A stretch of 42,109 nt of DNA, taken from positions 1 to 42,109 of the IMG/VR virus record IMGVR_UViG_3300028883_000080. The stretch is one strand, 5' to 3'. Below are positions 1 to 42,109 of the stretch, one piece after another (the stretch's first letter is position 1; each line of letters opens with the position of its first letter). Under the pieces are notes generated by a model, which saw nothing but the letters and a program-made list of their open reading frames with translations, was not told the DNA's origin and did not search any database. The translations under genes and the position numbers were made by a program. Source of the stretch: a virus.

Positions 1-157
1 CTTCCCTGTCGGGCGTATGTCGACCTTCCCTAGTATCGGGAGGTCAATCGTGGGTACGGTCCTCGATTGCATTGACGTCCTCCTTCTCACCGGGCTTGAC
101 CTCCGCGTCTATCAGCGTGTGGCCTGCCCTACGCCGCGCCTTGGCCTCTACACGGAA
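1..157. repeat. Terminal direct repeat, left copy (genome join)
   Basis: These 157 bases match 41953-42109 except for one base, T at 31 against G at 41983. The left copy carries the first 24 codons of the tail chaperone gene (minus strand, 72 down to 1) and the tail of the next gene. The mismatch changes a Leu codon CTA to CTC, so it is silent. The overlap closes the genome into a circle of 41,952 bases. It may be an assembly overlap from a circularly permuted population or a true short terminal repeat; the sequence alone does not decide. Confidence 0.9.
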
Positions 158-577
158 CTTCCGCTTCACCGCCTCGATAACGCGACGCAGCCGCCTGAAC
201 TCGGTCGCGTATTCGGGACTCGGCCAGTAACCCCCGTTGTACCACAACCTCAACTTCTTTCTGTGTAGCTCGAACGACCCACGGTATGGCTTGAAGGCGA
301 ACAACACGATTGGCTTCTGTATCGTGTCTTCCTCCTTCGTGTGGTCGCCCGGCAGGTCACGTGCAAACCAACCTGCCGGGCGCTTCTTGTGCTTGCGAAT
401 GGCGACGACCCGTAGCTTCGCGTGTGAGTACTCGCACGCGGGTAGTACCTGCGTAGGATTGGGTACGCGCTTTCCCGTCTTGCGGTCGCGGGTTATGACA
501 ACCCCTTGCACCGCCAATGCTGATGCGAACCCGTGGTCGGTCACCCAATACAGTCCGTCCTCTACGAACGGTCGCAT
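44..577 (-). CDS. Hypothetical protein between tail tube and tail chaperone
   Basis: About 177 residues, not recognised. The C-terminal half is strongly basic (arginine and lysine clusters around residues 100-155) and ends in an acidic tail, with several Trp and Tyr residues in the middle. I chose the ATG at 577 because GGGGGT lies 5 bases before it; a GTG at 592 is in frame but has no Shine-Dalgarno sequence. The gene follows the tail tube gene by a short gap and overlaps the chaperone gene across the genome join. Its place, between tail tube and tail chaperones, argues for a tail role, but nothing in the protein itself shows one. The last part of the gene is repeated at 41996-42109. Confidence 0.75.
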   Translation of the reverse strand: MRPFVEDGLYWVTDHGFASALAVQGVVITRDRKTGKRVPNPTQVLPACEYSHAKLRVVAIRKHKKRPAGWFARDLPGDHTKEEDTIQKPIVLFAFKPYRGSFELHRKKLRLWYNGGYWPSPEYATEFRRLRRVIEAVKRKFRVEAKARRRAGHTLIDAEVKPGEKEDVNAIEDRTHD

Positions 578-604
578 CTTGTACCCCCGCACGTGACGTC
601 CGTG

Positions 605-1096
605 CTAGCTATCGTCCACCGTTCCTACACTGCCATCTGCCGCATCGCAGAGCGCGAGGAACTTCGTGCCGACCGTGTGAACACTCTCCTTGCCAATAGT
701 CCAATCGCCGGGTTCGACGAGGACCACCTTCTCGAAGGCGATGTCACGTGACGCGCTTGCGCCCCCCGGCTTGGTGCCGTGAACGATGAGGTCCGTATGC
801 TCCTCCGGTGAGTCGTCCCCCCCGAATGACGCAGGGCTGGCACTGGCGTTCATTGACCCATCCCCGCCAAAGAACAGGAGGTCGAGGTTGTCGTCAGTAA
901 GCTCCATGCTCTCGAACGCGATGGTGAACGCCTCTGAGGTCATGTACGTCTTCACCGGACCCGTACACTGCTCGGGGATGATGCGTAGTATCTCGGGTTC
1001 CCTCGTGATGGTCACGCCGCCAACGGTTGCCCCAAGGTCGGTCCCTATCTCAACCGTTGCAGGCCCAACACAGAGGTTGGCTACGGTCACGCTCAT
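605..1096 (-). CDS. Major tail tube protein (probable)
   Basis: 163 residues. The N-terminal half has the look of phage tail tube proteins: a start such as GPATVEIG, then DLGATVGGVTI and a stretch with SEAFTIAFESMELTDD, which resemble the repeated beta strands of the tube fold. It sits directly after the tail-terminator-like gene and before the chaperone and tape measure genes, which is the usual siphovirus order. The start ATG overlaps the stop of the small basic gene upstream (TAATG), with GGAGGTGGCAAGTA before it, so translation is probably coupled. Tube proteins polymerise into the tail shaft. The fold assignment rests on context and general pattern, not on a diagnostic motif. Confidence 0.65.
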   Translation of the reverse strand: MSVTVANLCVGPATVEIGTDLGATVGGVTITREPEILRIIPEQCTGPVKTYMTSEAFTIAFESMELTDDNLDLLFFGGDGSMNASASPASFGGDDSPEEHTDLIVHGTKPGGASASRDIAFEKVVLVEPGDWTIGKESVHTVGTKFLALCDAADGSVGTVDDS

Positions 1097-1257
1097 TACT
1101 TGCCACCTCCTCCCGTCTTGGTCTTACCTTCCACTGTCGCGGGAGATGACGCAGTCTTCCTCCCGCCCTTCCGCTCCTTCGCCCAACGCGCACGTAGCGT
1201 ACGCATCGGCGATGTCTTCGGCGTCGTAGCGTTCCGCTTCGCGGCGGCAGTCGCCAT
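1096..1257 (-). CDS. Small basic protein, 53 residues
   Basis: A short gene filling the gap between the tail terminator fusion and the tail tube. It begins MATAAAKRNATTPKTSP and ends in a Gly-Lys-rich tail, with about a quarter of its residues Lys or Arg and almost no hydrophobic core, so it is probably unstructured or nucleic-acid- or protein-binding. Translation signals are excellent: GGAGGAGGTCACA precedes the ATG, and its TAA overlaps the ATG of the tube gene. The strong ribosome site and the otherwise empty 175-base gap are the main support. It could be a tail assembly accessory; no family is recognised. Confidence 0.7.
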   Translation of the reverse strand: MATAAAKRNATTPKTSPMRTLRARWAKERKGGRKTASSPATVEGKTKTGGGGK

Positions 1258-1271
1258 TGTGACCTCCTCCT

Positions 1272-2816
1272 CTATAGCAGGTCCATGCCCGCGAACGCCC
1301 GCAGCAGAATCCTATGCTGCTTGTTGTGCCGCTTCTCGTCACGGAACCCGCCACCGACGTTCCTGTCTGTGTCACCCATCACCGCCCACTTCGTGGTACC
1401 GTCGAAGCTCTCCACCTTCAGGGCGGCCTCGACGTACTCCGTGAACGCCTCCAACCCTTTCGAGCTATCGGTCACGAGGTCGCTAGGGTCCGTGGTCACC
1501 AGCGCCACGGTAGGGTAGATTGCGATGTTGTACCATGTGGCGGCGGGACAGATGACCTCGCTGCCCGTCATGCCTTCACCCTGTTGTGGACGCTCCGACA
1601 CCAGAGGGCAGATGTAGATGCCGACTACCGTCCCCTTTGACACGTGTAGGGGAATGTCGTCGCGGTCCTCCTCGTAGCATATGATACATCCACGCGTCGT
1701 TGACCAGCCCGCGAACGAACTGATGTCGCTATCCGCATCCAACACGGTCTTGATGGCGTTGCACACGCCTCGCATCGTAGCCAAGTCGCTCACCCCCGTC
1801 TGATTGAACAGCAGGTCCAACGATGAGAGCGCGGGCCACGTTCGGTACTCCGCATCGTTCGATAGGTCGAACCCAACGAGCAGGCGGTCACCGGGACTAG
1901 CACTCACGCCGCTCATGTCGCCCTTCTCATCGAGCGCGGTCCAACCGCTCCAACTACCGCCATGGTACAGGTTGTAGTAGAGCGTCACATCGCCCCGGTG
2001 CCGATAGTATGGGTCGTACTCGCCATCGTACCCAACGACCAACCTGTTGAAGCTCTGGAACCTCGGCCCGAGAACGTACACGAACTGCGACCGCAACCGC
2101 CACGTACCAGATGCGGCGAGCGCGAACTGCGACATCGGCTTCGCCGTTTCTGCTGCGCTGCCCGTCTTCCAGATGCGCTCTCCGTCCGCGTCTAGGTAGA
2201 ACCCTATCGTCCCCTCGTCAGTCCGGTCAACGGCCCCGTAGAACCATCGCTTCTGCTCGTTGCCGTTCTCGTCCTCTACGATGAGCCAGACGTCGTCACC
2301 GATAGCTCGCAGTATCACAAGGCGCCACGTGCCGACCGGGAACGTCGCCCCGAAGTCACCGGACGACGTAAGGACGTGCCCGCCGTCCTCGGCGAACAGC
2401 TTGGTCGCCACCTCAAGGCCCGCCGGGGTATCAAACATCCAGTAGAGGTAGTCGTTCAGTAGTGTGTCGATACGAAAGCGGAACTCAATGTCGTCGTCGG
2501 CACCTGTCACCGCACCAGTACGACAGAGCCAGAAGTAGAACTCGAAGTCGGTGATTCCGTACGGGCTGAGGTTCTCCATCATCTCCATCTCAACGCCAAC
2601 CGGGAAGATGACGTTGAAGTCGTCGTCGAGGTCTTCGGGGCCGTCTGGTCCCCAACCCCAAACCCTGGTACCCCACTGCGACGGCCCGTCACGAGGGTCA
2701 GACAGCGTCGCCAGCCCGTTGTCATAGTCGAAGGCCGCATAGCCCGTCGTCTGGAAGACGGACTGCTCGCCCTCGTCTGTTGGGAATCCCCATGTCTTCA
2801 CCGCTGGCGTACTCAT
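1272..2816 (-). CDS. LamG-like domain fused to tail terminator-like domain
   Basis: 514 residues. Roughly the first 335 are beta-rich and aromatic, with LamG/concanavalin-like features: paired FEFYFWL and IEFRFRID strands and the VGTWRLVILRAIGDDVWLIVE segment typical of such sandwich folds. Residues about 343-514 look like a separate alpha/beta domain (ATMRGVCNAIKTVLDADSD, then DIPLHVSKGTVVGIYI). That part resembles the small tail-terminator or head-tail joining proteins normally found just before the tail tube gene. The gene sits between the gpG-like tail completion gene and the tube gene, where a terminator is expected, and a terminator alone would be about 150 residues. I infer a virion neck protein carrying a carbohydrate-binding ornament. 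The start ATG follows AGGGTAGAGAT. Confidence 0.55.
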   Translation of the reverse strand: MSTPAVKTWGFPTDEGEQSVFQTTGYAAFDYDNGLATLSDPRDGPSQWGTRVWGWGPDGPEDLDDDFNVIFPVGVEMEMMENLSPYGITDFEFYFWLCRTGAVTGADDDIEFRFRIDTLLNDYLYWMFDTPAGLEVATKLFAEDGGHVLTSSGDFGATFPVGTWRLVILRAIGDDVWLIVEDENGNEQKRWFYGAVDRTDEGTIGFYLDADGERIWKTGSAAETAKPMSQFALAASGTWRLRSQFVYVLGPRFQSFNRLVVGYDGEYDPYYRHRGDVTLYYNLYHGGSWSGWTALDEKGDMSGVSASPGDRLLVGFDLSNDAEYRTWPALSSLDLLFNQTGVSDLATMRGVCNAIKTVLDADSDISSFAGWSTTRGCIICYEEDRDDIPLHVSKGTVVGIYICPLVSERPQQGEGMTGSEVICPAATWYNIAIYPTVALVTTDPSDLVTDSSKGLEAFTEYVEAALKVESFDGTTKWAVMGDTDRNVGGGFRDEKRHNKQHRILLRAFAGMDLL

Positions 2817-2820
2817 ATCT

Positions 2821-3462
2821 CTACCCTAGATACCGACCGACGATGCCCGCCCGTAGCTGCGCGACGAGTGCTGCGTGTATCTCACGCCGCATCCTCACCG
2901 TCATGGCCGTGGGCAGTTGGCGCCGACGAGGAATCGTCTTGTCCCGTGACCCGTAGTGATGTACCTCGGGGTAGTGGCATCCCTTCTCGCCCGTGAGGTT
3001 CGTTCCGCACATCACATGAGGTACCGGAGTCAGCCCCTTCCGTATCTGGTAGGAGGCGCGGAGCTTCCCGGTGTCTTGGAGTATCTTGTACGAGCGCACC
3101 CACTCCTGCCCCTTACGCTTGCCGCTCTTGAACACACCACGCCCCGTTCGCTTCCCCCGCGTCATATCGAACACGTGCCGTACGTCACGGCCGACCTTCT
3201 GACCCTTACGCTTCCCACCACGCCGACCGTATTGCGTGCTGAGTGCCAGCTTGGGCCACGCACGCCCGGTATCGGGGTCACGCTCATGCTCGAAGGACCG
3301 CATGGTCTCCTTGTGGAGCGACTGCCCAACGAGTTCGAGGAACATCGTCGGGCGAGCGACGTTCGTGCGAAGCCGACGCAGCGTTGAGTTGAACACTGCG
3401 AGGTCTGCGGGGTGGAAGTAGAACGTCCCCTTCCCGGCATACGCGCCGATGGCCGTCGGCAT
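2821..3462 (-). CDS. Tail completion / virion morphogenesis protein, Mu gpG-like
   Basis: 213 residues. It carries the run of features seen in the Mu gpG (phage virion morphogenesis) family: TMRSFEHERDPDTGRAWPKL near residue 55, YKILQDTGKLRASYQI near 125, then a GTNL...YPEVHHYG segment and a basic IPRRRQLP. These proteins join head and tail or finish the tail end. It follows a 965-residue secreted protein by 9 bases and precedes the tail terminator fusion. ATG at 3462 is preferred over GTG at 3465 because AGGAG then lies 6 bases upstream. The middle is unusually basic (GGKRKGQK and KSGKRKGQE), which suggests an inserted loop. Confidence 0.75.
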   Translation of the reverse strand: MPTAIGAYAGKGTFYFHPADLAVFNSTLRRLRTNVARPTMFLELVGQSLHKETMRSFEHERDPDTGRAWPKLALSTQYGRRGGKRKGQKVGRDVRHVFDMTRGKRTGRGVFKSGKRKGQEWVRSYKILQDTGKLRASYQIRKGLTPVPHVMCGTNLTGEKGCHYPEVHHYGSRDKTIPRRRQLPTAMTVRMRREIHAALVAQLRAGIVGRYLG

Positions 3463-3471
3463 CACACGCTC

Positions 3472-6369
3472 CTATTGAGGCGGCGGTAGCTTCGATTCTG
3501 GCCCCGTGCGTGGCGGCTTGTCTGGTGTCCCGCCCCCGCCACCAGATGACGACCCGAACTCCGTCGTCAGGTCTGACGGCGTCGGAATGGGCGGTCGCGC
3601 TTTCATCCAGCCCATGTACGTCCGCGTCGTCGCTAGCTCCATGCACCGCGTGTCTGTCACCCTGTATGCGTCCTTCCTATCAAGACGCGCCATGTTGTAG
3701 TGCGGGTCGGTATTCAACAGCCCGGTCGTATCGGCAGCCGCAGGCGGCCAACTAGCCACATCGTACGCGACAGAGTGAACTAGCGAATCAAGCTCTGTCG
3801 CCGAGAATACTCCAACTGCTCGCGTCGAGTCCGCGTTGGTGAACACACAGTGAGATACGACGACCAGAGAATCACACGCAGCGTCGAATAGTACGATATT
3901 GCCGAACGCCTGATACGCCGCCTTATGAATCTCGCAGTTGTCGAACGTACAGCCTCGAAAACCAACGCGACCCGTCGGTCCTACGATAGATGCAACCGCC
4001 CCGAGATTGTTCTTCCCGTCTATCTCTGCCCACAGACTATTGATGAAGTCCGTAGTCGCGGCACTCCCAAGCGAGATACTTGCGTTCTCATGAAGCGTTA
4101 GGTTCGACACGGTTGTATCATACCAACGCAGGGCGCACCCGGTCAGGTCGGCGACGACGCCACCACCACCGTCGATACTATCCAGCCAACAGTGACGTAT
4201 GTCGAGGTCGCTACAACTGGTGAACTCGAAGCACCCGTTGTTGTCGGCATCGCCAAGGTCGAAGTTCTTTATCCAGACATTGTCGAATACGAGAGCGCCC
4301 GACTCGCTGCTCATGTCGAATATCGCGGTCTCGTTCGCAATAGCGGTCGCGTTGCGGAAGCACATCCAACCGAACTTCGCATCGCCATCCACGCCCGTGA
4401 CAAAGGCGTTGGTCTCTGCACCGATATTGAAGTAGACCTGTGACGGCCGACTGCATTCAGGGAACCCGCGTATCACAGCACCATCATCTACCGCGCTAGA
4501 CGCAGTCGACTGATAGGTGTGTGACCCGGCATAGAGGTAGAGCGTGTCGCTAACGGCGTCTAGCGCCGTCTTGATGTTGTCATATGGGAACTCGCTGCGC
4601 GATTGAGTCCCCGCCCCCGGTGCGCGAGTAGAGGGGCGGCACCACACGTACCGCTTCTCCTCTGTCCGTGCGTTCACATCGGCCTTGGCGACCATAAACG
4701 CGAGACTGTCAATAGATGACTTGGTCGTATGCTTGTCGGGCCATGCGTCAAGCGTCGTGTAGTGTGACGCGATGCTGTCGGCCCACGCATCGCAGAACTC
4801 GCCCGCGAACTGCTCGTAGCACTCACTCCGGTTGTCGATGTTCACGTGCCATGCGTTCGTGATGGCGCGTTGCCGGGTACCGTCCCCGTCCGCTGCCCAT
4901 GACCCGCCACCTCCGACGACGTCGACCCATAGGTAGCTGTCGGTACCGCCGTAGAATGTGATAGCCTCTGTGTACGTCGTATCGGTCTCACCCGCATCGA
5001 ACGCGACGGCGCTCAGGACATCACCATTCAACCAGACGTAGAGGCTGTCTACCTCTACGGGACACTGTAGTCGCACGCTCAACGTACAGGTCGACCCCGG
5101 CTTGAGTGGCACCATGCGCCCGAGGCTGTGGTCGCCGAGGGTTGCGTCGACGATGAGCGGGCCGCTCGTGATGTAGGAGTGCTTGAGGGCGCTCGAGTAG
5201 GGTATCCAATCAGCCGGGGCCGTCGAGGGCTTCGTCACGTACATTCGCCAACCGCCCGCAGGCGCACGCGAGTACCACTGGTTGAGTGCGCAGTCCGACC
5301 CCGCGCCGAGTGCGAGGTTGTGGCCCATCGCGGTCAGGTGCCGCCAATCGGCATACGTCCTGTGGTTCTCCTCCGTGTCGGGGTCACCTATGGGCGGTCC
5401 TCCATGCCCCTCACACACGAGGACACAGTCGGGGCCGTCGAGGGTGTCGTTGCACGCCGACCAGACCATGTCACGTGCTGTCTCGTATGCACCGTTGGCA
5501 CCGACGGTATCGGTAGCGACGGACACACTGTGACCGCCAGCGAGGAATGAGTAGCCGTTGAGTCCTGCGATGCGCTGGTACCACGACTCCGCAAAGAAGC
5601 CGGGACAGACCGCCCCCTTGTGGGCCGTGGTGACACCGCCGACGAGCGGGATAGAATCGCACGCGACCGGAAGCACTGTACCCCATACACCGTCCTCTAC
5701 TTGCTGTTGGAACCAGACTGCCAGCCCGTCGTCGTTCCAGAAGTCCGTATCCTCGTCCCCGTCGAACGCGAATGAGTCGTCGTCCCACGATGCGTCGTGT
5801 ACCGCTGCCGCCGTCAGCCCTTCCGCGAGCATGACGGCCCGCAGGTCCGTCCGAGTGATAGCATATGCATCATAGGTACCCGCCTCGTTCGTATGCATCC
5901 ACGGGTCGAAGGCGACCCACAACGAGTCTGCCATATCTGTGTACTGGTCTAGTGTGCATCGGACCGTGGCGTTCGTAGACTTGTCCCACGTGACAGTCGT
6001 GGTTTCAGGCTTCGCTTCGAAGCCCCGTGCGACCCTGATGTCAATGGCGAGACTGTCGAGCGAATCGGGAACTGAGATGATGAACTCGCCCGCCTCCCCG
6101 GTATAGCACCATGGGAGTCGGCCGCTGATGTTGGGATTATAGTACAGGCGGGTAGGACCAGCAGGCGAGCCAACGTGTACGAAGCACGTATCTGTCATCC
6201 ATGAGCGAGACACGTTGATGCGTGCTGGAGCGCGTACAGCCTCCCCGTCAAGCGGGTTCCACCATGTCTGCACTGTCAGGTACTTCGCCGCTTCTGCGTC
6301 ACACGTTAGCAACAGGACCGCGACGAACAGCACCACGACAATGAGAGCCGCGTAGCCTGTTCGAGACAT
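3472..6369 (-). CDS. Large exported beta-helix protein (965 residues)
   Basis: The N-terminus is a hydrophobic export signal (residues about 7-22, ending LLLTCDAEA), so the protein is probably secreted or membrane-anchored; LLTC is a possible but imperfect lipobox. Residues to about 500 form beta-rich domains without a match I recognise. From about 590 on, short repeating strands with asparagine and glycine turns, opening with a segment like 'alDavsdtlylyaG', fit a right-handed parallel beta-helix of the pectate-lyase type. The C-terminus is rich in Gly, Ser and Pro. AGGAGGGGCCG precedes the ATG. It lies between head-adaptor and tail-completion genes, where virion proteins are expected, yet phage virion proteins normally lack signal peptides. 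It could be a surface-binding or polysaccharide-active protein released from the infected cell. Confidence 0.7.
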   Translation of the reverse strand: MSRTGYAALIVVVLFVAVLLLTCDAEAAKYLTVQTWWNPLDGEAVRAPARINVSRSWMTDTCFVHVGSPAGPTRLYYNPNISGRLPWCYTGEAGEFIISVPDSLDSLAIDIRVARGFEAKPETTTVTWDKSTNATVRCTLDQYTDMADSLWVAFDPWMHTNEAGTYDAYAITRTDLRAVMLAEGLTAAAVHDASWDDDSFAFDGDEDTDFWNDDGLAVWFQQQVEDGVWGTVLPVACDSIPLVGGVTTAHKGAVCPGFFAESWYQRIAGLNGYSFLAGGHSVSVATDTVGANGAYETARDMVWSACNDTLDGPDCVLVCEGHGGPPIGDPDTEENHRTYADWRHLTAMGHNLALGAGSDCALNQWYSRAPAGGWRMYVTKPSTAPADWIPYSSALKHSYITSGPLIVDATLGDHSLGRMVPLKPGSTCTLSVRLQCPVEVDSLYVWLNGDVLSAVAFDAGETDTTYTEAITFYGGTDSYLWVDVVGGGGSWAADGDGTRQRAITNAWHVNIDNRSECYEQFAGEFCDAWADSIASHYTTLDAWPDKHTTKSSIDSLAFMVAKADVNARTEEKRYVWCRPSTRAPGAGTQSRSEFPYDNIKTALDAVSDTLYLYAGSHTYQSTASSAVDDGAVIRGFPECSRPSQVYFNIGAETNAFVTGVDGDAKFGWMCFRNATAIANETAIFDMSSESGALVFDNVWIKNFDLGDADNNGCFEFTSCSDLDIRHCWLDSIDGGGGVVADLTGCALRWYDTTVSNLTLHENASISLGSAATTDFINSLWAEIDGKNNLGAVASIVGPTGRVGFRGCTFDNCEIHKAAYQAFGNIVLFDAACDSLVVVSHCVFTNADSTRAVGVFSATELDSLVHSVAYDVASWPPAAADTTGLLNTDPHYNMARLDRKDAYRVTDTRCMELATTRTYMGWMKARPPIPTPSDLTTEFGSSSGGGGGTPDKPPRTGPESKLPPPQ

Positions 6370-6378
6370 CGGCCCCTC

Positions 6379-6750
6379 CTAGTCCGAATGACCCGCAAAG
6401 ATGTATCGCACACGCCCCGCGTCACCGTTCTCCTCGGTCACCTGTATGTAGTCGACGCGGAATGGCAGCACGATGCCTTCTCCGTCGTCGAGCGGGAACA
6501 CATGGCTCCAAGGCTGTAGCGTGGTATCTGCCGATGCGGGATACATCTGGATGCGGACATCGCACGAGTCCGTATCGACCCACACGTATGACGGCGTGAA
6601 CGCGGGGTCAAGCGTGTCGACCTCGCTCGCGCTCATGTGAATCGCCCCGACCATCCACTCGTCGTACCCGTCATGGAATATCGGGTCGGCTGCCAGTGCG
6701 GGCGCAACCGCCAAGGTCACGACCGCCAGAACGATGACTAGCCTACGCAT
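6379..6750 (-). CDS. Small secreted protein, 123 residues
   Basis: Starts with a clear signal peptide, MRRLVIVLAVVTLAVAPALA, with a probable cut after ALA. The mature part is about 100 residues, beta-rich and acidic. It contains DTTLQPWSHVFPLDDGEG followed by PFRVDYIQV, a pattern like small virion surface or fibre-associated domains. GGAGGGAACC precedes the ATG. The next gene, 9 bases downstream, is the large exported beta-helix protein, so the two probably form an exported pair. A similar small exported protein is encoded at 13042-13602, and its C-terminal strand pattern (DTLYLRA...YVEYQFIGV) resembles this one. The function is not recognised. Confidence 0.75.
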   Translation of the reverse strand: MRRLVIVLAVVTLAVAPALAADPIFHDGYDEWMVGAIHMSASEVDTLDPAFTPSYVWVDTDSCDVRIQMYPASADTTLQPWSHVFPLDDGEGIVLPFRVDYIQVTEENGDAGRVRYIFAGHSD

Positions 6751-6760
6751 GGTTCCCTCC

Positions 6761-7015
6761 CTATCCTGACCACTCTGCATCGTACTTCTCGAGCGACCTG
6801 AGAAGGCGCATTGTCCATACCGCATACGCCCTCTGGTGCGACGTCCCTATCTGCTTCACTTCAGCATCGTACGTACCCGAACCGGGAACGGACTTGAGGA
6901 AGTCATCGACCGGGAAGCCGCTGCCGTACTCCTGTGCGATAAGGTAGCGAAGTCTATCGTGCATCGTCGGCCCCTTCTTCGACGGTGCGCTTCCCTGCTT
7001 CTTTGTCGTAGGCAT
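6761..7015 (-). CDS. Hypothetical head-tail region protein, 84 residues
   Basis: A small, basic and then amphipathic protein starting MPTTKKQGSAPSKKGP. The C-terminal half (SHQRAYAVWTMRLLRSLEKYDAEW) is probably a helix. The start overlaps the end of the gp36-like gene, with GAGGAG 8 bases before the ATG, so it belongs to the same head operon. It could be a connector or scaffolding accessory. I do not recognise the family. Confidence 0.65.
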   Translation of the reverse strand: MPTTKKQGSAPSKKGPTMHDRLRYLIAQEYGSGFPVDDFLKSVPGSGTYDAEVKQIGTSHQRAYAVWTMRLLRSLEKYDAEWSG

Positions 7016-7016
7016 A

Positions 7017-7715
7017 TCAGGCGCTCCTCTCATCTGCAAGCTCATCGAGTTGGTCGGGGTCCGTATCCCAATCCTCAGGGTCGTCAGGCCCGAACGCAGG
7101 TGTATAGTCCTCTGTGCTGATGAACCCCGGCACTCTCGCGGTCGCCGTTCCTATCGCCACCTTGCCTTCAACGCAGCGTTCGAGCCACGCCAGCGCCCGG
7201 TCGTACTGCACCTGCATCCCTTCGGGGACAGCTTCGGTATCACGTATGGCGAGGTGTGCGTAGTACCGCGCCATCGCGAGCGCCATCTGACGTACCTCGG
7301 GCGGCGGTCCGACCACGTTGGTTGTGTTGCCCGTTGGCAGGGATGCGGCAGTGACGACCCCAAGCTCGTCGCCCACAGCGATAGACCCGGCGTCGGCGAG
7401 CGACAACACGTTCCCCGCGATGCTGCTGATGGTGGTAGTCTCGGTCGCCATCTGCTTTTCGCTATTGTCGTAGTACCCGACGGTATCGGCGGCGGTGAAG
7501 TACCCGATGTCCTCGTGAGAGACCGTGACGTCGTTCGTATCCACTGCGAGTACCCGCACATACGCATTGAACGGTACGTAGAACACGCAGCCCAACGCAG
7601 CATCAATCTCGTCGGCCACCTGCTCACGGATGGGCGCCAGTACGTCGTAGTCAACGTCGGTCGATACGATGGGCCAGAATCGCCGCAACTGCCCGTCGGA
7701 GCAGTACGCCCTCAT
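7017..7715 (-). CDS. Mu gp36-like head-tail adaptor (DUF1320 type)
   Basis: 232 residues. A helix-rich N-terminus (IREQVADEIDAALG) and a C-terminal helical segment (VRQMALAMARYYAHLAIRD, then YDRALAWLERCVEGK) match the pattern of Mu gp36/DUF1320 adaptor proteins, which attach to the portal ring. A beta-rich insertion of about 70 residues between them (residues 50-125, with many Val, Thr and Asp) lengthens it beyond the usual 140-150 residues. It follows the capsid genes and overlaps its upstream neighbour by TAATG, with GGGGAGGTCCGCTA before the ATG. The place in the head operon supports the assignment. Confidence 0.65.
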   Translation of the reverse strand: MRAYCSDGQLRRFWPIVSTDVDYDVLAPIREQVADEIDAALGCVFYVPFNAYVRVLAVDTNDVTVSHEDIGYFTAADTVGYYDNSEKQMATETTTISSIAGNVLSLADAGSIAVGDELGVVTAASLPTGNTTNVVGPPPEVRQMALAMARYYAHLAIRDTEAVPEGMQVQYDRALAWLERCVEGKVAIGTATARVPGFISTEDYTPAFGPDDPEDWDTDPDQLDELADERSA

Positions 7716-8101
7716 TAGCGGACCTCCCCTACGTCATCAAAGCTCGTGTCTGGCTTCATCTTGTCGGGCGTTTTCACATCGGGGTCAAGTGTGACCTCCC
7801 GCACGGCCTCCGACGGATACATACGATTCCAGATGTGCGCGAAGTACCGTTTGAAGATGGTCTCTGGCATCAGCAGGTCGTCACGACGCCACTTCGCCAC
7901 GAGGTCACGTGGTAGGTGGTCGGGAATCGGGCTGCCCGGTGTGATGACACGCCCCTCGTCGACGATTGGTTCTTTCTCTGGATGCGCGTACCACCTGAGG
8001 GAACCTCTTGTCTGCTTCGCCTTCCGTGCCACGGCTTCGTCCCTCCATTCTGTAGCCGAGGACGCGGCGGTGCGGAACCGCGCCCCCGGCTGTGGTAGCA
8101 T
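7715..8101 (-). CDS. Hypothetical protein after the major capsid gene
   Basis: 128 residues, basic in the first half (DEAVARKAKQTRGSLRWYAH) and acidic at the end. The ATG at 8101 lies 9 bases after the capsid stop and has no convincing Shine-Dalgarno sequence, so it is probably translated by coupling from the very strongly expressed capsid gene. A conserved-looking core (VITPGSPIPDHLPRDLVAKW) suggests a small structural or assembly protein. The family is not recognised. Confidence 0.65.
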   Translation of the reverse strand: MLPQPGARFRTAASSATEWRDEAVARKAKQTRGSLRWYAHPEKEPIVDEGRVITPGSPIPDHLPRDLVAKWRRDDLLMPETIFKRYFAHIWNRMYPSEAVREVTLDPDVKTPDKMKPDTSFDDVGEVR

Positions 8102-8112
8102 GGCGCTAGGCT

Positions 8113-9072
8113 CTAGGTGATGCAGCCCGTTAGCGACCATGCGTACTCGGCACAGACTGTCTTCTGCACCGCTTGGTACTCCGTCTGTACGTACCACCCA
8201 CCACCGAGACCCCTGTTCGGGTCGAACCACTTGCGCGTACGCCACGGCGTACACTCAAGGTTGTACCCGAAGCTCGGGTCGTCGATGCTCGGTCTTGGGT
8301 TGACGTAGAGCAACCAGCACGCCTTCGCCGTCCAGATGCTTGCCGCCGTCGGCAGGGTCACCCCGCCGTCGTACGTGGTCTGGACGATGTCGGTCGCGAC
8401 CTTGTAGGAACCAGCGATGTACACATTCATCCCGAGCAGCCTAGAGGGAACTTCGTCGTAGTTCTCCAGCCTGTCGCTGTGGGTGTACTTCACTTGGTCC
8501 TGCCATGCCGCGCACTTCACCATCGCCGGAATGTTGTCCGCGTTGATGATGAGTGTGTTCGGCTTCTTGCCCGTCAGCGCCCGCATCCCCTCGGATGCCG
8601 TTGCGAAGTTGCCGAGCGGGTCGCCACTGGCAGCGGTCGACCATGCGGCCGAGAGACCCGTCGTGTTGCTCGTCGCCGTGATGGCAGCATTGACCGCCGC
8701 CACCGCACGTATCTCTTTGTTCAGGAGAAGCGAACGGCTGACCTTCTGCGTACCAGTCACCATAGGACGGACGGCAGGGTCGGCGTTGGCGATAGAGCGC
8801 GACGACACGAACGTCTTCAGGGCGCGAGCGGTACAGCGGTAGGTCGATGTGCTGGTGTGCCAATCGACCTCTGCCGCTTCGGAACGGTCCCCGATGGTAT
8901 CGCCGAGCGGCCACAGTTCCTCGTTGCCGAACAGGCGGTACTCCCCGGTCTCACCCTTCACAGGGACCGTAGGGAACACCTTGTCAGCGAGGAACCCGTC
9001 AGCGAGTGCGGGGTAGTGCTGCGCGACGTTGGTCAACGCAGCGTCAACGTGTACTTCCCTTGGACTTGGCAC
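8113..9072 (-). CDS. Major capsid protein (HK97 fold, probable)
   Basis: 319 residues. Typical traits are an N-terminal segment like ALTNVAQHYPALADGFLADKVFP, a long central helix region (residues about 110-150), and the LTGKKPNTLIINADNIPAMV part that resembles the P-domain of Mu-like and related major capsid proteins. It lies directly after a decoration-like gene and the scaffold/protease gene, which is the standard order. The start is GTG with AAGGGGCGGCTC before it. The 100-base gap upstream holds two perfect stem-loops that may stabilise this message. Capsid subunits form the icosahedral head; the gene is expected to be the most highly expressed of the late genes. Confidence 0.75.
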   Translation of the reverse strand: MPSPREVHVDAALTNVAQHYPALADGFLADKVFPTVPVKGETGEYRLFGNEELWPLGDTIGDRSEAAEVDWHTSTSTYRCTARALKTFVSSRSIANADPAVRPMVTGTQKVSRSLLLNKEIRAVAAVNAAITATSNTTGLSAAWSTAASGDPLGNFATASEGMRALTGKKPNTLIINADNIPAMVKCAAWQDQVKYTHSDRLENYDEVPSRLLGMNVYIAGSYKVATDIVQTTYDGGVTLPTAASIWTAKACWLLYVNPRPSIDDPSFGYNLECTPWRTRKWFDPNRGLGGGWYVQTEYQAVQKTVCAEYAWSLTGCIT

Positions 9073-9116
9073 GAGCCGCCCCTTTCAGTTGTCATGCGAT
9101 GCGGGATGGCTCGACA

Positions 9117-9153
9117 CCCGTGAGGCACGGGGTTGGCCCGACAGGACCGGGCC
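9117..9153 (-). other. Two stem-loops upstream of the capsid gene
   Basis: On the minus strand, GGCCCG/CGGGCC (9135-9153, loop of 7) is followed by CCCGTG/CACGGG (9117-9131, loop of 3). Neither is followed by a T run, so they are not intrinsic terminators. They fill the only real gap before the capsid gene and may protect or process its mRNA. Confidence 0.5.
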
Positions 9154-9171
9154 GCGAGCATACCAGAATGG

Positions 9172-9627
9172 CTATGTGACCGCCGGGTAGTACGGGACGT
9201 TCAGGTTCAACCACATGAACCCGATGTCCCCGTCTGCGTCGGGGTCGTTGAGTGTGATACCGTGCGTCATGTAGAGCGTCTGCGATGTCGACCCGGCAGG
9301 CTTCATCCTCCCAACCGCGTCGTCGATGCAGAGGAACCCGCCGATGGTACCTGAGCAGTCGGCGCCAGCGACGTAGCGGCTGACACCATGCACCTGCACC
9401 TCCACGTACCATTCGCCCGTGTCGGCCTCGGTCGCGGTCACCGCCTGCTGCGCGATGCCCGCTATCATGCCGCTCGTGGCGGTCGTCGCCTGCTTGACCT
9501 GCCCGACGGTCGTGTTGAACGCGACCGCCGAGAAGATAGCGATGCCCGCCGCCGCGTCGGTCACCTTATAGTTCAAGGTCTGGACGTACTGCACGCCGGG
9601 GACATCAGTGGTCGTTGCTACTCCCAT
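9172..9627 (-). CDS. Capsid decoration-like protein
   Basis: 151 residues, beta-rich and of low charge, with alternating Val, Thr and Ala strands (GIAIFSAVAFNTTVGQVKQA and IAGIAQQAVTATEADTGE). This pattern is common in small head decoration proteins (DUF2190-like) that bind the outside of HK97-type capsids. It lies between the protease/scaffold gene and the capsid gene, the usual place for a decoration protein. GGAGGTGACAGAGAC precedes the ATG. The assignment rests on pattern and order. Confidence 0.6.
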   Translation of the reverse strand: MGVATTTDVPGVQYVQTLNYKVTDAAAGIAIFSAVAFNTTVGQVKQATTATSGMIAGIAQQAVTATEADTGEWYVEVQVHGVSRYVAGADCSGTIGGFLCIDDAVGRMKPAGSTSQTLYMTHGITLNDPDADGDIGFMWLNLNVPYYPAVT

Positions 9628-9666
9628 GTCTCTGTCACCTCCTCGATGTGGAGCGAAGTGGTCGGG

Positions 9667-11196
9667 CTAGAGGTCGTCCCCCGCAAGCTCGACCGTAGCC
9701 TGTGCGACGGCGTCACCGAAGTGCAGGGTGTCGCCCGCCTCACTAGCCTCCTTGACCAGTTCCCTCGCACGAGCGATGACCTTCTCGGGCATCTCGCTGT
9801 GATGCACAGTGAGCGTGCCGTCTGTGGGTGGCGTGCCGTCATCGTCGTCTGGCTCGCCATCGCGAGGGTCACCCTCGTCGTTCGGACCGTCCTCGTTGAT
9901 GTTCACTACCTCTGCCATCGAGGACACCGCCTGCTCGAACACCGCCAGCGGTGTGACCTCGACCTTGGTCCCTTCGCCTGCCGAGAACTCGAACACCTCG
10001 GTACCAGCGAGGTACGCGTGGGTCGCCTCGAACTTCGGGCGGTCCACGGGCTTGACCCGCTTCTTGTGCTGCTCCATGAACGCGGTTGCCGCAGCCTTAC
10101 GGACTCGCGTACGCTCCTCCTCCAGTGCGACCTCGGCAGCCTTCTGGTCCTTCTCTGCCGCCGCTGCACGCTTCTCCGCAGCCTCGGCAGCATCCAGCTT
10201 CGCTCTGAGGTCGGCCTCGTTCTCGAAGCCAAGCTCCGAGAGGTTCACCGTCTTGCCCAATGCTCCTCCCTCCTCGGCCCCATCGTCGGGGACCAGTTCT
10301 AGCCCCTCGAACGACGTATCGCACTCATACGATAACGCCTGACCGGGGCCAGCCTCGTTCTGGTACATCCGCGCCAGTTGGTCGATAGGTGCCAGCCCCT
10401 TCATGGCAGGTGCCTTCCACCCAAGGACCGCGCCGTGGTCGAGGGCTAGCGAGAACAACTCCTGCCCCACCCGAACACCGAACTTGATGCCGGGGCTGAT
10501 ACGTGCGAACGCGCCCGCCCGCATCGCCTTCGCGAGAAGGGACGGAACACTCACCGCATCAGCGACTAGCTTCTTGCCTGCGATTCGCAGGTTGTCGAAG
10601 TACCCCGCGCTCATCAGACCCAACAGCTTCGATGCGCCATGGTCGGTGTGTTCACCCACTCGAACAGCCGCCCGCCACCCCAACTCCTTGAGCCGGGGCC
10701 AATCCGCGACGAGCGTACGGAACTGCTCCATCGTCGCGGTCCAGACCTTGCCGTCCTTGTCGACATGGCGCCCAAGCTCCGCTATCTCGATACCCTCGAC
10801 TGTCTCGGTCTTGTACTCGGCGTCGTCACCGTACTCGGCGTCGGTGTCCCCAAGCTCCTCCGGTGTCGCAGCACCCGCACCATCATACAGCCCGCTCACC
10901 GACAGACTGATGCAACCATCAGGGGCGCCCTCCTCCGTGTAGCCGTTGAGTTCGTACAGATACACGCGGTGAGGGTCGCTGCTCTTGTGGTCGGCGACCC
11001 ACTGCTTCGCCTTCGGCATCGTCCACCCACTGCTCCTAGAAAAGAGGTAGGTGATGACCCGCGTGCCGCCCTTCGAGAGCTTCGCGACCAGCGCCTTGAT
11101 GCCCTTGTCCGCGCTGATGACGATGGTGCGGATGGCGTCGCCTGTCATACCACGGGCGACCGGGACTCTGATGTACTGCTCGGTGACCTCTGGCAT
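9667..11196 (-). CDS. Head maturation protease with scaffold domain (Mu gpI-like)
   Basis: 509 residues. An N-terminal XkdF-like segment (GWTMPKAKQWVADH, residues about 57-70) is followed by a region resembling Mu I-protein, including FARISPGIKFGVRVG and LFSLALDHGAVLGWKAPAMKG near residues 230-270, the SP...ALxxxPAxkG pattern of this family. After residue 330 comes a long charged coiled coil (LRAKLDAAEAAEKRAAAAE) and an acidic tail, as expected of an assembly scaffold fused to its protease. The protease cleaves scaffold and capsid during head maturation. GGGAGGATAGG precedes the ATG. It precedes the decoration and capsid genes. Confidence 0.7.
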   Translation of the reverse strand: MPEVTEQYIRVPVARGMTGDAIRTIVISADKGIKALVAKLSKGGTRVITYLFSRSSGWTMPKAKQWVADHKSSDPHRVYLYELNGYTEEGAPDGCISLSVSGLYDGAGAATPEELGDTDAEYGDDAEYKTETVEGIEIAELGRHVDKDGKVWTATMEQFRTLVADWPRLKELGWRAAVRVGEHTDHGASKLLGLMSAGYFDNLRIAGKKLVADAVSVPSLLAKAMRAGAFARISPGIKFGVRVGQELFSLALDHGAVLGWKAPAMKGLAPIDQLARMYQNEAGPGQALSYECDTSFEGLELVPDDGAEEGGALGKTVNLSELGFENEADLRAKLDAAEAAEKRAAAAEKDQKAAEVALEEERTRVRKAAATAFMEQHKKRVKPVDRPKFEATHAYLAGTEVFEFSAGEGTKVEVTPLAVFEQAVSSMAEVVNINEDGPNDEGDPRDGEPDDDDGTPPTDGTLTVHHSEMPEKVIARARELVKEASEAGDTLHFGDAVAQATVELAGDDL

Positions 11197-11246
11197 CCTA
11201 TCCTCCCGTGCAAGTCATGGGACTCGCACCGACAAGTGCAAGCAGA

Positions 11247-11690
11247 CTACGGTATCACCTCCGTGGGCTGCGCCGACGGTGTGGTACCGTATGTGTCTGT
11301 ATGGGACTGTGCGACGTCAGCCGCTTCGGTTGCGTTGGTCCCATGACCGCACAGGCCGTACACCTCGAAGATGTTGCGACCACGGGCTAGGTCCATATTG
11401 GAGAGTGAGTGCAGCATCGAAGGCTTCTCTCTGGCGCAGGTCGGACAGACGTAGTAGACCGGGTGCAGCCGCGTCCGCACCCCGTCTGGCAGGGTCACGT
11501 ATGCGGGGAGTAACACGTGCATCCTTCCGGTCTTGTACTCCCGGCAGGCTTCACACAACAGCCCGCCATCCCTCGGTCGGAACAGACGGTCGAACTCCTC
11601 GGGACTTACTACCCTGCCCTTCGTCTTCTTGCGCCTACGGTGTGACACGACGACTACCTTCTTGTCAAGGCTAATCCCGCCACGACTCAT
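11247..11690 (-). CDS. Zinc-ribbon-like protein, 147 residues
   Basis: Basic N-terminus (SHRRRKKTKGR), then two Cys pairs, CEAC at about residue 45 and CPTC at about 83, which could bind one zinc ion. It ends in a Thr/Ala-rich tail without obvious structure. The start overlaps the end of the membrane glycosyltransferase gene by 20 bases, with GGGGGAG upstream of the ATG. It lies between a glycosyltransferase and the head protease, so it is part of the late operon. Function unknown; nucleic-acid binding is possible. Confidence 0.65.
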   Translation of the reverse strand: MSRGGISLDKKVVVVSHRRRKKTKGRVVSPEEFDRLFRPRDGGLLCEACREYKTGRMHVLLPAYVTLPDGVRTRLHPVYYVCPTCAREKPSMLHSLSNMDLARGRNIFEVYGLCGHGTNATEAADVAQSHTDTYGTTPSAQPTEVIP

Positions 11691-12561
11691 GCCACACGAC
11701 TCCCCCATCTGGCAGCGGAGAGGCATCACCGAACAACAACCCCACATCCCACGCGACGGCATAGACCAAGAACAGCCCCGCGACCGTCGCGGCGATTGGT
11801 GGCCACGGGAACAACAGCGGCAGGAACAACCAGTAGGCACGGCGGTTCTGCAGCTGTAGCTCGTACAGCCTGTACATACGTGGCCCCTTGACCTGTAGCG
11901 CGTAGATGAGGCGCCACAATCGCTTCGGGCTGTCGTAGCCGAATCCGAGCAGGTACGCGACGCCCGTCATGCTGACTACAGCGACCGGGAACGCCGCCAT
12001 GCCGATGTCGAGACCGCCACGGTACGCTATCACTAGCGGCACGAGGAACCATGCGTGTAGCCGCATCGAACACGCGACCCCCATCAGGGTCCACGCTAGC
12101 CAACCACTGTCTACGTGATACGCCAGCGCAGCCAGCACCAGAGGGACCGGGTTCGCCGTGCCAATCTCTAGGTTCCACTCGAAGGACGGCAGCACGGCAA
12201 CTAGGACCGGGATGAGCCACAAGCCGTACGTGGTCGGCCATAGTAGCCAGCACGCTATGAGAATCAAGGCACCCATGCACAGGGTCCACAACCCGTTCGC
12301 TACCACCTCGGCCCGCTTCCACAAGGCCGCGAACGGCCAGAACAGGAGTAGCAGGGGCCGTGGCCCGTTGTACGCCCAATAGATGCGGCGAGCGCACTGC
12401 CGTGTACCGAAGTACGGTCCATCCAGCGCACCCCGCTGACCCGCCGCTTCCATGTTGATAGGTGAATCCACGCCGAGCGTCGTCTGCCGACCCGTCAGGT
12501 ACACCCACCTGAGGACCATCCACAGACCCAACGTCAGTATTGCGGCCGTGCGTATATCCAT
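11671..12561 (-). CDS. Integral membrane glycosyltransferase, GT87-like
   Basis: 296 residues with about eight hydrophobic segments. The short loop pattern YNGPRPLLLLFWPFAALW and the later LEIGTANPVPLVLAALAY match the layout of GT87/DUF2029 polyprenyl-phosphate-dependent mannosyl- or hexosyltransferases (the 'YPP..ll..P' and 'GQ.N' motifs, here altered to NGPRP and GTAN). Such enzymes transfer a sugar from a lipid carrier on the periplasmic side of the membrane. GT87 proteins are usually about 400 residues, so this one is short. The start overlaps the stop of the zinc-ribbon gene (TGATG) and has a weak ribosome site, so translation is probably coupled. Finding it inside the head gene block is unusual. 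Confidence 0.6.
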   Translation of the reverse strand: MDIRTAAILTLGLWMVLRWVYLTGRQTTLGVDSPINMEAAGQRGALDGPYFGTRQCARRIYWAYNGPRPLLLLFWPFAALWKRAEVVANGLWTLCMGALILIACWLLWPTTYGLWLIPVLVAVLPSFEWNLEIGTANPVPLVLAALAYHVDSGWLAWTLMGVACSMRLHAWFLVPLVIAYRGGLDIGMAAFPVAVVSMTGVAYLLGFGYDSPKRLWRLIYALQVKGPRMYRLYELQLQNRRAYWLFLPLLFPWPPIAATVAGLFLVYAVAWDVGLLFGDASPLPDGGVVWHESWRD

Positions 12562-12764
12562 CAGAAGGGAATCCTGTTCGCGGCGGGAACGGCATCCAGA
12601 ACCTCGGAGGCCGTCAGTTGTATGGTCTCTTTGATGGCGAACTCCAGTGAGCAACCACAGCGGTCACACACCTCCGCGTCGGGTGCGATGGCCGACAACG
12701 GACACCCACAAGATGCACAGATGTATCGCACCAACGTACCTGTCACTGCCGTGTCGATGTCCAC
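12561..12764 (-). CDS. Small zinc-ribbon protein, 67 residues
   Basis: Contains CASCGCPL and CDRCGCSL, two CxxC pairs 18 residues apart, a compact zinc ribbon of the rubredoxin-like type. The rest is short and mildly acidic. The start is GTG, with AGGGGGTTAGACA upstream. It overlaps the membrane glycosyltransferase start (TGATG). Role unknown; the close coupling to the glycosyltransferase gene suggests co-expression rather than a shown functional link. Confidence 0.7.
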   Translation of the reverse strand: MDIDTAVTGTLVRYICASCGCPLSAIAPDAEVCDRCGCSLEFAIKETIQLTASEVLDAVPAANRIPF

Positions 12765-12787
12765 TGTCTAACCCCCTACTACTGCGA

Positions 12788-12840
12788 GGTCCGGCGCTCA
12801 ACAGAGCGTTGCCCCCCGATGTTGTCGCTCCTACCGGACC
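12788..12840 (-). other. Structured RNA element between small genes
   Basis: GGTCCGG (12788-12794) and CCGGACC (12834-12840) are perfectly complementary and enclose a second perfect stem CGCTC/GAGCG with an AACA loop on the plus strand. On the transcript this gives a two-stem element of about 53 nt just before the zinc-ribbon gene. There is no T run, so it is not a simple terminator. It may control access to the downstream GTG start. Confidence 0.4.
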
Positions 12841-12857
12841 CCGCAGCCCTGCTCCTG

Positions 12858-13025
12858 CTACGGTCGGCCGCGTCCACCACCACGGCCACCACCCCTACCT
12901 GCGCCGGGGCCGCCTCGGGAACAGCCGCCAGTGTTACGACCGCCTCGCTGACCTCCGCGCATCCCACTACCGCTACCACGCCCGTCACGCGGTCTACTGC
13001 CGCCGCTCGGCCGTCTGCTTGCCAA
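12858..13025 (-). CDS. Gly/Arg-rich (RGG-like) small protein
   Basis: A 55-residue reading frame from a TTG start with GGAGG six bases upstream. It is made almost only of Gly, Arg and Ser, with RGG-type repeats (RGGQRGGR, then GRGGGRGGGRGRP) and one Cys. Low-complexity RGG tracts bind RNA and single-stranded DNA in many proteins. An overlapping frame (12779-12988) is also open but lacks a ribosome site and has odd codon use. The gene fills the gap between a secreted protein gene and the zinc-ribbon gene. It could still be a chance frame in a GC-rich spacer. Confidence 0.45.
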   Translation of the reverse strand: MASRRPSGGSRPRDGRGSGSGMRGGQRGGRNTGGCSRGGPGAGRGGGRGGGRGRP

Positions 13026-13041
13026 GGTCAACCTCCTCCCT

Positions 13042-13602
13042 CTATTCGTACCCCACACCGATGAACTGATACTCGACGTACATCGACTCCGCGCCCGCCG
13101 CTCGCAGATACAGCGTGTCAGCGGGTACGTCCAACCAGCCCATCGTGTTCGTCGGAATGTACGCCTCTGCCAACAGCTTCTTGTTCCACCACTGCTCGAA
13201 CGCAGGAAGCGTATCATTGGCGCTCGCCGCCAATGTCTCGACCTCTGCGTAGACCGAAGCTATGCCTGCGCCCGTTGGCTCGGACGCGATGCAGACCAAC
13301 CCGGCCGCGTAGCCGCTGCCAGCGTTCGTGACCTTCAGGATGTCGATGCGCCATCGCACCAGCCGGGTCAGGCTCACAGGCACCACATCGAAGTGATGAG
13401 CGTGGGCGTTCAGTGTGTCACTGGTCACCACCCACGCAGGTGCTTGGAAGTTCACGTTCATCATGCCCGCCGACTCGACCGCCTCGGCCTCGTCTGCCAC
13501 TCCGAAGAAGCCGATGCACACGAACGCCGCAGCCGCCACGCAGAGCATCCCAAGCACGACCGTACCGACCACAGACGTAGCGCACCACTGTACTCGCGCC
13601 AT
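13042..13602 (-). CDS. Exported protein in the head operon, 186 residues
   Basis: The N-terminus has a long hydrophobic segment (about residues 10-32, ending near VADEAEA) that acts as a signal peptide or membrane anchor. The mature part is beta-rich and mildly acidic and ends with a strand pattern (LYLRAAGAESMYVEYQFIG) like small receptor or fibre-associated domains. AGGAGGGCGCT precedes the ATG, 9 bases after the portal gene stop. It resembles the secreted protein at 6379-6750 in size and composition. An exported protein directly after the portal gene is unusual. Function unknown. Confidence 0.7.
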   Translation of the reverse strand: MARVQWCATSVVGTVVLGMLCVAAAAFVCIGFFGVADEAEAVESAGMMNVNFQAPAWVVTSDTLNAHAHHFDVVPVSLTRLVRWRIDILKVTNAGSGYAAGLVCIASEPTGAGIASVYAEVETLAASANDTLPAFEQWWNKKLLAEAYIPTNTMGWLDVPADTLYLRAAGAESMYVEYQFIGVGYE

Positions 13603-13611
13603 AGCGCCCTC

Positions 13612-16152
13612 CTAGTCTATGACCCCGCTAGTCCACGCGGGGTCTCGCAGCTTCGCCGCTTCAAGTAGCTCCTCACGTGGGGCAAGACTGTACTGCTGCC
13701 CCTTTGTTACTGGTATCAGCATCGACCGACACTGATGATGCGCGGGTGGCGGCTCGACCTCCCCGCTATGGAACACCTTCCCGTCCATCTCCTCACAGTG
13801 GTCCGACGTACGGCTGTCGATGATGCTCGACCACTGGTTCGCCTCGACCCATAGCCCCGCCCTCTGCATCTGCACGACTCGTCCGTAGTTGTAGCCCCGC
13901 ATCGAGGCGTTCCGTACGATGACCTCTGTGTGCCACGGTCGGTACAGACCGCCCTTCGATGAGAGCCGCCCCGACCCGACCCACTCCTCGAAGCGTGCGT
14001 TGATTGTCGCCTCGACCGCTGACCAGTTGCCAGACGCGAAGCCCCGCTCGATGGCGAACTTCACATCACGTAGCAGTTCCCCGTGTTCATCTAGCTCCAG
14101 CCCTGCAATCCAGAACGCCCGCGCCTTCATCGCTGCCGCGTTCTTGGCGGTGATAGGTGTAAGCGTACCGAAGTACTGCCGCGCCTCCTTTGCATCGAAC
14201 GGACCTTCCTTGTACGGCATCTCATCGAACGCAAGGCACTCGGCGCCACGGTCGAACGCCTCGAACTCAACCTCGCCCGCCGTGCCGCGCTCTATCTCCT
14301 TGGAACAGTCGAGCGCACCCATGATGGCGCCCGTCAGTTCTGTGCGGTACAGGATGTCGCGGACCTTGCCGCGCCCGGTCCCGTCGATAGTGTCGAACGA
14401 ATAGAGGTCGAGCAGTGTTCCCGACCCATCCAGCAGGCCGCGCCGTCGCAGGTTATCGAGCAGCCGCCGCTGGATACGTGAGAAGGCCGCCACGATGTCC
14501 TTCTGCGCGTGGGCCTCCATCGCCCGCAGTCGGCGGTCGATGCCCTTGACGTCTACACCGACCGCCCTCTCCACGGCGCTCAACTCCCGCATGAACGCGG
14601 GGTTGTCATGCAGCCCCTTCTCGACCCGCGCCTCGGTCGTGCGCGAGAAACCTAGCACTTCACCGTCTGCTGCTTCCACCTTGGGCTTGGTGCCGGGTAC
14701 GCCCTTGGGTACGCTCACCTGCGTCTTGGTATCGTCGACCTTCTCCTTGTCCTCGTCAGTGTCGGGCGGCCGTTCGCGCATCTGCTTCGCCATCTTCTCG
14801 GCCTTGTGGGCGGCCTCCCGCTCCCGCTCCTCCCATTCCTCCTCCGTCACCTCCGAGAACTCGAGCAGCCGCCGTACCCGGTTCTCATCCTCACGACCCA
14901 CCTCCCCCACGACACCCTTCTCAGCCGCCATCACGAACGCGGTGACCACGGCAATCGCATCCTCGGGGTTCCGCTCGGGCCGCTTGTAGACCGGGTACGC
15001 ACCGTTCACATCGTAGTTGAGGTCGACGACCCGCTGGATGACCTGCTCCTGTATGCAGTTGGTGAGGTCCGTGTCCATGTCGCCACTGACCCACTCGAAC
15101 AGCCGTTGATGGACCGCCGCCTTCGCCTTCGACCCCACCTCTGTCTCGAAGGCAATCCCCATCTGTGTCGGCACGAGGATGCCCCGCAGTATCGCCGCCG
15201 CGCAGTAGGCGTCGAACTTCTGGAACTCCTCGTGGCTATGGCCCATCTTCTCCATCCAATCCAGTTCGACATCTGATGGCTTCGCTGCGCCCGCCGACGC
15301 CATGATGTGCTGAACCAGCTTCTCGTAGACGGCGACCTCGTTGGGTAGAATCCCCCTCGGATATGAAGCGACAGGCATCCCCGTGGCGGCCTTCTCGACG
15401 AACTGCGCCCACATCGGGAACACCAGCTTGCGGGCCTTGTAGTAGCGGTAGACGGAGCGCAACTGCGACCGCCCGTACGGCGACCCGAACGCATCCCCAT
15501 GGTCGTGCGCGTAGTGGACCCACTTGTCATACGGGAAGTGCTTGTCGGGTGTCCCGTCGGGCGGTGAGTACCGGATGCTCTCGACGTTCCCGTAGACGTC
15601 GAGGTCGAACCCGTAGTTGTCTGGCGGCTTGCAGGCGATACGTGAAAGGCCGACCTTCCCGGCGTACTCACCCTCCTTGATGAATCCGTACACAAGCTCC
15701 GCGAGAGCGAAGCCGTTCCATCTAGCGGTGAGCAGGCCAAGCTCTACCTGCTTGAACGGTCCCCGCATCATGGCGAGTACACGTTTTATGAAGTCGGCGA
15801 CCTCCTGCCCTTGTGGTTCCTCGGTCTCTGGCGGGTCTATGGTGTATCCAGCACCGACAACGCCTAGCGCGAGCAGGGTGGTCCCGGCCGCAACCGCTTC
15901 GTCCTTGAGCATATCCCGGTAGACGCTCAGACCTTTGGCTTGTACGAGGGTGTCGGGGTTCTCCTCCGACTCCCAACGCCCGAACTTCGAGTAGATGGCG
16001 CCAACCTCGCCCATCTGCATAGGCTTCTTGGGCTTCTCGGCCCCTGCCCATTCCCTCAGTCTGTCGCCGTACCACTCGGACTCGTGCCTGCGATAGAACA
16101 GACGAGTCTCGGGGTCGTAGCCAATGATGTAGTCCCCTACCTGAATCGGCAC
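13612..16152 (-). CDS. Portal protein fused to MuF head-morphogenesis domain
   Basis: 846 residues. The first half resembles the DUF935/Mu gp29 portal family: an N-terminal GEVGAIYSKFGRW segment, a helical GTTLLALGVVGAGYTID region, GFALAELVYGF, and the LVPTQMGIAFETEVGSKAKA region. An acidic linker (residues about 455-500) follows. The C-terminal part has a MuF (phage Mu F-like) domain: RNASMRGYNYGRVVQMQRAG, then the conserved DSRTSDHCEEMDGKVF and a PPAHHQCRS Cys/His ending. In Mu these are two proteins. The start is GTG at 16152, with AGGAGGTGGACC before it, 13 bases after the terminase stop. The portal forms the dodecameric DNA entry ring; MuF proteins are minor head components often injected with DNA. 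Confidence 0.8.
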   Translation of the reverse strand: MPIQVGDYIIGYDPETRLFYRRHESEWYGDRLREWAGAEKPKKPMQMGEVGAIYSKFGRWESEENPDTLVQAKGLSVYRDMLKDEAVAAGTTLLALGVVGAGYTIDPPETEEPQGQEVADFIKRVLAMMRGPFKQVELGLLTARWNGFALAELVYGFIKEGEYAGKVGLSRIACKPPDNYGFDLDVYGNVESIRYSPPDGTPDKHFPYDKWVHYAHDHGDAFGSPYGRSQLRSVYRYYKARKLVFPMWAQFVEKAATGMPVASYPRGILPNEVAVYEKLVQHIMASAGAAKPSDVELDWMEKMGHSHEEFQKFDAYCAAAILRGILVPTQMGIAFETEVGSKAKAAVHQRLFEWVSGDMDTDLTNCIQEQVIQRVVDLNYDVNGAYPVYKRPERNPEDAIAVVTAFVMAAEKGVVGEVGREDENRVRRLLEFSEVTEEEWEEREREAAHKAEKMAKQMRERPPDTDEDKEKVDDTKTQVSVPKGVPGTKPKVEAADGEVLGFSRTTEARVEKGLHDNPAFMRELSAVERAVGVDVKGIDRRLRAMEAHAQKDIVAAFSRIQRRLLDNLRRRGLLDGSGTLLDLYSFDTIDGTGRGKVRDILYRTELTGAIMGALDCSKEIERGTAGEVEFEAFDRGAECLAFDEMPYKEGPFDAKEARQYFGTLTPITAKNAAAMKARAFWIAGLELDEHGELLRDVKFAIERGFASGNWSAVEATINARFEEWVGSGRLSSKGGLYRPWHTEVIVRNASMRGYNYGRVVQMQRAGLWVEANQWSSIIDSRTSDHCEEMDGKVFHSGEVEPPPAHHQCRSMLIPVTKGQQYSLAPREELLEAAKLRDPAWTSGVID

Positions 16153-16165
16153 GGTCCACCTCCTG

Positions 16166-17749
16166 CTAGAACAGGTCGCTGTCCGCTGCGAGTTCGGACG
16201 CGACCGACGAAGGGACGGCGCTGACCATGGCGCTCGCCCCGCTGTGCAACTGTCGTATCTTCCAGACCGCGAACCAGAACGCCATGACCGCATCGGTCGT
16301 CGCTGCCGGGAAGTAGTGTAGCTCACGCAACCACACACAGAGCGGACACTCGCACGAGGGCGTCGAACCGTCGTGGCCGCCCTTGGTCGGAATCAGGATA
16401 CGGTGCTGGTCGAATGTCGGCCCGAGCGAGGGCAGGCCGACGAACGGGTCCATCTTCTGCTTGCCAGTGGTGAACGGCTCTACGTTGATGAACTGAGTCT
16501 CGGACAACACCTGCTCGATGAGCGCCTCTTGGTACGCGTTGTTCTCGACCACATGGTACTGCGGGTGCCAGACCTGCTCCAACCGCTTCACGGTCTCGAC
16601 CTGCTGACGGAACGGCACACGGTCCCGCACTATCTCCAAGGGGATGATGCGCCCGTCGCCGCCCATGCCCAAGACGAACGCCACGAAGTACGCAGCTTGG
16701 TCGCTCTTGCTGATGGCGAGGTCGTACCCGGCCACCCGCGTATTCACACTGAACGGGGTCTCGCCAAGCCGAACCCCGTCATCCATGCACGCCTTGACGC
16801 TATTCCAGTTCACGAGCGAGTACCCCTCTGTCGGAGGGCGGTTGTTGAAGCCACGCTCGAACTCCCACTCGCCAATCTCGCGACGCCGCTTCTCCAGCGC
16901 CGGGATGTCCCACTTCGTGTTCCAGAGCGGCACCATCGGCCCGCCCGGTTGCTCTTGGATGCGGTACACGACCCAACGCCACTCTACGTTCCGCATCAGG
17001 TACGCGTTGGCGTCCTCGGGGTGCCACGCCGTCCCGATAGCGGCCTTGCGCGTGTGTGGCTCTCCGAGGTTGGTGATGTCCGCGTCGACCGTGCGGACTA
17101 TCTTCTCTCGCTTGGTGGGTTCCAACACACTGTTCTTCCAGTCGCAGATGTCGTCGTAGAGGATGAGGTCGCCGCGTCCCGAGGTGGCAGACGAGAGAAT
17201 CGCCCTGCCCTCGAATGACGGGTCGCGTGCCGCAGCCCTTCGCTTGAGGTATATCTTGTGCTTCGACCACTCGTACTCGGGGTCGCGTTCGGCCTTCGGG
17301 AAGACCGCACGGTACCTCTCGCCGCTGATGTCGGACCGGACCAGCATCACAGTGGCGACCGCGTTCTCGTCTGTGTTCTGGAATAGCTTGATGCGCAGGT
17401 CGGGACACCACGCTAGGTCGGGTTCTGTCCCACGGCCGAGTTCCCAACTCATACGTCCGCGTGCGATGCGGCTTGTCTTGGCGTGGTCGCGTGGTGCCTG
17501 TATGCCCGCGCCTAGTCCCTCTGCCCATGCCCCCTCGATGTGTTGGTCCCACTCGCCATGCATCGGCACTTCACCAACGGGCCAGCCGTACATCCAGTAG
17601 CAGTACCAATCAATGTAACGCCTCGCCAGTTCGACGACCGCCTCGATGTAGAGCTTGTGTGAGGCGAGGACGTCGTCACTAGTTAGGCCGGGTGGGAGTG
17701 TCACGACCTGCCCGTCTGAGGACAGCGTCGGCTTTCGTAACCAATCCAA
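16166..17749 (-). CDS. terL: Terminase large subunit
   Basis: About 527 residues. The ATPase domain shows a Walker A variant APRDHAKTS (residues about 85-93) and Walker B LILYDDICDW (near 195-203). The C-terminal nuclease has the acidic residues of the RNase H-like fold: GYDLAIS (near 341-347), VENNAYQEALIEQ (near 401-413) and a late DA in TTDAVMAF. It belongs with Mu gp28-type large terminases. The start is taken as TTG at 17749, with GGAGG 6 bases upstream; a TTG at 17776 is in frame but lacks a ribosome site. It overlaps the small subunit gene by about 71 bases. It cuts and pumps DNA through the portal encoded next. Confidence 0.9.
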   Translation of the reverse strand: MDWLRKPTLSSDGQVVTLPPGLTSDDVLASHKLYIEAVVELARRYIDWYCYWMYGWPVGEVPMHGEWDQHIEGAWAEGLGAGIQAPRDHAKTSRIARGRMSWELGRGTEPDLAWCPDLRIKLFQNTDENAVATVMLVRSDISGERYRAVFPKAERDPEYEWSKHKIYLKRRAAARDPSFEGRAILSSATSGRGDLILYDDICDWKNSVLEPTKREKIVRTVDADITNLGEPHTRKAAIGTAWHPEDANAYLMRNVEWRWVVYRIQEQPGGPMVPLWNTKWDIPALEKRRREIGEWEFERGFNNRPPTEGYSLVNWNSVKACMDDGVRLGETPFSVNTRVAGYDLAISKSDQAAYFVAFVLGMGGDGRIIPLEIVRDRVPFRQQVETVKRLEQVWHPQYHVVENNAYQEALIEQVLSETQFINVEPFTTGKQKMDPFVGLPSLGPTFDQHRILIPTKGGHDGSTPSCECPLCVWLRELHYFPAATTDAVMAFWFAVWKIRQLHSGASAMVSAVPSSVASELAADSDLF

Positions 17750-18164
17750 CAAGCTCCTCCGTAGACTTGTCGGCAAGGGGCCGACCCAACCCGTTCCCCG
17801 TCACCATCACCTCTGTCGGCTCGTTCAACCCGAGCAGTTCTGCCCGGTCACGGTTGAGCGCACGGCACAACCAGAGCATCTGCGACTGCGGTCGGTCCTT
17901 GCCGGTTGCCTTCTTCCACGCCTCCCGGTACAGCCGCTCGTTGCGTGCCAGCACACGCCCAAGCTCGTGCGTCCGCTCCGTCGCCGCCGCCTCAGCTAGA
18001 AGCGCCCGCGCTCGCTTCAGATACTTGCGGACCGTATGGCTCGTGACCCCCCACAATCCGACACCACTCTGGATGATGGTCGTGGGGTCGGCTCCCTCGA
18101 TGAGCCACACGTAGCACTGATGTACCCGTGAATCCACCTGTTCCTTGGTGCTGCGCTTGCTCAT
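17679..18164 (-). CDS. terS: Terminase small subunit (probable)
   Basis: 161 residues. A helix-turn-helix-like N-terminus (DPTTIIQSGVGLWGVTSHTV then RKYLKRARALL) is followed by a long helical region (RTHELGRVLARNERLYREAW) and a flexible C-terminus, the general form of small terminase subunits that bind the packaging site and recruit the large subunit. It directly precedes and overlaps terL. The start ATG has GGGGGCC upstream; the longer reading frame lacks a better site. Assignment relies on the HTH pattern and position. Confidence 0.7.
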   Translation of the reverse strand: MSKRSTKEQVDSRVHQCYVWLIEGADPTTIIQSGVGLWGVTSHTVRKYLKRARALLAEAAATERTHELGRVLARNERLYREAWKKATGKDRPQSQMLWLCRALNRDRAELLGLNEPTEVMVTGNGLGRPLADKSTEELVGLVTKADAVLRRAGRDTPTRPN

Positions 18165-18232
18165 ATGGCCCCCATATTCGCCCCGCAACGCACGTTCTCG
18201 GGTAGGGTCACCAACCACACCACCCTCGCCTC

Positions 18233-18463
18233 TCACGACCCACAGTCGCACGGTTTGGAGGGTACTTCGCCCTGTCTAGGCACTCTCCCCGTCCCACCAC
18301 AGCGGGGACACTCCATGGTGTCGTCATCCTCCTTCCCCGCTCCCCCCTTCTCGGTGAAGTCGCGCCACGTATGCCCGTGGACGTTTGCGCATGGCCCATC
18401 ATAACCCGGTAGGTGATGTGCAGCAGCGAACGTGAATCTCACAACCAACTGCGCCGTTCTCAC
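18233..18463 (-). CDS. QueD/PTPS-like zinc site joined to a Cys-rich tail (76 residues)
   Basis: The N-terminal 33 residues match the start of 6-pyruvoyl-tetrahydropterin synthase/QueD: FTFAAAHHLPG, then GPCANVHGHTW, giving His16, Cys25, His29 and His31, the zinc and catalytic residues of that family. True QueD proteins are 110-140 residues and continue with the T-fold. Here the sequence turns instead to an acidic linker and CPRCGGTG...CDCG (Cys52, 55, 72, 74), like a DnaJ zinc centre. No frame nearby restores the missing T-fold. The start is GTG with AGGAGGATAGC, overlapping the glycosyltransferase stop (GTGA). It could be a broken QueD relic or a new small metal-binding protein; QueD feeds 7-deazaguanine DNA modification in some phages. 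Confidence 0.7.
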   Translation of the reverse strand: MRTAQLVVRFTFAAAHHLPGYDGPCANVHGHTWRDFTEKGGAGKEDDDTMECPRCGGTGRVPRQGEVPSKPCDCGS

Positions 18464-19515
18464 GCTATCCTCCTACCGTAGACCTCAATGAAGCGTGGCC
18501 CAAGACCGCTGTGTGGTAGCAGCGCCCTCTCCATGGCGCTCCGCAGTAACGGTCGTTGTGCCGCTCCCGCGATGGCGGCGGCGGTCTCTTGGGGCGTGGT
18601 TCCCGAGCGCACCACGTTGACGTCGGGGATAATCTGGACGGGGTTCTCGCCCACGAACGTCGTACGGACGACAGGTGTCACCCCGTACGCCCACGACTCG
18701 AGGATGGGATACTCTGTCCTCCCGGTATCGTCTTCATCGAAGTAGGTCATCGTGATGCTCACCTCTGCCGCCCCGTACACCTCTGGCAACCGCTCGAACC
18801 CGTCTATCACATCCACGTACTCGTACCCCTTGTACTCCTGCACCATGGCCTCGACATCGGACTGCCTGTCTGCCGACCATAGCTCGACTCGCAGCCCGTA
18901 GTACTCTCCGAGCCACTGTGCCGCCTGTATGATGTGTCCGATGCCTTTGTTCCAGCGCCACGCGGAAGTACAGACGATACGCGGCGGGTGGGTCTTCGCC
19001 CACGCTCCCGGCGGGATGGCGGGTGGCACATAGGGTTGTCGGATGTGGGTTGCCTTCGCATCGAACTCCTCTTGGGGCAGGTAGCCGTGTTCTCTGAACG
19101 CGGCCATGTACGTGGGCGAAATGAAGATGATGCCGTCCGCAAGGTGCAACAGGCGTAGGAACTTCTTCCCGCCGACCTGCAACTCGAACGGGTCATGGAC
19201 AGTTACTACCAGTGGTCCGACCTTCTTGTCAAGGGCTTGCTCGAACCCGGTGTACATCCCGCCGCCAGCAGTGACATGGACGACGTCATGCTGTGACCAG
19301 AGGTCGGCCCATGGGAAGATGTCAGACTCGGGGTCAAGCTGTGTCCCCGGCGTCACCGTGTATGGTACGACAAACACCCTGCCGTCACTAGTGCTTGCCA
19401 GACGGTAGGTAGACACTATGGCGCCAGCGTCCGCGAGTTGTCGAGACAGGTGTCTCATGTAGCTATCGCCGCCGCCCACCTGCATGATGCTCGGGGTACA
19501 CAGCCCGACCCTCAT
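18460..19515 (-). CDS. Glycosyltransferase, GT4 family
   Basis: 351 residues in two Rossmann-like halves. The N-terminal half starts MRVGLCTPSIMQVGGGDSYM, where the glycine loop faces the acceptor, and has HDVVHVTAGGG and VVTVHDPFEL. The C-terminal donor half starts near VCTSAWRWNKGIGHIIQA and carries EYPILESWAYGVTPVV, the Glu-x7-Glu-like motif of retaining GT4/GT-B enzymes. These use nucleotide sugars in the cytoplasm. The ATG at 19515 has GGAGGGACAAGAG before it; the longer reading frame adds 32 unlikely residues. It overlaps the QueD-like gene. With the GT2 and GT87-like enzymes it makes a set that could alter host surface sugars or phage proteins. Confidence 0.85.
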   Translation of the reverse strand: MRVGLCTPSIMQVGGGDSYMRHLSRQLADAGAIVSTYRLASTSDGRVFVVPYTVTPGTQLDPESDIFPWADLWSQHDVVHVTAGGGMYTGFEQALDKKVGPLVVTVHDPFELQVGGKKFLRLLHLADGIIFISPTYMAAFREHGYLPQEEFDAKATHIRQPYVPPAIPPGAWAKTHPPRIVCTSAWRWNKGIGHIIQAAQWLGEYYGLRVELWSADRQSDVEAMVQEYKGYEYVDVIDGFERLPEVYGAAEVSITMTYFDEDDTGRTEYPILESWAYGVTPVVRTTFVGENPVQIIPDVNVVRSGTTPQETAAAIAGAAQRPLLRSAMERALLPHSGLGPRFIEVYGRRIA

Positions 19516-19535
19516 CTCTTGTCCCTCCTCTGGTC

Positions 19536-19703
19536 CTAGTTCCACATCCCGCCCGAGTCGGCGATGAAGTCGAGCAGACGCCAGAACCACACGCACGCCT
19601 TCTCGATGCACTCCTCAGGGACGCACCACGGTATCGCCTTCGCCGCCGCCGCTGTCAACCACAGCGGCAACATGGCCCCACAGGTCAGAATGAACCGACG
19701 CAT
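19536..19703 (-). CDS. Small exported protein, 55 residues, overlapping its neighbour
   Basis: Starts MRRFILTCGAMLPLWLTAAA, a basic then hydrophobic export signal, followed by a Cys/Trp-rich short mature part (IPWCVPEECIEKACVWFW). GAAGGAGGGATAC precedes the ATG, one of the best ribosome sites in this region. Its first 89 bases overlap the end of the upstream exported protein gene in another frame. The overlap is long for phages but the signals are strong. It may be an envelope-acting peptide; four Cys residues suggest disulfide bonds in the periplasm. Confidence 0.65.
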   Translation of the reverse strand: MRRFILTCGAMLPLWLTAAAAKAIPWCVPEECIEKACVWFWRLLDFIADSGGMWN

Positions 19704-20328
19704 CGTATCCCTCCTTCACTGAGACCTGCCAACGCTCTGGCAGGTCGGCCCAATACTCACCATGGTCGACATGGGGGCCAAGGCCCGGCACTCCGACCAT
19801 GACCACGAATCCTCCTGTACCACGCTTCGCCCGTGCATAGGGCGAGCCATCGGTCAAGCGTATGGGTCCATCGTACACGTGAAGCTCCAGCGGCGAGTCC
19901 GTGAGCAGAAGATACTCGCTCTCGAAGCCAAGCGAGACTAGTCTTGCACCACTCCATTCTGTGATGTCCGTTTCGACCCATACTCTCGTACTCCCATTCA
20001 GGGCGCATCCGTGTTCGCCGGGATGGACATGGAACACGAGCCAGAGTGTTTCGCCGTCCTCGCCACCAAACTCTCGCATCCGTTGATGCAGTTGCATCCC
20101 GCCGAGTTGCCGTGCGTCGCGCTCGTATTGGTTGTCAAAGCTCGGCCATAGCTCGTACCTCGAGAGCGCACCCCGTAGGCACCAACGGCTTCCGCTGGCG
20201 GTCACCACCTCGGTGACGCAGCTACTCTCCGCACTCGCAAGCGGACCTGCCAACAGCCATACCGCTACTGCCACAACCGCGACCACGGCGGTATGTGGCC
20301 GCGTAACTTCCTCCCTAAGCGTTGGCAT
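19615..20328 (-). CDS. Exported protein, 237 residues
   Basis: After a short charged start (MPTLREEVTRPH) comes a hydrophobic segment ending LLAGPLASAES, a signal peptide with a probable cut after ASA. The mature protein is beta-rich with paired Cys residues near the N-terminus (SSCVTE and RWCLRG), FHVHPGEHGC in the middle and a Gly/Asp-rich end. AAGGAGGCTGACG precedes the ATG. The upstream in-frame extension lacks a ribosome site. Its end overlaps the next small exported gene. No family recognised. Confidence 0.7.
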   Translation of the reverse strand: MPTLREEVTRPHTAVVAVVAVAVWLLAGPLASAESSCVTEVVTASGSRWCLRGALSRYELWPSFDNQYERDARQLGGMQLHQRMREFGGEDGETLWLVFHVHPGEHGCALNGSTRVWVETDITEWSGARLVSLGFESEYLLLTDSPLELHVYDGPIRLTDGSPYARAKRGTGGFVVMVGVPGLGPHVDHGEYWADLPERWQVSVKEGYDASVHSDLWGHVAAVVDSGGGEGDTVVRP

Positions 20329-20330
20329 CG

Positions 20331-20411
20331 TCAGCCTCCTTGGAGTGCCACGCAGCTCCACGCCATGATGCCCGTGGCTACAACGGGCCAACACAACTCG
20401 TCGCGGGTCAT
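20331..20411 (-). CDS. 26-residue membrane peptide
   Basis: A tiny frame with an excellent ribosome site (GGAGGAAACCCC before ATG). It overlaps the stop of the gene upstream by ATGA and ends just before the next start. After MTRDE it is almost wholly hydrophobic (LCWPVVATGIMAWSCVALQ), long enough to span a membrane once. Its place between two clear genes, with no other content in the gap, supports it. Short phage membrane peptides often modify host membrane enzymes or block superinfection; no such role is shown here. Confidence 0.5.
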   Translation of the reverse strand: MTRDELCWPVVATGIMAWSCVALQGG

Positions 20412-20815
20412 GGGGTTTCCTCCTCGGGCGGGAGTGAATAGACTTCAAAACTAGACAACGCGGGGCCACACTTGATGCGCCCGCGAGCGAACAATCGGAG
20501 CAACCGACTCTTGCGAAGACAGTCTATGTTCCAGCCCGTCGGAGGGACTGACTGCGGGAGGCCGCCATATTTCTCAAGCCAGTTATCTCCATACCCCCCA
20601 ATCCCTTCAATGTGAACGACATCACTCCCGCCAGCCAGCAACAGCTTCGGTTCCCCCTCAATGACTGCTGCGTAGTCCATAGCTCCGTAGCCGCTGTCGT
20701 GCTTTCTGCCTGTCGGAATGATGACCACAGCATCGCACACGATTTCCTCGTTCCACTCCCGGTGCGGGAGCGCAAGGAACTCAGCCCGCGACATTTCGTT
20801 CATGTCTTTAGCCAT
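20408..20815 (-). CDS. Hypothetical protein, 135 residues
   Basis: A soluble, slightly acidic protein with a central VVIIPTGRKHDSGYGAMDYA segment and no membrane part. AGGAGGGGGCG precedes the ATG. The tail overlaps the 26-residue membrane peptide gene. The tidy spacing shows it is expressed with the exported protein cluster. I do not recognise the family. Confidence 0.7.
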   Translation of the reverse strand: MAKDMNEMSRAEFLALPHREWNEEIVCDAVVIIPTGRKHDSGYGAMDYAAVIEGEPKLLLAGGSDVVHIEGIGGYGDNWLEKYGGLPQSVPPTGWNIDCLRKSRLLRLFARGRIKCGPALSSFEVYSLPPEEETP

Positions 20816-20824
20816 CGCCCCCTC

Positions 20825-21184
20825 CTATCGGTACAGGCTCTTGATTCTGCCCCATCCACTGTCCGGCAGCGTCCAGCGGAACGCATCGTCAGGACACAAC
20901 TCGGCCCCGCTCTGGCAATACACGCAGATGTCCTCGGGAATCCCAATCGACCGCCGAGCGTTTCTCAGGGCCTTCGCATCAGACCACTGGTCGAACTCTA
21001 GACACTGCGCGTTGTCACCGCTTCCCCCGTCCTTCGGCCAGATGCACCACTCTCCGTTGCGGCGCTCCTCAACGACCGAGCAGGTGCCGAACTGGTCGTA
21101 GGCTGCCATCATGTGGTTCTTCGATAGCTGGCAGCATCCCCACAGGAGCGGGGCGAGGGCGAGCAGGAATACTAGTCGTCGCAT
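20825..21184 (-). CDS. Lipoprotein, Cys-rich, 119 residues
   Basis: Starts MRRLVFLLALAPLLWGCC. LLWGC is a good lipobox, so Cys17 is probably lipidated and the protein anchored to a membrane. The mature part has about seven more Cys residues (GTCSVVEE, EWCIW, DICVYC, AELCPDD), consistent with disulfides in the periplasm. GGAGGAGGCACC precedes the ATG, which overlaps the end of the upstream gene. Phage lipoproteins are often superinfection-exclusion factors or moron products; that role is an inference. Confidence 0.75.
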   Translation of the reverse strand: MRRLVFLLALAPLLWGCCQLSKNHMMAAYDQFGTCSVVEERRNGEWCIWPKDGGSGDNAQCLEFDQWSDAKALRNARRSIGIPEDICVYCQSGAELCPDDAFRWTLPDSGWGRIKSLYR

Positions 21185-21354
21185 GGTGCCTCCTCCTCTT
21201 TCTTGCCTTCCTCGCCCCCGAGCGCGGTGCTTATCTTCTTTGTGATTGAAACGAACGGCTCGCCCCCTATGAGAACTAACGCACCTGCACCAACCTTCAC
21301 ACATACACGACCGAGAGCGCGAACCTCCTCGTCGCTCAGCGTTATCTCTGCCAT
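21172..21354 (-). CDS. Hypothetical protein, 60 residues
   Basis: A short protein with a mildly hydrophobic middle (VCVKVGAGALVLIGG) and an acidic, Lys-rich end. AGGAGGGTGAG precedes the ATG, and the same 21-base start region occurs at the gene starting at 21724. It overlaps the lipoprotein gene by 13 bases, so the two are probably co-translated. Function unknown. Confidence 0.65.
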   Translation of the reverse strand: MAEITLSDEEVRALGRVCVKVGAGALVLIGGEPFVSITKKISTALGGEEGKKEEEAPCDD

Positions 21355-21372
21355 CTCACCCTCCTACGGCCC
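21352..21372 (-). repeat. Duplicated start region (second copy at 21722-21742)
   Basis: These 21 bases, from the start codon through AGGAGGGTGAG to the upstream side, recur exactly at 21722-21742, before another gene. The repeat covers the ribosome site and ATG, so a small start cassette was copied, or recombination at such sites shuffled genes. Confidence 0.8.
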
Positions 21373-21397
21373 GCTGCGTATCGTCGCATGGGGCCTC

Positions 21398-21724
21398 CTA
21401 GCCGCCGGGGTATGGCGTCGGGTTCGCTTCCCAATCAAGATATGTGTCGGGGTCGCGGTTTACCGTCTCTAGTCCCGTTGCGCCATCGTACTGCCAAGGG
21501 AAGTAGATGCGCTTCGCATCAAACGCTATAAACCTCGGGCATTCGGGGCCGCCGTATCCGCTGTCAAACTCCCTTCTGAGAATCGTGTCGTCAGCCGACA
21601 CTTCTCTTGCGCCGACGGCCTCCGACCAGCCGGGGCTGCCACCGGCCCCCGTGTCGTGCCAGATGATGCGCCCGGCAGCCCAATCAAATCCAGCCTCGTC
21701 TAACCACGCCCTAATCGTTGACAT
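21398..21724 (-). CDS. Hypothetical protein, 108 residues
   Basis: An acidic, aromatic protein with DDTILRREFDSGYGGPE and RIYFPWQYDG in its middle. It has no membrane segment and no recognised motif. AGGAGGGTGAG precedes the ATG, within the 21-base repeat. It sits inside the accessory block, close to the duplicated gene pair. Confidence 0.7.
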   Translation of the reverse strand: MSTIRAWLDEAGFDWAAGRIIWHDTGAGGSPGWSEAVGAREVSADDTILRREFDSGYGGPECPRFIAFDAKRIYFPWQYDGATGLETVNRDPDTYLDWEANPTPYPGG

Positions 21725-21733
21725 CTCACCCTC

Positions 21734-22057
21734 CTACGGCCCATCGGGGCCAACTGCCAAGTCTTGCACGGATTCGACCACGAAGCCTGCGGTGTCGAGG
21801 GCGGCGAGTGCAGCCCCCGACCAACAGGCAAGGAAGGCCCCGCGCCCGTGGCCGTCGCTGTTACCCGCCATCATGCCGTTGTATGTGGCGTCTGCCAACC
21901 GCTCCACATCCACCTCCGTCGTCACTAGCTCAAGGATGGCGTCGGCGGCGTACTCGCAGTTCTCCTCGGTCACAGGGCCGCCGATGGCGTCCCACAACAC
22001 CTTCGCCACCGCCTCCCGCTCCGCGCCCTTCGGCCTGATGCGTATGAGTTCAGTCAT
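21734..22057 (-). CDS. Hypothetical protein, 107 residues
   Basis: Starts MTELIRIRPKGAEREAVAK and is probably mostly helical (VLWDAIGG, then YAADAILELVTTEVD). The ATG overlaps the stop of the duplicated gene upstream (ATGA), with AGAAGGAGCAGGCCG before it. Soluble, acidic, no motif recognised. Confidence 0.7.
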   Translation of the reverse strand: MTELIRIRPKGAEREAVAKVLWDAIGGPVTEENCEYAADAILELVTTEVDVERLADATYNGMMAGNSDGHGRGAFLACWSGAALAALDTAGFVVESVQDLAVGPDGP

Positions 22058-22568
22058 CGGCCTGCTCCTTCTCTGCGACGAGGGCGACGGTGCGGCCTTC
22101 GTCTATTACCGGGGCCGTGCCCGCCTTCCCCGGTATCCGGGGCATCAGGCACGCCACGGGTTCGTCGCCCGGCAGCAGCGTGAACTGCCCCACCGCCTCC
22201 ACGGGCAGGACTTCGCCGTTGAGGGCGGCGGTCAGGATGCGCAACAGGTGCGTCTCCTCGTAGCCCCACCACGCTGCGAAGTTGCCGTCGGGATGTATGG
22301 TCGCACGATACTGCCGCGCTTCGTCCGTCGCACGATACTGCCGCGCTTCGTCCTTCGTCATGCGGGGCAACTCAAGTCCAGCCGACACACATACCGCCGC
22401 CTCCCACCGCTCCTTCGGGATTGCGTAGCGGGTACCCTCGATGGGGATGAGGCCGAGGTACTTCGCCACAACTGCTTCGTGGGCCTTTGAGACTTCGACC
22501 GGCAGAGCATTTCTGCCGCCCGTTATCGCAAGAAGCTGCTTGTCAAACTCATCCTTCATCGTGTTCAT
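22050..22568 (-). CDS. Paralogue A of a duplicated accessory gene (172 residues)
   Basis: Shares with the gene at 22591-23055 the segments PIxGTRYAIPKERWEAA, GEVLPVEAVG and a C-terminal EKEQADD, and even the bases around the start and stop. The middle differs and includes a nine-residue repeat (RQYRATDEA) created by a 27-base tandem duplication. AAGGAG lies 8 bases before the ATG at 22568. The first ATG of the longer frame (22598) has no site. The family is not known to me; the duplication suggests two variants of one protein. Confidence 0.75.
   Translation of the reverse strand: MNTMKDEFDKQLLAITGGRNALPVEVSKAHEAVVAKYLGLIPIEGTRYAIPKERWEAAVCVSAGLELPRMTKDEARQYRATDEARQYRATIHPDGNFAAWWGYEETHLLRILTAALNGEVLPVEAVGQFTLLPGDEPVACLMPRIPGKAGTAPVIDEGRTVALVAEKEQADD
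22301..22354 (-). repeat. 27-base tandem repeat inside a gene
   Basis: Two adjacent copies of 27 bases, identical except at the last base, at 22301-22327 and 22328-22354. They keep the reading frame and add nine residues to paralogue A, whose relative at 22591-23055 lacks them. A recent slippage or recombination event fits. Confidence 0.85.
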
Positions 22569-22590
22569 TCCTCCCGCTCCTTCCTGCCGT

Positions 22591-23055
22591 TCAGTCATCG
22601 GCCTGCTCCTTTTCTACGACGATGGCGACGCGGTCGCCTTCGATTCCGACGAACGGCTTGCCGTCGAGGGTCGGGAATCCGTCGGGATACTCTGCTTCCC
22701 GATATACCCCCACCGCCTCCACGGGCAGGACTTCGCCGTTGAATATGGTGGCGAGGGCGGGCATGAACTCCGCAACAAAGTCCTCGATGTGCGCCTGCTG
22801 CTTCTGCTTGCTCAACTGCGCCCACGTTACGTCGTTGCCCTTCGTGACGTACTTGTGCCGCATCGTCTCCCAATGGACTTGCGCCGCCGCCTCCCACCGC
22901 TCCTTCGGGATTGCGTAGCGGGTACCGTCGATGGGGATGAGGTCGCCGTATCTGTCTACAAAGGCATTCAGCACTTCGTCGCTAGTGTGCGCGCCCGCTT
23001 GTCGGTAGCACAACTCCGCATCTACCAGTTTCATCAGTTCTCGAAACGTAATCAT
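22591..23055 (-). CDS. Paralogue B of a duplicated accessory gene (154 residues)
   Basis: Starts MITFRELMKLVDAEL and shares the GTRYAIPKERWEAA and NGEVLPVEAVG segments and the EKEQADD ending with paralogue A. The shared nucleotide stretches at both ends show a gene duplication with later divergence in the middle. AAGGAG lies 8 bases before the ATG. Soluble, no motif recognised. Two tandem versions of one protein would suit selection by a varying host target, but this is a guess. Confidence 0.75.
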   Translation of the reverse strand: MITFRELMKLVDAELCYRQAGAHTSDEVLNAFVDRYGDLIPIDGTRYAIPKERWEAAAQVHWETMRHKYVTKGNDVTWAQLSKQKQQAHIEDFVAEFMPALATIFNGEVLPVEAVGVYREAEYPDGFPTLDGKPFVGIEGDRVAIVVEKEQADD

Positions 23056-23237
23056 TCCTCCCGCTCCTTCCTGCCGCATCGCCTACATTCCCGCACACGA
23101 ACCCGCTTCGTGCGAAACCAACGACGCGCATCTGGTTCGCGGTAGTCTTCCCACCGATAAACTCGCGTGACCCACGGCCCCCATGCGTGTCGGCCAAGCA
23201 CACGGCACACCCACTTTCCCCACACGCGCTCACTCAT
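23052..23237 (-). CDS. Small Cys/His protein, DUF1660-like
   Basis: 61 residues. VCRVLGRHAWGPW near the start and ECRRCGRKE at the end give a Cys...His...CxxC arrangement as in the small prophage DUF1660 proteins, probably binding one zinc ion. The middle is Arg- and Trp-rich. AAGGAGGCCCCCG precedes the ATG. It overlaps its neighbours on both sides by 4 bases. Function unknown even in the family. Confidence 0.65.
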   Translation of the reverse strand: MSERVWGKWVCRVLGRHAWGPWVTRVYRWEDYREPDARRWFRTKRVRVRECRRCGRKEREE

Positions 23238-23488
23238 CGGGGGCCTCCTTTTCGGCGTTTCGCATCGAAGTGTGTGTGGTCGAGCGGCCCCGCTGCGAGT
23301 TCGATTGGCGTTCCGGTCCCCGTGCCTCGATACAGCAGGATGCGGAACCACTCTGCCCCCGCCTTCGTCAGGTACGTGTGCGCTTCAATGCGACCCTTCT
23401 CTCCGTATAGCGCGACGGCACACGACCCGCCGTCCTCCTCTGTAGTTTGCCACTCACCTGCACATCGCATCCGTGCCGTCAACGCCAC
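23234..23488 (-). CDS. Hypothetical protein, 84 residues
   Basis: A small soluble protein with SCAVALYGEKGRIEAHTYL and a basic C-terminus (DAKRRKGG). I chose GTG at 23488, since GGGAGGGACAG lies just before it; the longer frame starts inside that ribosome site. It overlaps the GT2 gene by 10 bases. No family recognised. Confidence 0.65.
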   Translation of the reverse strand: MALTARMRCAGEWQTTEEDGGSCAVALYGEKGRIEAHTYLTKAGAEWFRILLYRGTGTGTPIELAAGPLDHTHFDAKRRKGGPR

Positions 23489-24303
23489 CTGTCCCTCCCT
23501 TCGTTCCACTGTGTGTACCAGAGACCTACGAATCGCGCTTGGTCCTTCGCACGCGCCGACAACATCCCCTCATCACGGCCCCGCGTCGCGCCCTCGTCAT
23601 GGTATGCGAACGCACCTTGTACCAGCGCGACGGTGCCATTTAGGACAGTCCGCACCCTCATGCACAGGTCGATGTCCTGCTGGTCGACCTCGTACTCCTC
23701 ATCGAATCCGTTGACCTCTGCGAAGGTGTTCGCCTCCACGAGCATACACGCACCCGTCACCGCCCACATCGTCAACCACCTTGGATAACTGTAGGCCCAC
23801 GACGCGAGTAAGCTGTGGCGTCCACGATGGCATCCAACAAAGAAGGCGCCGGGGATGACCCCGGCGTGCTGGATGCGAAGTGGCTCATCCTCCTTGGGTG
23901 GGTATGCGAGGTTGATGCCGACCACTTCGGCGTGCTGCCGTCTGGCACAGGTAAGCATCGCATCCACGGAGTCGGGCCGCATGGTGACGTCGTCGTTGAG
24001 GAACAGTAGGTAGTCACACGGGTGCGCGGTTTCCATGAGTGCAATCGAGGCCGCCCTGTTGTTCATCTTCGAGTAGGAGAACGGTTCATCGGCCGCTGCC
24101 ACGAGGATGTGGTTCCCGCCCCCCGCTCTCCACCACTCGGGTTGTGGCCCGTCGTAGTCATCGAGTGTGACCCCGCCGTTCAGATACAAGACCGCACTGA
24201 GTGTTGCCGCGTCCGACGCGACCGCTCTCAGTGCGTTTCGTGCTAGGTCTGGTTGCTTGCTCAACATGATGACCGCGATGTGCGGTCGCTCTGACCCTCC
24301 CAT
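23479..24303 (-). CDS. Glycosyltransferase, GT2 family
   Basis: 274 residues with a GT-A fold. After RPHIAVIML comes the donor-binding segment, the metal-binding YLLFLNDDV near residue 100, then VTGACMLVEANTF and the FDEEYEVDQQDIDLCMRV acceptor/base region near 210-225, and a late YHDEGATR. This layout is that of inverting rhamnosyl- or glucosyltransferases of family 2. It acts in the cytoplasm on a nucleotide sugar. The ATG at 24303 has AGGAGGTGTAT before it; a GTG two codons upstream is too near the site. It is the second of three glycosyltransferases in the genome. Confidence 0.85.
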   Translation of the reverse strand: MGGSERPHIAVIMLSKQPDLARNALRAVASDAATLSAVLYLNGGVTLDDYDGPQPEWWRAGGGNHILVAAADEPFSYSKMNNRAASIALMETAHPCDYLLFLNDDVTMRPDSVDAMLTCARRQHAEVVGINLAYPPKEDEPLRIQHAGVIPGAFFVGCHRGRHSLLASWAYSYPRWLTMWAVTGACMLVEANTFAEVNGFDEEYEVDQQDIDLCMRVRTVLNGTVALVQGAFAYHDEGATRGRDEGMLSARAKDQARFVGLWYTQWNEGRDRWR

Positions 24304-24567
24304 ATACACCTCCTCATGTCACCCCGGCATGGTCAACGTGGTCGTGAGGGCTGTTGGCCGAATGGCAGTTGATTGTTGGCCGAATGTGCGGTAGGCATTG
24401 GTCCCCTCCCGGTGTATGTCAGCACCGAGTCTGATAGTGGAGAACCAACACGCACGCGGCGAGCGCGGACCATGCCGAGATGCGTCCTGTTCGGCGTATT
24501 GGGGGCGGGGCTAGCACCCACCCCCACGCCACGCCGCGTGGGGTCATCCCATGGCGGCGTCGTTCTC
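24304..24567. other. 264-base gap with repeats and a hairpin
   Basis: Apart from the possible 21-residue frame, this gap holds two exact copies of TGTTGGCCGAATG (24352-24364 and 24374-24386), 22 bases apart. It also holds a perfect stem CCCCACGC/GCGTGGGG with a six-base loop (24522-24543) next to G-rich tracts. I see no convincing promoter. The 22-base spacing (two helix turns) would suit a DNA-binding protein. Confidence 0.5.
24333..24398 (-). CDS. Possible 21-residue peptide
   Basis: A short frame with a strong ribosome site (GGGAGGGGACCA before ATG) in a 264-base gap. The peptide is MPTAHSANNQLPFGQQPSRP followed by Arg, polar and with no membrane part. It spans two copies of a 13-base direct repeat. 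The only support is the ribosome site and the lack of other content; it may equally be a leader peptide for the GT2 gene that follows. Confidence 0.3.
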   Translation of the reverse strand: MPTAHSANNQLPFGQQPSRPR

Positions 24568-24954
24568 CTAGTCGATGTCCACCAACCAGCATCCACCCGG
24601 CTCGGGCGGTACATCCACATAGGCCGTACACCGACATACTGCCACGAAACCCGATGGAGTCGTGATGCCGTAGAGCGACACGATGGTCCCTTCGGTCTCG
24701 TAGACCGTGACGGGCCAAGCGTGTTCGACGTCCTTGCCCATGTGTTCGATGTCGTCTGCTACACTCAGCGTATCGCCAGAGGCCATCCCACGTATGCTAA
24801 TGCTGTACGTGAGCGTCCCGCTGCCGTCGTAGCCCCAACCGGGCCAGACCAGCTTGAGCGTGTTGTCGTCGAACCATTCCGCTAGCGCCCCTTGTGTTGC
24901 CATCAGAACGAGCAGGGCCGCGACGACACACAGCGTCACCTTCTGTCTATACAT
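24568..24954 (-). CDS. Secreted protein, 128 residues
   Basis: Signal peptide MYRQKVTLCVVAALLVLMA followed by TQGALA and a probable cut before EWF. The mature part is acidic and beta-rich (TLTYSISIRGMASGDTL) and ends with Cys residues in VAVCRCTAY and GGCWLVDID that may pair. GGGAGGTAGG precedes the ATG. The gene lies next to another exported protein gene (25003-25548), and both share the DTL turn motif and Trp-rich strands, so they may be distant relatives. Function unknown. Confidence 0.75.
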   Translation of the reverse strand: MYRQKVTLCVVAALLVLMATQGALAEWFDDNTLKLVWPGWGYDGSGTLTYSISIRGMASGDTLSVADDIEHMGKDVEHAWPVTVYETEGTIVSLYGITTPSGFVAVCRCTAYVDVPPEPGGCWLVDID

Positions 24955-25002
24955 CCTACCTCCCTTCGTTCGAACATCCGCTCCTCCGTCACCTCCCGCG
25001 AC

Positions 25003-25548
25003 TCACGGGCGCCTCCCTACGCGAGTCAGCGTGTAGACGTAGAGGTCGGCGGGTACTCCGAGCCTAGCTCGCGCATCCAACCACTCGGTACCCCACTCCT
25101 CCACGTTGACCCACCTCATGTAGACATCCCCTTCGACCACTGCGGGCCATCCGAACGACACGCCTCCCGGTGCTACGTAGTAGAGGCCATCGGCGAACTC
25201 GACGTAGCCCTTCAGCGTATCACCTATCGTCGTGTAGAAGCCGATGCACATATCAAGCGTCCACGGCCCGCCCTCGTTCTCGATTGTAGTAAGCCAACAG
25301 GCGCTCGGTATTGGATGCACCGTATCGGGTGGCGCCGACCCTCGCGTCAGCGTGACGGCGCCTGATTCCATAGGGAGTGTGTAGTCGAGGATGCCGACGG
25401 GCGACGCGGTGACGTTCTGCTGCTCCTGCCCTGCCACAACCGCGTATGATTCACCCGGCGCATACACGACCATCAGGTGTTCGCTAGCATCTGCTCGTCC
25501 TTCACTACAGCACGTGAGAACGAGAACCGCCAGCGCCCAACGCACCAT
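25003..25548 (-). CDS. Exported protein, 181 residues
   Basis: Starts MVRWALAVLVLTCCSEGRADA, an export signal; the Cys residues near the cut resemble a lipobox but the surrounding residues are not typical. The mature part is beta-rich with SACWLTTIENEGGPW and LYYVAPGGVSFGW, fitting a sandwich domain. Its first 76 bases overlap the end of the nuclease gene upstream. GGAGG lies 11 bases and AGGGACG close to the ATG. Function unknown. Confidence 0.7.
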   Translation of the reverse strand: MVRWALAVLVLTCCSEGRADASEHLMVVYAPGESYAVVAGQEQQNVTASPVGILDYTLPMESGAVTLTRGSAPPDTVHPIPSACWLTTIENEGGPWTLDMCIGFYTTIGDTLKGYVEFADGLYYVAPGGVSFGWPAVVEGDVYMRWVNVEEWGTEWLDARARLGVPADLYVYTLTRVGRRP

Positions 25549-26066
25549 CGTCCCTGTCCTCCTTTCAACACTTCCTCCCTTGGTACCAGTAGCACCTTGC
25601 CCCGCTCGTCACCAAGCGGGTTCACGATGCGCCACGCCTCGCCAAGCTCCTCCTTCCAGTCGCGCTCACGCTTGACCCATGCGACCAGACCGGGGTATGT
25701 GAACCAGTAGACCACCCCACTCATAGGTCTGCCTTGGTAGCCTGACCCGATGGGTGGACTCATGCTATGGACCTCTACGTACGCGACGTACTGAGGCGCC
25801 TCCGCAGGGTCGTACCGCAGTAGTCCCGGCTTCCCATCAATCTCAAGCTCGAACGCGAAGTTGCCCGTGTCCTTCATCTGCCTGTCCGTCTTGACCTCCA
25901 CGCGTTGCCCCAAGAACTCGAAGTCGTAACCACGGACAGGTGATAGTCGGGCGTGCTTCATCGTCGCCTCGACAATCCGCTTCACGGTGAGCGTTGCCAC
26001 CAACACCTCCCCGGCCTGCCCGTACATGAGGTCAACATCGAACGGCGCGAAGCAGTCACTACCCAT
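25473..26066 (-). CDS. PD-(D/E)XK-type nuclease-like protein
   Basis: 197 residues. YDFEFLGQRVEVKTDRQM near residues 47-64 has the Asp...Glu-x-Lys arrangement of the PD-(D/E)XK nuclease fold, and the following TGNFAFELEIDGKPG matches a common phage family that begins 'vEVKtD...TGNffvE'. Later WRIVNPLGDERGKVLLVPRE completes the domain. Such proteins may trim DNA ends in recombination or attack host DNA. AAGGGGGCAGT precedes the ATG. It lies downstream of RusA-like and ERF genes, so a role in DNA recombination is likely. Confidence 0.6.
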   Translation of the reverse strand: MGSDCFAPFDVDLMYGQAGEVLVATLTVKRIVEATMKHARLSPVRGYDFEFLGQRVEVKTDRQMKDTGNFAFELEIDGKPGLLRYDPAEAPQYVAYVEVHSMSPPIGSGYQGRPMSGVVYWFTYPGLVAWVKRERDWKEELGEAWRIVNPLGDERGKVLLVPREEVLKGGQGRWCVGRWRFSFSRAVVKDEQMLANT

Positions 26067-26175
26067 ACTGCCCCCTTCGCAGCCGAGGCCGAGCGGCGGC
26101 CGTTGTGGAGGATGGCGGCGGGAGGGTCAGACCCGTAACCGCCACGACACACCGCCCGACCATCGGCGAGTGACC
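26067..26175. other. Short gap with an imperfect hairpin
   Basis: This 109-base gap before the nuclease gene holds an imperfect stem-loop at about 26114-26143 (GGGT/ACCC inner stem and GGCGG/CCGCC outer stem) without a T run. Otherwise I see nothing in it. Confidence 0.4.
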
Positions 26176-26346
26176 CTAGTCGAACAGCGCCCACACGAAC
26201 AACCACGACACGGCGCAGGTCAATATCATCTTCGCCGCGAACGGTAGCGCCGACACCAACTCGACCATACGCGTGATGGCACGGTCTAGCGCGTCCCTGT
26301 CTGTCTCGTCGAACCACGAGCGTTCAACCACCCGTCTTCGCTGCAT
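26176..26346 (-). CDS. Small membrane protein, 56 residues
   Basis: Starts MQRRRVVERSWFDETDRD, a charged N-terminus, and ends with a single membrane span (AKMILTCAVSWLFVWALF). AAGGAGGAAGACC before the ATG is a very strong site, and the start overlaps the end of the coiled-coil gene upstream. The N-in, C-membrane layout resembles small phage regulators of membrane proteins. Function unknown. Confidence 0.7.
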   Translation of the reverse strand: MQRRRVVERSWFDETDRDALDRAITRMVELVSALPFAAKMILTCAVSWLFVWALFD

Positions 26347-26509
26347 GGTCTTCCTCCTTGCCGTTCAGAGTCTTGAGGATGGCGTCGACCTCAACCAACT
26401 CGCGGACCAGTGCTGCCTGCTGCTTCAGTATCGCGACACGCCTTTGCTTCGCCTCATACAACAGCTGCCTACGTGTCTGGCGGCTGATGCCGTACGGTGT
26501 GTATGACAT
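26324..26509 (-). CDS. Small coiled-coil protein, 61 residues
   Basis: After MSYTPYGISRQTRRQLLYEA comes a helical, heptad-like stretch (KQQAALVRELVEVDAILKTL), probably a short dimeric coiled coil. The start has the conserved GGGAGGGTC element and lies inside the last codons of the RusA-like gene (41-base overlap). It may be a DNA-binding or partner protein for the recombination genes next to it. No family recognised. Confidence 0.65.
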   Translation of the reverse strand: MSYTPYGISRQTRRQLLYEAKQRRVAILKQQAALVRELVEVDAILKTLNGKEEDHAAKTGG

Positions 26510-27002
26510 TCGACCCTCCCTTTGCTCTGTTCGCTACATACGCGAACTCGCCTCTAGGGTACGGGCCATGCAACACGACCCATACCCGCCCACAATCCGC
26601 ACCGTCACGCATCGCCACAAGGCGCGGTACCACCAGCTTGTCGCTCACCCCGCTCTTGTAGAACAGCGCGTCGACGATACCCTTCACCACGTTGTCGCAG
26701 TCCCCGTGAGACCGCCCCTTGAACTGGATACGGATGTCACAGAGGTACTGCGAGTCCTTCCCGGCCAGCATGGGGTACACCTCGTCACGTAGCATCCTCG
26801 CCGCATCGCGGTCGAGTGCTGCCAGTACGTGCTTCGCATAGGCACAGTACCGACCGTACGGCGTCAGCCGCCCGCGTCGGTCCTGCTTCCACTTGCCGCG
26901 CTGCGTCGTGCGCGTGTACGGTACGGGGTTGCCGTCCCGTTCGCGCCCGTTGCCCACGACCTCGAAGCTGATGTGTACCGCCACGCTAGCCGCCTTGTGC
27001 AT
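26469..27002 (-). CDS. Holliday junction resolvase, RusA-like
   Basis: About 177 residues. It has the RusA features: an N-terminal FEVVGNGRERDGNPVPYTR strand, a long helix, and the acidic core GDCDNVVKGIVDALFYKSG (Asp-x-Asp-Asn-x-x-Lys-x-x-x-Asp) near residues 115-133, followed by DKLVVPRLVAMRDGA. RusA resolves four-way junctions made during phage recombination and replication. The start is uncertain: ATG at 27002 has a weak CAGGTT site, and GTG at 26984 has AAGGCGG. It follows the ERF gene and the candidate origin, and both are natural partners. Confidence 0.8.
   Translation of the reverse strand: MHKAASVAVHISFEVVGNGRERDGNPVPYTRTTQRGKWKQDRRGRLTPYGRYCAYAKHVLAALDRDAARMLRDEVYPMLAGKDSQYLCDIRIQFKGRSHGDCDNVVKGIVDALFYKSGVSDKLVVPRLVAMRDGADCGRVWVVLHGPYPRGEFAYVANRAKGGSNVIHTVRHQPPDT
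26512..26520 (-). promoter_or_regulatory. Start-associated element GGGAGGGTC (one of six)
   Basis: The exact nonamer GGGAGGGTC (minus strand) lies 1-5 bases before start codons at 26512, 28261, 28680, 30090, 30626 and 32393 (left ends on the plus strand). Most copies are preceded by A or AA. The core can pair with 16S rRNA, but the constant TC at the 3' end goes beyond what pairing needs. It resembles the start-associated sequences of cluster K mycobacteriophages in concept. Confidence 0.75.
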
Positions 27003-27216
27003 AACCTGTGGGCAACCCGGTGTACAGTCGGTGCATAGCAGTGGGCAACTCGGGCAGGGGCCACCCCTGTACACCGCTACCCACAGTTACCCACCACTTA
27101 TGCACACCTACTCCCCTGTGTAAGTGCTTCCCTGTCACCGGGTTGCCTCACTTGTCCACATATGCACCGCCCCTACTACTACTACTATGTTGTTATCTAA
27201 GTAGGGGTAGTAGTAC
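26996..27216. other. Candidate replication origin with DnaA boxes
   Basis: Two perfect DnaA boxes TTATGCACA lie at 27098-27106 (plus) and 26996-27004 (minus), with a one-mismatch TTGTCCACA at 27152-27160 and several weaker TTACCCAC/TGGGCAA boxes. A perfect 12-base inverted repeat, GGCAACCCGGTG at 27011-27022 and CACCGGGTTGCC at 27136-27147, encloses the core. Next to it is an AT-rich run of CTA repeats (27173-27200) that could open, bounded by CCCCTAC/GTAGGGG. It lies between the ERF and RusA-like genes and is the main non-coding stretch of the early region. Confidence 0.65.
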
Positions 27217-28258
27217 CTACGGCACCCTCCGCTTCGTCAGTGGTGGGTCCGTCGGGGTTGCCATACTGCATCTGGTTCCGCTTCGCCTCGGCCTGATGCT
27301 CCTCGCAGTAGGCTGGCGGTAGACCGAGGATTCCGCAGGTCAGCACCTCCTTGTCGCTGAGTACTGTCCCACAGACCTTGCAGGCGCACTCGCCCTTGAC
27401 GGCAGGAGTAGCAATCGCCTCGGCAATCACCACGGCATCCTCAACCTGTGGGGTATCCTCGCTCACCGCATACCCGTACTCCACAAGCGCCTTTGTCGGT
27501 CCGTCACCAGTCAACCACGTGACGAGCTTCGGTACTCGCTCCGGGTTCGAGAGGACGCCCACCATCGTCAAGAGAACAGCGGGCGAGCAATCCTTCGTGC
27601 TGCTGGCTGCGCCCTTGGTCATGTCGGCCACGAACCCGCGCTTCATGTCGTGCAGGACCGCGTCGGTCACCTCAGGCGAGACCACCTCTCTCACCCTCTC
27701 TATGACCTCCTGCCATCGTGCATGGAACAGCTTGCTAGCAGTCGCGTGGTCGACCTTCGGCTCCTCCTCACGTGTTGGTGCCGGGATGGAAGCCGCCGCA
27801 CCGTCGTCGTCCCGACCGCTCGCCATGTTGAGAAGCGCGTACCACGAGTAGCGGCGAACGTAGCTCTCCGCTGACCCGATTGCCTGCGGCGAGTCCTGCG
27901 CTGGTCCCATGCCCATCATGCAGCCGTAGTACTGACCCGACGTATGGACAAGGCGCGACTCAACCCACACTACGCCGTCGCGGTGCGCCACCCCCTGAAT
28001 CATCAACACGCCGTTGTCGTTCAGCGGGGGCTTCGCTACTTCAAGCACCGCATCGAGCGGAGTGTAGTCGTATGAGTACGTGCCGCCCTTCTTCGTCGGG
28101 ACCGTAGCTGTCTCGGAACGCGGCAGGGTTGGTATCCGCTTCTGCGCTGCGATTAGCGCAGGTACTATCTCTGTGACGTCAACTGAGTGGCACAGGATAG
28201 GAGTGCCTTGCGGCAACCCGTCCGTATCCATCACCACATCCAGCTTCTCCTCTACCAT
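27197..28258 (-). CDS. erf: ERF-family single-strand annealing protein
   Basis: 353 residues. Residues about 25-165 form an ERF domain: VTEIVPALIAAQKRIPTL, then YSYDYTPLDAVLEVAKPPLN, GVLMIQGVAH, and the family signature IGSAESYVRRYSWYALLNM followed by an acidic DDDG. ERF proteins anneal complementary single strands in phage recombination. The C-terminal part has a Cys-rich stretch (CACKVCGTVL, then EVLTCG) that may bind zinc. The start has the GGGAGGGTC element. It lies next to the candidate origin and RusA-like gene, so these form a recombination-replication unit. Confidence 0.85.
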   Translation of the reverse strand: MVEEKLDVVMDTDGLPQGTPILCHSVDVTEIVPALIAAQKRIPTLPRSETATVPTKKGGTYSYDYTPLDAVLEVAKPPLNDNGVLMIQGVAHRDGVVWVESRLVHTSGQYYGCMMGMGPAQDSPQAIGSAESYVRRYSWYALLNMASGRDDDGAAASIPAPTREEEPKVDHATASKLFHARWQEVIERVREVVSPEVTDAVLHDMKRGFVADMTKGAASSTKDCSPAVLLTMVGVLSNPERVPKLVTWLTGDGPTKALVEYGYAVSEDTPQVEDAVVIAEAIATPAVKGECACKVCGTVLSDKEVLTCGILGLPPAYCEEHQAEAKRNQMQYGNPDGPTTDEAEGAVGTTTPT

Positions 28259-28272
28259 CTGACCCTCCCTTA

Positions 28273-28677
28273 CTAGAACGTGTAGCCACGGAGCGGCCTG
28301 TACCCACCACGCTCCGCAGCCCGCTTCCTTTCACGTTCATCCTCAACGAACAACTCGCCCTCGGACCGCTCCACTTCGCGCTGCCCCGTCTTGCGAAGCC
28401 AAACGTCGGCACACTCCCGAGAGCAGAACATCCCCGTCGTCACGCCGTCGCTCTCCACTACGGCCGCCCGACACGCCACGTTGCAGTTCCAACAGCGGCA
28501 GTCGTCCCCGACCTCCTTTCGTAGTGCCTCCTGTAGTCGCTTCCTAGTGTGTGCCATCGCACACGACCATGAACAGTACGGTATCTGTTGCCCCTCATCA
28601 ATGAGGAGCGGGTAGGGCGTCCGTAGTACCAACGGCTCTCCACACCATAGACAGTGCGTCACCTTCTCCTCACTCAT
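28273..28677 (-). CDS. Zinc-finger protein, 134 residues
   Basis: Two treble-clef-like zinc sites: HCLWCGEPL with PYCSWSCAMAH, and CRCWNCNVAC with MFCSRECADVW. The CS.SC and CS.EC endings resemble MYM/FCS-type fingers. A basic and acidic tail follows (DERERKRAAERGG). The ATG has the GGGAGGGTC element and overlaps the end of the membrane protein gene upstream. Probably a DNA- or protein-binding factor; no closer family recognised. Confidence 0.7.
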   Translation of the reverse strand: MSEEKVTHCLWCGEPLVLRTPYPLLIDEGQQIPYCSWSCAMAHTRKRLQEALRKEVGDDCRCWNCNVACRAAVVESDGVTTGMFCSRECADVWLRKTGQREVERSEGELFVEDERERKRAAERGGYRPLRGYTF

Positions 28678-28987
28678 TCGACCCTCCCTGTCTGTGCCTG
28701 ATGACCGTGAGCGTGTCGCGACAACAGTTGCCCACGTACCACCAGCAGTTGTCGTGGCTCCTGCCCCTGAACACATCGCCGTTAGAGCAGAAGATGACGT
28801 ACTCGCCATCGACCTTGTGCGTGTTCACTACCTCAACCCGGCGCCGATGCTCCAGCGTAGCCACTGCCATACGACGCCACCCCGCGTTGATGATGAGTGC
28901 CACCACCAGAGCGACGAGCAGGGCGAAGTACACGTGTGTCATCGTCCTATCGGGTCGTGCCTCCAGTACGCTAAACTGAGTCTCCAC
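28670..28987 (-). CDS. Membrane-anchored protein, 105 residues
   Basis: One membrane span (VYFALLVALVVALIINAG, about residues 18-36) followed by a basic cytoplasmic or periplasmic domain with several Cys residues (IFCSNGD and NCWWYVGNCC). The start is taken as GTG at 28987, since GGAGGG lies 9 bases before it and it overlaps the gene upstream. ATG at 28945 is also in frame but has no good site. Function unknown. Confidence 0.65.
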   Translation of the reverse strand: METQFSVLEARPDRTMTHVYFALLVALVVALIINAGWRRMAVATLEHRRRVEVVNTHKVDGEYVIFCSNGDVFRGRSHDNCWWYVGNCCRDTLTVIRHRQGGSNE

Positions 28988-29408
28988 GGCTTCGTTCCCT
29001 CCACCACTCCTTGAACTGCGGGTCGTCCTGCCACGCGTCGCCCTCTATCGCCAATGGACCCTTGCACGACCAGAGGTCGATGTAGTCTCGTACGTGCTTC
29101 CACGAATGACCGCGTGGCGCGAGCCTCTGCTGCATCAGCAGGTCGCTCGACAGGACCACGGACAACTCGTCGTCCCGCGTCAACCCCAATACTTCCTTGT
29201 ACTGCTCCCGCAGGTGCGGGCGTGCCGCGATGCCCCACACAGGATGCTCGACCATGAAGCAGACCAGACGACCGTGGTTCACGTAGTTGGGCGGTAGCGG
29301 CCTGATGCCGAACTTCGGATTGCCCGTCTTGCTCGTGTCCTCGTACCGACACATATCGAGGCAGAACCGACGGAACGCGCTCCATGGCGCAGGCGGGGAC
29401 TTGCTCAC
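28971..29408 (-). CDS. Hypothetical early protein, 145 residues
   Basis: Soluble, rich in Trp and Arg, starting MSKSPPAPWSAFRRFCLDMC and with HSWKHVRDYIDLWSCKG toward the end. It starts with GTG overlapping the stop of the ribbon-helix-helix gene (GTGA), so it is in the same operon as that regulator and lies just behind its promoter. GAGGGGGCAGA precedes the start. No family recognised. Confidence 0.7.
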   Translation of the reverse strand: MSKSPPAPWSAFRRFCLDMCRYEDTSKTGNPKFGIRPLPPNYVNHGRLVCFMVEHPVWGIAARPHLREQYKEVLGLTRDDELSVVLSSDLLMQQRLAPRGHSWKHVRDYIDLWSCKGPLAIEGDAWQDDPQFKEWWRERSRGDSV

Positions 29409-29611
29409 TCTGCCCCCTCTCGCTCCGCACGACGCTCCGCGTCTTCGCGGTCCATGGTCTCGGTCATGCGCTTGATGATGTAGTCCGTCAGCGTCGCCTT
29501 CTTGGGGTCACGATTCTCGACACGCGCCAACCTCCGAGCGTGCCGCCCTAGTCGCAGCTTGAACTTGGGGTCGCACCAGAACGCGATGCGCCCCACTGTT
29601 CCCGTAGCCAT
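29405..29611 (-). CDS. Ribbon-helix-helix-like regulator, 68 residues
   Basis: RIAFWCDPKFKLRLGRHARR, then KATLTDYIIKRMTETMD, has the strand-helix-helix layout of CopG/Arc-type repressors: a beta strand with alternating polar residues, a basic first helix, and a second helix starting at T/S-x-x-DYI. The size fits the family. GGAGGTCAT precedes the ATG. It is the first gene after its own sigma70-type promoter, and a 31-base near-perfect palindrome lies over the predicted start of transcription. Together these suggest autorepression. It probably controls the early operon downstream. Confidence 0.65.
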   Translation of the reverse strand: MATGTVGRIAFWCDPKFKLRLGRHARRLARVENRDPKKATLTDYIIKRMTETMDREDAERRAEREGAE

Positions 29612-29633
29612 ATGACCTCCATGTCGTGGGCCG

Positions 29634-29664
29634 GGGTGCCTGCCGCACCATGCGACAGGCACCC
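29634..29664. promoter_or_regulatory. Operator-like palindrome over the transcription start
   Basis: Two arms of 14 bases, GGGTGCCTGCCGCA and TGCGACAGGCACCC, flank CCA. They match at 13 of 14 positions and the odd pair is G-T in RNA. The palindrome covers about -3 to +28 of the promoter at 29668-29696. It could be the binding site of the ribbon-helix-helix protein, an RNA hairpin at the mRNA 5' end, or both. Confidence 0.65.
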
Positions 29665-29667
29665 ACC

Positions 29668-29696
29668 ATGGTACTGGAATGGGACCAGCGTGTCAA
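29668..29696 (-). promoter_or_regulatory. Sigma70-type promoter for the RHH operon
   Basis: Minus-strand TTGACA (29691-29696), a 17-base spacer, and TACCAT (29668-29673). The -35 box is perfect and the -10 box matches 4 of 6. It shares TTGACACG at the left and CAGTAC-AT at the right with the promoter at 33865-33893. It lies in an 89-base gap directly before the regulator gene. Confidence 0.75.
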
Positions 29697-29700
29697 GCGT

Positions 29701-30087
29701 CTATTCGCCCGAGTCGTGCAGTGGGATGACAGCCCATGGCGCCAGCACTTCGGCCACGCCATCATCGAACACAACCCGTAGTTCCTTCTGCTCACGCTCA
29801 TCGAACAGGTTGCTTCTGATGCCCTTCACCGTACCAGCCCGCACACCGCAGAGTACCCGCTGCCCGACTCGGTATGGCAGGTGCCTCTCGTCTGGCGGGT
29901 TCGGGTCGTGTTCGACCTGCTCCGGTCGGAGCGCGACTAGGGTCTTGGTGTCGTGGCGATTGATGATGAGGTATGTACGTCCCGTGCTGGTATGCGATGC
30001 CTCGATGCGACCACGCAGTTGACCGTCGGTGCTGATGACGTCATCAGCATAGTCCCACTCGACCTTGTCCAACGTACGCTTGTTCAC
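29701..30087 (-). CDS. Hypothetical early protein, SH3-like C-terminus
   Basis: 128 residues. RVGQRVLCGVRAGTVKGI and RVVFDDGVAEVLAPWAVIPL form the strand pattern of a small SH3-like or KOW-like barrel, as in many phage early proteins. The start is GTG with the GGGAGGGTC element. Its stop lies just before the RHH promoter. Function unknown. Confidence 0.7.
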   Translation of the reverse strand: MNKRTLDKVEWDYADDVISTDGQLRGRIEASHTSTGRTYLIINRHDTKTLVALRPEQVEHDPNPPDERHLPYRVGQRVLCGVRAGTVKGIRSNLFDEREQKELRVVFDDGVAEVLAPWAVIPLHDSGE

Positions 30088-30109
30088 TTGACCCTCCCTT
30101 GTATTCGCC

Positions 30110-30403
30110 TCACTCGTAGGTCATCCCATAGCACGCGTTCTCGTGCTTGTCCGATTCGCCCCACACCTCCACATCGACACCACCCAACACAGAGTAGATG
30201 TCGCCGTGCTTCTCGTGTGACCAGCGCCCCGTTAGGTATGTCGCAACCAACCTCACGAACCACGGGGGCATCGGCACACCACACCCGAACGTGAACTCGG
30301 GTGTACTGCGGTTGTACCACCACCCACCCTCCTCGGGGCCGCCGTACTCGCGAGTCACGATGTAGACGGTCACCCATCTGTCCCAATCCCGCCAGAATCG
30401 CAT
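30110..30403 (-). CDS. Hypothetical early protein, 97 residues
   Basis: Starts MRFWRDWDRWVTVYIV and is rich in Trp, Gly and Tyr, with PMPPWFVRLVATYLTGRWSH in the middle. The ATG at 30403 overlaps the upstream gene's end closely and has GGGGGC before it; the longer frame is unlikely. No motif recognised. Confidence 0.65.
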   Translation of the reverse strand: MRFWRDWDRWVTVYIVTREYGGPEEGGWWYNRSTPEFTFGCGVPMPPWFVRLVATYLTGRWSHEKHGDIYSVLGGVDVEVWGESDKHENACYGMTYE

Positions 30404-30405
30404 CG

Positions 30406-30621
30406 CTACGCCCCCATTCCCCGACGGACACGCTTCGCCGTCGACGCATCGTTGTTCTCGCTCGTGACCTCGGTCAGACAGTCTCGCTTGACCACAAGCT
30501 CTTGCCCGACATACGGACCCTCCGCGAACCGCACGAGTGCGTTCTGTCCCGCGTAGTGAAGGTCGACGACAACCGCTCGAGACCGCCACCCCGGTGCGCG
30601 TACGTACGTCCACTTGCTCAT
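30406..30621 (-). CDS. Hypothetical early protein, 71 residues
   Basis: A small basic beta-rich protein (AVVVDLHYAGQNALVRF and GQELVVKRDCL), probably an SH3-like barrel. The ATG has the GGGAGGGTC element with AGCG spacer. It ends 2 bases before the next start. Function unknown. Confidence 0.7.
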   Translation of the reverse strand: MSKWTYVRAPGWRSRAVVVDLHYAGQNALVRFAEGPYVGQELVVKRDCLTEVTSENNDASTAKRVRRGMGA

Positions 30622-30637
30622 CGCTGACCCTCCCTTG

Positions 30638-30943
30638 CTACTTGGGCTGCGCACTCGCACGTTCACGCGCCCGCCAGCCTGCCATCACGCCGCACTGCAT
30701 CCCATAGACGAAGCCGTGCATGACCTCGTACGTCCTCGTGCAAGCGACCTCACACCAGCCTTTGTCCTCGTTCCAGTGGTGGACACTCCACACCGTACCC
30801 TCGTGTCGAAGCTCGTACGGCTCACCCGTCCAACGTGCCACCTGTTCAAGGTCGCGATTGAGGGCGTTGGTCTGGTTCAACTGGACCGCCACCTTGTGAG
30901 CCTCGGCAGCGGTGACCTCGCGCTGGCTCTGCTTCGCGCTCAT
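30638..30943 (-). CDS. Hypothetical early protein, 101 residues
   Basis: Helical N-terminus (VTAAEAHKVAVQLNQTNAL) then a beta-rich part (GTVWSVHHWNEDKGWCEV). AAGGAGG lies 7 bases before the ATG, which overlaps the stop of the upstream gene (ATGA). Soluble, no motif recognised. Confidence 0.7.
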   Translation of the reverse strand: MSAKQSQREVTAAEAHKVAVQLNQTNALNRDLEQVARWTGEPYELRHEGTVWSVHHWNEDKGWCEVACTRTYEVMHGFVYGMQCGVMAGWRARERASAQPK

Positions 30944-31125
30944 CGTCTTGCCTCCTTGCTATACGAAGTGAGGTTCTCGGCCTTCACCACGGCCTCGTGG
31001 TCGGTATCGGGGAAGTAGACCCTGTAGTAGCGGCTTCCCGTGATGGGGAACTGTCCGGTCGCCACCACGCGGCAGAACCGACGCCCCCGGTAGTACGCTA
31101 TGCTTCCCATTGGTCGCGTCCGCAT
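30940..31125 (-). CDS. Hypothetical early protein, 61 residues
   Basis: A basic, Arg- and Tyr-rich beta protein (IAYYRGRRFCRVVAT and RYYRVYFPDTDHEAVV). AGAGGGGAAAGACG precedes the ATG at 31125. It overlaps the next gene by ATGA. The layout resembles the other small SH3-like early proteins of this region. Confidence 0.65.
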   Translation of the reverse strand: MRTRPMGSIAYYRGRRFCRVVATGQFPITGSRYYRVYFPDTDHEAVVKAENLTSYSKEARR

Positions 31126-31142
31126 CGTCTTTCCCCTCTCGT

Positions 31143-31376
31143 CTAAAACCCGAACGTCTGGGCCAATGCCTCGCTCATCGTTTCCCCGGCGACCAGCACC
31201 ATCCTGTTCGCGTCCAGCACCGCTCTCTTGAACTGCTCCTTGCTCATATGGTTGAACGTGCCGTGTTCCAGCCTCATCCACGCTTCAACGTGGCGGGCGT
31301 CTGCCCGCTTGAGGTTCCATCTGTTGCACTGCACCTCCACGATGCACCGCTGCCAGAACGTGAGTTCCCGCGCCAT
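31143..31376 (-). CDS. Hypothetical early protein, 77 residues
   Basis: Mostly helical (SKEQFKRAVLDANRMVLVAG), starting MARELTFWQRCIVEVQCNRW. GGGGGAAAGGCG precedes the ATG. It comes right after a strong GC hairpin (31396-31422) and the ArdC-like gene. No family recognised. Confidence 0.65.
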   Translation of the reverse strand: MARELTFWQRCIVEVQCNRWNLKRADARHVEAWMRLEHGTFNHMSKEQFKRAVLDANRMVLVAGETMSEALAQTFGF

Positions 31377-31395
31377 CGCCTTTCCCCCGTTCTGT

Positions 31396-31422
31396 GAGGG
31401 GGCAGGCACCGCCCGCCCCCTC
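31396..31422 (-). other. GC-rich hairpin between early genes
   Basis: Perfect eight-base stem GAGGGGGC/GCCCCCTC with an 11-base loop. There is no T run after it on the minus strand, so it is probably an mRNA processing or stability element rather than a terminator. Similar hairpins lie at 32851-32870 and 33562-33576, each before an early gene. Confidence 0.6.
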
Positions 31423-31432
31423 GTCCAACGTC

Positions 31433-32389
31433 CTAGTTCCTGCGCGTCTTCGTACCCATGCGGTACGCCACTTCGTCTGCGATGTGCGACGCGACCCTGA
31501 GAATGGCGGGGGCGCTGTCCTTCACCGCCTCCGCAGTCGCACGCCAGTGGCCGAGGTATTCGGCCGACCCGAACGTCTGGAGTCCGAGCAGTTCACACAC
31601 ACAGTACGCGACACACTCGGCCTCAAGCTCGGCACGATTGCGAGTGATGCTCTCGCCATTCATGCGTTGCTCCGCGTGCTTCAACTCGTGGTGTCCAAGC
31701 TCGTGCGCTGTTGTATGCGCGAGGCTGCCGGGGTTGGAGCAGTCCACGTTGTTGACCCGCACGACCGTACCGTCCGACCAGCCGCCTGTGAGGTCGACGT
31801 CCTTGCTCATCTCAACGTGCGCTCCAGCACCGTCCTTCGCATAGGCTACGAGGGCGGCAAGAACCTCATCCTCCTTCTCACCGAACGCACCCATCGGTAT
31901 CTCGATGGGCGCACCATCGCCATCAGTCTGCGACACATCAAACACCGTACCCGTACCGAAGCCGATGAGCTTCTTGCGCTTCTTGTCGGGGTTGTCCTCA
32001 TCCTCCACCCACTTGAACCACGGGACGAAGATGAGCGCACCCACCATACCCTTCGTGACCTGACGCCCGTGCCGCTCACGCCACTTCTTGTACCCCGTGT
32101 AGAGCGTGCCGTGGTCCTTCACCTGCTCCAACACGTACTCGCCTTCGGCGTCCAGTAGCCACCCGTCCTTGTCGTGCGGCTGACCGTCCGTAGCCACGAC
32201 CTTACGCGACGGCGGCTGACACATCAGAAGCATCGTGTTCATCGGGCTGTACTGATGGAACCCGTTGCGCCACGCCTCACCGAACTGCTTGAGCCTGTCG
32301 GGGTCCGTGACGATGGCGGCGGCGAGGCCGTCCAACAACCTCGCCGCCCGCTCACGGTACTCCTTCTTGGTCATCGTCTGCTTCGCCAT
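31433..32389 (-). CDS. ArdC-like protein with zinc-metallopeptidase motif
   Basis: 318 residues. Residues about 10-155 match the ArdC N-terminal single-strand-DNA-binding domain: YSPMNTMLLMCQPP, then GTLYTGYKKWRERHGRQV, GALIFVPWFKW and GTVFDVSQTDG. The C-terminal part has HELGHHELKH (residues about 229-238), an HExxH-like motif with Leu-Gly in place, and AELEAECVAYCVCELLG supplying the third ligand. ArdC proteins of plasmids block restriction enzymes on entering DNA; phage and conjugative versions often carry this metallopeptidase. The ATG has the GGGAGGGTC element. An early protein that guards incoming phage DNA would fit its place near the start of the early operon. Confidence 0.8.
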   Translation of the reverse strand: MAKQTMTKKEYRERAARLLDGLAAAIVTDPDRLKQFGEAWRNGFHQYSPMNTMLLMCQPPSRKVVATDGQPHDKDGWLLDAEGEYVLEQVKDHGTLYTGYKKWRERHGRQVTKGMVGALIFVPWFKWVEDEDNPDKKRKKLIGFGTGTVFDVSQTDGDGAPIEIPMGAFGEKEDEVLAALVAYAKDGAGAHVEMSKDVDLTGGWSDGTVVRVNNVDCSNPGSLAHTTAHELGHHELKHAEQRMNGESITRNRAELEAECVAYCVCELLGLQTFGSAEYLGHWRATAEAVKDSAPAILRVASHIADEVAYRMGTKTRRN

Positions 32390-32459
32390 GTTGACCCTCC
32401 CTGTGTCCGTGGTTGCGACTACCGACCGAACGCGCCGGGGAACTCGACCATGTCTTATG

Positions 32460-32813
32460 CTAGTCGTCCTTGCGGGATGAGATGTGAACCGTCTGTCCCG
32501 CGATAACCTTGCCACACACGCCACAGACTATCGTTCCCCACTCCTGCGCGTCGGCGTTCACCTGATGCTGAGTGCGCGGGCTGTAGTCGAACACCTCGTC
32601 CTGTACGCCCACCTTGCCGTGCGACCAGCACTCGTCGCAATAGTGAGCGGCGACCCTGTGAATGTTCTCGCCGACCGCGACGGTCTCAAGCACCGCAACC
32701 TTCGTCATGTCACCGTCGATGCCCCACGTTGCGCTCTCCGTGTCCTGCTCCATCAGACCATGCGCAAACCTGTCCATGTCCGTCCACTCGCTGCGCTCGT
32801 TGTGCTTCGTCAT
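32460..32813 (-). CDS. Zinc-ribbon early protein, 117 residues
   Basis: HYCDECWSHGKV and IVCGVCGKVIAG give two CxxC pairs that probably form one zinc ribbon. The N-terminus is acidic. The start is taken as ATG at 32813, since GTGGAGGACGAGAGA lies before it, inside a 44-base repeat; an in-frame ATG at 32846 has no ribosome site. The protein is early and may bind DNA or RNA polymerase. Function unknown. Confidence 0.7.
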   Translation of the reverse strand: MTKHNERSEWTDMDRFAHGLMEQDTESATWGIDGDMTKVAVLETVAVGENIHRVAAHYCDECWSHGKVGVQDEVFDYSPRTQHQVNADAQEWGTIVCGVCGKVIAGQTVHISSRKDD

Positions 32814-32847
32814 TCTCTCGTCCTCCACGTTGTAGTCACTGCTCATC
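32804..32847 (-). repeat. 44-base repeated leader, copy 1 (copy 2 at 33464-33507)
   Basis: Exactly the same 44 bases occur at 33464-33507. Each copy covers the ribosome site and start codon of the gene behind it, plus about 30 bases upstream. Upstream of this copy is a perfect stem GGGCGGCG/CGCCGCCC with a GCAT loop (32851-32870). The reading frame would allow a 14-residue shared N-terminus, but the upstream ATG lacks a ribosome site, so it is more likely a leader. Confidence 0.8.
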
Positions 32848-32850
32848 TGG

Positions 32851-32870
32851 GGGCGGCGGCATCGCCGCCC
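32851..32870 (-). other. Intercistronic hairpin before the repeated leader
   Basis: Perfect eight-base GC stem with a four-base loop and no T run, placed directly upstream of the first leader copy and behind the first early gene. It could slow RNA decay or separate expression of the two genes. Confidence 0.6.
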
Positions 32871-32915
32871 CGTTGTCGTCGCGTCCTTCTCTATGCTCTT
32901 GTCGTTCGTTCGGTA

Positions 32916-33473
32916 CTACTTGCCTGTCACGTTTATGCTTGTCGCCAGTTCGACTGCGTACGCCTTGCACTGCGACTCGGTCACCAGTACCTTCTCAACC
33001 TCGTCGCACTTGTTGATGATGGTGACCGCGTACCGCGTAGGGAAGTCTTCGTTGTACGCCGGGTACGAGACCGTGTAGTCGACCTTCGCACCGAGCGCCT
33101 CAAGTATCTCCATCCAGTTGTCGCTAGCCTTGTCTGTGAGCTTCGCAGTGCCGGGGATGTACCGTGCCGCCATGACCGCACGCAGGTTCCAGATGTCGAC
33201 CAGATGACCCTGCGTCGCCTGCTCGACCGAGTTCCACTTCTTGCCATACTCGCCCGCCCCGCACTCCCACGGCGTCTCGCTGACGAAGTTCTCGTCTGTC
33301 TCGTGCCACTTCTCCTGCGACTTCGTCACGACGCACACACGCTGGTACGTCACGCCGTCTTCCACGTACTCGCTAACGCTCGCGACCCAACCGTACTCGT
33401 ATCCAACCTTGTTGTTCACGTACACCTCAACCACATCGTTCTCGCTGTATGTCCCGCTCGCTAGCTTCGTCAT
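32916..33473 (-). CDS. First early gene, hypothetical, 185 residues
   Basis: A soluble, acidic protein starting MTKLASGTYSENDVVEVYV with aromatic strands (GYEYGWVASVSEYV) and a C-terminal segment KLTDKASDNWMEILEALG. It is the first clear gene behind promoter 33865-33893 and so probably made very early. The ATG at 33473 has GGAGGACGAGAGA before it, inside the second copy of the 44-base leader. Early first genes often counter host functions, but no motif here supports a specific job. Confidence 0.7.
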   Translation of the reverse strand: MTKLASGTYSENDVVEVYVNNKVGYEYGWVASVSEYVEDGVTYQRVCVVTKSQEKWHETDENFVSETPWECGAGEYGKKWNSVEQATQGHLVDIWNLRAVMAARYIPGTAKLTDKASDNWMEILEALGAKVDYTVSYPAYNEDFPTRYAVTIINKCDEVEKVLVTESQCKAYAVELATSINVTGK

Positions 33474-33507
33474 TCTCTCGTCCTCCACGTTGTAGTCACT
33501 GCTCATC
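33464..33507 (-). repeat. 44-base repeated leader, copy 2
   Basis: Identical to 32804-32847. A shorter hairpin with GGGGG/CCCCC arms (33562-33576) lies about 55 bases upstream. The two leaders serve the first two early genes. Confidence 0.8.
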
Positions 33508-33863
33508 CGTCATTGTCACCGGGTACTGCGCGTCACCGTCGACTCCCACGTGCTGCGCGGCGGGGGCGCATCCCCCTTCGTGTTCACCTCCTCATGCCGC
33601 TCGTGCAGTTCATCGACCGTGCCGTGTGTCGCCGCGAGTGGCCGACCCCACGCGACCGCTCGTGCTACCGCACTCGCGCCCGCGCTGCTTCTCGGTCCCT
33701 CCGCTGTTCCGCTCCCGGTATCGCTTCGAGGTCTGCCGCCGCTCCCGGTGCCGCCTGCCGCTCTCGGGTTCCCACCACCCCTGCCTCGACAGGTTGTCGG
33801 CGCGCTCGCTCTCCGCTCCTCCGCTCGCTTGGTTGTCAACCCCACCCCTCACCTCACTGACCT
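33508..33863 (-). other. Long 5' leader behind the early promoter
   Basis: About 350 bases between the promoter and the first clear gene. A frame of 109 residues (33516-33845, GTG start, no strong ribosome site) is open; its end (TVDELHERHEEVNTK) looks protein-like but the rest is Arg/Gly/Ser-rich and doubtful. Inside are GGTTGTCAACC (33831-33841), a perfect palindrome near +20, and CGACA-GGT-TGTCG (33789-33801). These may be operator sites. A regulatory leader or a weak early gene are both possible. Confidence 0.4.
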
Positions 33864-33864
33864 T

Positions 33865-33893
33865 ATTGTACTGCAAGACCCATACCGTGTCAA
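33865..33893 (-). promoter_or_regulatory. Strong sigma70-type early promoter
   Basis: Minus-strand TTGACA (33888-33893), a 17-base spacer and TACAAT (33865-33870). The -35 box is perfect, the -10 box matches 5 of 6, and the spacing is ideal. It directly follows the intrinsic terminator and points into the early genes. It is the best promoter I can find in the window. Confidence 0.85.
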
Positions 33894-33896
33894 CAA

Positions 33897-33966
33897 CAAA
33901 AAGCGACCCCCTAGAAAGGCCCATAACTAGGGGCTTCTAAGGGGTCTGTCACAAGGGGCTTGTCAC
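33897..33966 (-). ncRNA. Possible short RNA of about 70 nt
   Basis: The transcript from the weaker promoter at 33973-34001 would begin near 33966. It would fold a small hairpin (ACAAG/CTTGT), then the long terminator hairpin, and end in the T run near 33898. Without a reading frame of note it would be a short structured RNA or an attenuated leader. It rests on predicted signals only. Confidence 0.4.
33898..33946 (-). terminator. Intrinsic terminator after the lysis operon
   Basis: On the minus strand GACCCCTTAGAAG and CTTTCTAGGGGGTC pair to a stem of about 16 base pairs (with two single-base bulges) around an eight-base loop (33905-33946). GC and then TTTTT follow (33898-33902). It lies after the last late gene and directly before the early promoter, so it separates late from early transcription. 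Confidence 0.75.
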
Positions 33967-33972
33967 CCCTCT

Positions 33973-34001
33973 ATAATAGATGTGGTCATCTGCACGGTCA
34001 G
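33973..34001 (-). promoter_or_regulatory. Second promoter-like sequence upstream of the terminator
   Basis: CTGACC (33996-34001), a 17-base spacer and TATTAT (33973-33978) on the minus strand. Both boxes are imperfect (4 of 6 and 5 of 6) but the spacing is ideal. Since a terminator follows within 30 bases, its transcript would be short unless antitermination occurs. Confidence 0.45.
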
Positions 34002-34030
34002 GGTGGCGATTCGCACGCGAAGGTAGGGTG

Positions 34031-34747
34031 CTACGGCAGGGCTAGGTCGGCCTGTATCTTCTGTACGTACTTCCACGGGAGGTCGTCAGGACGGACGCCG
34101 AACTCTCCGGTGATGCGATGCAGACCGGGACGCTCAAGGAACACATCGCGTTCGACATCGTTGGGCGTGACACGACGGAGGTCGAGTGCGCGTCGTTCGG
34201 TCCTGCGGTAGAGCCGATGGTGCCAACCACGACGCTCTACCCATGTGTCCGTTACGGTACCATGCACCGAATGGCCGCCCGCCTTATGTGTGTACGCGAA
34301 CAACCACGCGCAGATGTTCCAGCGTTCCTTGCGCGTCCAGAACTGGAGCGATAGCCGCCGTGCGATGAACAGGTCACGCCCGAACAGGCGACTGAGAACT
34401 CCGTCGATGGCACACTTGGCAATGACCGCGAAGTCGTAGCTGTGTGCCTCCTCGATGTAGTGGTTCAACTTGTCGTCGCACTTCGCATGGTCGAACCCCG
34501 GCGTCAGCACCTCGAACGTCACACCCCAATGCTTCTCGTTGTCGTACTTCTCATAGATGTCGGGTAGCTCGACGGCGCCCTTGAAGATGCTCTCGCCACC
34601 CGTACCATCGCGACGGACAACGAACACGTGGTTGGTCACACCACGGCTTTCGAGCTTCCAGAACAACCCGATGCCGTGACGCGTCAACCAGCGTATCGCG
34701 CTAGACACCCATGCGCGACCGTAGACAAGACCACCACTAGCGGCCAC
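34031..34747 (-). CDS. Permuted NlpC/P60-like cysteine hydrolase (possible)
   Basis: 238 residues. GVTNHVFVVRRDG (residues about 37-49) and later YDFAVIAKCAID and ERWNICAWLFAYTHKAGGH suggest the permuted papain-like (YiiX/YebB) fold. In that fold a His near the start pairs with a later Cys in a 'W.CSel...l...G' setting, here NICAWLFAYTHKAGG. Such enzymes cut peptidoglycan peptides or lipids. The start is GTG with GGAGG 7 bases upstream and overlaps the holin candidate. It is the last gene before the late terminator. The assignment is tentative, as the Ser-Glu usual after the Cys is replaced. Confidence 0.45.
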   Translation of the reverse strand: MAASGGLVYGRAWVSSAIRWLTRHGIGLFWKLESRGVTNHVFVVRRDGTGGESIFKGAVELPDIYEKYDNEKHWGVTFEVLTPGFDHAKCDDKLNHYIEEAHSYDFAVIAKCAIDGVLSRLFGRDLFIARRLSLQFWTRKERWNICAWLFAYTHKAGGHSVHGTVTDTWVERRGWHHRLYRRTERRALDLRRVTPNDVERDVFLERPGLHRITGEFGVRPDDLPWKYVQKIQADLALP

Positions 34748-35036
34748 GAGCGTTCCTCCCCTCCAACTCCTCTCGCATACGTGCCAACCCGTATCCGGTC
34801 AGCACGCCGCCCCCCATTCCGAAGATGAGGGTGAACACCTGCAAGACGAGCGCCTGCGGGTCTATCTCTTTGCCATCATGCACCACGAGCCAGATGAGGA
34901 TGAACAACCCCGCCATGACGATGAGTACACCCGACACCATGACCGCGCCGATAACCACTAGCGCCAAGAGTCGCCGTGTGTTGGCAGCGACAGCACGCCC
35001 GACCTCGATGATGTTGCCCCACTTGCCGTTCGGCAT
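34737..35036 (-). CDS. Holin candidate, two membrane spans
   Basis: 99 residues. A short polar N-terminus is followed by two hydrophobic segments (residues about 23-51 and 63-84) and a charged end (MREELEGRNARGR). Size and layout fit class II holins, which open the inner membrane to let the endolysin out. The ATG overlaps the amidase stop (TAATG), with GGAGG 7 bases upstream. The direct link to the amidase gene is the main support; the sequence itself only shows a small two-span membrane protein. Confidence 0.6.
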   Translation of the reverse strand: MPNGKWGNIIEVGRAVAANTRRLLALVVIGAVMVSGVLIVMAGLFILIWLVVHDGKEIDPQALVLQVFTLIFGMGGGVLTGYGLARMREELEGRNARGR

Positions 35037-35779
35037 TAGCCGTCCTCCGGTCGTCCACGGAACTCCAAGTACCAATCGTCCAACGCGGCACCGACGGCAT
35101 CACCGAGCTTGTCGAAGATGTGGCAGTCGGTCCGCAGTACCTCACGGTCGGAGGGCGACGATAGGGTGGCAGGTTCGTACACAACGACAGGGCAAACCTT
35201 GTCGAGGCGCGACAGAACATAGAGCTTGGTGTACCCCGGCGTCGAGACCTCTGCCCTTGGGTCTAGCCCGTCGTCATTCGCAACCATGAGGTTGGTACGT
35301 GCTACGGTCTCACGGACGAGTCGCTGGCCGAGGAACCTCCCCGTGGGATGATGGGCTTGGCCCGGTTGAGGGCCACCCATGTAGGAGCGGGTCGGTCGGA
35401 AGTAGCACACGTTGACCCCGGCCGCGAAGCTCGACTCGTCCGGTATGTGTCCATCGGCGAACGCCGATGACTCTACCCCCGGCCACCTTCCGCTTCGCTC
35501 TTTGCGTGTGACGTTCATGCCGAAGTGGATAGATACAGCTACGTCGGGGGCGATGCGTTCGACCATGCCGCACTTCGCGTAGAGGTGATGTGGGTACTTG
35601 TGGTTGCCCGTGACGATTCTGATGTGCCAGCCCCGCGCCTGCACGTTGAACGCCGCCGCGACAGTGGTTTCTTGGGCTAGCGCCCACTCATCTAGCTCGC
35701 CCTTCTCATCTACCCACCACGCACCTGTTCGTGGACCGTTGTGACCCACGATGATAGCCGCAGTTCGTACGCGTACCAT
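35036..35779 (-). CDS. N-acetylmuramoyl-L-alanine amidase (Amidase_3), endolysin
   Basis: 247 residues. IIVGHNGPRTGA (His13), Glu37 in LAQETTVAAAF, VSIHFGMN (His85) and VVVYEPATLSS (Glu202) make the zinc- and catalysis-bearing set of the Amidase_3 family, which cuts the bond between sugar and peptide in peptidoglycan. There is no signal peptide, so release must need a holin. It overlaps the holin candidate and follows the XhlA-like gene by 1 base. An insertion between the second His and the end (SYMGGPQPGQAHHPTG) is longer than usual. Confidence 0.85.
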   Translation of the reverse strand: MVRVRTAAIIVGHNGPRTGAWWVDEKGELDEWALAQETTVAAAFNVQARGWHIRIVTGNHKYPHHLYAKCGMVERIAPDVAVSIHFGMNVTRKERSGRWPGVESSAFADGHIPDESSFAAGVNVCYFRPTRSYMGGPQPGQAHHPTGRFLGQRLVRETVARTNLMVANDDGLDPRAEVSTPGYTKLYVLSRLDKVCPVVVYEPATLSSPSDREVLRTDCHIFDKLGDAVGAALDDWYLEFRGRPEDG

Positions 35780-35780
35780 A

Positions 35781-36053
35781 CTAGGCTCCTGATGGCAGGC
35801 TGTTCAACAACAGGTACAACACGACGCCGCTCACGATAGGACCAATCACGCTCCACGCCATGCGCCACCTACTACCACGCACCGCCTCGCAGTCCTTCGT
35901 AGTCACCATCGTGGATTCGACGGTTGCCAACCGCTCGGTGTGATTGGCGATTGTGCCGTTCTGTTTGTCTAGGCGCGACTTGACCTCATTGAACCCTGTC
36001 TCGGTTGCTTCGCGCAGTAACCGCACCTCAGTCGCGGTGGCGTCGTTGCCCAT
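35781..36053 (-). CDS. XhlA-like lysis-associated protein
   Basis: 90 residues. The first 55 form a coiled coil (VRLLREATETGFNEVKSRLD, then NGTIANHTERLATVEST) and the end is one membrane span (MAWSVIGPIVSGVVLYLLL). This is the form of hemolysin XhlA-type proteins that sit next to holins. AGGGGGAACT precedes the ATG at 36053; the longer frame is a shadow of the tail gene. It lies between the tail tip gene and the amidase, at the start of the lysis genes. Confidence 0.7.
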   Translation of the reverse strand: MGNDATATEVRLLREATETGFNEVKSRLDKQNGTIANHTERLATVESTMVTTKDCEAVRGSRWRMAWSVIGPIVSGVVLYLLLNSLPSGA

Positions 36054-36061
36054 AGTTCCCC

Positions 36062-38500
36062 CTACCCTGTCGTGTGGTTGAACCCGACCGACCATGCGTG
36101 CAACCAGTTCGCGATGTCCACGACGGCTGCGATACGAAGGTTCGGGTTGTTCGTGTTCGATGCGGTGCTGGCAAGGTTGAGTAGGTCGCCGCTGTACCCG
36201 TACACCCAATCCTGCCCGTCGCTCCGCGACACGGCCAGCGGTGCCACGTTGTCACTCTCAATCTCCAAGTACCGCCAGCGCATAGGCGGGTTGACGACAC
36301 TGCTATAGAAGCCCCTGTTGACGTCGTGCCAACTGACGCCGAAGTGAGGACCGGGGAACCAGAAGATGCCCTCCTCGATGTTCACTATTTGTTCCGCTAG
36401 CAGGTTGTCCTTCATGTCGTAGATGTGGATGCGGAGGTAGTCACCACCCGTCCCGGTCGGGCCGGGGTAGGTACACTTCAACTTGAAGTATCGGGTCTCG
36501 TGGACGATAGGGTCTGCATCATCAGCACCAAGGTCGAAGGTGATGAAGTTGTTGACCCACGGGTTGTCATGGTTGAAGTATTGACCGAAGAAGCACGACA
36601 CGAAGCTGCCATAGACTTGCGTGCTGCCCTTGGGCCTCATCATCAGAAACGCCCATCCACTGGTTCTCTCGAGCAGGTCGCTATCGCCGGTACCGTACCA
36701 GCCCATACCGAGATGTACCGCCGAGAACTCGGCGTCTTTCATATCGGTGCCGTCATCGGTGTTGTTGGCCCCGTTGCAAAGGTTCGTTACCGATGTTGGT
36801 ACGGCGGTCACCACTTGGTCCTCGTGCATCCGACTCAGGGTCCACGTGACGGTGTCCGTTTCCCACGTGTTGAGGGTTTCGCCTGTGAACCACGCGCCCT
36901 GTTTGCCGAACGAGCCGAAAGGCATGAATGGTGCCAAGGCGCCGTACATCGTACCAATAGCACCGCCCGTCGCCGTGGTCACCAAGTTCTCTGTGGTTGC
37001 CATCCTAATGCGCGTATCGTCCTCAACGACCTGCGCACATACCTGCTTCGTGACAAGTCCTGTGGGGATGGCCTGACTGATGACGATAGCACCCTTCCGG
37101 TCTGAACGAATAGACTCCTTCCCTTGTCCATAGTCCCAATCGTAGGTTGCGTCAGGGTAGCCCATAAAGGAGAAGTCCGGTAGCGTTATCAGGGTGTCAC
37201 CATTCACAGCATCGTCTTCGCTCTCAACGGTGTCCTTGATGGCGCCGGGTTCGCTGTGCCAGAAGGACCGTAGTTCGTGGTTCGCCACAACACGGCGCAT
37301 CTGGCGTATGACATCGCGTCCTGCCTTATCCAGTTCGGCTCGCGTCCAGAACTCACGCACCTTCGCTGTCTCAGACTCAGACATGAGGTAGCCGAACTCG
37401 GCGTAGATGTCGTTCTTCGGTCTGGTCCCTAACGCATACTGCGACGACACCGAGCCGTCTGCTTTGATGGTCACGGTCTCGGAGTCGACGGGTAGGTCGT
37501 ACTCGGCTCCACCCGGCACGAGTCGCAGCCGAATCTTCTTGGTCATAATGCCATACTCGAACAACCGCTGTCCGAAGTTCCCGACCGCCAACGTGGCACG
37601 GTCATCTATTGCAGACAACTCCGCTTGCCGCACGACGCCGTACTGATAAGCGTCGTCCGCACCGACCGCTTCTGGTAACTGTTCCGTCTTGAGCAGGTAC
37701 GGAGGGTTGTCGGGCTTGATGAACAGCGTGAGGTTGCCGCCGCTAATCTTCTGCTGTGGTTTGACAAGCAATCCGTTCCGGTACTGCGTAGCGTCCTGCG
37801 TCAATCGCTCGGTGAGAACGGCCGGGTTATCATCGCCCACCTCAAACGTGGCGACGATGTTGTCGCTAGGCGCCTGAAAGAATAGCCGCCCCTGCGTATC
37901 GACACCATAGACGGTACCCGCGCCAGCGACGCTTGCCGCGTACTTCACCGCATCGGTGACCTTGGTCTCAAAGAAGTCTACCTCGGCAATAGAGTATGGA
38001 TTCGAGTGTACGACCATGCCCGTAAGCGATGCGATGTCGGTGTACGGATTCACCGCGTAGATGATGTCACGTACAAGCTGCTGCACCGTCTTGTTCGCAG
38101 GCGCCCGCATCATCGGGTAGTACTGTAGGTCGCCCCATGTGCCTCGAGCGGTCACCGTGCGGGTGTGAGGGTCGGTGCCATGTCCGATGTCTGACTTGAG
38201 GATGCGGCCACGGAAGCGGGGTTCGTAGCCACCCTCTGTTCCAAAACGGGTGGAGATGACGATGTACATATTGGGCGGGCAACTGAAGTCGGCAAGGGTT
38301 TGCGTGTTCCCACAGACGAGCCTCAGTTGTGCGCTCTCAGGGCCACCAATCTTACGGGTCTTGAAGGTGATAGTCGACGCTGCTACTGCCGTGCGCGGGT
38401 CTGTGTCCTTAGTGATGGTATAGTAGGGAGTACCCCATCCATATGGTGCGGTACTGTAGAACTCCACCTTGTAGTCGACGAGGCCAGATACCTGTCCCAT
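36062..38500 (-). CDS. Tail tip / hub and receptor-binding protein
   Basis: 812 residues. The first 350 resemble the tail hub (gp27-like or Tal) domains of siphoviruses: FKTRKIGGPESAQLRLVCGN, RFRGRILKSDIGHGTD with a later VQQLVRDIIYAVNPYTDIAS, and a beta-barrel region with VTARGTWGDLQYYP. The last 250 are aromatic and beta-rich, ending in a sandwich-like domain (IAAVVDIANWLHAWSVGF) suited to binding surface sugars. It follows the tape measure and a Dit-like protein, which is the tail tip position. AGGGTGGGCC precedes the ATG. Host range is probably set here. Confidence 0.65.
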   Translation of the reverse strand: MGQVSGLVDYKVEFYSTAPYGWGTPYYTITKDTDPRTAVAASTITFKTRKIGGPESAQLRLVCGNTQTLADFSCPPNMYIVISTRFGTEGGYEPRFRGRILKSDIGHGTDPHTRTVTARGTWGDLQYYPMMRAPANKTVQQLVRDIIYAVNPYTDIASLTGMVVHSNPYSIAEVDFFETKVTDAVKYAASVAGAGTVYGVDTQGRLFFQAPSDNIVATFEVGDDNPAVLTERLTQDATQYRNGLLVKPQQKISGGNLTLFIKPDNPPYLLKTEQLPEAVGADDAYQYGVVRQAELSAIDDRATLAVGNFGQRLFEYGIMTKKIRLRLVPGGAEYDLPVDSETVTIKADGSVSSQYALGTRPKNDIYAEFGYLMSESETAKVREFWTRAELDKAGRDVIRQMRRVVANHELRSFWHSEPGAIKDTVESEDDAVNGDTLITLPDFSFMGYPDATYDWDYGQGKESIRSDRKGAIVISQAIPTGLVTKQVCAQVVEDDTRIRMATTENLVTTATGGAIGTMYGALAPFMPFGSFGKQGAWFTGETLNTWETDTVTWTLSRMHEDQVVTAVPTSVTNLCNGANNTDDGTDMKDAEFSAVHLGMGWYGTGDSDLLERTSGWAFLMMRPKGSTQVYGSFVSCFFGQYFNHDNPWVNNFITFDLGADDADPIVHETRYFKLKCTYPGPTGTGGDYLRIHIYDMKDNLLAEQIVNIEEGIFWFPGPHFGVSWHDVNRGFYSSVVNPPMRWRYLEIESDNVAPLAVSRSDGQDWVYGYSGDLLNLASTASNTNNPNLRIAAVVDIANWLHAWSVGFNHTTG

Positions 38501-38508
38501 GGCCCACC

Positions 38509-38967
38509 CTACACTGAGAGGTTTCCCACGTACGGCCGCGTCGTCATCAACAGTTCAATGACGAACGTGCAGGCGCGGTGCCGGGTTCGCGTGTCCCACA
38601 CGATGTCATAGCCGACCACGTTGTCATAGTAGTAGTACTCACCCACAACCTGCGACCCACCTACCGTCGCTTCCCCCCACTCAATCAACCACGAGCCTTC
38701 GCGGCTGACGAAGTAGTCCCACCATGTCTTCATCTGGTTCTTGAGCGCGGGGTGGGTGTCGGCATACAACCGCAGCTTCACACTCAGTCCACCCACCTCG
38801 AACTTGCCGTCGCCCGTGACTATGCCGCCATGGCGCAAAGGAACACTAGCAGTAGACAGCCGTCGGCGTGCCTTGGCACGTTCGATAACGGTGCCGACCG
38901 GAAGCTCTACCTCATTGTCCTTCGAGTTCGCACTGTCGCTGATGAAGTACTTATAGACCGTTGCCAT
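38509..38967 (-). CDS. Distal tail-like protein
   Basis: 152 residues, beta-rich and aromatic (VGEYYYYDNVVGYDIVWDT). It comes directly after the tape measure gene, where the distal tail (Dit) protein is usually encoded. GGAGGG lies 7 bases before the ATG inside the end of the tape measure gene. The assignment is by position; the sequence shows no clear Dit motif to me. Confidence 0.5.
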   Translation of the reverse strand: MATVYKYFISDSANSKDNEVELPVGTVIERAKARRRLSTASVPLRHGGIVTGDGKFEVGGLSVKLRLYADTHPALKNQMKTWWDYFVSREGSWLIEWGEATVGGSQVVGEYYYYDNVVGYDIVWDTRTRHRACTFVIELLMTTRPYVGNLSV

Positions 38968-38970
38968 GCG

Positions 38971-41187
38971 CTAGCCCTCCGCAACCGCGAATGTCTCTGC
39001 GATGCGGTCACCAATCCGCTCACCTATCTCATCGGCGTCCTGCACGCTCGTCAGTTCGGCGCGGCCAATCTGCACCGACACATCTATACGTGGACCGCCC
39101 GCCATGCCTAGCGCACCAAGATACGAATGTCCGAAGCCGCCCCGCTGTGCCGTAGGCAGGTCAACGACTATCTCTCGCCTCGGCCGTATCACGATTGGCG
39201 CTTCCGCACCCATACCCCACGGGATACCGCCGCCGTGGTACTTGATTGCCCCGCGCAGACCAGAGAGTGCGGCCTTGGTCGCAGCGTACGCCGCCAGCAT
39301 CGGTGCAATCTTCGCGAGGTTGGACGGGTCAAACAGCCCGCGCATGGTCAGGATGCCGAGGCTCTTTATCTTCTCCGCGAGAACAACCTGTAGCCCGGTG
39401 TCAATGTACATCTCCAACAGACTCACCATGCCCTTCCCGACCGCGAGAAGGGTCGCCTGCATGAACTTCTTGGTAGCAAGGAAGTGCTGTTGGAAGACGT
39501 TCGCCATCTCCTGACCAATGCCGCTCAACGAGGTCGCGAGGGACTGCGCCTGCCGCTCGGCGATGCGACCGAGTTCAGCTATCGTATCACCGCTTGCCGT
39601 CAGCTTGGACGACACGCTCTCGACCATGTCACCGTACCCTTGCCAGCTTGCCCATCCATCTCTTAGAGCCGCATTCATCGCGCTCATGCCTTCGGCCCCG
39701 CTTAGTCCGAGAGCTTTGACGCGGTCACCTATCCCTTCCAGCACCGCCTGTCGCCCTATGCCGACACGAGCGCCACCACGCATCTGTTCGCCAACCGTTC
39801 TCTGTCGACCTTCGTAGCCCTCCGTGACCTCCGCTTCGTAGTCCATAAAGCCGCCGAGACGCCGTACATCCTCCTGCAACTTCTTGTACCGCTCGAGCGC
39901 GGCGATACGGCGCAGCATAGATAGCGGCAGGGGTGGCCCAATCGCTTCATCGTACTGCGGGGCTTTCGGTGGCAGAGTGAAGCCGCCCCCCCCCCCGCCT
40001 CCACGCTCCTGCTCCATCATGGCGGCCATGTGATACGCGTCGTATAGCTTCCCGGTACCAGTATCGAACTCGTCCAAGAAGTCCATGTGTCGGTTCGCCT
40101 CGTCTGCCTTCTCAGCGAGGGTACCGAGCGCGTCGGCGATGCCGCGTATTGCCGGGGCAAAGAACTTCCCCCACCCCTGCATCGCCACCTCAAACTTGTT
40201 GTTCAACTGGTCGAGCGACCCTTGCAGTGTGTCCATCTGCTCTGCCGCCATCTGCGCGGCCTCACCCGTACCAAAGATGTCGGCTGTCAGTTCGTCGAGC
40301 TTGTCTGCGGACTGCATCAACGTCAGGATGGCCGACGCCCCACGAATCGAGAACTCCTTGAAGGACGACTGTACGTCTACCCCGGCTGTCGCGAGATTCC
40401 GCAACACATCCCCGAACGAATGGAACCTCGGGTCGATGTCGTCGATGGTCATTCCTGCTGCTGTCAGGCGGGCTATCAGTGCTTCGTTCGGCGAGAGCAG
40501 CCCCGCCAGAACACGGCGCAGCGAGGTACCAGCACGCGACCCGTCCAACCCGGCGTTGTAGAGGATGCCTAGTGCGGCAGATGTGTCCTCAATACTCAAC
40601 CCCGCGTCCTTCGCCAGCGGCCCCAAGACCGAGAACGAGTTCGCGAGCTTGTCCATCTTCGCCATCGTGCGGCCTATGGTAGCTGCGAACACGTTGACGA
40701 TACGGTTGGTCGACTGCGCTCCAAGCTGGAACATATTGAGCGTCGACACCACGGCTTGCGTGGTCTCTGACAGCCCGTACTGTGTAGCGGTCGAGAGCTT
40801 GATGACGCCGGGAAGGGTGTTCATAATCTCGGCAGTGCGCTGACCTGCCGATGCCAACTCGTACATCGCGTTCGCGGCTTCTGTCGACCCGGCGCGTGTG
40901 GTCTTGCCCATCTCTTTCGCGAGGTTAGACAGCGCACGGAACTCGCTTTTACTGGCGTGCGCAACGGAGTTCATGTTCTTCATAGCCTGCTCGAACTCCG
41001 CGTACTTCTTGACCGCCATCCCGGCGCCAACAGCGGCAACCCCGATGGCTGCCGCTGCCGCTGTACCCACGCCCGCCATCGTGGCACCGAACCGACGGGT
41101 TCTGGTTTCCATCGACGTCAGTTTGGTGAGGAACTGACCGTTCGCCATTGTGACGATGGTTCGCAGTCGAAGTGGCGCCCCTAACAT
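38971..41187 (-). CDS. Tape measure protein, TP901 type
   Basis: 738 residues, the longest tail gene. The first 370 residues match the TP901 tape measure domain: VKKYAEFEQAMKNMNSVA, then LAKEMGKTTRAGSTEAANAM, LSTATQYGLSETTQAVVSTL and IEDTSAALGILYNAGLDGSR. Later come helical and hydrophobic segments. It fixes tail length, about 110 nm if 0.15 nm per residue holds, and may help DNA cross the membrane. GAGGA lies 5 bases before the ATG. A run of 11 identical bases at 39986-39996 codes for a glycine tract in the middle. Confidence 0.85.
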   Translation of the reverse strand: MLGAPLRLRTIVTMANGQFLTKLTSMETRTRRFGATMAGVGTAAAAAIGVAAVGAGMAVKKYAEFEQAMKNMNSVAHASKSEFRALSNLAKEMGKTTRAGSTEAANAMYELASAGQRTAEIMNTLPGVIKLSTATQYGLSETTQAVVSTLNMFQLGAQSTNRIVNVFAATIGRTMAKMDKLANSFSVLGPLAKDAGLSIEDTSAALGILYNAGLDGSRAGTSLRRVLAGLLSPNEALIARLTAAGMTIDDIDPRFHSFGDVLRNLATAGVDVQSSFKEFSIRGASAILTLMQSADKLDELTADIFGTGEAAQMAAEQMDTLQGSLDQLNNKFEVAMQGWGKFFAPAIRGIADALGTLAEKADEANRHMDFLDEFDTGTGKLYDAYHMAAMMEQERGGGGGGGFTLPPKAPQYDEAIGPPLPLSMLRRIAALERYKKLQEDVRRLGGFMDYEAEVTEGYEGRQRTVGEQMRGGARVGIGRQAVLEGIGDRVKALGLSGAEGMSAMNAALRDGWASWQGYGDMVESVSSKLTASGDTIAELGRIAERQAQSLATSLSGIGQEMANVFQQHFLATKKFMQATLLAVGKGMVSLLEMYIDTGLQVVLAEKIKSLGILTMRGLFDPSNLAKIAPMLAAYAATKAALSGLRGAIKYHGGGIPWGMGAEAPIVIRPRREIVVDLPTAQRGGFGHSYLGALGMAGGPRIDVSVQIGRAELTSVQDADEIGERIGDRIAETFAVAEG
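39986..39996. repeat. Homopolymer run of 11 C (G in the coding strand)
   Basis: Eleven C on the plus strand, within a glycine tract of the tape measure gene. Such runs slip in replication and also cause sequencing and assembly errors; a change of one base would shift the frame. Confidence 0.85.
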
Positions 41188-41197
41188 CGGCTTCCTC

Positions 41198-41614
41198 TCA
41201 GTCTATGGCGACGACATCCGTTACGTCTGGCGGGGCATCAGGCTCATCATCTTCGTCTGGCGGGAAGGTACCGTAGACTTGGAAGTGTTCATACTCGACG
41301 ATGCCGCCCGAGAACCCAATCCCCACGCTGATGGCATGGTGCCACCCTTCGTACTTACGTAACGCCAACTCCGCGTTCAACCCCACCCGTATCGCAGGCA
41401 CATCGAGGTCATCATACGTGGGTGGCCGTCCTATCACCCTCCAAAGGAATCGTTGCCACCACCTTGTCGGGCGCGTCGCGGCAGTCAGTCCGTAGTGGCG
41501 AGTGACGAGTCCTCGGACCCGTCCCGCGACTGCGCGTCCGTACGCTTCTCGTCGCCAGCGGTGAGTTCTGCATCCTGCATCGCTGGCATAACCGTATACA
41601 GGAGCGTAAGGGAT
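41198..41614 (-). CDS. Tail chaperone extension (gpGT part), read by -1 frameshift
   Basis: This frame is open from a TGA near 41693 to 41198, so it overlaps the chaperone gene by about 200 bases in the -1 frame. It has no good start of its own; the GTG at 41437 lies directly against the purine-rich run. Reading upstream of that GTG, the frame continues (RHYGLTAATRP, then RWWQRFLWRVIG), so the region is coding before it. This is the lambda G/GT layout, in which a small share of ribosomes slips back one base and makes a longer chaperone. The fusion would be about 275 residues. Confidence 0.7.
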   Translation of the reverse strand: MPYAPVYGYASDAGCRTHRWRREAYGRAVAGRVRGLVTRHYGLTAATRPTRWWQRFLWRVIGRPPTYDDLDVPAIRVGLNAELALRKYEGWHHAISVGIGFSGGIVEYEHFQVYGTFPPDEDDEPDAPPDVTDVVAID

Positions 41615-42024
41615 TCCCCCAAGTACTCGATGACCTCCCCAACCTTGATAGCAGTGGTGACGATGGTCTTCACATCCTGCGGCATCAGGTGTTCATGCGT
41701 CCACTCGAACTCCTGCCCGATAGCGGCGGCTGCGAGCTTGTACATGAGACTGCCGCGACCCACCACCTCTGCTATCGCCCGATTCCCGTTCGCCATCCAT
41801 TCGGCGCTGATATGGTCTTTGGCGAGTTGTAGAGCGTCCTCGTGACCGATGTCGGGGTGTTCGCTCTTGATGTCTGCCAGCACCTCATCGAGCGGTTGAC
41901 TGATGGCCGCCACCATGACCTGCGACAACCCTTCCGTGATGAGGTCGCAGAACTTCCCTGTCGGGCGTATGTCGACCTTCCCGAGTATCGGGAGGTCAAT
42001 CGTGGGTACGGTCCTCGATTGCAT
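41485..42024 (-). CDS. Tail assembly chaperone (gpG-like)
   Basis: 179 residues, acidic at the C-terminus, with HEDALQLAKDHISAEW and a helical MYKLAAAAIGQEFEW in the middle. It lies between the tail tube region and the tape measure gene, where chaperones that coat the tape measure are encoded. The ATG at 42024 has AAGGAGG 6 bases before it; an upstream frame start at 42042 is poorer. Near the end of the gene the -1 frame is open, and the frame-shift site candidate lies at 41614-41620. Its first 24 codons are also present at 1-72. Confidence 0.7.
   Translation of the reverse strand: MQSRTVPTIDLPILGKVDIRPTGKFCDLITEGLSQVMVAAISQPLDEVLADIKSEHPDIGHEDALQLAKDHISAEWMANGNRAIAEVVGRGSLMYKLAAAAIGQEFEWTHEHLMPQDVKTIVTTAIKVGEVIEYLGESLTLLYTVMPAMQDAELTAGDEKRTDAQSRDGSEDSSLATTD
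41614..41620 (-). promoter_or_regulatory. Candidate -1 frameshift site GGGGGAA
   Basis: In the chaperone frame the site reads TTG GGG GAA, so the run GGGGGAA allows the P-site tRNA to move back onto another GGG codon. It lies in the part where both frames are open. It is not the textbook X-XXY-YYZ heptamer, since the second codon would mispair at one base. Confidence 0.5.
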
Positions 42025-42109
42025 TGACGTCCTCCTTCTCACCGGGCTTGACCTCCGCGTCTATCAGCGTGTGGCCTGCCCTACGCCGCGCCTTGGCCTC
42101 TACACGGAA
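41953..42109. repeat. Terminal direct repeat, right copy
   Basis: Matches 1-157 except for G at 41983 against T at 31. It holds the start of the chaperone gene and, from 41996, the last part of the gene annotated at 44-577, which runs off the window end here. Confidence 0.9.

Follow-up and report, generated by a model that had tools for sequence, protein, structure and literature searches.

Positions 26996 to 27212 of the phage record IMGVR_UViG_3300028883_000080 probably form a replication origin that, judged from its sequence, has the architecture of an origin from a bacterial chromosome and would be fired by host DnaA. The DNA analyzed here, referred to as the window, comprises positions 1 to 42,109 of this record (42,109 bases). 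The evidence consists of the anatomy of the element, a statistical excess of its motifs, conservation in four phages, an oriC-like layout, and the absence of detectable initiator, helicase and polymerase genes. A first-pass annotation had proposed a DnaA-box origin that recruits host DnaA. With no initiator, helicase or polymerase found, this proposal stands as the best-supported reading, but the annotation had not recognized a CTA run as DnaA-trios, had missed the layout of the box arrays and had misjudged the role of an inverted repeat.

Genomic setting of the element

The element occupies a 200-bp gap between the genes for an ERF annealing protein and a RusA-like resolvase (Table 1). The rusA start codon is either the ATG at 27000-27002, which lies within the first DnaA box, or a GTG slightly further in. 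Searches of the window against Pfam and PHROGs identified ERF, RusA, packaging, head, tail and lysis proteins, an ArdC-like protein and others, with TerL, portal, head and tail proteins all encoded. The window encodes phage proteins and, unlike the surroundings of a chromosome origin, neither DnaA nor DnaN. In Pfam, and in PHROGs for the proteins scanned, no DnaA, Rep, O-type initiator, replicative helicase or polymerase was found in the window. Beside rusA, positions 25473-26066 encode a small conserved protein of no known family that is 49% identical in a related phage (G001, described below); a sequence motif suggests that it may be a nuclease. Nearly all genes of the window lie on one strand. 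The GC skew stays negative in each kilobase and never turns, so that the skew check suggested earlier is uninformative here. The two ends of the window map to adjacent positions in G001, and the window is therefore close to a complete genome.

Table 1 Features of the putative origin and its flanking genes, in window coordinates
Feature	Position	Strand	Basis	Remarks
RusA-like Holliday-junction resolvase gene	26469-27002	-	phrog_6537, 7e-13; below Pfam cut-off	directly downstream of the element
DnaA-box array, minus strand	26996-27048	-	box map and shuffles	steps of 11, 12, 11 and 10 bp
Minus-array boxes 1-3: TTATGCACA, TTGCCCACA, CTGTACACC	26996-27004, 27007-27015, 27019-27027	-		
Minus-array boxes 4-5: CTATGCACC, TTGCCCACT	27030-27038, 27040-27048	-		
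12-base perfect inverted repeat, left arm GGCAACCCGGTG	27011-27022			inside minus array
Central hairpin CAGGGG-CCA-CCCCTG	27055-27069		sequence, folds	separates the opposed arrays
DnaA-box array, plus strand	27067-27106	+	box map	steps of 10, 10 and 11 bp
Plus-array boxes: CTGTACACC, CTACCCACA, TTACCCACC, TTATGCACA	from 27067, 27077, 27087, 27098	+		
12-base perfect inverted repeat, right arm CACCGGGTTGCC	27136-27147			just upstream of the BUS boxes
Tandem BUS DnaA boxes: TTGTCCACA, ATATGCACC	27152-27168 (27152-27160, 27160-27168)	+		one-base overlap, pointing toward the trios
GC-rich spacer GCCC	27169-27172	+	sequence	4-5 bp GC-rich between box and trio in PMC8235120
Five DnaA-trios, 5'-CTA-3'	27173-27187	+		12 bp after the TTGTCCACA box
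AT-rich stretch, predicted unwinding region	27188-27212			follows the trios; 64% AT over 25 bp
ERF single-strand annealing protein gene	27197-28258	-	Pfam, PHROGs	flanks the element directly upstream

Opposed DnaA-box arrays

A relaxed box map places about 11 DnaA-box-like sites within 170 bp of the gap: five on the minus strand, four on the plus strand, and then an overlapping plus-strand pair. Many of the array boxes differ from the consensus by one or two bases, and this consensus may not be that of the DnaA of the phage's host. Two exact TTATGCACA boxes in opposite directions (26996-27004, minus; 27098-27106, plus), one near-perfect box (TTGTCCACA, plus) and a perfect 12-base inverted repeat had been described earlier and are all present, although the number of boxes had been undercounted. 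The repeat was also thought to bound the origin, which is incorrect: it sits within the array. In 27131-27160, the sequence of 26996-27027 seems to recur as a copy in inverted and diverged form, and the right arm of the repeat belongs to that copy.

The clustering of these sites, rather than the mere occurrence of two exact boxes, sets the gap apart. Counted over the whole window, as had been suggested, exact TTATNCACA occurs twice, both times in this gap. Such a pair had been called improbable by chance; it is only mildly so (0.40 expected, two reached in 7 of 100 shuffles), whereas the clustering is significant: the genome contains four TTRYNCACA words, all of them inside 165 bp, and none of 300 shuffles placed four within 230 bp. 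Same-strand box pairs at 10-12 bp number seven, compared to 0.04 expected per shuffle. Likewise, neither a box lying 0-16 bp from at least three CTA units nor a box with at most one mismatch together with three or more CTA units arose in 300 shuffled windows. A functionless chance cluster, for which the roughly 7% of shuffles that yield two exact boxes might speak, is contradicted by these results, by the retention of the element in four phages and by the retrieval of a true relative with a non-coding pattern; with conservation already refuting it, the probability left to this reading is practically nil.

A module with the layout of a bacterial unwinding element

The bacterial basal unwinding system (BUS) consists of DnaA boxes, a spacer, repeated 3'-GAT-5' trios and AT-rich DNA (PMC8287927, PMC8235120). 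Its trios lie no more than 16 bp from a box, with a spacer peak at 10-13 bp, and tandem boxes are the most frequent arrangement (PMC8287927). The order read along the DNA is 4-5 bp of GC-rich sequence, 5'-CTA-3' and AT-rich DNA (PMC8235120), and in B. subtilis reversal of boxes #6/#7 inactivates the BUS (PMC6669920). The window contains every sequence feature of this bacterial module. The box beside the trios is of the TTATCCACA type within two mismatches (TTGTCCACA has one). The CTA repeats, five where a minimum of three in the right polarity was required, read as 3'-GAT-5' on the strand that DnaA would bind. The GCCC spacer precedes them, and the DNA that follows reaches 64% AT, compared with about 38% for the genome. 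The run itself, (CTA)x5, had been noticed as an AT-rich repeat stretch; the run is present, but it is not itself very AT-rich, and rather than a generic AT-rich stretch it matches the DnaA-trio part of the bacterial BUS.

Conservation in related phages

The scan of viral contigs described below, in which the pattern was non-coding only, returned as the match closest in layout a phage (G001, IMGVR_UViG_3300011118_000010) whose synteny with the window extends from end to end (protein identity 64% for TerL, 49% for portal, 53% for the major head protein and 52% for RusA). Two further relatives, G023 (IMGVR_UViG_3300009494_000005; L112-L114) and G024, were found through TerL alignment and have the module in the corresponding position, upstream of rusA; they were missed by the strict pattern because their first BUS box is CCGTCCACA. 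Thus, the element is present in all four phages of the group although their proteins are just about 30-64% identical. In the four-way alignment, TCCACAT.T.CAC....CCTACTACTACTACT is nearly invariant. The distance between box and trios is 12 bp in each phage, the trios number five, five, five and four (window, G001, G023 and G024, respectively), and a CTA run of at least four units occurs once per genome, each time at this element. A box of the TTATCCACA type within two mismatches is also found in G001 and G024; it is lacking in G023, where the first box is CCGTCCACA and the second ATTTCCACC. A hairpin occupies the same position in the relatives with a different sequence in each.

The flanking genes are less constant than the element. 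Only rusA is clearly conserved as a syntenic neighbor in all four phages. The ERF domain is absent from G001, G023 and G024, and hence ERF is not conserved; the upstream gene there shares its C-terminal part with the ERF gene of the window, clearly in G001 (3e-8) and weakly in G023 and G024. A structure model of this upstream gene product had a pLDDT of 46, too poor for use. No DnaA, DnaB, Rep or DNA polymerase was detected in G001 or G024, and the DnaA-, DnaN- and DnaC-like matches in the scan of the relatives came from bacterial control contigs (L127, L086). Among known families, neither the window nor G001 or G024 shows the combination of a self-encoded Rep or O-like initiator with iterons. 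Single-protein searches with ERF, RusA and portal found no relatives, a DNA search of INPHARED with the window gave no match, and a scan of genome contigs for hosts or prophages returned just one TerL, 24% identical, in an Acidimicrobiales MAG. In G023, about 10 kb is present twice, as non-identical versions at the two ends, which probably reflects an assembly that joined two strains of one circular genome.

Proposed mechanism and alternative explanations

Because the gap holds what look like both landing sites for DnaA and a DNA-opening element, host DnaA probably starts replication here. From the bacterial BUS, we infer DnaA binding, unwinding, helicase loading and origin activity as follows. 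Host DnaA would bind both of the opposed arrays, which are helically phased, as well as the tandem boxes (27152 and 27160). Starting at the tandem pair, a DnaA-ATP filament would extend onto the minus-strand TAG trinucleotides (CTA on the plus strand) and stretch them, upon which the AT-rich DNA at 27188-27212 would open and the host helicase loader, helicase, primase and polymerase could assemble. ERF and RusA may serve later, in recombination-dependent replication and the resolution of concatemers.

The main alternative is that an unrecognized phage initiator opens the origin by binding the repeats as iterons, with the DnaA boxes assisting, as in P1, RK2 or lambda-like systems. The majority of phage and plasmid origins operate in this way, and a 2024 review describes DnaA as assisting the plasmid Rep rather than acting as main initiator (PMC10797057). 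In addition, many proteins of the window have no known family, and the upstream gene of the relatives has an N-terminal part that matches no identified family. However, the repeat units are themselves DnaA-box-like with no separate iteron, the trio module in bacteria requires no other protein, rusA is the one neighbor clearly shared by all four phages, and no Rep, O-protein or helicase family was detected. A phage initiator is therefore considered unlikely. The density of boxes would also suit a DnaA sink, either titrating host DnaA in the manner of datA so that initiation at the host chromosome is slowed, or regulating phage genes, and a gap within a run of same-strand genes could be a regulatory site. 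A sink or an operator would work without GC-rich, trio and AT-rich elements in the correct spacing and orientation, yet nothing in the element is better conserved among the four phages, and no sigma-70-like promoter or terminator was found in the gap; this explanation is improbable, more so than a phage initiator.

The arrays can also be viewed as one long imperfect palindrome acting as a structured RNA or as single-stranded DNA, for example as a hairpin with DnaA boxes for helicase loading of the ABC-primosome type. The segment does fold better than its shuffles in the window and in G001 (z about -5 to -6), but in G024 z is only about -2 on either strand, and arrays of a single motif that face each other are necessarily complementary, which accounts for the folding excess. 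With no Rfam match above the gathering score, the RNA reading was rejected, and hairpin schemes in general, which leave the conserved trio module unexplained, are very improbable. An origin fired by host DnaA thus accounts best for the arrays and the trio module together.

BUS-like modules in other viruses

Scanned across 2.9 million viral contigs, the pattern gave 27 matches with the box in the right polarity; with the box reversed as a control, it gave 7. Seven of the 27 belong to one repeated single-box family (L052, L053, L055, L061, L072, L075, L077), whose members are unlikely to be origins, and the seven controls likewise include one family of four (L078, L080-L082); counted by eye, about 19 matches and 4 controls are left once this redundancy is removed. 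Many of the right-polarity matches lie within arrays of 3-11 boxes, whereas the controls have 0-1, except for L076, which is itself also a test match. No Bac_DnaA gene was found in any of 21 records checked, and several encode terminase, tail or annealing proteins; these records are therefore not simply contigs of bacterial oriC. Two INPHARED entries labeled "Bacteriophage sp." (L086 and L127; MT836067, MT836079) were rejected as phages, being bacterial oriC contigs (with dnaN, and in L127 also dnaA), and served only as positive controls. The end of Listeria phage LM 4-11-1 (L087, OR846725) is likewise oriC-like DNA, and two PLSDB entries (L131, L132; NZ_CP140268.1, CP117684.1) start with dnaA-oriC-dnaN and look like chromosome pieces labeled as plasmids.

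The BUS layout was also observed in four further phage contigs: G002 at 29409, G005 at 17619, G006 at 14531 and G007 at 28317 (L092, L093, L095, L105). RecT and an exonuclease are encoded immediately upstream in G006, whereas G005 has a terminase and a tape measure protein and G007 a DnaB-like helicase. In gokushoviruses, which have single-stranded DNA (L085 3621-3745, L122-L126; e.g., KT264804, KT264798, KT264801), a possible BUS-like module lies in the gap directly after VP4, with box-like pairs of varying quality, a GC-rich spacer and a CTA run; KT264804 has five TTATCCACA. No paper on such a module in gokushoviruses was found. A separate scan with a composite motif (GTGCATA..GTGGGYAAC) gave 48 matches, mostly chance, with one real box array: L022 420-880 (IMGVR_UViG_3300043432_000037), a dense TTATCCAC/TTATGCACA array in a gap, without a CTA run.

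Unrelated lineages of phages might have arrived at BUS mimicry, in which host DnaA by itself starts replication and the phage supplies no initiator, and the strategy would then be a general one. The lineages in question are the tailed-phage group described here, the tailed phages G002, G005, G006 and G007, and the gokushoviruses. This generalization is put forward tentatively, as a possibility that falls somewhat short of an even chance.

Novelty and implications

The module is known from bacterial chromosomes, and DnaA boxes are known at the origins of mobile elements; what appears to be new is a BUS-like element on a phage without a recognizable initiator. A literature search, chiefly of titles and abstracts, yielded no paper reporting DnaA-trios at the origin of a phage. 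The general understanding is that phage and plasmid origins need a self-encoded initiator, with DnaA at most a helper. If the proposal is correct, the phages of this group possess the bacterial unwinding module in full. Such a natural minimal oriC, on a replicon both small and fast, would offer a clean system for asking what DnaA requires to open DNA. Such phages would have to escape or override host controls on DnaA, and their host range would be limited to hosts whose DnaA fits the phage boxes and trios. Phage origins could then also be found by their non-coding signature, as was the case for G001.

Comparison with known origins

Like the oriR of P1 and other iteron plasmids, the phage element combines DnaA boxes with an adjacent AT-rich stretch on a mobile element. 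In contrast, those origins need a self-encoded Rep acting on iterons, and in the phage neither a Rep gene nor a non-DnaA iteron was detected. The 2024 review also notes that no data show DnaA on the single-stranded DUE DNA of plasmids (PMC10797057). A Pseudomonas phage with DnaA boxes predicted by Ori-Finder encodes its own primase and polymerase (PMC11512268).

Compared with the A-site of the ABC-primosome (R6K), the phage DnaA boxes could occupy hairpin stems if the strand were single. However, the hairpins vary among the relatives, and the double-stranded BUS layout better explains the conserved part. In E. coli, the orisome at oriC is built on two arrays of opposite polarity with steps of about 11 bp, and the phage element likewise has two opposed arrays with steps of about 11 bp. 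The E. coli origin differs in that it lacks the classic module of GC-rich sequence plus trios (PMC8235120) and uses IHF.

The closest counterpart is the bacterial BUS of the B. subtilis type. The phage element departs from it in lying between ERF and rusA instead of beside dnaA and dnaN, in having no phage dnaA, and in its divergent boxes. It shares with the bacterial module the tandem boxes of the same polarity, the 4-bp GC-rich sequence, the CTA run, the AT-rich DNA and the 12-bp spacing (PMC6669920, PMC8287927). In agreement with this shared layout, annotated bacterial oriCs align over the phage module. For an unselected 251-bp region, the best match in a plasmid collection was Priestia megaterium 1437-1476, weak on its own (E 0.02), which is an annotated dnaA-dnaN gap. 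With the G001 module as query, the annotated dnaA-dnaN oriC of Latilactobacillus curvatus was aligned and has the same layout.
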